Assembly: GCF_014836555.1 (NCBI RefSeq)
Contig: NZ_JACSQQ010000006.1
Span: 86,954-131,194 of the forward strand
Reading direction: 5' to 3'
Source of the DNA: Oerskovia rustica
GTDB lineage: Bacteria; Actinomycetota; Actinomycetes; Actinomycetales; Cellulomonadaceae
Length of the DNA: 44,241 bases
The notes under the pieces are model-generated. The model searched no databases and was not told where the DNA came from. It saw only the letters and a program-made list of their open reading frames with translations. Numbering within the stretch: the first letter of the stretch is position 1; every line of letters begins with the position of its first letter. The translations under genes were made by a program, and so were the position numbers. Of this stretch, positions 1 through 44,241 are shown in pieces.

Positions 1-39
1 GGACCGCACGGTCCGCGCCCCTCGTGCGTTCGCCGTGGC

Positions 40-1182
40 TCAGGCCAGCGTCGCCTCCGCGGCGCGCTCGACCACGGCGCGCAGGTCGCCCGAGCCCGCG
101 AACCACGTCCGCTGACGCCCCGCTCCGCCGCCGTTCGACCACAGCCTCCCGAGCAGCTCGGTCACGGCGTCGAGGTCGCCCGCGTCGACGAGCGCCTCGC
201 GCACGTGCGCGACGAGCTGACCCACGACGTCGTGCGCGGTCGCGGGCTTCCAGGTGAGGGGCGAGACGAGGTCGCCCGAGATCCCGGAGCGCCCGGCCCG
301 CCAGGACGCGGTGCGCAGGAGCTCGGGGTGGAGCATGGGCGCGGAGGTGCCGGCGTCGGCCTCGCGCGCCGCGGTCTCGACGAGTCCGCGGGCCAGGGCC
401 GCGAGGAGGGTCGCGGTGTCGGCGTCGAGGCACACGTCTGCGACGCGGATCTCGACGGTCGGGTAGGACGCGGACAGCCGGGCGTCGAAGTAGATCATCG
501 CGGTGTCGAGGATCGTGCCCGTGGCGACGAGCGCGTCGACCGTGGCGCGGTACGCCTCGGGCGTGCCGAACGACGGGGCGGGGCCCGCCGTCGGCCACCG
601 CGACCACACCTGGGAGCGGAAGCTCGCGTACCCGCTGTCCTCGCCCTGCCAGTAGGGCGAGTTGGCGCTCAGCGCGAGGAGCGGGGCGAGCCAGGGGCCG
701 ATCCGGTCGAGGACCGCGACTCCCTCGGCGTCCGAGGAGACCGCGACGTGCACGTGGCAGCCGCCCGTGAGCTGTTCGCGTGCCGTGAGCCCGAACGCGG
801 CGCGCGCCTCGAGGTAGCGGAGCTTGCCGACCGTGGTGGGGGAGACGGGGACGGGCGAGGTGCCGAGCGCCACGATGCGCGCGTCGCGCTGCTCGGCGGC
901 CTTGTTGGCTCGGATGCGCCCGTCGCGGATCTCCTGGGCGAGGTCGGACAGGTTCGCGCAGGGGTGCGTGCCGGTCTCGAGCTGCTCCTCCATGAGCTCG
1001 AGCTCGAGGTCGCCGCCGGGCGCGTCGTCGGGCCGGTCAGGGCGTGAGCCGCCCGACGCCCCGAGCCCTCCCTCGGTGACCTCGGTGGTGCTGGACGACT
1101 CGATGACCTCGGTCGCGACGGCGGTGGGGATGCCGTCGGGCCCGACGAGGAGGAACTCCTCCTCGACTCCCATGGTTCGCAT
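40..1182 (-). CDS. Carboxylate-amine ligase, GCS2/YbdK family
   Basis: A 380-aa member of the glutamate-cysteine ligase family 2 (YbdK-like), cytosolic enzymes that join an amine to the gamma-carboxylate of glutamate with ATP. The N-terminus MRTMGVEEEFLLVG carries the family signature GVEEEF, and GGCHVHV and VEIRVAD are the other recognisable blocks. Residues about 25-55 form an acidic, Gly/Ser-rich insertion. The open frame extends upstream to 1566, but that part is Arg/Pro-rich and unlike the family, so the ATG at 1182 is chosen (1173 is the alternative). It is divergent from pflB. Substrate cannot be read from sequence; YbdK proteins have weak gamma-glutamylcysteine synthetase activity, and mycothiol or ergothioneine roles are not shown here. 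Confidence 0.85.
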   Translation of the reverse strand: MRTMGVEEEFLLVGPDGIPTAVATEVIESSSTTEVTEGGLGASGGSRPDRPDDAPGGDLELELMEEQLETGTHPCANLSDLAQEIRDGRIRANKAAEQRDARIVALGTSPVPVSPTTVGKLRYLEARAAFGLTAREQLTGGCHVHVAVSSDAEGVAVLDRIGPWLAPLLALSANSPYWQGEDSGYASFRSQVWSRWPTAGPAPSFGTPEAYRATVDALVATGTILDTAMIYFDARLSASYPTVEIRVADVCLDADTATLLAALARGLVETAAREADAGTSAPMLHPELLRTASWRAGRSGISGDLVSPLTWKPATAHDVVGQLVAHVREALVDAGDLDAVTELLGRLWSNGGGAGRQRTWFAGSGDLRAVVERAAEATLA

Positions 1183-1527
1183 CGAGGCAGTCTCACACGC
1201 CCGGGGTGTGCTTCGCACGCAGGGGGACGTCCGGAGGGCGGCGTGAGGCGCCCACGGGGTGCCCGACGGCGGGGCGCGGCTCGGCGGGCGGGGCGAGCGG
1301 TGAGGGGGCCGCCCCGTGCATAGGGGGGTCGAGGCGTGTCGGACAGCTCGCCGTGAGATGCCGCTCGCCGTCGGCCCGGACACCGGGTGGGGGCGGGCGG
1401 CATCTCGACGTCTCCGGCGGTTCCTGGTCGAGCCGACCGCCGCGTGGGTGCACGGGTGTGCGGACGCCCGTAAGGTGAGGTTTTTCGGCGAATAGGGGAA
1501 CGCCGCGGACCGAGGGCTGTTCCGCAA

Positions 1528-1562
1528 GGGACTTTGGTCCCGAGCAAGGGGTCTAAAGACTC
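1528..1562. promoter_or_regulatory. Tandem DosR/DevR-like boxes upstream of pflB
   Basis: GGGACTTTGGTCCC at 1528-1541 matches 13 of 14 bases of the mycobacterial DosR core GGGACTWWAGTCCC. A weaker copy, GGGTCTAAAGACTC at 1549-1562, matches 11 of 14. Their centres (1534.5 and 1555.5) are 21 bp apart, two helical turns, the arrangement typical of cooperative DosR binding. DosR controls hypoxia genes in actinobacteria. That a DosR-type regulator acts here is inference, since none is encoded in this window. Confidence 0.55.
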
Positions 1563-1575
1563 CCACGAAAAGGTC

Positions 1576-1593
1576 ATGTGAAGACCGTCACAA
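1576..1593. promoter_or_regulatory. Rex or Crp/FNR-family operator upstream of pflB
   Basis: TGTGA-AGACCG-TCACA at 1577-1592 is a perfect dyad matching the Crp/GlxR consensus. Read over 18 bp it also matches 12 of 14 defined positions of the Rex operator TTGTGAA-N4-TTCACAA. Rex senses NADH/NAD+ and commonly represses fermentation genes; Crp/FNR proteins activate pfl in other bacteria. The site would overlap the -35 region if TAGATG (1611-1616) is the -10, which favours repression, but the promoter itself is uncertain. Confidence 0.6.
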
Positions 1594-1849
1594 GGTGGAA
1601 TGAAGTCGCTTAGATGCATGTTGAAGGTCGTAGAAGGGTTGGAATTCCGCCGTTCTTCCGGCCTCGGGCATCATTTCGGCGCCGCGGCCTGTGAGCCAGG
1701 TGACAGCGCCTTTGCCACGCCGGCACCCTCTGCGGGTCGTAGCCTGAAAGGGCGAAGGAGAACGGCAGGACGGCACGGATTTCCCGCGTCGACCAAGGTC
1801 TTTACCCCCGCCGCGCAGGCAGCGCGGTGTGGACGTCGAGGAGAGTGAT

Positions 1850-4132
1850 ATGACCAGCATTTCCGAGGCTCGCGGCACCACTGGCGGCCAGGACGACGCG
1901 ACAGTCCCCGCATGGGCAGGCTTCACCGCAGGTCCCTGGCAGGACACGGTCGACGTGCGCGACTTCATCCAGCGCAACTACACCCCGTACGAGGGTGACG
2001 ACTCCTTCCTCGCCGGACCGACGGAGCGCACGACCGGCATCTGGGCCAAGCTCTCCGAGATGTTCCCCGCCGAGCGCGAGAAGGGCATCTACGACGTCGA
2101 CCCGCACACGCCCGCCGGCATCACGGCGCACGCACCCGGGTACATCGACAAGGACTCCGAGGTCATCGTCGGCCTCCAGACCGACGCCCCGCTCAAGCGC
2201 GCGATCATGCCGAACGGCGGATGGCGCATGGTCGAGGGCGCGCTCGAGACCTACGGCTACCCGGTCGACCAGGAGCTCAAGAAGGTCTTCAGCGAGTACC
2301 GCAAGACCCACAACCAGGGCGTCTTCGACATCTACCCGCCGAACGTCCGCGCCGCGCGCAGCTCGCACATCATCACGGGCCTGCCCGACGCCTACGGCCG
2401 CGGCCGCATCATCGGTGACTACCGCCGCGTCGCGCTCTACGGTGTCGACCAGCTCGTCGCCGCCAAGAAGCTCGACAAGCTGGACCTCGACACCCAGCCG
2501 TTCAGCGAGAAGATCGTGCGCGAGCGCGAGGAGCACGCGGAGCAGATCCGTGCGCTCGGCGAGCTCAAGGCGATGGCCGCCTCGTACGGCTACGACATCT
2601 CGGGCCCGGCCACCAACGCCCGCGAGGCCGTCCAGTGGCTCTACTTCGGCTACCTCGCCGCGGTCAAGGAGCAGAACGGCGCCGCGATGTCGCTGGGCCG
2701 CACCTCGACCTTCCTCGACGTGTACCTCGAGCGCGACCTGGCCGCCGGTGTCATCACCGAGGAGCAGGCGCAGGAGATCATCGACGACTTCGTCATCAAG
2801 CTGCGGATCGTGCGCTTCCTGCGCACCCCGGAGTACGACTCCCTGTTCTCGGGCGACCCGACGTGGGTCACCGAGACCATCGGTGGCATGGGCGACGACG
2901 GTCGTCCGCTCGTCACGAAGAACTCGTTCCGCTTCCTGCAGACGCTGTACAACCTGGGCCCGGCCCCCGAGCCCAACATGACCGTCTTCTGGAGCCCGCG
3001 CCTGCCGCAGGGGTTCAAGGACTTCTGCGCCAAGGTCTCGATCGACACCTCGGCCGTCCAGTACGAGTCGGACGAGCAGATCCGTCCGGCCTGGGGTGAC
3101 GACGCCGCGATCGCGTGCTGCGTCTCGCCCATGGCGGTCGGCAAGCAGATGCAGTTCTTCGGTGCCCGCGTGAACCTCGCCAAGACCCTCCTGTACGCCA
3201 TCAACGGCGGCAAGGACGAGGTCACGGGCAAGCAGGTGTCCCCGGTCGTCGCCCCCGTGCCCGAGGGCCAGCCCCTCGACTACGACGACGTCCGCGCCCG
3301 CTTCGACAAGACGATGGACTGGCTCGCCGAGACCTACGTCGAGGCGCTCAACTGCATCCACTGGTCGCACGACAAGTACGCCTACGAGCGTCTCGAGATG
3401 GCCCTCCACGACAAGGAGGTCCTGCGGACCATGGCCTGCGGCATCGCGGGTCTCGCGGTCGCGGCGGACTCCCTGTCGGCCATCAGGTACGCCAAGGTCA
3501 CGCCCGTGTTCGACGAGCGCGGCATCGTGGTCGACTACGTGACCGAGGGCGACTACCCGGCCTACGGCAACGACGACGACCGCGTCGACTCGATCGCGGT
3601 CGAGCTCGTCGAGTCGTTCATGGCGAAGATCCGTTCGCACAAGATGTACCGCGACGCCCTGCCGACGCAGTCCGTCCTGACCATCACGTCGAACGTCGTC
3701 TACGGCAAGGCCACGGGCAACACGCCTGACGGCCGCCGCGCGGGCGAGCCCTTCTCGCCGGGTGCCAACCCGATGAACGGGCGCGACACGCACGGCATGC
3801 TCGCCTCGGCCCTGTCGGTCGCGAAGCTGCCGTACAACGAGGCGCAGGACGGCATCTCGCTGACCAACACGGTCGTCCCGAGCGGCCTGGGCCGTACCCG
3901 GGACGAGCAGGTCGCGAACCTCGCGGGTCTGCTCGACGCGTCGGTCGGTGGCGACGGCTACCACATGAACGTCAACGTGCTGGTGAAGGAGACTCTCGAG
4001 GACGCCATGGAGCACCCCGAGAACTACCCGCAGCTCACCATCCGTGTCTCCGGGTACGCCGTGAACTTCGTGCGGCTCACCCGCGAGCAGCAGCTCGACG
4101 TCCTCTCGCGGACCTTCCACGGCGCTCTCTGA
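1850..4132 (+). CDS. pflB: Formate acetyltransferase (pyruvate formate-lyase)
   Basis: A 760-aa glycyl-radical enzyme that cleaves pyruvate with CoA to acetyl-CoA and formate during fermentation. Length equals that of the E. coli enzyme. The adjacent active-site cysteines are C423-C424 in IACCVSPM, and the radical glycine is G735 in RVSGYAVNF near the C-terminus. The ATG at 1850 is chosen over an in-frame GTG at 1829 because GAGGAG sits 6-7 nt ahead of it. pflA follows after 21 bp on the same strand, so the two are probably co-transcribed. The upstream hypoxia/redox-type sites suggest anaerobic induction. The radical site would be destroyed by oxygen if active in air. Confidence 0.97.
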
Positions 4133-4153
4133 GCGCAGAACGGCGGAACCATC

Positions 4154-5164
4154 ATGACGACTCTCTCGACGCCCGCAGCAGGCCAGGTGCCCGCGCGTGC
4201 CGCCGCCCGCTACGGGGTCGACGGGGTCGCCTCGGCTCCGCTGCCGTGGCGGACCTCCGGTGACGGCCTGGGTCACGACAGCGACCTGGACGCACCGGAG
4301 GCCCCCCGCCGCCGGACGGGGGCCGGCGTCTCGGGCCTTTCGACGGCCGAGGACCTCGACCGGCACGACAAGCTCGCGATGATGCGCTCGGGCGAGCTCG
4401 GCTCCGTGCACTCCTGGGAGCTCGTGACCGCGGTGGACGGCCCGGGCACGCGCCTGACGGTCTTCCTCAACGGGTGCCCGTTGCGGTGCCTGTACTGCCA
4501 CAACCCCGACACCCTGCAGATGAAGGACGGGGAGCCGGTCACGGCCGACGAGCTCCTGGCTCGCATCAAGCGGTACCTGCCGGTCTTCCGCGCCACCAAG
4601 GGCGGGCTGACCCTCTCGGGCGGCGAGGTGCTCATGCAGCCCGCGTTCGCCGCCCGCATCCTGCGGGGTGCCAAGGAGATGGGCGTGCACACCACGCTCG
4701 ACACCTCGGGCTTCCTCGGGGCGAACCTGAGCGACGAGATGCTCGCGGACACCGACCTGGTGCTGCTCGACGTCAAGTCGGGTGACGCCGCGACGTACGA
4801 GAAGGTCACGGGCCGCGCCCTGGAGCCGACCCTGAAGTTCGGCCGGCGTCTGGCCGAGTCGGGCCTGCCCGGCGGTGTCACGGCAGAGCGCCCCGTCGAG
4901 GTCTGGGTCCGGTACGTGCTGGTCCCGGGCCTGACCGACCAGGCCGAGCACGTCGACGTCGTCGCGGACTACGCCGCCTCGCTCAACGAGATCCGGCCCG
5001 GCACGGTCACCCGGGTCGAGGTCCTGCCCTTCCACCAGATGGGCCGTGACAAGTGGGAGACGCTCGGGCGCGAGTACGAGCTCACCGACACCCCCGCGCC
5101 CGACGTCGAGCTGGTCGATCGTGTGCGCGACCAGTTCCGCGCGAAGGGCCTCACGGTCTACTGA
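4154..5164 (+). CDS. pflA: Pyruvate formate-lyase activating enzyme
   Basis: A radical-SAM activase that abstracts hydrogen from the PflB glycine using SAM and a [4Fe-4S] cluster. The cluster ligands are C108, C112 and C115 in GCPLRCLYCHNPDT, followed by TLSGGEVLMQP. At 336 aa it is much longer than E. coli PflA (about 246 aa). Residues 1-75 form a polar Ala/Gly/Arg-rich extension before the conserved core, which begins near GSVHSWELVTAVDGPGTR. The start at 4154 is in good coding context. A shorter protein from M76 or M77 is possible, but no ribosome site is obvious there. Confidence 0.95.
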   Translation: MTTLSTPAAGQVPARAAARYGVDGVASAPLPWRTSGDGLGHDSDLDAPEAPRRRTGAGVSGLSTAEDLDRHDKLAMMRSGELGSVHSWELVTAVDGPGTRLTVFLNGCPLRCLYCHNPDTLQMKDGEPVTADELLARIKRYLPVFRATKGGLTLSGGEVLMQPAFAARILRGAKEMGVHTTLDTSGFLGANLSDEMLADTDLVLLDVKSGDAATYEKVTGRALEPTLKFGRRLAESGLPGGVTAERPVEVWVRYVLVPGLTDQAEHVDVVADYAASLNEIRPGTVTRVEVLPFHQMGRDKWETLGREYELTDTPAPDVELVDRVRDQFRAKGLTVY

Positions 5165-5207
5165 CCGGCCGCCCGACCCTGAGCGACGAGCCGCGGGGGC
5201 CCGCTCC

Positions 5208-6167
5208 TCATTCCCCGGTGAGCACGGAGGCCAACCACGGGCCCAGCACCGGCAGCACCGCGTCCGGCTGCATGGCCCGGGTGTGGTCCAGGCCGTCGAG
5301 CAGGCGCACGTCCCAGCCCGCGGCCCGCAGCTCGTCGGCGCGGGCGGCCAGTGCGCCGCCGATGCTCACGTGCACCCCGCCCCACCTCTCGCCGTACTCG
5401 ATCTCGTCGGCCGTCCCCGCGAACGCGAGGCGCGGGCAGGTCACCGTGGTCAGCGCCGCCCGGTCGTCGAAACCCTCGAGCGCCTCGTACAGCGTCACGA
5501 ACTGGCGCGTCTGACCCTCGCCGAGCGTCATGTCGAACGCGTCCCAGTCGAAGCCCTCCGGGTCCTGGGCCGCGGTCGTCGCCTCGTCCGTCGCCTGCGC
5601 ACGCTCCTCGTGCTCGACGACGTCGCTCGCCTCGCGCGGCGCCGTCGGGCCGTCTCTGGGCTCGGCCGGGGCCTCGGCCGTCATGGCGTGCGTCGCGCGC
5701 GTGACCGCGAGCATGCCCGCGTACGGCCCGCCCCGCGGAGGGAAGCCGCCCATGGCGAGCGCGCTCAGGCGCGTCGTGCGCAGCGCGAGCTGGAGGCCGC
5801 TCAGCGCGAGCCACGAGTACCCGTAGTACGCGAAGGTCTCGGCGCCTGCGGCGTCGGCCATCGCGAGCAGGTCGGCCGCGACGTTCTCCGGGGTCAGCGT
5901 GTCCGGGGCCGGGTGAGCCATGCGGTGCCCCTCGTAGTCGGCCGCGACCACGCGGAACGTGGGGGAGAGGGCGTCGACCAAGGTCCGGCCGAGCGCGGGG
6001 TCGACGCCCCACGTCCGGAGCTCGTCGGCCTGCGGCCCCGTGGCCGGGACCGGGTTGACCGGGAGCAGGACGGCGGGGCCCGTCCCCGTGACCTCGACGC
6101 GGATCGTGCCGCCGTCGTGGAGGGTCGCTGTGGTGTGGTGCGTGACCGGGGAACCGTTCGACGTCAT
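5208..6167 (-). CDS. Alpha/beta-fold hydrolase
   Basis: A 319-aa cytosolic alpha/beta hydrolase of unknown substrate. The nucleophile elbow is GYSWL with S118, a variant of GxSxG whose last glycine is leucine. A conserved Asp-His pair (GLDHTRAM) near the C-terminus supplies the likely catalytic histidine. An acidic linker (about 150-190) rich in Glu/Thr/Ala occupies the cap position. The ATG at 6167 is preceded by TAGCGT and 7 nt, so the mRNA is probably leaderless. It converges on pflA with a 43-bp gap and is not part of the pfl operon. Confidence 0.8.
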   Translation of the reverse strand: MTSNGSPVTHHTTATLHDGGTIRVEVTGTGPAVLLPVNPVPATGPQADELRTWGVDPALGRTLVDALSPTFRVVAADYEGHRMAHPAPDTLTPENVAADLLAMADAAGAETFAYYGYSWLALSGLQLALRTTRLSALAMGGFPPRGGPYAGMLAVTRATHAMTAEAPAEPRDGPTAPREASDVVEHEERAQATDEATTAAQDPEGFDWDAFDMTLGEGQTRQFVTLYEALEGFDDRAALTTVTCPRLAFAGTADEIEYGERWGGVHVSIGGALAARADELRAAGWDVRLLDGLDHTRAMQPDAVLPVLGPWLASVLTGE

Positions 6168-6174
6168 GCGAGCC

Positions 6175-6180
6175 ACGCTA
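6175..6180 (-). promoter_or_regulatory. Leaderless -10 element of the alpha/beta hydrolase
   Basis: TAGCGT on the minus strand ends 7 nt before the ATG at 6167, placing transcription start at or next to the start codon. No clear -35 is seen. Confidence 0.55.
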
Positions 6181-6279
6181 TCGCGCACCCCTGGGCGGGC
6201 ACCGAGCCCGAAATGCCTGGATCCCCGCGCCCGGATGACGGAGGATCGAGGAACACCCCATCGACCCCGAGGAGAACCC

Positions 6280-6723
6280 GTGCCCTCTTCCCCCGCTGCA
6301 CAGTCGACCACCGAGCCGTCGACCCCCGTCGCACGGCTCGTGCGCAGCCCCCGTCTGTCCGACGTCGCCGAGTACGCCTACGCGACCGTCGTCCCGTCCG
6401 GCGCCCGTCTCGTCCACGCCGCAGGCGCGTGCCCGCTCGACGCCGACGGAGCGACCGTGGGCGTCGGGGACGTGCGGGCCCAGGCCGCGCAGAGCATGGC
6501 CAACCTGCGGGTCTCGCTCGAGGACGCGGGCGCGACCTTCGCAGACCTCGTCAAGACGACCGTGTACGTCGCCTCGACGTCGCAGGACGACCTCGTGGCT
6601 GCGTGGGAGGTCGTGCGCGACGCGCTGGCCCCGCACGACCCGCCGAGCACGCTGCTCGGCGTCGCCGCGCTCGGGTACGACGACCAGCTCGTCGAGGTCG
6701 AGGCGGTCGCGGCGATCCGCTGA
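6280..6723 (+). CDS. Rid-family (YjgF/YER057c) protein lacking the catalytic Arg
   Basis: A 147-aa Rid-superfamily protein. RidA hydrolyses reactive enamine/imine intermediates from PLP enzymes. Family features are the GARLVHAAGACPLD strand, KTTVYVAS and the C-terminal VEVEAVA. At the position of E. coli RidA Arg105 (PARSCVEV) this protein reads PPSTLLGV with S123, so the deaminase arginine is absent and enamine deaminase activity is unlikely. The GTG at 6280 is chosen because GGAG lies at good distance. The divergent hydrolase starts about 110 bp upstream, and a PIG-L gene follows on the same strand. Confidence 0.85.
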   Translation: MPSSPAAQSTTEPSTPVARLVRSPRLSDVAEYAYATVVPSGARLVHAAGACPLDADGATVGVGDVRAQAAQSMANLRVSLEDAGATFADLVKTTVYVASTSQDDLVAAWEVVRDALAPHDPPSTLLGVAALGYDDQLVEVEAVAAIR

Positions 6724-6749
6724 CCCCGCCACGCGAGGGCGCCCGGGCA

Positions 6750-6755
6750 TACCGT
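6750..6755 (+). promoter_or_regulatory. Leaderless -10 element of the PIG-L gene
   Basis: TACCGT ends 7 nt before the ATG at 6763. The GGGAGG immediately abutting the ATG is too close to serve as a ribosome site, which supports a leaderless reading. Confidence 0.5.
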
Positions 6756-6762
6756 GGGAGGC

Positions 6763-7512
6763 ATGGACCTCCCACCTCAGACACCCCTGACCCCGCTGAC
6801 AGAGGACTGGACCCGGGCGCTCGCGGTCGTGGCCCACCCGGACGACATGGAGTTCGGTGCGGCCGCGGCCGTCGCGCGCTGGACCGGGCAGGGCAAGACC
6901 GTGGTCTACGCCATGGTCACGAGCGGCGAGGCCGGGATCGACGGCCTCGCGCCTGCCGAGGCGCGCGCCGTGCGCGAGGCCGAGCAGGTCGCGTCGGCCG
7001 CGATCGTGGGCGTGGACGAGGTCGAGTTCCTCGGCCTGCCCGACGGCGTTCTCGAGTACGGGCTGCCGCTGCGGTCGGCCGTCACGGCGGCGATCAGGCG
7101 TCACCGCCCCGAGGTCGTCATCACGGGCAACTACCGCGAGACGTTCCCGGGCGGGATGCTCAACCAGGCCGACCACATCGCGACCGGCCGTGCCGTCGTC
7201 GACGCCGTGCGCGACGCGGGCAACCGCTGGGTCTTCCACGACCAGGTCGAGGCGGGCCTGGAGCCGTGGGGCGGCGTGCGGCAGGTCTGGGTCGCCGGCT
7301 CACCGGACGCGGCCCACGGCGTCGACGTGACGGGGACGTTCGACGCGGGCGTGGCCTCGCTCACGGCCCATGCCGCCTACATCGCCGGCCTCGGGTGGGA
7401 GCACTTCGACCCGGCGGAGTTCCTCGCGACCATGTCCCGGGCGGGCGGCGCTCGCATGGACGTCGAGCACGCCACCGCGTTCGAGGTGCTCCGCATGGGC
7501 TGGGAGGACTAG
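6763..7512 (+). CDS. PIG-L family deacetylase (LmbE-like)
   Basis: A 249-aa zinc-dependent N-deacetylase of the PIG-L/LmbE fold. The metal motif AHPDD lies at residues 24-28 and a second His block is QADHIATGRAVVDAV. In actinobacteria this family includes MshB and Mca (mycothiol) and other GlcNAc deacetylases. The sequence does not decide between them, and no mycothiol gene adjoins. It ends 117 bp before the MFS gene. The start at 6763 is leaderless-type. Confidence 0.85.
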   Translation: MDLPPQTPLTPLTEDWTRALAVVAHPDDMEFGAAAAVARWTGQGKTVVYAMVTSGEAGIDGLAPAEARAVREAEQVASAAIVGVDEVEFLGLPDGVLEYGLPLRSAVTAAIRRHRPEVVITGNYRETFPGGMLNQADHIATGRAVVDAVRDAGNRWVFHDQVEAGLEPWGGVRQVWVAGSPDAAHGVDVTGTFDAGVASLTAHAAYIAGLGWEHFDPAEFLATMSRAGGARMDVEHATAFEVLRMGWED

Positions 7513-7629
7513 CGCAGCGGCGGCACCCCTGGCTGGTCGCGGGCCGTTTCGACAGGAGCGCCGCGGCCATCTGCCCTACCGTGTGGGAGGGGTACCCGCC
7601 CCGAGCCCGTCACGGGAAGGGGCAGTGCG

Positions 7630-9135
7630 ATGAGTGATGTTGCGCAGGTCAGGAGCCGGACGGGCGGGGTCCTCGCGGCCACGTGCATCTCCACGCTGGT
7701 GGTCAACGCGAACACGTCGGCGGTCAGCATCCTGCTCCCGGCGATCTCCGAGGACACCGGGACGTCCGTGACCACGCTGCAGTGGGCCGTGACGGGCTAC
7801 TCGCTCGTCGGGGCGGCTGTCATCGTCACCTCGGGCTCGTTGGGCGACGTCTTCGGTCGTCGTCGGGTGTTCCAGCTCGGCCTGCTGCTGTTCGTCGTGT
7901 CGTGCGTGATGATCGCGCTGGCCGGGTCCGGGGGCATGGTCATCGCCGGTCGCGTGATCCAGGGCGCGGCGGGGGCGACGATCCTCGCGTGCGGCCTCAG
8001 TCTCCTGTCGGTCGCGAACTCGGGCGATGCACAGCTCCGCGCCGTCTCCCTGTGGGGCGCCGCGGCGGCCGTGGGGGCCGCGGCCGGTCCGCTGGTCGGC
8101 GGCGTGCTCGTCGACGTCACGGGGTGGCAGGGGCTGTTCTGGATCGACGCGGGGATCGCGGTCCTGTGCATGGTCCTGACGGTGCTGACGGTCGCCGAGT
8201 CGAGGGACCCCGACCGGCCGAGGACGATCGACTACGCGGGCACCGTGCTCATCGCGCTGACGCTGACCCCGCTCATCCTGGGCGTGACCAAGAGCGGCGA
8301 CTGGGGCTGGTTCTCGGTGGCCACGCTGGGGTGCTTCGCGATCTCTGTCGGGGCGGCCGTCGCGTTCGTCGTCGTCGAGGGGCGGGTGGCCGTCCCGCTC
8401 GTGGACCTCGCCCTGCTGCGCAACCGCGTCCTCGTGGGTTCGACCATCGCGATCCTCATCGGGGCGGGCACGATCAACGGCCTGATGTACCTCCTGAGCC
8501 TGTACTTCCAGGACCCCGCCACCCTGGGCTTCAGCCCGCTCCAGGCGGGGCTCGCGACGCTCCCGGCGACCGTGGGACTCGTGGTGATCGCCCCGCTCGT
8601 GCCGCGGCTCGCGGCGAAGATCGGCGGTCGGCAGACGATCGGGCTCGGTTTCGCCCTGACCACGGTCGGCTTCGTGGTCGTGGGCCTCGTGAACGAGACC
8701 TGGGTGTACAGCGCGTTCCTGCTGCCGTTGGTCGCGATCGCGGTCGGCATGGGCCTCTCCAACGGCCCTGCGTCGGCGGCGGCCACGGCCGCGGTGCCGG
8801 AGAACCAGGTCGGCGGGGCCTCGGGGATCTCCAACATGGCCCGGTACGTCGGCGCCGCGGTCGCGACGGCGCTGGCCGCCACCATCTACGGCAACGTGAT
8901 CGCGACCCGGACGGCTGCCGGGGCCGCGCAGGGCGACGCCCTGGCCTCGGGGCTGGCGGCCGCCGCCTGGATGATGGCGATCTTCAGCTTCCTCGGCGTG
9001 CTCATGGCGGTCGTGATCGGCCGCCACCGTGCCACGAAGGGGACGCTCGACGACGCCGCCGCGGCGGCAGCCGCGGTCTCCTTCACGCTGCCGACCTCGG
9101 CGACAGCAGGACGAACCGGCTCAGACCGGGACTGA
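7630..9135 (+). CDS. MFS drug-efflux transporter, DHA2 (EmrB/QacA-like)
   Basis: A 501-aa major facilitator with about 14 hydrophobic segments, the DHA2 pattern of proton-driven drug exporters in the inner membrane. The loop after helix 2, GSLGDVFGRRRVFQ, is the MFS motif A (GxLaDrxGrkxxl). The region around LQWAVTGYSLVGAAV is typical of EmrB/QacA proteins. The C-terminal tail is Ala-rich and polar. The ATG at 7630 follows GGGAAGGGG. A TACCGT hexamer at about 7572-7577 could be its promoter. Substrate is unknown. Confidence 0.9.
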   Translation: MSDVAQVRSRTGGVLAATCISTLVVNANTSAVSILLPAISEDTGTSVTTLQWAVTGYSLVGAAVIVTSGSLGDVFGRRRVFQLGLLLFVVSCVMIALAGSGGMVIAGRVIQGAAGATILACGLSLLSVANSGDAQLRAVSLWGAAAAVGAAAGPLVGGVLVDVTGWQGLFWIDAGIAVLCMVLTVLTVAESRDPDRPRTIDYAGTVLIALTLTPLILGVTKSGDWGWFSVATLGCFAISVGAAVAFVVVEGRVAVPLVDLALLRNRVLVGSTIAILIGAGTINGLMYLLSLYFQDPATLGFSPLQAGLATLPATVGLVVIAPLVPRLAAKIGGRQTIGLGFALTTVGFVVVGLVNETWVYSAFLLPLVAIAVGMGLSNGPASAAATAAVPENQVGGASGISNMARYVGAAVATALAATIYGNVIATRTAAGAAQGDALASGLAAAAWMMAIFSFLGVLMAVVIGRHRATKGTLDDAAAAAAAVSFTLPTSATAGRTGSDRD

Positions 9136-9245
9136 GCACCCTCTCCCCGGTCGGTGCGGTTCACCCGATCTGGATGACGTGCTCCCGGTTCCTCGGGCGG
9201 CACACTCGAACCAAGGCCTGACCGACGACGTCGACGGAGGCAGTG

Positions 9246-9281
9246 ATGACCACGCAAGCACCCCCGCAGGACGCGCGATGA
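9246..9281 (+). CDS. 11-codon upstream ORF coupled to the permease
   Basis: An ATG at 9246, preceded by GGAGG, opens a short frame encoding MTTQAPPQDAR and stops at TGA 9279-9281. That stop overlaps the permease ATG (9278) in an ATGA junction. The micro-ORF carries the only good ribosome-binding site in the region, while the permease start has none of its own, so the permease would be translated by termination-reinitiation. It could also be a leftover N-terminus after a frameshift. Confidence 0.4.
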   Translation: MTTQAPPQDAR

Positions 9282-10750
9282 GCGCCGCCGACATCCCCGC
9301 CGACGTCCCTGTCGACGGCACGACGGCGGTCCCGGCCGCCCGCACGCGCGCGACGAACACCCAGTGGATCTCCTGGGTCGCGCTGGCGATGATGACGACG
9401 AGCTCGGTCGCGAGCCTGCGCGCCGCGCCGACGATGGCCGTCTACGGCCTCGCCTGCGTGTTCCTCTACCTGCTGCCCGCGGTCGTCTTCCTGCTGCCGA
9501 CGTCGCTGGTGTCGGCGGAGCTCGCCTCCGGGTGGACGGGCGGGATCTACAAGTGGGTCTCCGAGGGCATCTCGAAGCCCATGGGCTTCCTCGCGGTGTG
9601 GTGCCAGTTCGCCATGACGATCTTCTACTACCCGAGCCTGCTCGGGTTCGTCGCGAGCACGCTCGCGTACGTCATCAACCCCGCGCTCGCCAGCAGCGGG
9701 GTCTGGACGGCGGCCGTGATCATCGTCGTCTACTGGTCCGGCGTCTGGGTCTCCTCGCGCGGCACCAAGGGCGTCGCCGGCCTCGCGAGCGGTGGGCTCA
9801 TCATCGGGACCCTGATCCCCGGTGTCGTGCTCGTGACCCTCGGTGTCGTGTTCCTCGGTCAGGGGAACGAGTCCGCGGCGCCCATGACGGCCGACAACCT
9901 GCTGCCGGCCTGGGCCGGGCTCTCGAGCCTCGTTCTCATCGTCAACAACTTCCTGTCCTACTCCGGTATGGAGATGAACGCGGTCCACGTGTCGTCGCTG
10001 AAGAACCCCGGGAAGCAGTTCCCGAAGTCGATGTTCCTCGCGATGGGCATGGTGCTGGCGATCTTCATCCTTCCTGCGCTGGCCATCAGCTGGATCGTGC
10101 CCGCCGAGGAGCTCTCGCTCACGGCCGGCGTGATGCAGGCCTTCGACGCGGTGTTCGCCAACTTCGGGTGGCAGTGGCTGACGCCCATCGTGGGCATCAT
10201 GCTCGTCACGGCCTCGCTCGGTGGCATGCTCACGTGGCTGGCCGGTCCGTCCAAGGGCCTGCTGCTCATCTCCCGCCAGGAGGGGTACCTCCCACCGTTC
10301 CTGCAGCGGCTCAACAAGAACGGTGTCCAGCAGAACATCCTGGTCGTCCAGGGCATCGTGACCACGGTGATCGGCCTCGCCTACGCGCTGATCCCCGACG
10401 TCTCGAGCGCCTACTGGATCTTCTCCGTCATCACGACGCAGGTGTACCTGATCATGTATCTGCTGATGTTCGTGGCCGCGATCAACCTGCGCCGTCGTCA
10501 GCCCGACCACCCGCGCGGCTTCCGGGCCCCGATGCTCGTGAGCATGTGCGGGGTGGGCTTCGCAGCCTCGCTGGCCGCGCTGCTGGTCGGGTTCGTCCCG
10601 CCGTCGCAGTTCTCCTCCGGTAGCCCGCTGGTCTACTTCCTCATCGTGGGCGGCGGGGCCCTGGGGCTGGGCCTGTTCGTGCCGTTCCTGTTCTACCGGT
10701 TCCGCAAGCCGACCTGGAAGCAGGCCGAGTCGACGGAGGTGGCCTCGTGA
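9278..10750 (+). CDS. APC-superfamily amino acid permease (GadC/AcaP-like)
   Basis: A 490-aa integral membrane protein with about 12 hydrophobic segments, starting after a polar N-terminus of some 30 residues. Family blocks include ASGWTGGIYKWVSEG (helix 2-3 region), YSGMEMNAVHVSSLKNPGKQFPKS (helix 6-7 region) and WLAGPSKGLL. The pattern is closest to glutamate/GABA-type antiporters of the APC superfamily, but substrate is not proven. Translation appears coupled to the 11-codon ORF upstream, and its stop overlaps the next start in GTGA. The gene pair forms a two-gene operon. Confidence 0.88.
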   Translation: MSAADIPADVPVDGTTAVPAARTRATNTQWISWVALAMMTTSSVASLRAAPTMAVYGLACVFLYLLPAVVFLLPTSLVSAELASGWTGGIYKWVSEGISKPMGFLAVWCQFAMTIFYYPSLLGFVASTLAYVINPALASSGVWTAAVIIVVYWSGVWVSSRGTKGVAGLASGGLIIGTLIPGVVLVTLGVVFLGQGNESAAPMTADNLLPAWAGLSSLVLIVNNFLSYSGMEMNAVHVSSLKNPGKQFPKSMFLAMGMVLAIFILPALAISWIVPAEELSLTAGVMQAFDAVFANFGWQWLTPIVGIMLVTASLGGMLTWLAGPSKGLLLISRQEGYLPPFLQRLNKNGVQQNILVVQGIVTTVIGLAYALIPDVSSAYWIFSVITTQVYLIMYLLMFVAAINLRRRQPDHPRGFRAPMLVSMCGVGFAASLAALLVGFVPPSQFSSGSPLVYFLIVGGGALGLGLFVPFLFYRFRKPTWKQAESTEVAS

Positions 10751-11190
10751 GCACGCCGGAGGAGAACCAGCCGCGGCACGAGCGTCGGTGGATCTACGTC
10801 GGCGCGTGCGTGATCCTCGTCGCGATGGGCGTATGGGGGGTCCTCGCGTTCACCACCGTCAGGGAGTCGGCTCGTGCGTCGGAGAAGGCGGACGAGCTGA
10901 TCGCGGCGATCGAGGAGGCCGGGGTGCGCACGCCCGACAAGGACCAGGTCGTGCGCGTCCTCGGCGACGACGGCGGCGCGACGTGCGCCAACCCCAACGA
11001 GGCGCTCAGCCGGGCGACCCTGCTCGCGCAGCTCGCGAACGGCGCCACGGGCCCGGGCGCCCGGCCGGTCATCGCGGACAGCCGTGTGGTCCAGGGGCAG
11101 CTGCTCATCATCGAGGTCTACTGCCCCGAGGAGCTGGACGAGTTCCAGGCGTTCGTCGACGACCTCAAGACCGCCGACGTGGCGGGGTGA
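10747..11190 (+). CDS. Small single-pass membrane protein, permease partner
   Basis: A 147-aa protein I do not recognise as a named family. A polar N-terminus is followed by one membrane segment (about residues 15-36) and a 110-residue soluble domain, probably outside the membrane. That domain has two cysteines, C80 and C126, which could form a disulfide. The GTG start overlaps the permease stop (GTGA), so the two are translated together. The context suggests an accessory subunit or exofacial partner of the permease; that function is inference. A strong hairpin follows 4 nt after the stop. Confidence 0.75.
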   Translation: MSTPEENQPRHERRWIYVGACVILVAMGVWGVLAFTTVRESARASEKADELIAAIEEAGVRTPDKDQVVRVLGDDGGATCANPNEALSRATLLAQLANGATGPGARPVIADSRVVQGQLLIIEVYCPEELDEFQAFVDDLKTADVAG

Positions 11191-11194
11191 GGCG

Positions 11195-11213
11195 GTGACC
11201 GCCGCGCGGTCAC
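11195..11213 (+). terminator. Hairpin after the permease operon
   Basis: GTGACCGC (11195-11202) and GCGGTCAC (11206-11213) form a perfect 8-bp stem with a 3-nt loop, 4 nt after the stop codon at 11190. There is no T-tract, as is common in actinobacteria. Confidence 0.6.
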
Positions 11214-11223
11214 GGTTCGACGC

Positions 11224-11364
11224 CTAGTTGTACTGACGGGGGACACTGATCGCCCGCGTGACGGGTGGCTGGTTCGTGCCACCGTCGAACGACCTCGGCC
11301 CGTAGCGGACGTTGAAGCCTTCGAGCATCACGTCCCTGCGCGGTTCGCAACCCTCTCGACGCAT
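11224..11364 (-). CDS. Short ORF or C-terminal remnant, 46 codons
   Basis: A minus-strand frame from ATG 11364 to TAG 11224-11226, 26 bp beyond the DUF2268 stop and in another frame. From its internal methionine (MLEGFNVRYGPRSF) onward nearly every codon ends in G or C, as in real genes here, whereas the first 12 codons do not. That fits the C-terminal end of a lost gene, or a genuine protein of about 34 aa. I do not recognise the sequence. It ends in SVPRQYN. Confidence 0.35.
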   Translation of the reverse strand: MRREGCEPRRDVMLEGFNVRYGPRSFDGGTNQPPVTRAISVPRQYN

Positions 11365-11390
11365 CCGCAGGTGGTCGTTCGACGTGCTGC

Positions 11391-12299
11391 TCAGTGTGCC
11401 GCGTCTGGGGTCAGGCCCAGCCGTGGCAGCGCAACGCGCAGGATCTCGGACGCGGGAGCGTCGACGCTCTGGGCGGCCGTGGTGCCCGTGGCGTCGAGGT
11501 AGGCGCGGACAAGCCGAGCCCCGGCTGCATAGCCGGCCCCGGTCGGCAGGCCGACGGGCTCGACACCGAAGAGCTGTGCGCTGGAGTCGCCCAGCACCCA
11601 GGCGGCGAAGTCTGCCATTCCTGTGACGCTCAGGCCGCTGGCGACCTTGGCCAGGACCTGGTCGTCGGAGCGGGTCTCATCGCGCACGAAGTGGGTGTAT
11701 CCGGCGTCGCCGTACAGCTCGGACGCGAAGACGTCGGCGAGCCCTTCGGACACGACGTGCTCGCCGATCGTCACCGTCTGTGGGTCCCACACGATCCCGC
11801 CGGGTGAATAGCGCACGTTGTGGTGCAGCTCGTGGACCGTGATCGCCTCGAGGCGATCGAGGACGCGCGAGGTGGGCCAGACGGTGATGGTGATGTAGCC
11901 GCTGATACCGCCGAACCCCGAGATCCCCTGCACCTCGTCGACGAAGTGCCTGCTGGTCGGATCCCCCAGGACGAGCAGCACGTTCAGGTCGGGGATCGTC
12001 ACACCCGGACCGGCGGCCGCCAACGCTGCGACGCCGTCCTCGAGGGCCTTCTCGATGCGGGTCCACGCATCGGCCGCGACAAGGGACTCCAGGCCGTCGC
12101 GGACCTGCTCGAGCGCAGAGTCCGGACGGAAGCCGAAGTTCTGCTGGTGCACGGTGGCCATGTCCACGCCGCCGGGGATGAAGTGGTACATCCCCGCCAT
12201 CGGAGCCCACATGTCACGAATGAGGTCGGCGCGGTCCTGCGCGGCCGCCGTCAGGACCCGGCTCATACCCGAGGCGCTGTCAATCACTGAGATGGTCAT
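11391..12299 (-). CDS. DUF2268-type putative Zn-dependent protease
   Basis: A 302-aa protein with the zinc-metalloprotease motif HELHH (residues 156-160, HExxH) and a downstream VVSEGLADVFASELYG block whose glutamate (E185) would be the third zinc ligand, as in gluzincin-like DUF2268 proteins. No signal peptide is seen, so it is probably cytosolic. The ATG at 12299 follows TAGGGT by 8 nt. Coding remnants flank it on both sides, so it sits in an accessory pocket. Substrate is unknown. Confidence 0.75.
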   Translation of the reverse strand: MTISVIDSASGMSRVLTAAAQDRADLIRDMWAPMAGMYHFIPGGVDMATVHQQNFGFRPDSALEQVRDGLESLVAADAWTRIEKALEDGVAALAAAGPGVTIPDLNVLLVLGDPTSRHFVDEVQGISGFGGISGYITITVWPTSRVLDRLEAITVHELHHNVRYSPGGIVWDPQTVTIGEHVVSEGLADVFASELYGDAGYTHFVRDETRSDDQVLAKVASGLSVTGMADFAAWVLGDSSAQLFGVEPVGLPTGAGYAAGARLVRAYLDATGTTAAQSVDAPASEILRVALPRLGLTPDAAH

Positions 12300-12372
12300 G
12301 ACAAGCGACCCTAAACACTGCCGCTACGACAAGGTCAACCAGTTCCCCGATCAGTATTCCCGGTCGGTACGG

Positions 12373-12613
12373 CTAGTCCTCCTCAGCCACCCCGTAGCAA
12401 CCTGAGCTCGACTCGCCCAGCACCACGAGAGCCGTGTCGAAGGTGTGCTCCGTCGCGGGGTTCCAGCCGTCGGACTCGGACAGCGAGTCGAACCAGGGGT
12501 CGGTGGGAGGAGCCGCGTCGTCGGGAGCGTGCCCGAGCGCCGAGCCGCCGAAGTGCCGGATGACCTTCTTCGAGGGTGTGCGCAGTTGGTCGCGTACCGG
12601 GCCCCGCGCTCAC
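12373..12613 (-). pseudogene. Frameshifted or start-less gene remnant
   Basis: From 12609 to a TAG at 12373-12375 the minus strand keeps an open frame of 78 codons with strongly G/C-ending codons and a protein-like composition (segments RDQLRTPSKKVIRHFGGSAL and DPWFDSLSESDGWNPATE), but there is no in-frame start. A GTG at 12613 would start VSAGPG in the next frame. A single indel around 12590-12600 would join it to RDQLRTPSKK and give a gene of about 80 aa. This is either a frameshift pseudogene, a C-terminal fragment or an assembly error. Family not recognised. Confidence 0.5.
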
Positions 12614-12735
12614 GGGAGCGCGATCTCCGGCCCGGTCGGTTCGTCCGGGGTCGGCGACACCCGCAGCGGAGAGCCGACGGCCGTCCTGCTCGACGTCGGG
12701 CGGCACGCGTCGCCTGACCGGAGGGATGGCGTCAC
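12610..12735 (-). CDS. Possible 41-aa ORF coupled to the helicase
   Basis: A GTG at 12735 overlaps the helicase stop in a GTGA junction and opens 41 codons ending at TGA 12610-12612, which in turn overlaps the GTG of the next remnant. Composition (GSPLRVSPTPDEPTGPEIAL) is plausible but not recognisable. It may be a real coupled micro-gene or part of the neighbouring degraded gene. Confidence 0.25.
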   Translation of the reverse strand: MTPSLRSGDACRPTSSRTAVGSPLRVSPTPDEPTGPEIALP

Positions 12736-15026
12736 ACGTCGGCGCCGCCGTCGCCCCACGGCACGTCGACGGGCGCGTCCTGCACGTCGTGGTCCAGCAC
12801 CTCGCGGTCTGCCACGATCCCCTGGGCCACCGTCACCCCGGCGCCACCCGACGCGACCGGCTCCCCGCCGAGCCACCGTGCCTGCTCGGCCGCGACGATC
12901 GTCTGCGCGAGCCGGGCCTCCGACACGTCGACCGCGCCGGGCAGCGCGTCGGCCAGGACGCTGCGCCGCGCGTAGGCGTCGAACAGCCGGGCCTTGGTCC
13001 CGAGGATCTCGACCATGCGCTCGTCGACCGTGTCGGCGACGAGCAGCCGGTGCACCTGCACGGTGCGCACCTGGCCCATGCGATGGGCGCGTGCGACGGC
13101 CTGCGCCTCGGTCGTGGGCTTGACCTGCGGCTCGCACAGGATGACGACGGACGCCGCCTGGAGGTTGACGCCGACCCCGCCCACGTCGATCTGGCTCACC
13201 AGCGCCCGGGGCACGGGCGAGGTCGTGAAGTCGTCGAGGATCGTCTGGCGGGCGCTCGCCCCCACGGAACCCGTGAGCGGTCCGGTGGCGAGGTCGCCCA
13301 GCGCGCGCACCACGAGGTCGACGACGTCGCGGAAGTACGTGAACACCACGACCTTGCGGCCGTTCCCCGTGGCCTCCTCGACGAGCTCGACGAGCCGGCG
13401 CACCTTGGCCGAGTCCTCGGGGTGCTCGACGGCGTACGCGGCCCGGCGCATGGCCATGAAGCTGCCCTCGCGCACCGCGGCGCGGTAGGCGGCGCCGTCG
13501 GCCGGGCCGAACGACTCCCACTCCTCGACCTGGACGAGCTCGGGCAGCTCCTCGAGCACGTCCTCCTGGTTGCGCCGGAGGTACACGGGGGCCACGGCGA
13601 GCCGGAACCGCCCGGCGCCCGCGGCGCCGTGCGCGGCGCTGACCTGCTCGGCGACCTCGGGCTGGAGGTAGGCGACGAGGCGTCGGAACTCCTCGACGCG
13701 GTTCTCCATCACCGTGCCGGTCAGGAACAGCACGTGCTCGGTGCGCCCGGCCCAGGCGGCCACGGCCTGGGACCTCTTGGCCTCGGGGTTCTTGACGTAG
13801 TGCGCCTCGTCGACCACGAGCATCGCGGGTGTGGGCAGGTCGAGCGGCAGGAGCCCGACCTGCTCGAACGTCGTCACGGCCACGCCGCCCTCGCGCGCCC
13901 ACTGCGCGGCCTCCTCGGCACGCTCGGGGCCGTGGACGTCGAGCGAGCGCAACGTGCTGTGCCGCGCGACCTCGCGCACCCAGCTCGTCATGACGCTCGC
14001 GGGGCACACCACGAGGAAGTGCGTCGCGCCGCCCGCGGCGAGGTGCGCCATCGCGGCGATGGCCTGGACGGTCTTGCCGAGGCCCATCTCGTCGCCCAGG
14101 ATCGTGCGCCGCTGCGCCAGGGCGTAGCGCGCCCCGAACACCTGGTACCCGCGCAACGAGGCGGTCAGGAGGGACTGGTCGAGCGGCTGCTCGTCCACAC
14201 GGGCCAGGAGCTCGGGCGGCAGGTGGCCCTCGGTGGCCTGGAGGTCGCGCCCGATGTCCACGACGTCGTCGAGCAGCGCGTAGTACGTCGCCGAGCGTGC
14301 CCGGAAGTCGGTCCACGCCTCGAAGGCGTCGACAGGCTCGGTGTCGAGGGCGCCGACCCGCCCTGCGGCCGCGACGGTCCCGGACCGCTCGGCGTCGGCG
14401 ACCAGCCGTGCGAGGTCGCGCACGGCGTCCGCTGCCCGACGGCGCCGCGCGGGCAGCGAGAAGAACGTCCGGACCGCGCGGGTCGCCTCCTGGGCCGCGA
14501 CCCGGTGCTCCGTGTGCCCCTCGAGGAACGTGACGACCACCTGTCGGTGCACCGCGGCGGCCGTGCGCGCCGCGTCGAGCCCTGCGAGGGCCTGGACGAG
14601 GCCGGTCGTGAACGGGTCGCCCGGGGCGTCGTCGATGCGGAACCGCAGGGTCTCCTGGACGGCGTGGGCGATCTGCGCCGCGGCCGCGAGGCAGTGCGTC
14701 GCGGTCTGCGGCCCGATCCCGGGCAGCCGTTCGAGCCCGGCGGGTCCTGCACGCAGCACGTCCCCGACGGTCGTGATGCCGCCGTCGACGAGGCGGCCCA
14801 CGCGCAGCCGCTCACCGCTGACCTCGCGCAGGCGCTCGACCCCGATCGCCGAGAGCTCGCCCAGGACCTTGTCCTCCTGGCTCGACCCGAACGCGGTGCG
14901 CACGTGCTCGCGGAACCGGGCAGGTGCGCCGGCGAGGCCCGAGAGCAGCGCGGCGACCTCGTCGGCCCGGGCGACGACCTCACGCGCGTGCTCGGTCGTG
15001 GGGCGGGGAACGTCGAGCGCGGTCAT
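12732..15026 (-). CDS. SNF2-family ATPase/helicase with HhH motif
   Basis: A 764-aa superfamily 2 DNA translocase. Residues 1-280 are a helical region with a helix-hairpin-helix motif around 98-112 (GLERLPGIGPQTAT), a DNA-backbone contact. The SNF2 motor follows: Walker A GDEMGLGKT at 311-319, DEAH at 406-409, and a C-terminal helicase lobe with GGVGVNLQAASVVI and the arginine-finger block ARAHRMGQ. RapA/SNF2 proteins remodel DNA-protein complexes and act in repair or transcription recycling. The exact role is unknown. The start at 15026 has AGGAG about 11 nt upstream. Confidence 0.9.
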   Translation of the reverse strand: MTALDVPRPTTEHAREVVARADEVAALLSGLAGAPARFREHVRTAFGSSQEDKVLGELSAIGVERLREVSGERLRVGRLVDGGITTVGDVLRAGPAGLERLPGIGPQTATHCLAAAAQIAHAVQETLRFRIDDAPGDPFTTGLVQALAGLDAARTAAAVHRQVVVTFLEGHTEHRVAAQEATRAVRTFFSLPARRRRAADAVRDLARLVADAERSGTVAAAGRVGALDTEPVDAFEAWTDFRARSATYYALLDDVVDIGRDLQATEGHLPPELLARVDEQPLDQSLLTASLRGYQVFGARYALAQRRTILGDEMGLGKTVQAIAAMAHLAAGGATHFLVVCPASVMTSWVREVARHSTLRSLDVHGPERAEEAAQWAREGGVAVTTFEQVGLLPLDLPTPAMLVVDEAHYVKNPEAKRSQAVAAWAGRTEHVLFLTGTVMENRVEEFRRLVAYLQPEVAEQVSAAHGAAGAGRFRLAVAPVYLRRNQEDVLEELPELVQVEEWESFGPADGAAYRAAVREGSFMAMRRAAYAVEHPEDSAKVRRLVELVEEATGNGRKVVVFTYFRDVVDLVVRALGDLATGPLTGSVGASARQTILDDFTTSPVPRALVSQIDVGGVGVNLQAASVVILCEPQVKPTTEAQAVARAHRMGQVRTVQVHRLLVADTVDERMVEILGTKARLFDAYARRSVLADALPGAVDVSEARLAQTIVAAEQARWLGGEPVASGGAGVTVAQGIVADREVLDHDVQDAPVDVPWGDGGADV

Positions 15027-15242
15027 CGGGCGGGCACTCCTGGGGGACGTCGGTGGGGGAGCACGGACTCTGGAGGAGGACCGGCGGCCGCGATGCCAGG
15101 ATCGACGGCCTCGTGACGCTATCACCGGCGAGAGGTGCCAGTCCCGAGGACACCTTCGCCACCCGCCCAACCCCCGGGGGGGGGGGTCCGCTCCTCGGAG
15201 GGGACCGCCCCCTTGGGTTCGGCGTGAGAGGCGCGTGACGCG

Positions 15243-17369
15243 TCAGGCGACCTGCGCCGGGACGTTCGCGACGCCGTCGGGCAGGAGACGGCGGCCCAGC
15301 ACCTTCTCCGTGTAGCCCGTCCGGTCCAGGTACGGCGTGATGCCGCCGTCGTGGAACGGCCAGCCCGCGCCCAGGATCATGCACAGGTCGATCTGCTCGG
15401 GGCCCTGGACGACGCCCTCGTCGAGCATGTGGCCGATCTCCGTCGTGAGAGCGGTCAGGACCTGATCCAGCACGCCCGCCTCGTCGAGGGCGCCCGGGCC
15501 GCCGGCCTCGCCCGTGCCGAAGTACGCCTGGATCGCCGGGTCGACGCTCGCGGGGATGCCGCGGGCCGGGGCGGGCAGGACGACCTTGGTGCCCTCGGCC
15601 ACGAGCTTCTCGAGCCCGGGGGAGGACGGGAAGCGGTCGCCCAGGTCCTCGCGCAGCGACGTCAGGACGTGCAGGCCCACGGCGGGACCCACGAGGTCGA
15701 ACAGCGCGAACGGACCCATGGGCAGGCCGAGCGGGCGCAGCGCGCGGTCGGCGACCTCGACCGAGGTGCCGTTCTCGACGGCCTCCACGATCTTGCCCAG
15801 GAGCAGCACCAGCAGGCGGTTGACCACGAAGCCCGGGCGGTCGGCCACGCCCACCGCGGTCTTGCGCAGGGCCTTCGAGACCGCGAACGCCGTCGCGAGG
15901 GCCTCGTCCGAGGTCTTCTCGGCCCGGACGACCTCGACGAGCGGCATCTGCGCGACGGGGTTGAAGAAGTGCAGCCCCACGACCCGCTCGGGGTGTGCCA
16001 GGTCCGCGGCCATCTCGGTGACCGACAGGGCCGAGGTGTTGGTCGCGAGGATCGTGTCGGCGCCGATGATGCCCTCGAGCTCGGCGAAGACCTTCTTCTT
16101 GAGCCCCAGGACCTCCGTCACGGCCTCGATCACGAAGTCGCAGCGCGAGAACTCCGTGATGTCCGTGGTCCCGTGGACCGAGGACAGCACCTTGGCCCCC
16201 ACGTCCTTGGTCATGCGGCCCGTCGAGACGAGCTTCTCGACCGTCGTGCGGACGTAGTCGAGCCCGTGCTGCACGCGCTCGGCGTCGAGGTCGCGCATCG
16301 TCACGGGCACGCCCAGGCGCTGCGCGAACAGCAGCGCGAGCTGGGCCGCCATGAGGCCCGCGCCTACGATCCCGACCGACGTGACCGGGCGGGCCAGCTT
16401 CGGGTCCGGGGCGCCCGCGGGGCGCTTGCCGTGCGAGACGAGCTGGAAGGCGTAGACGCTCGCGCGCATCTCGTCGGACATGATGAGGTCCGCCAGGGCC
16501 TCGTCCTCGGCGGCGAAGGCCTCGTCCTTGGTCGCGGTGCGAGCCGCGGCCAGGAGGTCCAGGGCCCGGTAGGGCGCGGGCCGGGACCCGTGCACGACCG
16601 CGTCGAGCTGCTTGCGCGCACCGGCCACGACCGCGTCCCACACCGGGGCGGGGTCGAGCTCGCGGCGCTCGACGACCGTGGTGCCGCGCACGACGTCGGC
16701 GGTCCAGCGGATCGAGGACTCGAGGAAGTCCGGCGCCTCGAACAGCGCGTCGGCCAGGCCGATCTCGAAGGCCTCCTTGGCCTTGAACGGCTTGTTGGCG
16801 CTCGGACGCGTGAGGATGACGTCCATGGCCTTCTCGATGCCCACGAGGCGCGGCACGAGGTAGGCGCCGCCCCAGCCCGGGACCAGCCCGAGGCCGACCT
16901 CGGGCAGCGCGAGCGCGGGGGCGTCGGTCGCGACCGTGCGGTAGTCGCAGTTGAGCGCGACCTCCAGGCCGCCGCCCAGGGCCAGGCCGTTGACGTACGC
17001 GAACGTCGGGACGCCCATCTCGCCCAGCAGGCGGTAGGCCGCGTGGCCGCCGCGGCCCAGCTCGAGCGCCTCGTCGCGCGTGCGGACGCCCGCGACCTGC
17101 GTGAGGTCGGCGCCCGCCGCCAGGAAGTAGGGCTTGCCCGTGACGGCGACGGCCGCGATCTCGCCGCGTGCGGCGCGGGCCTGGAGCACGGTCAGTGCGG
17201 CCGTGAGCTCGGCGATGCCGCCCGGCCCGAGCGTCGTGGGCTTGGTGTGGTCGAGGCCGTTGTCGAGCGTGAGGAGCGCGAGCGTGCCCGCACCGTCCGG
17301 CAGCTCGACGTCGCGGACGAGGGAGTGGGTCACGCGCTCGGCACGGGGCGCGGTGGTCTGGGTGCTCAT
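15243..17369 (-). CDS. fadB: 3-hydroxyacyl-CoA dehydrogenase/enoyl-CoA hydratase
   Basis: A 708-aa bifunctional beta-oxidation enzyme. Residues 1-300 are the crotonase (hydratase) domain, with the two catalytic glutamate blocks ALGGGLEVALNCDYR and LPEVGLGLVPGWGG. The NAD-binding dehydrogenase begins near VGIVGAGLMAAQLALL and has the conserved HFFNPVAQMPLVEVV with the catalytic histidine. It hydrates enoyl-CoA and oxidises the 3-hydroxyacyl-CoA product. The thiolase gene lies 3 bp upstream on the same strand, giving a fadAB operon. Symbol by analogy with E. coli fadB/fadJ. Confidence 0.95.
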   Translation of the reverse strand: MSTQTTAPRAERVTHSLVRDVELPDGAGTLALLTLDNGLDHTKPTTLGPGGIAELTAALTVLQARAARGEIAAVAVTGKPYFLAAGADLTQVAGVRTRDEALELGRGGHAAYRLLGEMGVPTFAYVNGLALGGGLEVALNCDYRTVATDAPALALPEVGLGLVPGWGGAYLVPRLVGIEKAMDVILTRPSANKPFKAKEAFEIGLADALFEAPDFLESSIRWTADVVRGTTVVERRELDPAPVWDAVVAGARKQLDAVVHGSRPAPYRALDLLAAARTATKDEAFAAEDEALADLIMSDEMRASVYAFQLVSHGKRPAGAPDPKLARPVTSVGIVGAGLMAAQLALLFAQRLGVPVTMRDLDAERVQHGLDYVRTTVEKLVSTGRMTKDVGAKVLSSVHGTTDITEFSRCDFVIEAVTEVLGLKKKVFAELEGIIGADTILATNTSALSVTEMAADLAHPERVVGLHFFNPVAQMPLVEVVRAEKTSDEALATAFAVSKALRKTAVGVADRPGFVVNRLLVLLLGKIVEAVENGTSVEVADRALRPLGLPMGPFALFDLVGPAVGLHVLTSLREDLGDRFPSSPGLEKLVAEGTKVVLPAPARGIPASVDPAIQAYFGTGEAGGPGALDEAGVLDQVLTALTTEIGHMLDEGVVQGPEQIDLCMILGAGWPFHDGGITPYLDRTGYTEKVLGRRLLPDGVANVPAQVA

Positions 17370-17372
17370 GGG

Positions 17373-18635
17373 TCAGTTCTCCCCGTTCGTCTCGTCGGTC
17401 GTGTGGCCGGAGTAGTCGGCGTGGTGCGGGTTCTCCCAGACGACCGTGCCGCCCATGCCCAGGCCCACGCACATCGTGGTCAGGCCGTAGCGGACCTCGG
17501 GGTGCTGCTCGAACTGGCGCGCGAGCTGAGTCATGAGGCGCACGCCCGACGCCGCGAGGGGGTGACCCACCGCGATCGCGCCGCCGTACTGGTTGACGCG
17601 CGCGTCGTCGTCGGGCATGCCGAAGTGGTCCAGGAACGCCAGGACCTGCACCGCGAAGGCTTCGTTGATCTCGAACAGGCCGATGTCCTCGATGCTCAGC
17701 CCGGCCTGGGCCAGGGCCTTCTCGGTCGAGGGGATGGGGCCGATACCCATGACCTCGGGGTCGACGCCCACGTAGGCGAACGACACGAGGCGCATGCGGG
17801 CTGGCAGGCCGAGCTCGGCCACGACGTCGCCCGCCGCGAGGAGCGAGACAGCGGCACCGTCGGTCAGCGGGGACGCGTTGCCCGCGGTGACCTTGCCGCC
17901 GGGGCGGAAGGGCGTCTTGAGGTGCGCGATGTCCTCGACGGTCGTGCCCGGGCGGGGCAGCTCGTCGGCCGTGGCCAGGCCCCAGCCCTGCGCCGGGTCG
18001 CGCAGCGCGACCGGGACGAGGTCCGGCGTCACGTCGCCGTTGGCGAGCGCCTTGGCGTACTTGGCCTGGCTCGCGACGCCGTACGCGTCCGCGCGTTCCT
18101 TGGTCAGGTGCGGGAAGCGGTCGTGCAGGTTCTCGGCAGTCGCGCCCATGACCAGGGCCGTCGAGTCGACGAGCCTCTCGGCGACGAAGCGCGGGTTGGG
18201 GTCCGCGCCCTCGCCCATCGGGTGATGGCCCATGTGCTCGAGGCCGCCCGCGAGGGTCACGTCCTGGGCACCGATCGCGATGGCCGACGCGGTCGTGGTG
18301 ACCGCGGTCATGGCGCCCGCGCACATGCGGTCGATCGCGAAGCCCGGGACGGACTTCGGCAGTCCGGCCAGCACGGCCACGCTGCGCCCGAGGGTCAGGC
18401 CCTGGTCGCCCGTCTGGGTCGTCGCGGCGAGGGCGACCTCGTCGATCCGCTCGGCCGGGAGCTCGGGGCGGCGGCGCAGCAGCTCGCGCACGGCCTTCAC
18501 GGCGAGGTCGTCGGCACGGGTGTTCGCGTAGATGCCGTCAGGGCGGGCCTTGCCGAACGGCGTGCGCACCCCCTCGACGAAGACGACGTCGCGGACGGTC
18601 CGGCGCGAGCCCGAACCCTTGCTGGCCACAGTCAT
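17373..18635 (-). CDS. fadA: Acetyl-CoA C-acyltransferase (thiolase)
   Basis: A 420-aa thiolase, last step of beta-oxidation, splitting 3-ketoacyl-CoA with CoA. The nucleophile is C105 in IDRMCAGAMT. The C-terminal catalytic blocks are NQYGGAIAVGHPLAASG (His) and TTMCVGLGMGG (Cys). First gene of the fadAB operon, with GGAG about 8 nt before the ATG at 18635. A perfect palindrome 30-47 bp upstream of the start is a likely repressor site. Confidence 0.95.
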   Translation of the reverse strand: MTVASKGSGSRRTVRDVVFVEGVRTPFGKARPDGIYANTRADDLAVKAVRELLRRRPELPAERIDEVALAATTQTGDQGLTLGRSVAVLAGLPKSVPGFAIDRMCAGAMTAVTTTASAIAIGAQDVTLAGGLEHMGHHPMGEGADPNPRFVAERLVDSTALVMGATAENLHDRFPHLTKERADAYGVASQAKYAKALANGDVTPDLVPVALRDPAQGWGLATADELPRPGTTVEDIAHLKTPFRPGGKVTAGNASPLTDGAAVSLLAAGDVVAELGLPARMRLVSFAYVGVDPEVMGIGPIPSTEKALAQAGLSIEDIGLFEINEAFAVQVLAFLDHFGMPDDDARVNQYGGAIAVGHPLAASGVRLMTQLARQFEQHPEVRYGLTTMCVGLGMGGTVVWENPHHADYSGHTTDETNGEN

Positions 18636-18664
18636 GGCTTCTCCTGATCTGGACGGCGGTGTCC

Positions 18665-18697
18665 CTGAGCGTCACCGCTCAGCGTTGGTACAGGCTA
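18665..18697 (-). promoter_or_regulatory. fadAB promoter with palindromic operator
   Basis: CTGAGCG-TCAC-CGCTCAG (18665-18682) is a perfect 7+4+7 dyad in the 5' leader of fadA. A candidate -10, TAGCCT, lies at 18692-18697, so the dyad would start about 2-3 bp after the transcription start, a classic repressor position. TetR-type fatty-acid regulators bind sites of this size. The regulator is not in the window. Confidence 0.55.
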
Positions 18698-18751
18698 CCC
18701 GCGGTACCAGGAAAATGCACGAAAGTGTGAGACCGAGTATCGGCAACGAGC

Positions 18752-18791
18752 GACGGACCCGCTCGACCACAGGGGTTCGAGCGGGTCCGTC
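18752..18791 (-). terminator. Terminator of femX
   Basis: A perfect 15-bp stem (GACGGACCCGCTCGA at 18752-18766, pairing with 18777-18791) around a 10-nt loop, about 80 bp beyond the femX stop. No T-run follows. It also insulates the fadAB promoter. Confidence 0.8.
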
Positions 18792-18867
18792 AGGGTTCGT
18801 CGGGCGAATGTCCAGCGATACGCAGTCTCGCGCGATCCGGGCGCGCTAGCCCCGCCAGGAGCTGTTC

Positions 18868-19914
18868 TCAGCTGCCGCCGCGCAGCTTGCGCACGACCTT
18901 CTTGGCGGTCGGCAGGCCCTTGTTCCACGCCGTGTACCACATCGAGAACGGCACGTCGATGCTCCCGACCAGCTCGTCCTCGTGGGACGCGAAGCCGCGC
19001 TTGAACGTCGAGATCCCGTCGTTGAGCAGCCCGTTGACGTCGTAGCGCACCACTCCGCGGTCGCGCATCGCGTTGATCGCGTACCACTTGAGGCCGTAGT
19101 TGGCCCGCAGCCGCTGCCCCTCCTCGTCCATGCCGCCGTACAGCTCGAACGACGTCCGCGCCGAGGCCGCGAACCACACGAACGAGACCGGACGGTCGTG
19201 CGGGCCGCCCTCCGCCGAGCGCGCGAAGGCCGCGAACACGGGGGAGTGCTCGCCCAGCTCGTCGAACACGCGCTCGTAGTACGAGTCCTCGTGCAGGCCG
19301 AAGCCCGCGCGCTCGGCCGTCTGGCGGTACAGGCGCAGGCAGGCGGCGAGCTCGCCGCGCGTCGTCACGGGGCGGAACTCGAGGTCCTCGCGCTCGGACT
19401 TGCGGATGTACTGGCGGGTCTTCTTCGCCATGTCGGACATGAGCTCGTCAGGCGTCTTGCGCAGGTCGAGGATCAGCGTCGTCGGGTAGAGCACCGGGTT
19501 GACCGCGGGGGCCGCACCCTCGAGCTCGAGCGACGTCCCGGCGTCCCAGTCGGGCTCGAGCGTGATGCCCACGCCGCCCACGTTCTTGCGGCACCACTGC
19601 ACCACGGCCTCGGTCACGGCCGAGCGCGTCGCGGGATAGCCGACGCCGTCGGGCATGACGACCGGGCCGCGCGGGACGTAGCTGAGCGCCTTGAACTGCG
19701 CGGGGAGCGAGCGGACCAGGACCTGGGCGAGGCCCAGCACGGTCCCGTCGGGGCCCGCGACCTGCAGGCGGCGGGGCGTCCAGGCCCCGGCCCCCTTGAC
19801 CTCGCCCCACCCCCAGAGCTGGAGCGGGTGACCGCCCATCGCGAGCACCTGCTCGTCCCAGGCGGCGCGGTCGGTGATCGTCGTGACGGTCAGGGTGGAG
19901 GACTCGGACAACAT
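18868..19914 (-). CDS. FemX/FemAB-family peptidoglycan bridge aminoacyltransferase
   Basis: A 348-aa GNAT-fold Fem transferase, which adds an amino acid from aminoacyl-tRNA to the lysine (or ornithine) side chain of lipid II at the inner membrane face. Recognisable blocks are LQLWGWGEVK near the N-terminus, KKTRQYIRKSERE in the middle and the C-terminal half with ELYGGMDEEGQRLRANYGLKW and DVNGLLNDGISTFKRGF. The ATG at 19914 is preceded by TAAGGT and 7 nt, so it is probably leaderless. With the D-Asp ligase and racemase at 23648-25692, it suggests an L-Lys/L-Ser or L-Thr/D-Asp bridge. The amino acid added is not readable from sequence. Confidence 0.85.
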   Translation of the reverse strand: MLSESSTLTVTTITDRAAWDEQVLAMGGHPLQLWGWGEVKGAGAWTPRRLQVAGPDGTVLGLAQVLVRSLPAQFKALSYVPRGPVVMPDGVGYPATRSAVTEAVVQWCRKNVGGVGITLEPDWDAGTSLELEGAAPAVNPVLYPTTLILDLRKTPDELMSDMAKKTRQYIRKSEREDLEFRPVTTRGELAACLRLYRQTAERAGFGLHEDSYYERVFDELGEHSPVFAAFARSAEGGPHDRPVSFVWFAASARTSFELYGGMDEEGQRLRANYGLKWYAINAMRDRGVVRYDVNGLLNDGISTFKRGFASHEDELVGSIDVPFSMWYTAWNKGLPTAKKVVRKLRGGS

Positions 19915-19921
19915 GCCCCTG

Positions 19922-19927
19922 ACCTTA
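19922..19927 (-). promoter_or_regulatory. Leaderless -10 element of femX
   Basis: TAAGGT on the minus strand ends 7 nt before the ATG at 19914. No -35 is evident. Confidence 0.5.
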
Positions 19928-19979
19928 CCGGCGGGGAGAAGCCCCGGACGACGGCGTCGTGCCGCCCGGGACGGTGGGC

Positions 19980-21437
19980 TCAGTCCGCGCTCGGGCCGCC
20001 CTGGTCCCCGCCGTCGTCCGCGCGGGTCGCGGCCCCCGTTCCCGTCGCGGGTGCAGGACGCGGGACCGACCCGGGGTCGGCGAGGGCCGCGGCGAGGGGC
20101 TCCGCCACGAGCCCGACCTGCCACTCGCGGGCACCGCGCCCGCGCAGGAACTGTGCGACGTGCTCGGTGTCCAGCGGCGTGGGCGGCGTCCAGCACACGC
20201 GACGCAGCGCGTCGGGCTGCAGGAGGTTCTCGAGCGGGACGTCGTGCTCGTCCGAGAGGCGCTGCACGACGGCGCGCGCCGCGTCCAGGCGACGTGCGGC
20301 CTCGGGGTCGCGCTCGGCCCAGGCGCGCGGGGGCGGCGGGGCGTCGCTGCGGGGCCCGCGCGAGCTCGGCAGGGCGTCCTGCGGCAGGGCCAGGGCCTTG
20401 TCGATCGCCTGCTGCCACGACGCCGCCCGGCGGGCCGTGTTGCGTCCCGAGAACGCCGGCAGCCGGACGAGCTCGGGCACCGAGCGCGGCATGGCCTGGG
20501 CCGCCGCGACGATCGCACGGTCGGGCAGCACCCGGCCCGGGGCGATGTCCCGACGACGGGCGTTCTCGTCGCGCGCCTCCCACAGGCTGCGCACGACCGC
20601 GAGGCTGCGCGGGTTGCGCAGCGCGTGAACGCCCGACGTACGACGCCACGGCTCCTCGCGCGGCGGCGGCGGGGGAGCGGTGCGCACGGCCTCGAACTCC
20701 TGCGCGGCCCACTCGGCCTTGCCCTGCTCATCGAGCCGCTCGCCCAGGATCTTGCGGAGCGGGATGAGCACCTCGACGTCGAGCGCCGCGTAGCGCAGCC
20801 AGTCCACGGGCAGCGGGCGCGTGGACCAGTCCGCGGCCGAGTGCTCCTTGGCGAGACCGAGGCCCAGGACCTCCGCGATGACCGCGGCCAGCCCCACGCG
20901 CTCCATGCCCAACAGGCGGGCCGCGAGCTCGGTGTCGAAGATGCGGGCGGGGTGCAGGTTCTGCTCGGCGAAACCGGGCAGGTCCTGCGAGGCCGCGTGC
21001 AGGATCCACTCGGCGTCGCCCACGGCCTCGCGCAGCGGCGAGAGGTCGGGGACGCCGATGGGGTCGATGAGCGCGGTCCCGGCACCCTCGCGGCGGACCT
21101 GGACGAGGTACGTGCGCTGGCCGTACCGGTAGCCCGAGGCGCGCTCGGCGTCTGCCGCGACGGGGCCTGAGGCCGCCGCGAACGCCGCGACGACCTCGGC
21201 GAAGGCCTCGGGGGTGTCGATCACGGGGCCGACGCCGTCGGCGGGCTCGGTGAGCGGGATCACTGACGGTGCAGCCGGTGCAGCCGGTGCAGCGGGGGCG
21301 TCGGACGTCGCAGGCGCGTCGGACGAGCGCGCGACGGGCGAGTCCTGCGCGCCGGCCTGGTCCGGGACGGACGCCGCGCGGGCACCGCCGCGGCCGTCGG
21401 GCGCGTGCGAGAACGAGGGGGTGTGGGCCGAGCTCAT
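19980..21437 (-). CDS. rnd: Ribonuclease D with HRDC domain
   Basis: A 485-aa 3'-5' exoribonuclease for tRNA and stable-RNA maturation. The first 75 residues are a disordered Ala/Pro-rich tail with an APAAPAAP repeat. The DEDDy nuclease follows: VAADAERAS (Asp-x-Glu), WILHAASQDLP, DTELAARLLG and the YAALDVEVL block with Tyr and Asp. HRDC is near NPRSLAVVRSLWEARDE, and another helical domain fills the C-terminus. Its ATG overlaps the DUF3000 stop (ATGA). A TACCGT ending 6 nt upstream (21444-21449) may add a separate leaderless transcript. Confidence 0.92.
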   Translation of the reverse strand: MSSAHTPSFSHAPDGRGGARAASVPDQAGAQDSPVARSSDAPATSDAPAAPAAPAAPSVIPLTEPADGVGPVIDTPEAFAEVVAAFAAASGPVAADAERASGYRYGQRTYLVQVRREGAGTALIDPIGVPDLSPLREAVGDAEWILHAASQDLPGFAEQNLHPARIFDTELAARLLGMERVGLAAVIAEVLGLGLAKEHSAADWSTRPLPVDWLRYAALDVEVLIPLRKILGERLDEQGKAEWAAQEFEAVRTAPPPPPREEPWRRTSGVHALRNPRSLAVVRSLWEARDENARRRDIAPGRVLPDRAIVAAAQAMPRSVPELVRLPAFSGRNTARRAASWQQAIDKALALPQDALPSSRGPRSDAPPPPRAWAERDPEAARRLDAARAVVQRLSDEHDVPLENLLQPDALRRVCWTPPTPLDTEHVAQFLRGRGAREWQVGLVAEPLAAALADPGSVPRPAPATGTGAATRADDGGDQGGPSAD

Positions 21438-22027
21438 GGACCCACGGTATTGCGTCGCGAGCGCAACGACGTCACGCCGTCCGGGAGCGGCGGCAGACCG
21501 GCGGCCGTGCACAGCAGCGTGGACCAGGCGTCCAGGTGGGGTCCGAGGTCGGTCGAGAGGGGCGTCCACGAGGCCCGGATCTCGAGGTCGACGCCGTTCG
21601 CCTGGCCCGCGAGGGCGCCGAAGCTCTCGGACAGGACACGGGTCACGGTGCCGCCCTCGGCGAGCGCGTCGACCCCCGCGTGGTCGAGAGCCTCCTCGAG
21701 CCAGGTCCATGCGACCTCCCCGAGGAGCGGGTCGGTGGCCTGCTCGGGGTCGAGGGTCGCACGCACGAGCGTCACGACCCGGAACGTCCCGTGCCAGGAC
21801 TCCTGGCCCGCCGGGTCGTGCAGCACGATGAACCGGCCGCTCGCGAGCGCCTCGCCCGCGGCGTCGGTCCCGTCGACCTCGCCCGTGAGCGCCAGGGCGA
21901 AGGGCGCGATGCGGCTCGGAGCCGTGACCTCGCGCAGCCTGACCTCGGGGCGCACCCGGCGGCGGCCGATCGACTCCAGGGCACGCAGGAAGTCCGGCGG
22001 TGCCTGCGGTTCTCCGGACTTGATCAC
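21434..22027 (-). CDS. DUF3000 family protein
   Basis: A 197-aa protein of the actinobacterial DUF3000 family, usually encoded next to RNase D, as here. It starts MIKSGEPQAPPDFLRALESI and contains RFIVLHDPAGQESWHGTFRVV. No catalytic motif or membrane segment is visible, and function is unknown. The GTG at 22027 is selected because TACTGT ends 6 nt upstream and the longer frame to 22270 loses protein-like character. It is translationally coupled to rnd. Confidence 0.85.
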   Translation of the reverse strand: MIKSGEPQAPPDFLRALESIGRRRVRPEVRLREVTAPSRIAPFALALTGEVDGTDAAGEALASGRFIVLHDPAGQESWHGTFRVVTLVRATLDPEQATDPLLGEVAWTWLEEALDHAGVDALAEGGTVTRVLSESFGALAGQANGVDLEIRASWTPLSTDLGPHLDAWSTLLCTAAGLPPLPDGVTSLRSRRNTVGP

Positions 22028-22033
22028 AGCGGC

Positions 22034-22039
22034 ACAGTA
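22034..22039 (-). promoter_or_regulatory. Leaderless -10 element of the DUF3000-rnd operon
   Basis: TACTGT ends 6 nt before the GTG at 22027. Confidence 0.5.
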
Positions 22040-22102
22040 CGAGCAGATGTCCACATCCTGGAGGTAAGGCGCGCGGAGGAGATCGAATCGTGATCGCCGG
22101 AC

Positions 22103-22108
22103 TAGGCT
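22103..22108 (+). promoter_or_regulatory. gnd promoter -10; possible second, leaderless start
   Basis: TAGGCT ends 7 nt before a GTG at 22116 that is in frame with gnd. Transcripts from here could be translated from the 5' GTG (30 extra residues) and from the ATG at 22206, which has its own GAGGAG. Confidence 0.5.
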
Positions 22109-22205
22109 GTCCTGAGTGTCCGCCGGCGCTCGTCGTCGGCTCGTCTCGCCGGCGTCCGGGACTCCTGCTCGCCGGTGCCCGCACCTACCCCGAGGAGCAC
22201 AGCAG

Positions 22206-23651
22206 ATGTCAGCCCGCGCACAGATCGGCGTCACCGGACTCGCGGTCATGGGCCGCAACCTGGCCCGCAACTTCGCCCGTCACGGCTACACGACCGCGGT
22301 GCACAACCGCTCCTTCGCCAAGACGCAGTCGCTCATCGCGGACCACGGCAGCGACGGCGACTTCATCCCTTCCGAGTCGATGGCGGACTTCGTCGCCTCG
22401 CTCGAGCGCCCCCGCAAGGTCGTCGTCATGGTCAAGGCCGGCGCCGCGACCGACGCCGTGATCGCCGAGCTCGTCCCGCTCCTCGAGCAAGGCGACATCA
22501 TCATCGACGCGGGCAACGCGCACTTCCCCGACACGCGCCGCCGCGAGGCCGAGCTCAAGGAGAAGGGCCTGCACTACGTGGGCACCGGTGTCTCGGGCGG
22601 CGAGGAGGGTGCGCTCAACGGCCCGAGCATCATGCCCGGCGGCGCCCCCGAGTCCTACGAGACCCTCGGCCCGATCCTCGAGGACATCTCCGCCAAGGTC
22701 GACGGCGTGCCCTGCTGCACGTACGTCGGTCCGGACGGCGCAGGTCACTTCGTCAAGATGGTGCACAACGGCATCGAGTACGCCGACATGCAGCTCATCG
22801 CCGAGGCGTACGACCTCCTGAAGCAGGGCCTCGGCGCCTCCGCCCAGGAGATCGGCGAGATCTTCGCCGAGTGGAACAAGGGCGACCTCGAGTCGTTCCT
22901 CATCGAGATCACGGCCGACGTGCTCCAGCACGTCGACGCCGAGACCGGCAAGGCCTTCGTCGACGTCATCCTCGACCGCGCCGAGCAGAAGGGCACGGGC
23001 CGCTGGACGGTCCAGAACGCCCTCGACCTGGGCGTCCCGATCACGGGGATCGCCGAGGCGACGTTCGCCCGTGCGCTGTCGGGCTCGGTGCCCCAGCGCA
23101 CCGCAGCCGTGGGCGTGCTGCCCGCCGACGCCGGCACGTGGGAGATCACGGACCGCGACGCGTTCGTCGAGGACGTCCGTCGCGCGCTGTACTCCTCGAA
23201 GGTCGTCGCGTACTCGCAGGGCTTCGACCAGATCGCCGCGGCGTCCCAGGAGTTCGGCTGGAACATCGACCGTGGGGCCATGGCCCGCATCTGGCGAGGT
23301 GGCTGCATCATCCGGGCCCGCTTCCTCAACCGCATCACCGAGGCGTACGAGCGCGACGAGAACCTTCCGCTCCTGCTCGCCGACCCGTACTTCACGCAGA
23401 CCGTCGGCGAGGGCGTCTCGTCCTGGCGCCGGGTCGTGTCGCAGGCCGCGCTCAACGGCGTCCCGACGCCCGCGTTCTCGTCGTCGCTCGCGTACTACGA
23501 CGGCGTGCGCGCGGAGCGTCTGCCCGCCGCGCTGATCCAGGCGCAGCGCGACTTCTTCGGGGCGCACACGTACCAGCGCGTGGACAAGCCCGGTGTGTTC
23601 CACACCGAGTGGTCCGGTGACCGCAGCGAGAGCGCTGAAGGCGACGCGTGA
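22206..23651 (+). CDS. gnd: 6-phosphogluconate dehydrogenase, decarboxylating
   Basis: A 481-aa enzyme of the oxidative pentose phosphate pathway, making ribulose 5-phosphate, CO2 and NADPH. Rossmann start GLAVMGRNLARNFARHGY, substrate block GGEEGALNGPSIMPGG and the catalytic lysine/asparagine region HFVKMVHNGIEYADMQ are all present. The ATG at 22206 has a good ribosome site. An in-frame GTG at 22116 could yield an N-terminal extension. The stop overlaps the next GTG (GTGA), tying it to the D-Asp ligase and racemase genes. Confidence 0.97.
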   Translation: MSARAQIGVTGLAVMGRNLARNFARHGYTTAVHNRSFAKTQSLIADHGSDGDFIPSESMADFVASLERPRKVVVMVKAGAATDAVIAELVPLLEQGDIIIDAGNAHFPDTRRREAELKEKGLHYVGTGVSGGEEGALNGPSIMPGGAPESYETLGPILEDISAKVDGVPCCTYVGPDGAGHFVKMVHNGIEYADMQLIAEAYDLLKQGLGASAQEIGEIFAEWNKGDLESFLIEITADVLQHVDAETGKAFVDVILDRAEQKGTGRWTVQNALDLGVPITGIAEATFARALSGSVPQRTAAVGVLPADAGTWEITDRDAFVEDVRRALYSSKVVAYSQGFDQIAAASQEFGWNIDRGAMARIWRGGCIIRARFLNRITEAYERDENLPLLLADPYFTQTVGEGVSSWRRVVSQAALNGVPTPAFSSSLAYYDGVRAERLPAALIQAQRDFFGAHTYQRVDKPGVFHTEWSGDRSESAEGDA

Positions 23652-24904
23652 GCCGAGGGGTGACCCGGCCGGCTGTGGTGCACCCCATCATCCTCGGGGG
23701 TGATGCGGGTGCCTACAGCCTGGCCCGCGCTTTTCACGAGGCGTACGGCGTGCACAGCACCGTCGTCTCGATCGTCTCGACCCGGAACATGCGGTACTCG
23801 CAGATCCTGACCAACGTCATCGAGCCCCGGCTCGACGACCCGGAGGTCATGGTCGCCACGATCCGTCGGCTCGCTGCGCAGGCCACGGCCCCTGTCATGG
23901 TCGTCACGTGCACCGACTGGTACGTCCGTGCGCTCTCCGAGCAGCGGGCCAAGATCGAGGACGTCGCGGTCGTGCCGTACACGAGCGTGGACCTGCTGGA
24001 CCGTGTCATGGACAAGCAGCGCTTCTCCGAGCTGTGCCACGAGCTGGGGGTCCCGCACCCCCGCACGGTCGTGCGCCGCGGGGGCGAGCAGGTCGGCGAG
24101 CTCGGTCTGCGGTTCCCGATCGTGGCCAAGCCGGGCGACAACGTGGCCTACCACCACACGTCCTTCGCCGGGAAGCAGAAGGTGCACCACCTCACGGACG
24201 TCTCGCAGCTCGAGTGGCTGCTGCGGGTGGCCGGCGAGGCGGGGTACCGCGAGCCGTTCATCATCCAGGAGTTCGTCCCGGGCAACGACTCGCAGATGCA
24301 GATCATGACGACGTTCTCCGCGCAGGACGGCACCGTGCGCATGGCACACGGCGGCCGCGTCCTCATCGAGGAGCACACCCCGGGGACGCTGGGCAACCCG
24401 GCGGCCATCCTCACCGAGGTGCTCCCGCAGGTCGAGGCCGACGCGCGTCGCCTCGTCGAGCACCTGGGGTGGACGGGGTTCGCGAACTTCGACATCAAGG
24501 TGGATCCGCGCGACGGTCGGGCGCACTTCTTCGAGCTCAACCCGCGCACGGGCCGGTCGAACTACTACCTGACCGCGAGCGGCATCAACCCGGTCACGTA
24601 CTGGGTGGGGGAGCACCTGCAGCAGGGGCGCACCCCGGATCCCCGGCGCGTCCCGATCCTCTACCGGATCGTGCCCGGCCCGCTCCTGAAGAAGTACCTG
24701 CCGAGCATGAGCGACCCCACGGTCGCGCCCCGGCTCAAGAAGGTGCGTCGCGTGGCGCACCCGCTCAAGTACAGCCGGGACCGCGACCCGCGGCGCTCGC
24801 TGTGGGTCTGGCTGTCGGAGCTCAAGCAGTACAAGAAGTTCGCCCAGTTCTACCCGGTGTCGGCCGCCCAGGCGGCCGCGCACCGGCAGGGCGGCGGGGC
24901 GTGA
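23648..24904 (+). CDS. ATP-grasp carboxylate-amine ligase, likely D-Asp ligase
   Basis: A 418-aa ATP-grasp enzyme resembling the D-aspartate ligases that attach D-Asp (or D-Glu) to the peptidoglycan stem or bridge. Blocks: FPIVAKPGDNVAYH (ATP lysine), PFIIQEFVPGNDSQMQ and the metal-binding FFELNPRTGRSNYY. The C-terminus is basic (LKKVRRVAHPLKYSRDRDPRR), possibly for membrane or precursor contact. The assignment rests on family resemblance plus the immediate neighbour, an aspartate racemase joined by a GTGA overlap. D-Asp versus D-Glu cannot be settled from sequence. Confidence 0.8.
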   Translation: MSRGVTRPAVVHPIILGGDAGAYSLARAFHEAYGVHSTVVSIVSTRNMRYSQILTNVIEPRLDDPEVMVATIRRLAAQATAPVMVVTCTDWYVRALSEQRAKIEDVAVVPYTSVDLLDRVMDKQRFSELCHELGVPHPRTVVRRGGEQVGELGLRFPIVAKPGDNVAYHHTSFAGKQKVHHLTDVSQLEWLLRVAGEAGYREPFIIQEFVPGNDSQMQIMTTFSAQDGTVRMAHGGRVLIEEHTPGTLGNPAAILTEVLPQVEADARRLVEHLGWTGFANFDIKVDPRDGRAHFFELNPRTGRSNYYLTASGINPVTYWVGEHLQQGRTPDPRRVPILYRIVPGPLLKKYLPSMSDPTVAPRLKKVRRVAHPLKYSRDRDPRRSLWVWLSELKQYKKFAQFYPVSAAQAAAHRQGGGA

Positions 24905-25692
24905 CGCAGCCCGGCGAGCCGTCGACGCTCGCGGGGGAGGCGCCGGCGGGAACGCCGGCGCCTGTCCCCGCCCCGGTGACCCCGGCCCCGGTCGGGGTCA
25001 TCGGGGGCGTCGGGCCGCTCGCGACCGCGTACTTCCTGCAGCTCGTCGTCCAGCTCACGCAGGCCGAACGGGACCAGGACCACCTGGACATGGTCGTGCT
25101 CAACCACGCGACCATCCCGGACCGTACGGCGTTCATCCTGGGCCGCTCGGCCGAGGACCCCGCGCCTGTCCTGGCGAACGACGCGCGGCGGCTCGAACGC
25201 TTCGGGGTGTCGTTCCTCGTGATGCCGTGCAACACGGCGCACTACTTCACCCAGCAGGTGATCGACTCGACGAGCGTGCCGCTCCTGTCGATCATCGACG
25301 TGACGGTCGCGGCGGTGCGCGAGCGGCAGCCGGGGCTCACCCAGGTGGGGCTCCTCGCGACAGAGGGGACCGCGACGTCCGGCGTCTACCAGGACGCGTT
25401 CGCGGCCGTGGGCGTCGAGACGCTGCTCCCGGACGCCGCGGACCAGGCGGTCGTGAACACGATCATCTACGACCAGGTCAAGGCCGGGCAGCCGGTCGAC
25501 ATCGACGCGCTGCACGGGGTCGCGCAGCGGCTCCAGGCCCGGGGGGCCGGCGAGATCGTGCTCGGCTGCACCGAGCTCTCGGTCGTCGCGGCGGACCACG
25601 CGCTGCTCGACGACCCGGTGTTCGTGGACTCGATGGACCAGCTCGCGCGGGCCACGATCCGCCGTGCAGGTCACCGCGTGCGCGAGGGCTGA
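24901..25692 (+). CDS. Aspartate/glutamate racemase family protein
   Basis: A 263-aa PLP-independent racemase. The two catalytic cysteines are C110 in MPCNTAH and C223 in LGCTELS. IGGVGPLATAYFL is the typical N-terminal block of aspartate racemases, after a 30-residue Pro/Ala-rich leader. It would supply D-Asp or D-Glu to the ligase encoded just upstream, whose stop overlaps this GTG. Last gene of the gnd operon, ended by a strong hairpin. Confidence 0.88.
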   Translation: MTQPGEPSTLAGEAPAGTPAPVPAPVTPAPVGVIGGVGPLATAYFLQLVVQLTQAERDQDHLDMVVLNHATIPDRTAFILGRSAEDPAPVLANDARRLERFGVSFLVMPCNTAHYFTQQVIDSTSVPLLSIIDVTVAAVRERQPGLTQVGLLATEGTATSGVYQDAFAAVGVETLLPDAADQAVVNTIIYDQVKAGQPVDIDALHGVAQRLQARGAGEIVLGCTELSVVAADHALLDDPVFVDSMDQLARATIRRAGHRVREG

Positions 25693-25720
25693 GGCGCACG
25701 GCCGGCGCGACGGTGGCATG

Positions 25721-25758
25721 ACGAGAGGGTGGGACGCCGGTGCGTCCCACCCTCTCGT
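25721..25758. terminator. Bidirectional terminator between racemase and HUP-like gene
   Basis: A perfect 16-bp stem (ACGAGAGGGTGGGACG at 25721-25736, pairing with 25743-25758) with a 6-nt loop, between convergent genes. Confidence 0.85.
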
Positions 25759-25781
25759 ACGTCGTGGCCCGGGGCCCGGCG

Positions 25782-26267
25782 TCAGCCCAGCTCGCTCGTG
25801 CCCGAGTACAGGTGCAGGACGGGCACGTGCAGCTCCTCGCGCGCCCGCGAGGCCCAGTCCTGGTGGAACGTGTCCTCGACCGCGTGCGGGTACGTGACGA
25901 TCGCGATCTCGCGGACGTCGCCGGCCGCGACGGCGGCGCGCAGCGCGGGCAGCGGGTCGTCCTCGGTCACGGCCCCCTCGGCCTCGCGGCCCGCGGCACG
26001 CAGCTCGGCGACGCTCACGTCGAGCCGCTCCTGCGCCGTGGCCGTGGCCTGCGCGTGCGAGGGCTCCTTGCCGAGCACCTCGTCCCACGCCTCCTTGAGC
26101 TCGCCCACGCTGAGGTGGTCGATGATCGCGGAGACGACGTTGCGCTCGGTGTCGGCGGGCACGAGGACCCGGTAGGCGAGGGTCTCGTCGGGGTGGAGGG
26201 ACAGGATGTGCTCCACGTCCACGGCGGCGAGGGTGTCTTCGGTCAGGACGAGGATGGTGTCGGTCAC
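25782..26267 (-). CDS. Small HUP/universal-stress-like protein
   Basis: A 161-aa acidic protein that I place only loosely in the HUP/universal stress protein fold. It starts TDTILVLTEDTLAAVDVEHI, has a central Ala/Glu-rich helix and ends in EIAIVTYPHAVEDTFHQDWASR. No nucleotide-binding glycine loop is obvious. Function unknown. The GTG at 26267 follows TAGTCT by 6 nt, in the 22-bp gap behind the RibD-like gene on the same strand. Confidence 0.65.
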   Translation of the reverse strand: MTDTILVLTEDTLAAVDVEHILSLHPDETLAYRVLVPADTERNVVSAIIDHLSVGELKEAWDEVLGKEPSHAQATATAQERLDVSVAELRAAGREAEGAVTEDDPLPALRAAVAAGDVREIAIVTYPHAVEDTFHQDWASRAREELHVPVLHLYSGTSELG

Positions 26268-26273
26268 GGGACC

Positions 26274-26279
26274 AGACTA
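26274..26279 (-). promoter_or_regulatory. Leaderless -10 element of the HUP-like gene
   Basis: TAGTCT ends 6 nt before the GTG at 26267. Confidence 0.5.
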
Positions 26280-26289
26280 GCGACCGTCG

Positions 26290-27231
26290 TCACCGCAGCG
26301 CCCATCGGGCCACCAGCGTGCCGTCCGCGTGCAGGAGGTGGGCGAGACGGGGGTGCACGATCGGGGCGCTAGCGGCCGGGCCCTCCGGGCTGCCGGTCTC
26401 ACGCTCGGCGCGGACGCCGGCGGGCAGCGGCGGCAGCCCGCCCACGATGCGTCCCGGTCCGGGGCCCACGAGCACTGGCGTCGTCGTGACGCACAGCTCG
26501 TCGAGCAGGTCGCGGGCCAGGAGGTCGGCGAGCAGGTGAGGGCCGCCCTCGCACAGCACCCGCGCGAGGCCCTGGGCGGCCAGGGCTGCGAGCCCGGCGC
26601 GCAGGTCGGGTCCGGGCGTGGGCGAGGGGAGGTCCCGGGCGGTGAGCGGCGCACCCGGGGGAGCGGCGGGGGGGGCGGCCCCGACGACGAGGATCCGGTC
26701 CGCCGGCACGCTCGCCCGCGCGACGCTCGCCCCGTGCTCGCCCGTGACGACGAACGGCGGGCGGTCGCCCCCGGCGAGCGAGGCGGGCAGGTGCCCGCTG
26801 CGCGTGACGACCGCGAGCTCGAGCGGTCCGCGGCCCGCCCGCAGGTGCTCGAGGCCGCGCGGGACGTCGAGCGCGGTGTAGCCCTCGGCGCGGGCCGTGC
26901 CCGCCCCGACGAGCACGACGTCCGCGAGTGCCCGCAGCACGCGGAAGACGCGCCAGTCGGCCGCGTCGTTGATGGTGCCCGAACGGTGGTCGGGGCCCCA
27001 GGCCCCGCCGTCGACGCTCGCGACCATGTTCGCGCGCACGTGCGGCCCGGGCGGTGAGGCGTAGAACGCGGCCAGCGCCTCCTCGTCGGGCGCAGGCTCC
27101 AGGCGGGTCCCCGCGAGGTGGCCCGAGCCTCCCGGTCCGAGCAGGACGTCCAGGGCGGGCAGCGCAGGGGTCCGTGGGCCCAGGGACGGCGGCGGGGGCG
27201 TGGGCGTGGTGACGTCCGACACAGCACTCAT
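26290..27231 (-). CDS. RibD C-terminal/dihydrofolate reductase-fold reductase
   Basis: A 313-aa NADPH-type reductase of the RibD_C family. Family blocks are ANMVASVDGG at the N-terminal core, DVVLVGAGTARAEGY, and RVLCEGGPHLLADLLARDLLDEL. Members reduce the riboflavin pyrimidine intermediate or related substrates. No deaminase domain is present, so a complete RibD is excluded. The ATG at 27231 is 6 nt from TAGCCT. It is divergent from zapE with only 33 bp between start codons. Confidence 0.82.
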   Translation of the reverse strand: MSAVSDVTTPTPPPPSLGPRTPALPALDVLLGPGGSGHLAGTRLEPAPDEEALAAFYASPPGPHVRANMVASVDGGAWGPDHRSGTINDAADWRVFRVLRALADVVLVGAGTARAEGYTALDVPRGLEHLRAGRGPLELAVVTRSGHLPASLAGGDRPPFVVTGEHGASVARASVPADRILVVGAAPPAAPPGAPLTARDLPSPTPGPDLRAGLAALAAQGLARVLCEGGPHLLADLLARDLLDELCVTTTPVLVGPGPGRIVGGLPPLPAGVRAERETGSPEGPAASAPIVHPRLAHLLHADGTLVARWALR

Positions 27232-27237
27232 CCCGCC

Positions 27238-27256
27238 AGGCTAGTGCGCGTAGGCT
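27238..27256. promoter_or_regulatory. Face-to-face leaderless promoters, ribD-like / zapE
   Basis: TAGCCT (minus strand, 27238-27243) ends 6 nt before the ATG at 27231. TAGGCT (plus strand, 27251-27256) ends 8 nt before the GTG at 27265. Only 7 bp separate the two -10 elements, so each -35 region lies over the other gene's start. Confidence 0.55.
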
Positions 27257-27264
27257 GGATCCTC

Positions 27265-28389
27265 GTGACTGCTGCGCCTCCCGATCTCGCCGGGAACACG
27301 TCCGACCCGTCGACCCCGCCGCGCGTGCGTGCCCTGGCCGACATCCGGCCCGTCGTGCCGCCCACCCGCCTGCTCGCCGACCTCGTGCCGCCCCGCCACT
27401 TCGCGGTCGCCCGCTTCTCGACGTACCGGGCGAACCCGGACTACCCGAGCCAGGGCTCGACCGTCGCGCGTCTCGAGGAGGTCGGTGCCCAGCTCGCGCC
27501 CGGAAAGGTGCGGCGCGGCCTGTTCGCGAAGCGCAAGGCGGCCCCCGCGATCTACATGGACGGCGGGTTCGGCGTCGGCAAGACGCACCTGCTGACCTCC
27601 CTGGCCCACGCGGTGGGCCCCGACGCGGCCTACGGGACGTTCGTCGAGTACACCAACCTCGTGGGTGCACTGGGCTTCCAGGCCACGGTCGACGCCCTCG
27701 CGACCAAGCGCCTGGTCTGCATCGACGAGTTCGAGCTCGACGACCCGGGCGACACGGTCCTCATGTCCCGCCTGCTGCGCGAGCTCGCGGACCGGGGCGT
27801 CGCGCTCGCCGCGACGTCCAACACGCTGCCCGGCTCGCTGGGCGAGGGGCGCTTCGCGGCCGAGGACTTCCTGCGCGAGATCCAGGCCATGGCCGCGCGC
27901 TTCGAGGTCATGCGTGTCGACGGTGAGGACTACCGCCACCGCGCGGTCGTGACCGAGACGCAGCCGCTGCCGGCCGACGTCGTGGCGCGAATCGCCGCGT
28001 CGCACCCGGGCGCGACGCTCGACTCGCTCGACGAGGTCCTCGACCACCTGCGCGGCGTCCACCCGAGCAGGTACGGCGCGATGCTCGACGACGTCACGCT
28101 CGTCGCGCTCACGGGCGTGCACCCCGTCACGGAGCAGTCGGCCGCGCTGCGGCTCGTCGTCCTGGTCGACCGCCTGTACGACCGGGACGTCCCGGTGCTG
28201 CTCGCCGACGGCGTCGCCGCCGACGGCGGTCCCGGCGCTGAGGGGGGGACGAGCGGGGCCGCGGTCTCCTCGCTGTTCACCGAGGAGATGCTGCGCGGGG
28301 GCTACCGCAAGAAGTACTTCCGGGCGCTGTCGCGCCTGGGCTCGCTCGCCGAGGACGGTCGCGCGCTCACGCGGACTCCAACCGCCTGA
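27265..28389 (+). CDS. zapE: AFG1/ZapE family ATPase
   Basis: A 374-aa AAA-type ATPase of the AFG1/ZapE family; E. coli ZapE acts at the division ring under stress and low oxygen. Walker A is GGFGVGKT (100-107) and Walker B is LVCIDEFELDDPGD, with LAATSNTLPGSLGEGRF as the sensor region. The GTG at 27265 is chosen from the TAGGCT element 8 nt upstream. Its 3' end overlaps the convergent PPK2 gene by 23 bp, so there is no intergenic terminator. Confidence 0.88.
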   Translation: MTAAPPDLAGNTSDPSTPPRVRALADIRPVVPPTRLLADLVPPRHFAVARFSTYRANPDYPSQGSTVARLEEVGAQLAPGKVRRGLFAKRKAAPAIYMDGGFGVGKTHLLTSLAHAVGPDAAYGTFVEYTNLVGALGFQATVDALATKRLVCIDEFELDDPGDTVLMSRLLRELADRGVALAATSNTLPGSLGEGRFAAEDFLREIQAMAARFEVMRVDGEDYRHRAVVTETQPLPADVVARIAASHPGATLDSLDEVLDHLRGVHPSRYGAMLDDVTLVALTGVHPVTEQSAALRLVVLVDRLYDRDVPVLLADGVAADGGPGAEGGTSGAAVSSLFTEEMLRGGYRKKYFRALSRLGSLAEDGRALTRTPTA

Positions 28390-29317
28390 GCTCGGTCGCG
28401 ACGTCGAAGTCGGCGGGCGGCCACCCCAGGTCCAGGCGGCGCAGCGCGTCGAGCACGAGCTCGGAGACCGCGATCCTGGCAAACCACTTGGCGTCCGCCG
28501 GGACGACGTACCAGGGAGCGACCTCGGTGTTCGTGCGTTCGATCGCGGCCTGGTAGGCCTCCTGGTACGCGGGCCACCTCCGGCGCGCGTCGATGTCCCC
28601 CGGGTTGTACTTCCAGTGCTTCTCGGGGCGCTCCAGCCGCTCGCGCAGGCGCACCTTCTGCTCGTCGAGGGACACGAACAGCGCGACCTTCACGACGGTC
28701 GTGCCGGCCTCGACGAGCTCGGCCTCGAACGCGTTGATCTGGTCGTAGCGCGCCTCCCAGACGTCGGGCGGGACGAGCTCGTCCACGCGGGCCACGAGCA
28801 CGTCCTCGTAGTGCGAGCGGTCGAAGACGCCGAGGTAGCCGGGGTCCGGCAGCGCGCGACGGACGCGCCACAGGAAGTCGTGCTCGCGCTCCTCGGCCGT
28901 GGGCACCCCGAAGGACGTGTGCTGGACGCCTTGCGGGTCCACCAGACCGATGACGTGCCGCACGATGCCGCCCTTGCCGGCGGTGTCCATGCCTTGCAGC
29001 ACCAGCAGGACGGAGCGGTTCCCGCCGCTGCGTCCCTCGGCGAACAGCCGCTCCTGCAGCTCGGAGAGCTCGTCGGCGTGCGCGTCGAGCAACCGTTCGG
29101 CCTGCTTGCGGCCCTGCGACCACCCCGGTGTGGAGGCGCGGTCGAACGCCGCGAGGTCGAAGCCACGCGGGGCGCGCAGCGCCTCGACGGGTGGTACGTC
29201 CCAGGCGGGCGACCGCTTGTCACCGGCCTTGCCGCGTGCGCGGCGTGATGCCGGGTCGACGAGGGCCTCGTCGGACGGTGGGGCCGGTACGGCGGAGCCG
29301 GACGAGTGCTTTCCCAT
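28367..29317 (-). CDS. Polyphosphate kinase 2 family protein
   Basis: A 316-aa PPK2-type polyphosphate:nucleotide phosphotransferase. Walker A-like LQGMDTAGKGG (108-118) and FDRSHYEDVL (165-174) are the hallmark blocks, with RLERPEKHWKYNPGD in the lid. These enzymes move phosphate between polyphosphate and AMP/ADP/GDP; which nucleotide is not readable. The ATG at 29317 is 6 nt from TAGTCT. Its promoter lies in the 13-bp gap after the TreZ-like gene, and its 3' end overlaps zapE. Confidence 0.9.
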   Translation of the reverse strand: MGKHSSGSAVPAPPSDEALVDPASRRARGKAGDKRSPAWDVPPVEALRAPRGFDLAAFDRASTPGWSQGRKQAERLLDAHADELSELQERLFAEGRSGGNRSVLLVLQGMDTAGKGGIVRHVIGLVDPQGVQHTSFGVPTAEEREHDFLWRVRRALPDPGYLGVFDRSHYEDVLVARVDELVPPDVWEARYDQINAFEAELVEAGTTVVKVALFVSLDEQKVRLRERLERPEKHWKYNPGDIDARRRWPAYQEAYQAAIERTNTEVAPWYVVPADAKWFARIAVSELVLDALRRLDLGWPPADFDVATELRRLESA

Positions 29318-29323
29318 GCGGCG

Positions 29324-29329
29324 AGACTA
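29324..29329 (-). promoter_or_regulatory. Leaderless -10 element of PPK2
   Basis: TAGTCT ends 6 nt before the ATG at 29317, squeezed into the 13-bp gap behind the TreZ-like gene. Confidence 0.5.
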
Positions 29330-29330
29330 G

Positions 29331-31022
29331 TCAGCGAGACGTGAGGACGACAGCGGAACGGGCTCCGACGTGCACGGAGGACCCGCTCGGCGTCGCCGCG
29401 GGAGCGCTCGACGCACGGTCCGGGCCGCCCGGGAGGCCGCCCGGCGTGCTCTCCACGGCAGGTGGCCACTGCGCGGTCACGCGCCACGCTCGGCGTGAGG
29501 CGGGCAGGAGCGTGGTGCGCGGCTGCGTCCCGATGTTGACCGCCGTGACCAGCTTGCCCCGCTGCACCAGGACGACCCCGCTCGGCCCGCGGTGCACCAG
29601 GCGAGGCGTGTCGTCGGGGACCGTGCGGCGCAGCGCGAGGAGCGTGCTCCACCACGCGTGGAGCCGGCCGGAGACGGGGAGCACGAGGCGCGGGACGAAC
29701 GCCGAGGCGAGGACGAGCGCCGCGGCGAGTGCGCGGGCGTCGTCCCCGCCCTCGGCAGCGGTGTCGGTCGTGACCTCGACACCCTCCCCGGCCGTGCAGG
29801 CCGGCGGGGCCAGGCCGATCATGATGCGGTCGGCGTCGGGGATCGTCAGGAGCCGGCTCAAGGCGCCGAACCAGGCAGGATCCGTGGCGCGCGCGCTCCT
29901 CAACAGCTCGTGGAACGCGTCCTCGACCTCGTGGACCCACACCTGGCTCAGGCCGCGTCCGCCCTGCTCGGCGGGGACGAGCAGGCGCGGGTCCTGCGTG
30001 TCGCACTCGCCCACGAGGCGGACCGGACGCTGGTGGGTCGTCGTCGCGGCGTCGGCCGTGCGCGCGACCTCGACCAGCACGTGGACCGGCGAGGCGTCCG
30101 CCAGGTCCTGGACCCGGGCGATGCGCAGGGCGTCGACGTGGAAGTCGTCGAACCACCGCCTGGCGCTCGACGTGATCCAGTCGTGGACCTCGCGGCTGCC
30201 CGCACGGTCGAGGTTGATCCTGCGGCCGCTCGGCAGGTCGGCGGGTGGCGGTGCGGGTTCGTCGGACAGCGGTGGGCCCGCGAGGTAGCCGTTCAGCGTC
30301 GGTCGCAGCCGCGTGCGCTGGGGCGAGAGGTAGGGTGCGAACGACTGGAGGAAGATCGCCCCCGGTGCGGCACGGTGGTAGGCCACGCCCAGGGAGACGC
30401 CGAGCCCGCGGGCGTGCGCGGCGTCGACGAAGCGCTGCAGGGCCCGGGGCCCGCCGAACTCCTCGCACACGGTGTACAGGTGCGGGCACACGACTCCCGC
30501 GACCGATCCGATCGTGTGGAGCTCGACGACCGCGACCCCCAGGTCGACGAGCTCGTCGAACCGGTCGGCGGCGGCGTCCAGGGTGCCCTCCGGGGTGAAC
30601 GTCGCGACGTCGATCTCGAGGACCGCGCCCTGGGCGGCCGGGCCGGTCCACGCGGCGTCGGTCCAGGTGAACGTCGGGTCGAACGAACGGCTCCAACCCA
30701 GGAGGCCGTGCGGCTGGCGAGGGCTGCGGGGGTCGGGCAGGGGGCGCCCGCCGTCGACCGAGAAGGCGTAGTCGGTGCCGGGGGCCAGGTCGTCGTCGGC
30801 ACTCCACCAGCCCGGGAGGTCCATCCCGACGAGGCGCAGGGGCCGGCGCTCGGTCCGCGTCCCGGTCGGGACGTGGTCGTCCGGGGTGACGCCGGCCTCG
30901 CGGGGGAGGACCACCTCGAGCGTGCGGGCCTGCGGCGCCCAGACGACCGGGCGGGGGCCGGGGACCGTGAGCGTGGGAGCAGGGTCGGGCGGTTTGGTGA
31001 TGTTGCGATAGCGCGACGTCAT
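29331..31022 (-). CDS. Degenerate TreZ-like (GH13) protein, probable pseudoenzyme
   Basis: A 563-aa protein with the length and layout of maltooligosyltrehalose trehalohydrolase (TreZ): N-terminal beta domain, then a (beta/alpha)8 barrel with [21 protein letters not shown] and [12 protein letters not shown]. The GH13 catalytic residues are eroded. The nucleophile block, usually GLRLDAV, reads ALRIARV, so Asp becomes A302. The block usually DVVYNH reads GVAYHR, and the HGWGYDG motif is missing. The acid/base glutamate (E339, LVGECDTQD) survives. Its ATG overlaps the glgX stop (ATGA), so both are made together. Likely a non-catalytic glucan-binding partner. Confidence 0.8.
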
Positions 31023-33292
31023 ACGGCATGCACCTCGCCGGCCTCCCGGACCAGCAGGACCGTCGCGAACGAGGCGACCGTGATCCGCTCGCGCGCGGCG
31101 TGCACGGAGGGCTCGGGCTCACCGGGGGACTCGGTGCGCACGAGCGTGCGCCACCGTTCGCCGTACGCGGCGTCGGGCAGCGTGAAGTCGAGCGGGGAGT
31201 CCGAGGCGTTGAGCAGCAGCAGGAACGAGTCGTCGACGATGGGCTCGCCGCGGCGGTCGCGCTCGGGCAGGTCGTCACCGCCCAGGAAGACCATGACGGA
31301 CCGGGCGTAGCCCTGGTTCCAGTCGGTCGTGTCCATGCGGCTGCCCGAGATGTCGAACCAGTCGATGTCCGGGATCTCGCCCTCGGGCGTGCCGGCCGGT
31401 CCCTGGAAGAAGCGGCGGCGGTGCAGCAGGGGGTGCGCCCGCCGGATCCCGACCATGCGCCGGGCGAACGCCAGCAGGTCGCTGCGCTCGTCGTCGAGGC
31501 CGTCCGGCCCGCCCCAGTCCATCCAGGTGATCTCGTTGTCCTGGCAGTAGCCGTTGTTGTTGCCGTGCTGCGTGCGCCCGATCTCGTCCCCGTGCGAGAG
31601 CATCGGGACGCCCTGGGACAGGAGCAGCGTCGCGAGGAAGTTGCGGCGCTGCCGGGCCCGCAGCGCGCGGATCTCGGGGTCCTCGGTGGGCCCTTCGACG
31701 CCGCAGTTCCACGACCGGTTGTGGTTCTCGCCGTCGGCCCCGCCCTCGCCGTTGGCCTCGTTGTGCTTCTCGTCGTAGGACACCAGGTCGGTGAGGGTGA
31801 ACCCGTCGTGGGCCGTGACGAAGTTGATCGACGCGATGGGCTTGCGTCCCGTGTGCTCGTAGAGGTCCGAGGAGCCTGTGAGGCGGCTCGCGAACTCGGG
31901 CAGCATCGCGGGCTCACCGCGCCAGAAGTCACGGACGGTGTCGCGGTACCGGCCGTTCCACTCGGTCCACAGGGGCGGGAAGCCGCCCACCTGGTAGCCA
32001 CCGTCGCCCAGGTCCCAGGGCTCGGCGATGAGCTTGACCTGGGACACGACCGGGTCCTGCTGGACGATGTCGAAGAACGCCGAGAGCCGGTCGACCTCGT
32101 GGAACTGGCGGGCGAGGGTCGCCGCGAGGTCGAAGCGGAACCCGTCGACGTGCATCTCGGTGACCCAGTAGCGCAGCGAGTCCATGATGAGCTGCAGAAC
32201 GTGGGGGGAGCGCATGAGCAGCGAGTTGCCCGTGCCGGTCGTGTCGAAGTAGTGGGCCTCGTCGCCGTCGACCAGCCGGTAGTAGGCGGCGTTGTCGATC
32301 CCGCGGAACGACAGCGTGGGCCCCAGGTGGTTGCCCTCGGCCGTGTGGTTGTAGACGACGTCGAGGATGACCTCGATGTCGGCCTCGTGCAGCGCCTTGA
32401 CCATGGCCTTGAACTCCATGACCTGCTGGCCGCGCGTGCCGTACGCCGTGTAGCCGTTGTGGGGCGCGAAGAAGCCGATGGTGTTGTAGCCCCAGTAGTT
32501 CGACAGGCCCTTGGCGACGAGCCCGGGGTCGTTGACGAACTGGTGGACGGGCATGAGCTCGACCGCCGTGACCCCGAGCGCCGTGAGGTGCTCGATCACG
32601 GCCGGGTGCGCCATGCCCGCGTACGTGCCGCGGAGCTCGTCGGGCACGTCGGGGTGGCGCATCGTCATGCCGCGCACGTGCGCCTCGTAGATCACCGAGT
32701 CGTGGTAGTCGCGCTGGGGCGGGCGGTCGTGGCCCCAGTCGAAGAACGGGTTGACCACGACCGACGTCATGGTGTGACCCAGCGAGTCCTCGGTGTTGGT
32801 CGGAGCAGGAGGGCCCGACGGCGTGGGCGGGGCGGGTGGCGCGTCCGCGTCCTGGGCGTCGCCCGGCTCGTCCGCCGCCGCGTCCGGGGCGGGCTGACCG
32901 TCGGGGTGCGCGGCGCCGTCGGGCACCTCGCCGAAGCGGTACGAGAAGAGCGACTCGTCGCCGTCGACCTGCCCGTCGATCGCCTTGGCGTACGGGTCGA
33001 CGAGCAGCTTCGACGGGTTGCACCGGTGACCCGACGCGGGGTCGTAGGGGCCGTGCACCCGGTAGCCGTACCGCGTTCCCGGGCCGAGCCCCGGCAGGTA
33101 CACGTGCCAGACGTGCGCGTCGACGTCCTCGAGCACGACCCGCGTCTCCAGGGGGCGGCCCTCGGCGTCGGTCTCGTCGCCGATCAGGCACAGCTCGACC
33201 TTCTCGGCGACCTCGGAGAACAGCGCGAAGTTGGTGCCCGTCCCGTCGAACGTCGCGCCCAACGGATACGGTCGCCCTGGCCAGGTCTGCAT
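31019..33292 (-). CDS. glgX: Glycogen debranching enzyme
   Basis: A 757-aa GH13 isoamylase-type enzyme that hydrolyses alpha-1,6 branches of phosphorylase-limited glycogen. An N-terminal CBM48 domain ([18 protein letters not shown]) precedes the barrel. Catalytic blocks are intact: [11 protein letters not shown], the nucleophile aspartate in VDGFRFDLA (near residue 387), the glutamate in LIAEPWDLG (near 423) and TAHDGFTL. About 50 Asp/Pro/Ala-rich residues (roughly 120-175) are inserted between the CBM48 and barrel. The ATG at 33292 has AAAAGG upstream. It is translationally coupled to the TreZ-like gene. Confidence 0.95.
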
Positions 33293-33611
33293 GGGTCGAC
33301 CTTTTCATCCCGCGGGCGTGTTGTCGCCCACGGCACGCCCCGACGGGTGTGCGGGGGATCACGGCCGGGCGGACGAACCGGGAGGAACGGGCTGCTCTCC
33401 AGGCCCGACGACGGCGCTCGCCGCCCGCGATCGGCGTGCGTCATGGCGGGACGCACGGCCTGCCACGCCTGCCGAAATAGTGTGCCAAGCGCGGACGGCC
33501 ACGCTGGGCCGACCGGACGCACGGCTCACCCGCCGGCCCTGACGGGCCGAGGAGAGCCGGAGGTCGGCGCGGGATCGTGCAACGAGCCGCCGGACCTGCT
33601 AGACCGGAGGT
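33293..33611. other. Intergenic region upstream of glgX
   Basis: This 319-bp stretch has no reading frame with convincing codon use. It must hold the glgX promoter, but no standard -10/-35 pair stands out. Confidence 0.5.
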
Positions 33612-33845
33612 ATGAGCAGCACGAGCGAGCACCGCACGCCCGACGCGGTCGACCTGAACGAGAGCGACGTCTCGTCCGCACGCATCTCTCCGCGTACCCG
33701 CATCCGGCTCGAGGACGAGGCGGACGCCGACGTCCGTGAGGGCGGTGACGCCTCGAAGGCCCCGCACTCGCTCTCCGAGGCGGAGCGCCAGCCGAGCGAC
33801 GGCATGTCGAGCGGACGGTCCTGGGACGACCCCGACGAGCTCTGA
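33612..33845 (+). CDS. Small acidic hypothetical protein
   Basis: A 77-aa hydrophilic, Asp/Glu/Ser-rich protein without hydrophobic core or known motif, probably disordered. Almost all codons end in G or C, which supports real coding. The ATG at 33612 directly follows GGAGGT, too close for a ribosome site. A TAGACC hexamer ends 6 nt upstream, a near-match to the leaderless element seen elsewhere. A weak 6-bp hairpin (33861-33875) follows. Confidence 0.6.
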   Translation: MSSTSEHRTPDAVDLNESDVSSARISPRTRIRLEDEADADVREGGDASKAPHSLSEAERQPSDGMSSGRSWDDPDEL

Positions 33846-33904
33846 CCTGTCGACCGGGTTCCGGGGCCACCCCGGCACCTGCTGGTCGGCGGGGGAGGGC
33901 CCGG

Positions 33905-34207
33905 TCAGTCGATCGTGGGCAGCCGGTCACGGTCGACAGCGACGAGCCGCGGCATGCCCGCGGGGGCGACCTTGCTCAGCGCGACGTAGCGCGCCTCGGC
34001 CCGGTGGAGCCGGATGTGCTCGTCGAGCGACCAGTCCGGGCCGTTCGTGAGCTGCATCCCGCACGAGCAGTCGATCGTGACGTGCCCCTCGGCGGTGCGG
34101 CAGACCTGGCCGATGGTCACGTGCGACGTGTGTGCCTGGGCCTTGGCGCGGCGCATCGAGGCGCTGACCGGCTCGGCGGTGACGGGTTCGTTGACGCGGG
34201 AGTCCAC
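33905..34207 (-). CDS. Small putative zinc-binding protein
   Basis: A 100-aa protein with a possible metal site made of C36, the pair C47/C49 (DCSCGM) and HxxxH at 64-68 (DEHIRLH). It may be a zinc-finger-like protein, but I do not recognise the family. The GTG at 34207 is 6 nt from TAGGCT. It converges on the small acidic gene. Confidence 0.6.
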   Translation of the reverse strand: MDSRVNEPVTAEPVSASMRRAKAQAHTSHVTIGQVCRTAEGHVTIDCSCGMQLTNGPDWSLDEHIRLHRAEARYVALSKVAPAGMPRLVAVDRDRLPTID

Positions 34208-34213
34208 CCGTCG

Positions 34214-34219
34214 AGCCTA
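34214..34219 (-). promoter_or_regulatory. Leaderless -10 element of the zinc-binding gene
   Basis: TAGGCT ends 6 nt before the GTG at 34207. Confidence 0.5.
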
Positions 34220-34244
34220 GACGCTGCCGGCGGGGCCGGTGGAA

Positions 34245-34568
34245 TCAGTGCTCGTGGGCCAGGCCCAGGGCGTGCGCACGCTCGTGCTCGGCCTCGGCGG
34301 CCTCGCGGGCCGCGATCCGGGCGCGCACCTCGGCGCGGCGCAACGGCGGGACCGTGCTCGGTGGCTGCCTGCGGTCCGGCAGGTCCGCGAGGAGCCTCGT
34401 GACGGTCTCGGCGATCTCGGCGACCGCGGCGTCGATCGGACCCCGGGTCGAGGCGCTGACGGACTGGACGCCGGCGACCTTGCGGACGAACTGCAGGGCC
34501 GCGGCCTGGATCTCCTCGTCGGTCGCCGGGGGCTCGAGCCCACGCAGGGCGGTGATGTTTCTGCACAT
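34245..34568 (-). CDS. DUF2277 family protein
   Basis: A 107-aa protein with the DUF2277 signature MCRNI at the N-terminus and PPATDEEIQAAALQFVRKVAG. Family function is unknown. The C-terminus (about 75-107) is a charged Ala/Arg/Glu helix ending in a His-containing tail. The ATG at 34568 has TAGCGT 7 nt upstream and a matching -35. Confidence 0.85.
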   Translation of the reverse strand: MCRNITALRGLEPPATDEEIQAAALQFVRKVAGVQSVSASTRGPIDAAVAEIAETVTRLLADLPDRRQPPSTVPPLRRAEVRARIAAREAAEAEHERAHALGLAHEH

Positions 34569-34575
34569 GCTCCCG

Positions 34576-34604
34576 ACGCTACGGGGCACCTGCCGGACCT
34601 TCAA
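34576..34604 (-). promoter_or_regulatory. DUF2277 leaderless promoter
   Basis: TTGAAG (34599-34604), a 17-bp spacer and TAGCGT (34576-34581), ending 7 nt before the ATG at 34568. One of the few leaderless promoters here with a good -35. Confidence 0.65.
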
Positions 34605-34661
34605 GGGGTGGGCGCGTCCCGCCATCGGGCCGCGCGGGACGACCCCGGGCGAGCCCCGCTT

Positions 34662-34692
34662 CCTGGGGCCGCCCGTCCGGGGCGGCCCCAGG
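34662..34692 (-). terminator. Terminator of the 326-aa gene
   Basis: CCTGGGGCCGCC (34662-34673) pairs with GGCGGCCCCAGG (34681-34692), a 12-bp stem 10 bp beyond the stop codon. A second dyad (GTCCCGC/GCGGGAC) lies further on, around 34616-34640. Confidence 0.7.
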
Positions 34693-34701
34693 AGCGACGG
34701 G

Positions 34702-35682
34702 CTACGTCGTCTGCGCGTGCTTCTCGATGAACGCGGTGATCGCCGTCTGCTCGGCGGCGACCGCGGCGAGGTCGGGCTTGAACGGGCGGCCGTCGAAGTA
34801 CCGCGGCTGACTGCCCTCCGGTCCGTGACAGGCGTCGATCGACGTCCGCCACTTCTCGGCGTGCTCACGCCACTCGACGCGGTCGACGATCGCGGGCTCG
34901 GTGAACCAGACGTTCCACGTCAGCAGGTTCCCCGGTGCCAGGAGGTTCCCCGACGACAGGTTGAACACGGACATCACGAGCTCGTTGAAGTCGTCGACGA
35001 GCTCGTCACCCGTCAGGGCGATGGGCGCGATCTCCGCCGCCAGGTTCGCGACGGCCCAGGCCGTGTCGTAGTGCTCGGCGAAGGGTGGGACAGGGAACCA
35101 GTCCGTCTGCCCCGAGCGCCCGGGCAGGACCGGCTCGGACGGCTCGCCGTGCCGATGGATGGGCACCCGGATCGCCTGCTTCTTGTCGGCGGGGAACGGT
35201 CGACCGGTCGTCGAGAAGAGGTCCCACAGGAGCTGGACGAGAGGGCTCTGGACAGCGCTCGGGCTGAACCAGATCTTGCCCTCGACCGTCAGGTCGGCTG
35301 CGACCGTCCGGCTCGGCTCGTCGACCCACCCGCGCTGCCCCGTCACGGAGACCTCGATGTTGAGCGTCCCGAACGACGGCGAGCACGCGCCCTGCTGTGG
35401 GCAGATGACGGAGTACACCCGACCGGCGTTCGTGTACCCGACGCGCGAGATGTCCGGGGCGAACATCTGGTAGGCGCGCGAGTCCGGCGTCCCGGGGACC
35501 GTCTCCCAGCTGAACTCCGGCCACAGGACCGCCTGCTGGCGATCGAGCAGGTCGATGTTCGCCATGTTCTCCAGCAGCGGCAACGACGAGAGGTCGGGAT
35601 CCGGGTAGGCGAAGGCCGGGTTCGACTCGGCGAAACCGCCGACCCATCCGGGCGGGACGGGTTTGTTCTGGTCAGGTGTCAC
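34702..35682 (-). CDS. Hypothetical protein, 326 aa, unrecognised
   Basis: A soluble-looking protein with no signal peptide, membrane segment or motif I can name. It begins TPDQNKPVPPGWVGGFAESN, is rich in Trp, Pro and Phe, and has a central beta-like region (SVTGQRGWVDEPSRTVAADL). Three cysteines occur, two of them close together (VICPQQGACSP). The GTG at 35682 follows AGGAG by 9 nt. It stands alone between a terminator and a 370-bp gap leading to the tRNA operons, a position where imported genes are common. Confidence 0.7.
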   Translation of the reverse strand: MTPDQNKPVPPGWVGGFAESNPAFAYPDPDLSSLPLLENMANIDLLDRQQAVLWPEFSWETVPGTPDSRAYQMFAPDISRVGYTNAGRVYSVICPQQGACSPSFGTLNIEVSVTGQRGWVDEPSRTVAADLTVEGKIWFSPSAVQSPLVQLLWDLFSTTGRPFPADKKQAIRVPIHRHGEPSEPVLPGRSGQTDWFPVPPFAEHYDTAWAVANLAAEIAPIALTGDELVDDFNELVMSVFNLSSGNLLAPGNLLTWNVWFTEPAIVDRVEWREHAEKWRTSIDACHGPEGSQPRYFDGRPFKPDLAAVAAEQTAITAFIEKHAQTT

Positions 35683-36049
35683 GTTTCTGCTCCTCGGTAG
35701 CTCGACTCGTCCGGCGGCACCCTGCCGGCCGGACCTGAGGAGGGTGATTCCCCAGGCAGTGCCCCCACGTGCGGCCGTGGATCACCGAGCGTGCCCTTCC
35801 CGGTGGGTGGCCCGCGCTCGGTGCTTCGGTGCTGGAGTCGTGCCCTGGCGTCGTCGACAGGGGTGCTCCGCGTCACACCGTCCCACGGGTGGTCGCACCG
35901 TGCGCGGCGAGAAGGGCCGGGTCTCGGATGCTGGCGGGGCAGGGGCTCGTCCGGCGCAGAGAGCGGTGCCGGACGCCGGTCGTGGCCGACGCCTCGTGAG
36001 GTCGCGAGCATGAGAAAAGGCCGTCCCGGTGGGGGACGGCCTTTCGTGG
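35683..36049. other. Intergenic region before the tRNA operons
   Basis: About 367 bp with no supported gene. It carries the unseen promoter of the 326-aa gene at its left end and the tRNA operon terminator (36016-36044) at its right end. No att-like repeat or integrase was found. Confidence 0.5.
36016..36044 (-). terminator. Terminator of tRNA operon copy 1
   Basis: A 12-bp stem (AAAGGCCGTCCC / GGGACGGCCTTT) with a 5-nt loop. On the transcribed minus strand it ends in CCTTTTCTC, an intrinsic-type terminator. Confidence 0.85.
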
Positions 36050-36124
36050 TGGTGGGCGATACTGGGATCGAACCAGTGACCTCTTCCGTGTCAGGGAAGC
36101 GCGCTACCGCTGCGCCAATCGCCC
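36050..36124 (-). tRNA. tRNA-Val(GAC), copy 1
   Basis: The minus strand folds as a tRNA with acceptor GGGCGAT/ATCGCCC. The anticodon loop CTGACAC between CTTCC and GGAAG gives GAC (valine). The 3' CCA is encoded (36050-36052). Third gene of the Gly-Cys-Val operon. Confidence 0.95.
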
Positions 36125-36172
36125 AGGGCTGATCTGCGAGAGAACAGCGCAAGGGGGTACTGCTGTGCTGAG

Positions 36173-36243
36173 AGGTGGAGATGGGATTCGAACCCACGTG
36201 CACGGCTTTGCAGGCCGCTGCCTCGCCTCTCGGCCACTCCACC
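36173..36243 (-). tRNA. tRNA-Cys(GCA), copy 1
   Basis: Acceptor GGTGGAG/CTCCACC, anticodon loop CTGCAAA between CGGC and GCCG, anticodon GCA (cysteine). Length 71 nt without CCA, which is not encoded. Middle gene of the operon. Confidence 0.95.
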
Positions 36244-36276
36244 AGGTCGAACCCGACAGGTCCGAAGACCTATCCG

Positions 36277-36348
36277 AGCGGACGACGGGATTCGAACCCG
36301 CGACCCTCACCTTGGCAAGGTGATGCTCTACCACTGAGCCACGTCCGC
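36277..36348 (-). tRNA. tRNA-Gly(GCC), copy 1
   Basis: Acceptor GCGGACG/CGTCCGC, anticodon loop TTGCCAA between TCACC and GGTGA, anticodon GCC (glycine). CCA is not encoded. First gene transcribed. Confidence 0.95.
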
Positions 36349-36396
36349 GCTGCCGACCTCGACCGGATCTCTCCGGCGTTTTTCGGCGCGTCACAG

Positions 36397-36427
36397 ACTC
36401 TAGCCGACAGATGGGGCAAGAGTCCAA
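36397..36427 (-). promoter_or_regulatory. Promoter of tRNA operon copy 1
   Basis: TTGGAC (36422-36427), 19-bp spacer, TAGAGT (36397-36402). Transcription would start about 40 nt before tRNA-Gly. Confidence 0.65.
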
Positions 36428-36660
36428 ATAGCCCCAGGTGAGAGGGGTGGAGGGCCTGGTTCTCGCGAGTCGCTGCCCGTGGAGGGGGCGAAAGGGGCCG
36501 TCCGGGGGCTCGGTCGAGCTCGGTCGACGCGGAGTCGCCGCGCGAGGCCGCCGCCGGCAGGTTCACGTCGGCGGGAGCAGCGGCGTGGGGCCGGTGTCAC
36601 AGGTCTGGCGGCACGGGTCTGGCCGTGCAGGTCCGGAACGTCAGAAGCCCGGGAACGCCG

Positions 36661-36689
36661 AAAGGCCGTCCCGGTGGGGGACGGCCTTT
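36661..36689 (-). terminator. Terminator of tRNA operon copy 2
   Basis: Same 12-bp hairpin as in copy 1, but followed on the minus strand by CGGCG instead of a T-rich tail, because the repeat ends there. Confidence 0.75.
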
Positions 36690-36694
36690 CGTGG

Positions 36695-36769
36695 TGGTGG
36701 GCGATACTGGGATCGAACCAGTGACCTCTTCCGTGTCAGGGAAGCGCGCTACCGCTGCGCCAATCGCCC
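36695..36769 (-). tRNA. tRNA-Val(GAC), copy 2
   Basis: Identical to the copy at 36050-36124, including the encoded CCA. Confidence 0.95.
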
Positions 36770-36817
36770 AGGGCTGATCTGCGAGAGAACAGCGCAAGGG
36801 GGTACTGCTGTGCTGAG

Positions 36818-36888
36818 AGGTGGAGATGGGATTCGAACCCACGTGCACGGCTTTGCAGGCCGCTGCCTCGCCTCTCGGCCACTCCACC
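36818..36888 (-). tRNA. tRNA-Cys(GCA), copy 2
   Basis: Identical to the copy at 36173-36243. Confidence 0.95.
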
Positions 36889-36921
36889 AGGTCGAACCCG
36901 ACAGGTCCGAAGACCTATCCG

Positions 36922-36993
36922 AGCGGACGACGGGATTCGAACCCGCGACCCTCACCTTGGCAAGGTGATGCTCTACCACTGAGCCACGTCCGC
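36922..36993 (-). tRNA. tRNA-Gly(GCC), copy 2
   Basis: Identical to the copy at 36277-36348. Confidence 0.95.
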
Positions 36994-37041
36994 GCTGCCG
37001 ACCTCGACCGGATCTCTCCGGCGTTTTTCGGCGCGTCACAG

Positions 37042-37072
37042 ACTTTAGTGGACCGAAGCGCCGGGCGTCCAA
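37042..37072 (-). promoter_or_regulatory. Promoter of tRNA operon copy 2
   Basis: TTGGAC (37067-37072), 19-bp spacer, TAAAGT (37042-37047), in exact register with copy 1, although the spacer sequence is unrelated. Confidence 0.65.
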
Positions 37073-37099
37073 CCGGACGGGCCGCCCCTCGGGGATCGG

Positions 37100-37105
37100 T
37101 AGCGT
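37100..37105 (+). promoter_or_regulatory. Leaderless -10 element of the pab operon
   Basis: TAGCGT ends 6 nt before a GTG at 37112, which opens a 29-codon leader ORF. It lies only 28 bp from the -35 of the divergent tRNA operon. Confidence 0.55.
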
Positions 37106-37111
37106 TGTCAC

Positions 37112-37201
37112 GTGCCAGCTCAGCGATGCCAGAACCCCAGGACCCGCGAAGTTCCGCGGCTTCCTGACGATCCGTCGACGCGGGGCAGGTGGGGCGAATG
37201 A
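37112..37201 (+). CDS. 29-codon leader ORF coupled to pabB
   Basis: GTG 37112 to TGA 37199-37201 encodes a 29-residue polar, Arg/Pro-rich peptide beginning MPAQRCQNPRTREV. Its start is at the predicted 5' end of the mRNA (leaderless), and its stop overlaps the pabB ATG (37198) in an ATGA junction. pabB has no convincing ribosome site of its own, so translation would pass through this ORF. It contains one Trp and no run of a regulatory amino acid, so classical attenuation is not obvious. Confidence 0.45.
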   Translation: MPAQRCQNPRTREVPRLPDDPSTRGRWGE

Positions 37202-38430
37202 GGCGCGGGTCACGCTTCGACGCCCCGCGCGAGGCAGACGGACGGCGCGGACGCCGACCCTCTGACCTGCACGGAGACCACGAGACGGCCAGCACGGCCA
37301 GCACGGCCGGCGTCGCCGTCGACGCACCTGCCGTGGCCGGGGCCGGGTTCGCGTCATTCGCGGGCCGACACGGCGCGGGCGTCGTCGAGTGCATCGACCT
37401 GATGGTCGACTCCGCGCGACTCGCCGAGGGGCTCTGGTTCGTCGTGGCCGACTTCGAGGACCCGGCGCACGGCGGTCGGGCGCGTGCGTGGCGCTTCGCC
37501 CACCACGGGAGGACCGAGGCCGACCTGCCCGCAGACGCGACGCCGTCGGGCGGGGAGGGGGACTGGCGTGGGCCGGGGCCCGACGCCTGGCGCAGCTCGC
37601 TGTCCCGCGACGAGTACCAGGCCGCCGTGGCGGCCGTCCGCCACGCCGTGCACGAGGGCGACGTCTACCAGGCGAACATCTGCCGCGTGCTGGCCGCGCC
37701 CCTGCCTGCAGGCGACCGCGAGCCCGACGCCCGGGCCCTTGCGCGCACCCTCGCGGCCGGCAACCCCGCCCCCTACGCGGGCGCGATCCACGTCCCCGCG
37801 GTGAGCGGCGTCGACCCCGTGTGGGTCGTGACGGCTTCCCCCGAGCTGTTCCTGCGGCTCGAGGACGGCGTGCTGTCGTCGGGGCCCATCAAGGGCACCG
37901 CGCCCACGGTCGACGGCCTGCGGGAGAAGGACCGCACCGAGAACGTCATGATCACCGACCTCGTGCGCAACGACCTGCAGCGGGTGAGCGAGCCGGGGTC
38001 GGTCGAGGTCACCGACCTCCTGGCCGTCGAGGCGCACCCGGGCCTCGTGCACCTGGTCTCACGCGTGCAGGGGCGCGTCACGGTCGAGGAGGACGCCCCG
38101 GGCGACCTGTGGGGGCAGGTGCTCGACGCGACGTTCCCGCCCGCGTCGGTGTCGGGGGCACCCAAGTCGTCGGCGCTGCGGATCATCCGCGAGCTCGAAC
38201 GCGGACCCCGCGGCCCGTACTGCGGAGCGGTCGGCTGGATCGACGCCGACACGGGAGAGGCGGAGCTCGCCGTCGGGATCCGGACCTTCTGGTGGAGCGA
38301 CGACGAGCTGCGCTTCGGGACCGGCGCGGGCATCACGTGGGGGAGCGACCCGGCCGAGGAGTGGGCCGAGACCGAGCTCAAGGCTGCGCGGCTCGTCGCG
38401 CTCGCGTCGGGCGCGCCTGCGGCAGACTGA
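37198..38430 (+). CDS. pabB: Aminodeoxychorismate synthase component I
   Basis: A 410-aa chorismate-utilising enzyme that makes 4-amino-4-deoxychorismate for folate. The PabB-type motif PIKGTAP (Lys) separates it from anthranilate synthase. ENVMITDLVRNDLQRV, FPPASVSGAPKSSA and the C-terminal GAGITWGSDPAEEWAETELKA complete the chorismate-binding domain. The first 40 residues are variable. A GTG at 37189 is an alternative start. pabC follows after 4 bp. The glutaminase partner (PabA/TrpG) is not in the window. Confidence 0.92.
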   Translation: MRRGSRFDAPREADGRRGRRPSDLHGDHETASTASTAGVAVDAPAVAGAGFASFAGRHGAGVVECIDLMVDSARLAEGLWFVVADFEDPAHGGRARAWRFAHHGRTEADLPADATPSGGEGDWRGPGPDAWRSSLSRDEYQAAVAAVRHAVHEGDVYQANICRVLAAPLPAGDREPDARALARTLAAGNPAPYAGAIHVPAVSGVDPVWVVTASPELFLRLEDGVLSSGPIKGTAPTVDGLREKDRTENVMITDLVRNDLQRVSEPGSVEVTDLLAVEAHPGLVHLVSRVQGRVTVEEDAPGDLWGQVLDATFPPASVSGAPKSSALRIIRELERGPRGPYCGAVGWIDADTGEAELAVGIRTFWWSDDELRFGTGAGITWGSDPAEEWAETELKAARLVALASGAPAAD

Positions 38431-38434
38431 GGTC

Positions 38435-39301
38435 ATGTCGATCGTCGTGTGGGTGGATGGGTCCTTCGTCGAGCCGCGGGAGCGCGCCCTGAGCGCGCTG
38501 GACCACGGCGTGACCGTGGGGGACGGGATCTTCGAGACGTGCGCCGTGTACGGCGGTCAGGCGTTCGCCCTGACGCGTCACCTGCGGCGCCTGGGGCGGT
38601 CCGCGGCAGGCATGGGCCTGCCGGCGCCCGACGAGGCGCGCATCCGCGACGGCGTCGCGCAGGTCCTCGCTGCGGCCGGGGAGAGCGCGGGGCGCCTGCG
38701 CATCACGGTCACGGGCGGGTTCGGGCCCATGGGGTCGGGGCGCGACGACGGCGAGGAGACGATCGTGATCGCCGCGGGCCCGGCCTCGCCCGGTCCGACG
38801 TCGCGGGCCGTGCGCTCGCCCTGGGTGCGCAACGAGCGCTCGGCCGTGGCCGGCCTCAAGACGACCTCGTACGCCGAGAACGTCGTCGCGCTCGCCGACG
38901 CCGTCGCGCGCGGGGGGGACGAGGCGATCCTCGCCAACACCGTCGGCGACCTGTGCGAGGGCACGGGCGCCAACGTCCTCGTCGAGGTCGGCGGCGAGCT
39001 CGTGACGCCCCCGCTGTCGTCGGGCTGCCTCGCGGGCATCACGCGCGAGCTCCTCCTCGAGTGGGCCGCGGAGGACGGGCTGCCGGTCCGCGAGGCGACG
39101 CTCCCGTTCTCGGTCCTCGACCGGCTCGTGCCTGGCCCCGACGGCGGAGCCTCCTCAGGCCTGGGCCTCGCCCTCGCGGGGAGCGTGCGCAACATCCAGC
39201 CGGTGGTCTCGCTCGACGGCGTCGCCGTGCGCGCCGGGGAGCTGTCGCTCGCGGCGCGCGAGCTGTTCGACCGGCGGCGCAGGGAGCACATGGACCCGTG
39301 A
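38435..39301 (+). CDS. pabC: Aminodeoxychorismate lyase
   Basis: A 288-aa class IV PLP enzyme releasing pyruvate from aminodeoxychorismate to give p-aminobenzoate. The PLP lysine is K142 in AGLKTTSYAENV, and VTVGDGIFET and GDLCEGTGANV are family blocks. D-amino acid transaminases and branched-chain aminotransferases share the fold, but the pabB neighbour 4 bp away decides the call. Confidence 0.9.
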   Translation: MSIVVWVDGSFVEPRERALSALDHGVTVGDGIFETCAVYGGQAFALTRHLRRLGRSAAGMGLPAPDEARIRDGVAQVLAAAGESAGRLRITVTGGFGPMGSGRDDGEETIVIAAGPASPGPTSRAVRSPWVRNERSAVAGLKTTSYAENVVALADAVARGGDEAILANTVGDLCEGTGANVLVEVGGELVTPPLSSGCLAGITRELLLEWAAEDGLPVREATLPFSVLDRLVPGPDGGASSGLGLALAGSVRNIQPVVSLDGVAVRAGELSLAARELFDRRRREHMDP

Positions 39302-39435
39302 CGGTGTGGTGCGCGGCGACCGAGGCCCGGGATCCGGCCGCTGCGGGCCCCGCGGCGCTACGCTGGGGGAGTCCCGTCGCGGCGGGCTGGGAGGCCGGCC
39401 CGGAGGCCAGTTCGCGATCTGGGTCGAAATACGGC

Positions 39436-39441
39436 TAATAT
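39436..39441 (+). promoter_or_regulatory. Promoter -10 of tRNA-Val(CAC)
   Basis: TAATAT is a near-consensus -10 in a short AT-rich patch, 41 nt before the tRNA. TTCGCG at 39411-39416 would be a -35 with the same 19-bp spacing as the other tRNA promoters. Confidence 0.6.
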
Positions 39442-39482
39442 CTTCCAGGACGCACGGCCGGACCGAGAGGTTCAGTCGCAGC

Positions 39483-39554
39483 GGGCGATTGGCGCAGTGG
39501 TAGCGCGCTTCGTTCACACCGAAGAGGTCACTGGTTCGAACCCAGTATCGCCCA
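39483..39554 (+). tRNA. tRNA-Val(CAC)
   Basis: Acceptor GGGCGAT/ATCGCCC, anticodon loop TTCACAC between CTTCG and CGAAG, anticodon CAC (valine). CCA is not fully encoded (CCG follows). Outside the anticodon arm it is nearly identical to tRNA-Val(GAC) 2.7 kb away on the other strand. Confidence 0.95.
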
Positions 39555-39560
39555 CCGAAA

Positions 39561-39604
39561 CAGAAGGCCCTCGATCAGCGGAAACGCTGGCCGAGGGCCT
39601 TCTG
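39561..39604. terminator. Terminator shared by tRNA-Val(CAC) and the MATE gene
   Basis: CAGAAGGCCCTCG (39561-39573) pairs with 39592-39604, a 13-bp stem topped by CAGCG-GAAA-CGCTG with a GNRA tetraloop. It lies between convergent genes. Confidence 0.85.
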
Positions 39605-39687
39605 CGTTGTGCAGCGTGCGAGGAACCTACGGAGAGTTCCGCCCGGCCTGGCCGACGACGGTTGCCTCCCGAGCACCCGTGGCCGGG

Positions 39688-41133
39688 TCAGGTCGCGGCG
39701 GGTGCGAGCGACTGCTCGGCGCGCTCTGCGCTGCCGGTGGCGAGCCCACGATCGATCGCCCGGCGTGACACGAGCCACATCACGACGGCGACGAGGAGCA
39801 CGGCCGACTCGGAGACCGTCAGCGACCAGACGATGCCCGAGAGCCCGAACCAGAGGTTCCCGAGGATCACGATCGGGATGAAGAGGACGCCCTGCGCCAA
39901 CGAGATCACGATCGCCGGGGTAGCGCGCCCCGTGGCCTGGAAGAGCGAGGTGAGGAGTCCGGTGAACCCGTTCATGACCATCGCGACGAGCTGCGCCGTG
40001 AGGATCGTGACGCCGACCGTGAGCATCGAGGGGTCGGTCGAGAAGGCGGAGAACAGGGGCTCGCGGAAGGCGAGCACGGTCGCCGCCGAGACCAGGGAGA
40101 TGCCGCCCACCGCGAGCGCGGAGACGCGCACGGCCGAGCGGAGACGGTTCCGGTCGCCCTTGCCGTACGCGTAGGCGAGCAGCGGGAGGACACCGAGCGT
40201 GACGCCCATGACGAGGAACTCGGGCACCTGGGCGATGCGGACCGCGACGCCCATGGCGCCGAGCGCGCTGTCGCCGTAGGCGACGGCGAGGTTGTTGAGC
40301 ACCAGGGACGTCACGATCAGGAAGGACGCCTGGAGCAGCTCGCTCACACCGACGCCGAAGACGGGCTTGAGCACGGAGGGGGAGAGCGTGAACCAGCGCG
40401 GAGCGAGGCTCGCGTGCTCGCTGTTGCGGTGCAGCCAGAGGGCGAAGTAGGCGACGAGGCCGAGGTTCGACAGGCCCATCGCGAGGGCCGCGCCGGCGAC
40501 GCCCTGGTGCAGCACGAGGATGAGCAGGACGTCGAGAACGACGTTGGCGATCGTGGAACCGATGAGGCCGATCATGACCTGGCGGGCGGCACCCTCGGCG
40601 CGCACGAGCTGTTCGAGGCAGAACGCTGCGGTCAGCACCGGCACGAAGGCGAGCATGACGCTCACGTAGGCGTTCGTCGCGGGCGCGGCAGCGGCGTCCG
40701 CGCCCAGCAGCGATACGAGGGGGTGCAGCAGGAGCAGACCGAGGCCGCCGAAGACAGCGCCGGCGATCACCGACCCCCAGAGGGCGAACGACGAGACGTG
40801 CTTGATCCTGCCGGCCTGCGCCGGGTCGCGGTCCACCGCGCCGAGCATCCGGGAGACGAGCGCGCCGCCGCCGACGCCGAACACGCCGCCGATCGCCATG
40901 ACGAGACCGAGCAACGGTGTGCCGAGCGTGATCGCGGCGAGGAGCGCGCTGTCGTGGAGCGAGCCGACGAAGCCGGCGTTGATGACGTTGTAGACCGCGC
41001 CGACGATCATCGCGGCCGCCATGGGCACGCACAGGTGCACCAGGGCGCGGACGACGGGCGCGGACGCGAGGTACCAGTGATTGGTGCCGACGTCGTCCGT
41101 CGTCACCGTGGGTTCGAGGGTGCTGGAGCTCAT
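39688..41133 (-). CDS. MATE-family multidrug efflux transporter
   Basis: A 481-aa inner-membrane protein with about 12 hydrophobic segments in two similar halves, as in MATE Na+/H+-coupled exporters. Blocks include PMAAAMIVGAVYNVINAGFVG at the first helix and FGVGGGALVSRMLGA. The marR gene lies 95 bp upstream on the same strand, so the regulator probably controls this pump. Substrate unknown. Confidence 0.9.
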   Translation of the reverse strand: MSSSTLEPTVTTDDVGTNHWYLASAPVVRALVHLCVPMAAAMIVGAVYNVINAGFVGSLHDSALLAAITLGTPLLGLVMAIGGVFGVGGGALVSRMLGAVDRDPAQAGRIKHVSSFALWGSVIAGAVFGGLGLLLLHPLVSLLGADAAAAPATNAYVSVMLAFVPVLTAAFCLEQLVRAEGAARQVMIGLIGSTIANVVLDVLLILVLHQGVAGAALAMGLSNLGLVAYFALWLHRNSEHASLAPRWFTLSPSVLKPVFGVGVSELLQASFLIVTSLVLNNLAVAYGDSALGAMGVAVRIAQVPEFLVMGVTLGVLPLLAYAYGKGDRNRLRSAVRVSALAVGGISLVSAATVLAFREPLFSAFSTDPSMLTVGVTILTAQLVAMVMNGFTGLLTSLFQATGRATPAIVISLAQGVLFIPIVILGNLWFGLSGIVWSLTVSESAVLLVAVVMWLVSRRAIDRGLATGSAERAEQSLAPAAT

Positions 41134-41228
41134 GACGGCTCCTTTCGGGCAGGGTCGAGCGCGCGTCGGCGGGCTCCGACGCGGCGAGGTGGAAGGGGTG
41201 GTCGGTGAGGGACGAAACGCCCTCGCGG

Positions 41229-41675
41229 TTACGAGCGGGTGGGCTGCGGCAGCTCCGCGGTGATCTTCGTGAGCAGGGAGAGCAGGGTGGACCGCTCGTC
41301 GGGGGTCAACGGGGCAAGGATCGTCTCGTCGGCCTCGGCCATCGCGACGTCGAAGCCGGCGATGAGCTCGGTCCCCGCCGGTGTGGCGAAGACGCGCTTG
41401 CGGCGTTCGTCACCGCTCTGCGTGCGGCGCTCGATGAGTCCGCGGCGCTCGAGCCCCTGCAAGAGGCTCGAGACGCTCGCCGCGCTCGTGCGGCTGACCG
41501 CTGCGATGTCGCGCTGGATCGCACCCGGGTTCTGCACCAGGTAACCGAGCACGAAGGCCTGCTCGTGGCTCAGGTCGCGCTCGCGGATCCAGTCCTCGCC
41601 GACCTTGCGCTGGGCCCATCCGATCCAACGGACCAGCTCGAGGCTGCTGGAAAGTCTGATGCCCTGTTCGCTCAT
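41229..41675 (-). CDS. MarR-family transcriptional regulator
   Basis: A 148-aa winged-helix repressor. The recognition region is IQRDIAAVSRTSAASVSSLLQGLERRGLIERR, followed by the wing SGDERRKRVFATPAG. It is probably the ligand-responsive repressor of its own operon with the MATE pump. The ATG at 41675 is chosen because the promoter -10 ends 7 nt upstream, so the mRNA is leaderless. An upstream extension of the frame lacks protein character. Confidence 0.9.
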   Translation of the reverse strand: MSEQGIRLSSSLELVRWIGWAQRKVGEDWIRERDLSHEQAFVLGYLVQNPGAIQRDIAAVSRTSAASVSSLLQGLERRGLIERRTQSGDERRKRVFATPAGTELIAGFDVAMAEADETILAPLTPDERSTLLSLLTKITAELPQPTRS

Positions 41676-41677
41676 GG

Positions 41678-41711
41678 TTAGAAGGCTAATGATTTGAGCC
41701 CTAACTGTCAA
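41678..41711 (-). promoter_or_regulatory. marR-MATE promoter with overlapping operator
   Basis: TTGACA (41706-41711), 17-bp spacer, TAGCCT (41683-41688), then 7 nt to the ATG: the best promoter in the window. The dyad TTAG-AAGG-CTAA (41678-41689) covers the -10, and a related CTAA lies in the spacer. This suits MarR autorepression. Confidence 0.75.
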
Positions 41712-41912
41712 CCATCGAACTGATGCTCGCGCGGTCCCCGTCACCGACGGCCCGGAGTCGGCGTCGACGGTGACCTCTCCCTGACGACCGCTCAGCCCTC
41801 CTCCGCGCCCTCTCGGCCCGAACCCGTTCCCCGCGGCCCCGCCCCCTCCGTACGTTCGCCGTGTCACCGAGCGCTCGACCGAGAACGCTCGACCAGCACA
41901 CGAGGAGACGAC

Positions 41913-43103
41913 ATGAGACGGCGCGGGAAGATCACCTGGGGGATCACGGGAGGCGCCATGGCGCTGCTCCTGGCGGGAGCCGGAGCGCTGGCGTACGCGA
42001 ACCGTCCCCTCTCGCGGGCGCAGGTCGACCAGGCCGTCGAGGAGCGGCTGCGCGACGCCGTCGCGGGCGACCCGACGCTCTCCAACGCGTTGCTCACGGT
42101 GTACTCGGGTCCGGAGGACCGGCTCCTGCAGTACGCGGTCGGCACCGAGCGGGCGGGCAGCGACGTCCCCGCGCGGACCGACAGCCCGTACCACTCGGCG
42201 AGCGTGGGCAAGACGATGCTCGCGGCCGTCTACGGGCAGCTCGTCGACGAGGGCACGCTCACGTTCGACGACCCGGTCGCGGCCTGGCTGGACGCCGAGA
42301 CCCTCGCCGACCTGTTCGTGGTCGACGGCACGGACCACGCGGCCGAGGTGACGGTCGGGCAGCTCCTGGCGCACACGTCGGGCGTGGCCGACTACTTCGA
42401 AGGGCCGGTGACCTCGGGCGTACCGGTCCTGGAGCAGGTCGCGGCCGACCCGGACCACCTCTTCACGGCCCAGGAGCTGGTCGCGTTCTCGCGGGACCAC
42501 CAGGAGCCGGTCGGTGTCCCGGGGGAGACGTTCGCCTACTCCGACACCGGCTACCTGCTCCTGGGGCTCGCGCTCGAGCGCATCGAGGGCGCGCCCTACG
42601 CGCAGGTCCTCGACGACCGCCTGTTCACGCCCCTCGGCATGGCCGGCAGCCGCCTCCTGACCGAGTTCGGCGAGGGCACGGACATCCTGTCCCTGACGGC
42701 CGACGGCGTCGACATCAGTCGGCGGAACGCGCTCTCGGTCGACTGGGCGGGCGGGGGAGTGGTGACCACGATGGACGACCTGCTGCTCTTCCTGCGGGCG
42801 CTCATGGGCGGCGACCTCGTCTCGGACGAGACGCTCGCCACCCTCACGAGGTTCGAGCACGACGTGGACAAGGGCATCGGCTACGGCATGGGCATCATGC
42901 AGTTCCGTTTCTCGGAGCTCTCACCGCTCCTGTTCGCGATGTCCGACGTGCACGGCGCGGTCGGCGCCACCGGGACGTACGCGCTGTACGATCCGAGCGG
43001 CGACACGTACTACATCGCGAACTTCGGCTCGCTCGACCACCGCCAGAAGGCGATCGAGGAGCTGGTGCAGGTCCGGTTGCTGGTCGACCGCCTGCGGGAC
43101 TAG
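41913..43103 (+). CDS. Serine hydrolase, beta-lactamase/PBP fold
   Basis: A 396-aa class C beta-lactamase-fold hydrolase, probably a peptidase or esterase outside the membrane. One N-terminal hydrophobic segment (about 8-29), after a basic start, acts as signal or anchor. The SxxK motif is S97-V-G-K100. The tyrosine motif reads YSD (209-211) instead of YxN. The C-terminal HGAVGATGTYALYD block replaces the KTG-like box. It is divergent from marR and precedes the LytTR gene by 28 bp. Substrate unknown. Confidence 0.85.
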   Translation: MRRRGKITWGITGGAMALLLAGAGALAYANRPLSRAQVDQAVEERLRDAVAGDPTLSNALLTVYSGPEDRLLQYAVGTERAGSDVPARTDSPYHSASVGKTMLAAVYGQLVDEGTLTFDDPVAAWLDAETLADLFVVDGTDHAAEVTVGQLLAHTSGVADYFEGPVTSGVPVLEQVAADPDHLFTAQELVAFSRDHQEPVGVPGETFAYSDTGYLLLGLALERIEGAPYAQVLDDRLFTPLGMAGSRLLTEFGEGTDILSLTADGVDISRRNALSVDWAGGGVVTTMDDLLLFLRALMGGDLVSDETLATLTRFEHDVDKGIGYGMGIMQFRFSELSPLLFAMSDVHGAVGATGTYALYDPSGDTYYIANFGSLDHRQKAIEELVQVRLLVDRLRD

Positions 43104-43131
43104 CCGGACCACGACGGGGCAAGGACGATCC

Positions 43132-43671
43132 ATGGTGCAGCTGGTCTGCTCGCCAGCGGTGGCGGAGCGGCTCCGTCGGGAGCTCGCCGCCGTCGGGATC
43201 GCCGTCGACGACGACGGGTGGACTCTCGTGGAGCGCGGCTTCGACGTCCCCGCGGGCAGTCCCGCCGTCGTGTTCGACCCGCTCGACCACGTCGAGGTCG
43301 TGCGGATGCTCGCGACAGGGCTGCGCGAGGGGACCACGGGTCCGCCCCGGATGCTCACGGGCCAGAGCGGCAGCTCGTTCATGGTCATCGCACCGCGTGA
43401 GGTGCGCTACTTCGAGGCCGCTGCTGACGGGATCGTCGCGTGCACCGCCACCGGGCGCTACCGGGTGCGCGAGACGTTGGCGCACTACGAGTCGGCCTGG
43501 GCCGGGCTGGGGTTCCTCCGCGTGAACAAGTCGCAGCTCGCGAACCTCCTGCACGTGACCGAGATCGTGCCCTGGTTCAACTCGCGCTACGTGCTCCGCC
43601 TCACCGGTGGCGCCGAGCTCGAGGTGTCCAAGACCTACGCCAAGCGCCTGCGCAGCGCGCTGAAGATGTGA
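43132..43671 (+). CDS. LytTR-domain DNA-binding regulator
   Basis: A 179-aa protein whose C-terminal 100 residues are a LytTR domain: GSSFMVIAPREVRYFEAAADG, then FLRVNKSQLANLLHVTEIVPWFNSRYVLRLTGG and SKTYAKRLRSAL. The first 75 residues are not a CheY receiver, so it is not a normal response regulator. Free-standing LytTR proteins of this kind are often paired with a small membrane protein that restrains them, and such a gene follows after 10 bp with a strong GGAGGA site. Confidence 0.85.
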   Translation: MVQLVCSPAVAERLRRELAAVGIAVDDDGWTLVERGFDVPAGSPAVVFDPLDHVEVVRMLATGLREGTTGPPRMLTGQSGSSFMVIAPREVRYFEAAADGIVACTATGRYRVRETLAHYESAWAGLGFLRVNKSQLANLLHVTEIVPWFNSRYVLRLTGGAELEVSKTYAKRLRSALKM

Positions 43672-43681
43672 GGAGGAACGT

Positions 43682-44161
43682 ATGAACTTCCGGAACGTCG
43701 TGAGCTCGTTCTTCCTCGGCCTGGGGATCGGCGTCGTCGTGATCCTGGCGAACCCTGGCGCGGGCGACCCGGGGCTGTGGGCGCTGACGGTTCTGGCGAG
43801 CGGTGGCATCGGGCTGCTCGTGGGGCTGGTCACCGAGTGGCTCACGTCGCTGCTGCCGATCCGGCTCGCCCGCCCCCGCACCTACTTCCTCCTCAACGGG
43901 CTCGTCGCGCTCGTGACGACGGCCGCGATCATGCTGGGCCTCGCGGGGCTGGCCGCCGGGACGGGGGCGGGGGCCGGACCGCAGGGTGCTGCGCGGGACT
44001 GGTGGCCCGTCGTCGGGCTCGTGCTGGCCATCGTCGTCGTCGCGAACGTCGCCGACTACCTGGTGTTCCGCTGGACGAGGGCGCGGCTGCGCAGGATGCA
44101 GGCGTCGCTCGGCCAGGCTTCTCGTGAGCAGGGGTCGGCCGAGCCGCCCGACGCGGACTGA
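43682..44161 (+). CDS. Four-helix membrane protein, DUF3021-like
   Basis: A 159-aa integral membrane protein with four hydrophobic segments (about 7-24, 32-54, 66-92 and 104-128) and a short polar C-terminal tail. Topology, size and position after a LytTR gene match DUF3021-type proteins, which act with LytTR regulators as membrane-bound partners or inhibitors in other bacteria. The family call rests on these features, not on a motif. Confidence 0.7.
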   Translation: MNFRNVVSSFFLGLGIGVVVILANPGAGDPGLWALTVLASGGIGLLVGLVTEWLTSLLPIRLARPRTYFLLNGLVALVTTAAIMLGLAGLAAGTGAGAGPQGAARDWWPVVGLVLAIVVVANVADYLVFRWTRARLRRMQASLGQASREQGSAEPPDAD

Positions 44162-44241
44162 TTCGTGCGGCGCGCACACCCCACGGACGGTCCACGCCCC
44201 ACCGGCAGCCGCGAGCACGACGACGGCGCCGCCCCCCCCCG
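44162..44241. other. Window end
   Basis: No gene is visible after 44161. The window closes on a run of nine C (44232-44240), a possible assembly edge. Confidence 0.5.

Follow-up and report, generated by a model that had tools for sequence, protein, structure and literature searches.

A serine hydrolase gene precedes a receiver-less LytTR regulator and its putative membrane partner in Oerskovia rustica

What does a LytTR regulator without a receiver domain control in an actinobacterium, and which genes belong with it? The window analysed here, a stretch of 44,241 nt from Oerskovia rustica, carries near its end a LytTR gene with a membrane-protein gene directly behind it, a pair which a sequence-only reading had likened to the LytTR regulatory systems (LRS) HdrRM and BrsRM. 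The coding features are as follows:

41913..43103, + strand: S12 serine hydrolase (beta-lactamase/DD-peptidase fold family), 396 aa, first gene of the unit (PF00144, 5.1e-43)
43132..43671, + strand: LytTR-family regulator, 179 aa (PF04397 match, 35-row alignment, model with mean pLDDT 88.6)
43132..43356, + strand: N-terminal segment of the regulator, residues 1-75 (no Pfam family; predicted beta-alpha-beta-beta-alpha)
43378..43662, + strand: LytTR DNA-binding domain of the regulator, residues 83-177 (PF04397; fold match 3d6w)
43682..44161, + strand: four-helix membrane protein, putative inhibitor/sensor partner, 159 aa (predicted helices, AlphaFold2 model)

Gene order and distribution

Judged by gene order, the unit is made up of three genes beginning with the hydrolase, not two. 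Relatives were collected by a scan of the regulator alignment against the genomes of 84,980 species, seeded by two short peptide patterns, with which members can be missed, and 80 of the 90 relatives were taken. Thirty-five of these (L042-L076) are full-length, matching residues 1-179 or nearly so with 46-95% identity in the best segment; the other 45, with 22-33% identity, cover the LytTR domain and no more than a portion of the remaining residues. The order hydrolase-regulator-membrane protein is found in all 35 full-length relatives. Conservation of the pair in relatives was one of the points on which the sequence-only reading had staked its proposal, and there it holds, as does the suggestion that the hydrolase is part of the unit.

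The full-length relatives comprise 22 Paenibacillus, two Oerskovia, two Leucobacter, Kineosporia, Microbacterium, Neobacillus, Lysinibacillus, Acetoanaerobium and Anaerovorax, the last three of the 35 being other Firmicutes or Clostridiales assemblies. With 22 of 35 members in Paenibacillus, the trio is no actinobacterial speciality. In a regulator tree of 37 rows a branch with 100/100 support separates the nine actinobacterial rows from Bacilli and Clostridia. Identities across the first five orthologues are 60-95% for the regulator (95% in Oerskovia turbata) and 41-91% for the membrane protein, which indicates that both are real genes.

Spacing is narrow as well. The hydrolase stop lies 28 bp before the regulator start in the window, and distances of 24-93 bp between hydrolase and LytTR gene and of 7-15 bp between LytTR and membrane-protein gene each recur in 36 of 38 sequences, the remaining values (2 of 38 each) coming from frames that were mis-called by the script or are disrupted. 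When flanking ORFs were clustered all-against-all, the three trio clusters held 35 loci each; the next ones (17, 11 and 4 loci) look, by position and two examples, like antisense frames of the trio, and any other among the 14 largest clusters listed reached at most 5 loci. The three proteins agree in their pairwise distances, with r 0.93-0.96 (35 sets, without L044, L070 and L076), or 0.86-0.90 within Firmicutes, a correlation equally expected from plain joint descent.

The membrane-protein alignment (31 rows) leaves out L044, whose protein was mis-started by the script and is found by tblastn at 51%, and L059, L068, L070 and L076 (near-copy thinning or disruption). The hydrolase alignment (31 rows) is without L070 and L076, as well as L053, L059 and L068 (near-copy thinning or disruption), and the regulator alignment (35 rows) is without L076. 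In L076 an IS605-type TnpB-like gene (3701-4819; PF07282 1.7e-19, PF01385 3e-15) is inserted between hydrolase and regulator, and the LytTR frame is broken. In L070 (3787-4955, the same place as G964:C31) the hydrolase is in two frames, which may represent sequencing error or decay; the reading frames of regulator and membrane protein are uninterrupted there.

Could the hydrolase be a plain wall-maintenance enzyme with an unrelated LytTR pair that merely happens to lie behind it? Among 119 genomes sampled from the Paenibacillus order, the regulator was present in three and a close hydrolase in the same three; this hydrolase scores 729 bits in one genome, 714 bits in another and matches as two pieces (408 and 251 bits) in the third. 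Ten of the 119 contain only distant hydrolases (L161-L170; 256-366 bits, listed at E <= 1e-60), which form a more distant S12 group, and no regulator of the trio clade at E <= 1e-20, as incidental co-location would have it. Against this stand the conserved order of all three genes in 35 relatives from two phyla and the position of the promoter repeats before the hydrolase (see below), and we regard chance proximity as very improbable.

Of seven genomes sampled from the genus, four carry the trio, which stands together in the window and in the congeners G002 and G005. G001, G004 and G006 lack, genome-wide, the membrane gene and a full-length regulator. The hydrolase was sought at the syntenic place: in G004 a MarR gene lies directly beside the CBS gene with no hydrolase, in G001 there is neither MarR nor hydrolase, and in G006 (L188 9541-10054) an N-terminal hydrolase fragment stands alone beside the CBS gene, with a repeat-like sequence upstream, by eye. 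The MarR and MATE neighbours were rejected as members of the unit: the regions retrieved from G017, G222 and G003 showed neither of them next to the trio, and G004 has them but lacks the trio. The three trio genes also lie side by side in G017 and G222.

The encoded proteins

All 31 aligned hydrolases match PF00144, and S97, G99, K100 and Y209-S210-D211 (SxxK, YSD) are invariant in all 31 rows; as far as sequence can tell, the catalytic motifs are intact. The best solved relatives of the hydrolase profile are an alkaline D-peptidase (4y7p, 1.6e-36) and DD-carboxypeptidases, among them that of Streptomyces R61 (1cef, 2.1e-30). These S12 peptidases have the SxxK motif in common with the hydrolase, whereas all five aligned solved S12 relatives have YSN in place of its YSD. 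Identity as a class C beta-lactamase was rejected since NCBIfam scores lie far below the cut-offs (e.g. bla_class_C, 27.6 versus 415 bits; 25 of 32 matches listed). According to PMC9541196 the D-stereospecific peptidase BogQ also belongs to S12, and it is likened to the hydrolase here by that family assignment. Unlike 4y7p, 1cef and BogQ, the hydrolase has a dedicated LytTR regulator and membrane partner. Its N-terminus contains a hydrophobic stretch, presumably a membrane anchor, followed by a conserved NRPxS segment.

The regulator matches PF04397 over residues 83-177 (1.4e-20; 73.8 bits, cut-off 22.6), the only Pfam family above cut-off, and there is no receiver domain among its Pfam matches at E <= 1, in agreement with its earlier description as a receiver-less LytTR protein. 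The regulators of all 35 full-length relatives match LytTR, and none of the 12 families listed for them at E <= 1 is a receiver family. The modelled LytTR domain superposes on 3d6w (Z 19.2, rmsd 1.3, 109 residues). Residues 1-75 match no Pfam family above cut-off in either the window protein or its relatives, and contain many conserved positions in the alignment of 35 rows. A shrunken receiver domain might lie here, to judge by weak fold matches to ComE (4cbv; Z 11.6, rmsd 8.0, whole chain), BaeR (4b09; Z 6.1, 64 residues) and NAD kinases (Z up to 8.3), but the profile score of the N-terminal segment against 32 receiver-LytTR proteins chosen by a motif rule (13.5) fell inside the controls (10.7-17.5). 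With this score and no Pfam receiver, the protein does not qualify as a two-component response regulator with LytTR output. Cys6 (window 43147-43149) is nearly invariant in the 35-row alignment and possibly has a redox or structural role.

For the third protein, AlphaFold2 predicts four helices (residues 3-23, 30-57, 65-93 and 107-152; mean pLDDT 85.3), and its ORF begins 10 bp 3' of the regulator, preceded by GGAGG; the four-helix membrane protein read from the letters is thus borne out by the model. Its proposed check against DUF3021 gave another result: the window protein has no match to DUF3021 (PF11457) at E <= 1, nor to any Pfam family, and membership was rejected as below the Pfam cut-off. 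Five of 31 relatives match DUF3021 at E <= 1 (best 3.9e-4), and unrelated families match as many or more of them, although with weaker best E-values (Peptidase_U4, 9; DUF4500, 7; COX14, 7; DUF3169, 6; LPG_synthase_TM, 5). Comparison of the membrane-protein and DUF3021 profiles by hhalign gave a score of 29.4 (probability 34%, 134 columns), against 21.7 for the reversed control and 10.0-15.0 for five column-shuffled ones; three actinobacterial DUF3021 proteins gave 20.8. Kinship with DUF3021, judged from such profiles, is weak and unproven. NCBIfam yielded nothing at E <= 0.1 for the window protein and weak, scattered matches for its relatives, of which a model for an ECF riboflavin transporter was the best shared (12 of 31; lowest E-value 6.2e-4), and a fold search with the AlphaFold2 model had no match at E <= 0.001. 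Conservation extends over TEWLTSxLPI-x2-A-x2-R-x-YF, the segment joining helices 2 and 3, and over N-x2-D-Y in helix 4, followed in most relatives by RRxQ, which the Oerskovia turbata group replaces by RWTR. If both termini are cytoplasmic, these stretches would face the side of the regulator.

The helices in this model are joined by short links only, which would leave little surface for sensing. Perhaps, then, the hydrolase is the sensor as well as an output, its binding or acylation by a beta-lactam, D-peptide or wall fragment being relayed via the membrane protein to the regulator. In beta-lactam induction by BlaR1/BlaI a penicillin-binding-like module is coupled to hydrolase transcription; the trio could share this logic with other parts, having a LytTR regulator and a four-helix protein instead of a metalloprotease and a BlaI-type repressor. 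The place of the hydrolase before the regulator in all 35 full-length relatives and its hydrophobic N-terminus with the NRPxS segment fit such a role. Its invariant catalytic residues, however, are equally explained by an enzyme output, and PMC6193735 describes LRS that have no hydrolase, so that we consider a sensing hydrolase possible but rather unlikely.

Promoter repeats and predicted targets

The sequence upstream of the hydrolase contains the following features:

41786..41794, + strand: direct repeat 1, GACCGCTCA, putative LytTR half-site (score 23/27, attained by 2 of 200 shuffles, p 0.01)
41807..41815, + strand: direct repeat 2, GCCCTCTCG, 12 bp after repeat 1 (aligned upstream regions; genome pattern search)
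41826..41831, + strand: putative -35-like box, GTTCCC, 10 bp after repeat 2 (position in the aligned upstream regions)
41851..41856, + strand: putative -10-like box, TACGTT, 19 bp after the -35-like box (aligned upstream regions)

These 9-12-9 repeats precede the hydrolase, not the regulator. In 29 Firmicutes relatives the majority bases read GTCATCTTA-12-GACCACTTA, then 10 bp, the -35-like box, 18 bp and TAGATT. In published LRS the repeats resemble ACCACTTAC-12 bp-ACCACTTAC and are in most cases separated from the -35 by 10 bp (PMC6193735, Tables 2 and 3), and the layout upstream of the hydrolase equals that in Table 3 of the same source. Repeats of 9 bp lying 11-13 bp apart and about 10 bp before a -35, by which LRS are recognised, are thus found at 41786-41815, the -35 being placed by position.

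With a half-site scoring devised after these sequences had been seen, 33 of 38 upstream regions reached shuffle p <= 0.05 (200 shuffles each), those missing it being L073, L028, L053, L058 and L075. L049 is among the 33, at another place; its site was placed by hand in the aligned upstream regions. A 21-bp period scored higher than 12 other periods in 30 of the 38 regions, equal in three (L073, L028, L058) and lower in five (L044, L053, L067, L069, L075). Around the best half-site of 36 regions this period gave 5.36 of 9 matches versus 1.56-4.08 at other periods of 12-35 bp, among which 14 bp (4.08), 33 bp (3.67) and 13 bp (3.39) were raised.

How many targets would such a site define? In the genome of the window a pattern built from Oerskovia sites has one perfect match, at the trio promoter; allowing one mismatch adds one site and allowing two adds 27, a total of 29 against 10 for the reversed control. 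The single-mismatch, repeat-like site (G000:C22:54991-55020) could be a second target or chance. A strict Firmicutes pattern occurs exactly once, by coordinates at the trio promoter, in four of six relatives' genomes; the other two have no match even at their own operon, where the sites deviate, and the reversed pattern matched once in one of the six. Because of these two unmatched genomes and the one control match, divergent further targets may exist. Patterns of this strictness reveal no broad regulon and make the operon the probable main target of its own regulator, so that the operon itself, and hence the hydrolase, would be the main output.

Proposed switch and its relation to known systems

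Taken with the gene order, these observations make it fairly probable that the trio is a self-activating operon of the LRS type which regulates its own surface enzyme. In the resting state, by analogy with the LRS of Streptococcus mutans, the four-helix protein would bind the LytTR regulator at the membrane and keep it off the DNA. This inhibition would be relieved by an envelope signal that probably has to do with the hydrolase substrate or with a compound acting on wall or membrane. The freed regulator would bind the direct repeat just upstream of the -35 and switch on all three genes, presumably co-transcribed, giving more hydrolase, more regulator and more inhibitor. As the main output the hydrolase, anchored outside the membrane by its N-terminal stretch, would likely act on D-amino-acid-containing peptides or peptidoglycan stems.

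The comparison with LRS from which the sequence-only reading started stands in part. In HdrRM, BrsRM and other LRS (PMC6193735) a small membrane-protein gene directly follows a receiver-less LytTR gene, and 9-bp direct repeats lie mostly 12 bp apart and about 10 bp before the -35, all in common with the trio. The trio differs in its extra first gene, the S12 hydrolase, before which the repeats sit, and in its membrane protein, which has no DUF3021 match above cut-off, unlike the DUF3021-type LRS partner. Against ten DUF3021-paired regulators the profile of the trio regulator matches over approximately residues 50-179, the first 50 or so being unmatched. HdrR and BrsR also drive bacteriocin genes, whereas under strict patterns the trio has no wider set of repeat sites. 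The conserved linked partner of the SMU_433/434 and SMU_1070c/1069c LRS is an ABC transporter (PMC6193735); that of the trio is the hydrolase.

The repeats of hdrRM mediate autoactivation, as demonstrated by EMSA and reporters (PMC6193735, section 7), and membrane sequestration is cited for LRS in PMC13384398. The latter source also describes full-length HigX of Caulobacter, which regulates its own promoter and whose transmembrane part is argued to act positively. The trio membrane protein might similarly be an activator, or an anchor needed for activity, instead of an inhibitor. HigX, however, is a fused protein, while the separate membrane proteins of the S. mutans LRS are inhibitors (PMC6193735) and the promoter layout of the trio is the same as theirs; we consider an activating role distinctly unlikely. 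On the preferred reading of an inhibitor-controlled operon, the LRS switch may exist mainly to turn on the hydrolase.

A more far-reaching and doubtful version would make the anchored hydrolase, the four-helix transducer and the LytTR activator one envelope-sensing complex with itself as sole transcriptional target, an inducible switch for D-peptide or beta-lactam detoxification or wall repair without BlaR1/BlaI or two-component parts.

LRS are known, also from actinobacteria, four of which are listed in Table 3 of PMC6193735; in 2018 the only characterised ones were those of S. mutans (same source). No hydrolase-linked LRS was met in searches of the open-licence PMC literature or in the sections and passages of PMC6193735 consulted, and as far as this literature goes the S12-hydrolase-linked form is taken to be new. 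LRS are widespread and the signals that they sense mostly unknown. The trio ties an LRS to one enzyme of known fold with, in sequence, intact catalytic motifs, and the predicted site is single in the genomes where the strict pattern matched; together these offer a direct handle, from hydrolase substrate to inducer or the reverse. If correct, the proposal would describe a compact inducible switch for a surface enzyme in non-model Gram-positive bacteria.

The regulator had no tblastn match among plasmids at 1e-20, and PADLOC gave no anti-phage defence match at E <= 0.01. The last letters of the window, up to 44241, are a run of C, directly after which the contig continues with a short stretch of undetermined bases (L025 from about 2196), so that the assembly has a gap close behind the membrane gene. 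Elsewhere in the window a perfect direct repeat of 300 nt is present at 36016-36315 and 36661-36960, the copies 645 bp apart; 300 may be the length limit of the method, and our impression is that the frames at 36016-36960 read like tRNA-adjacent sequence.
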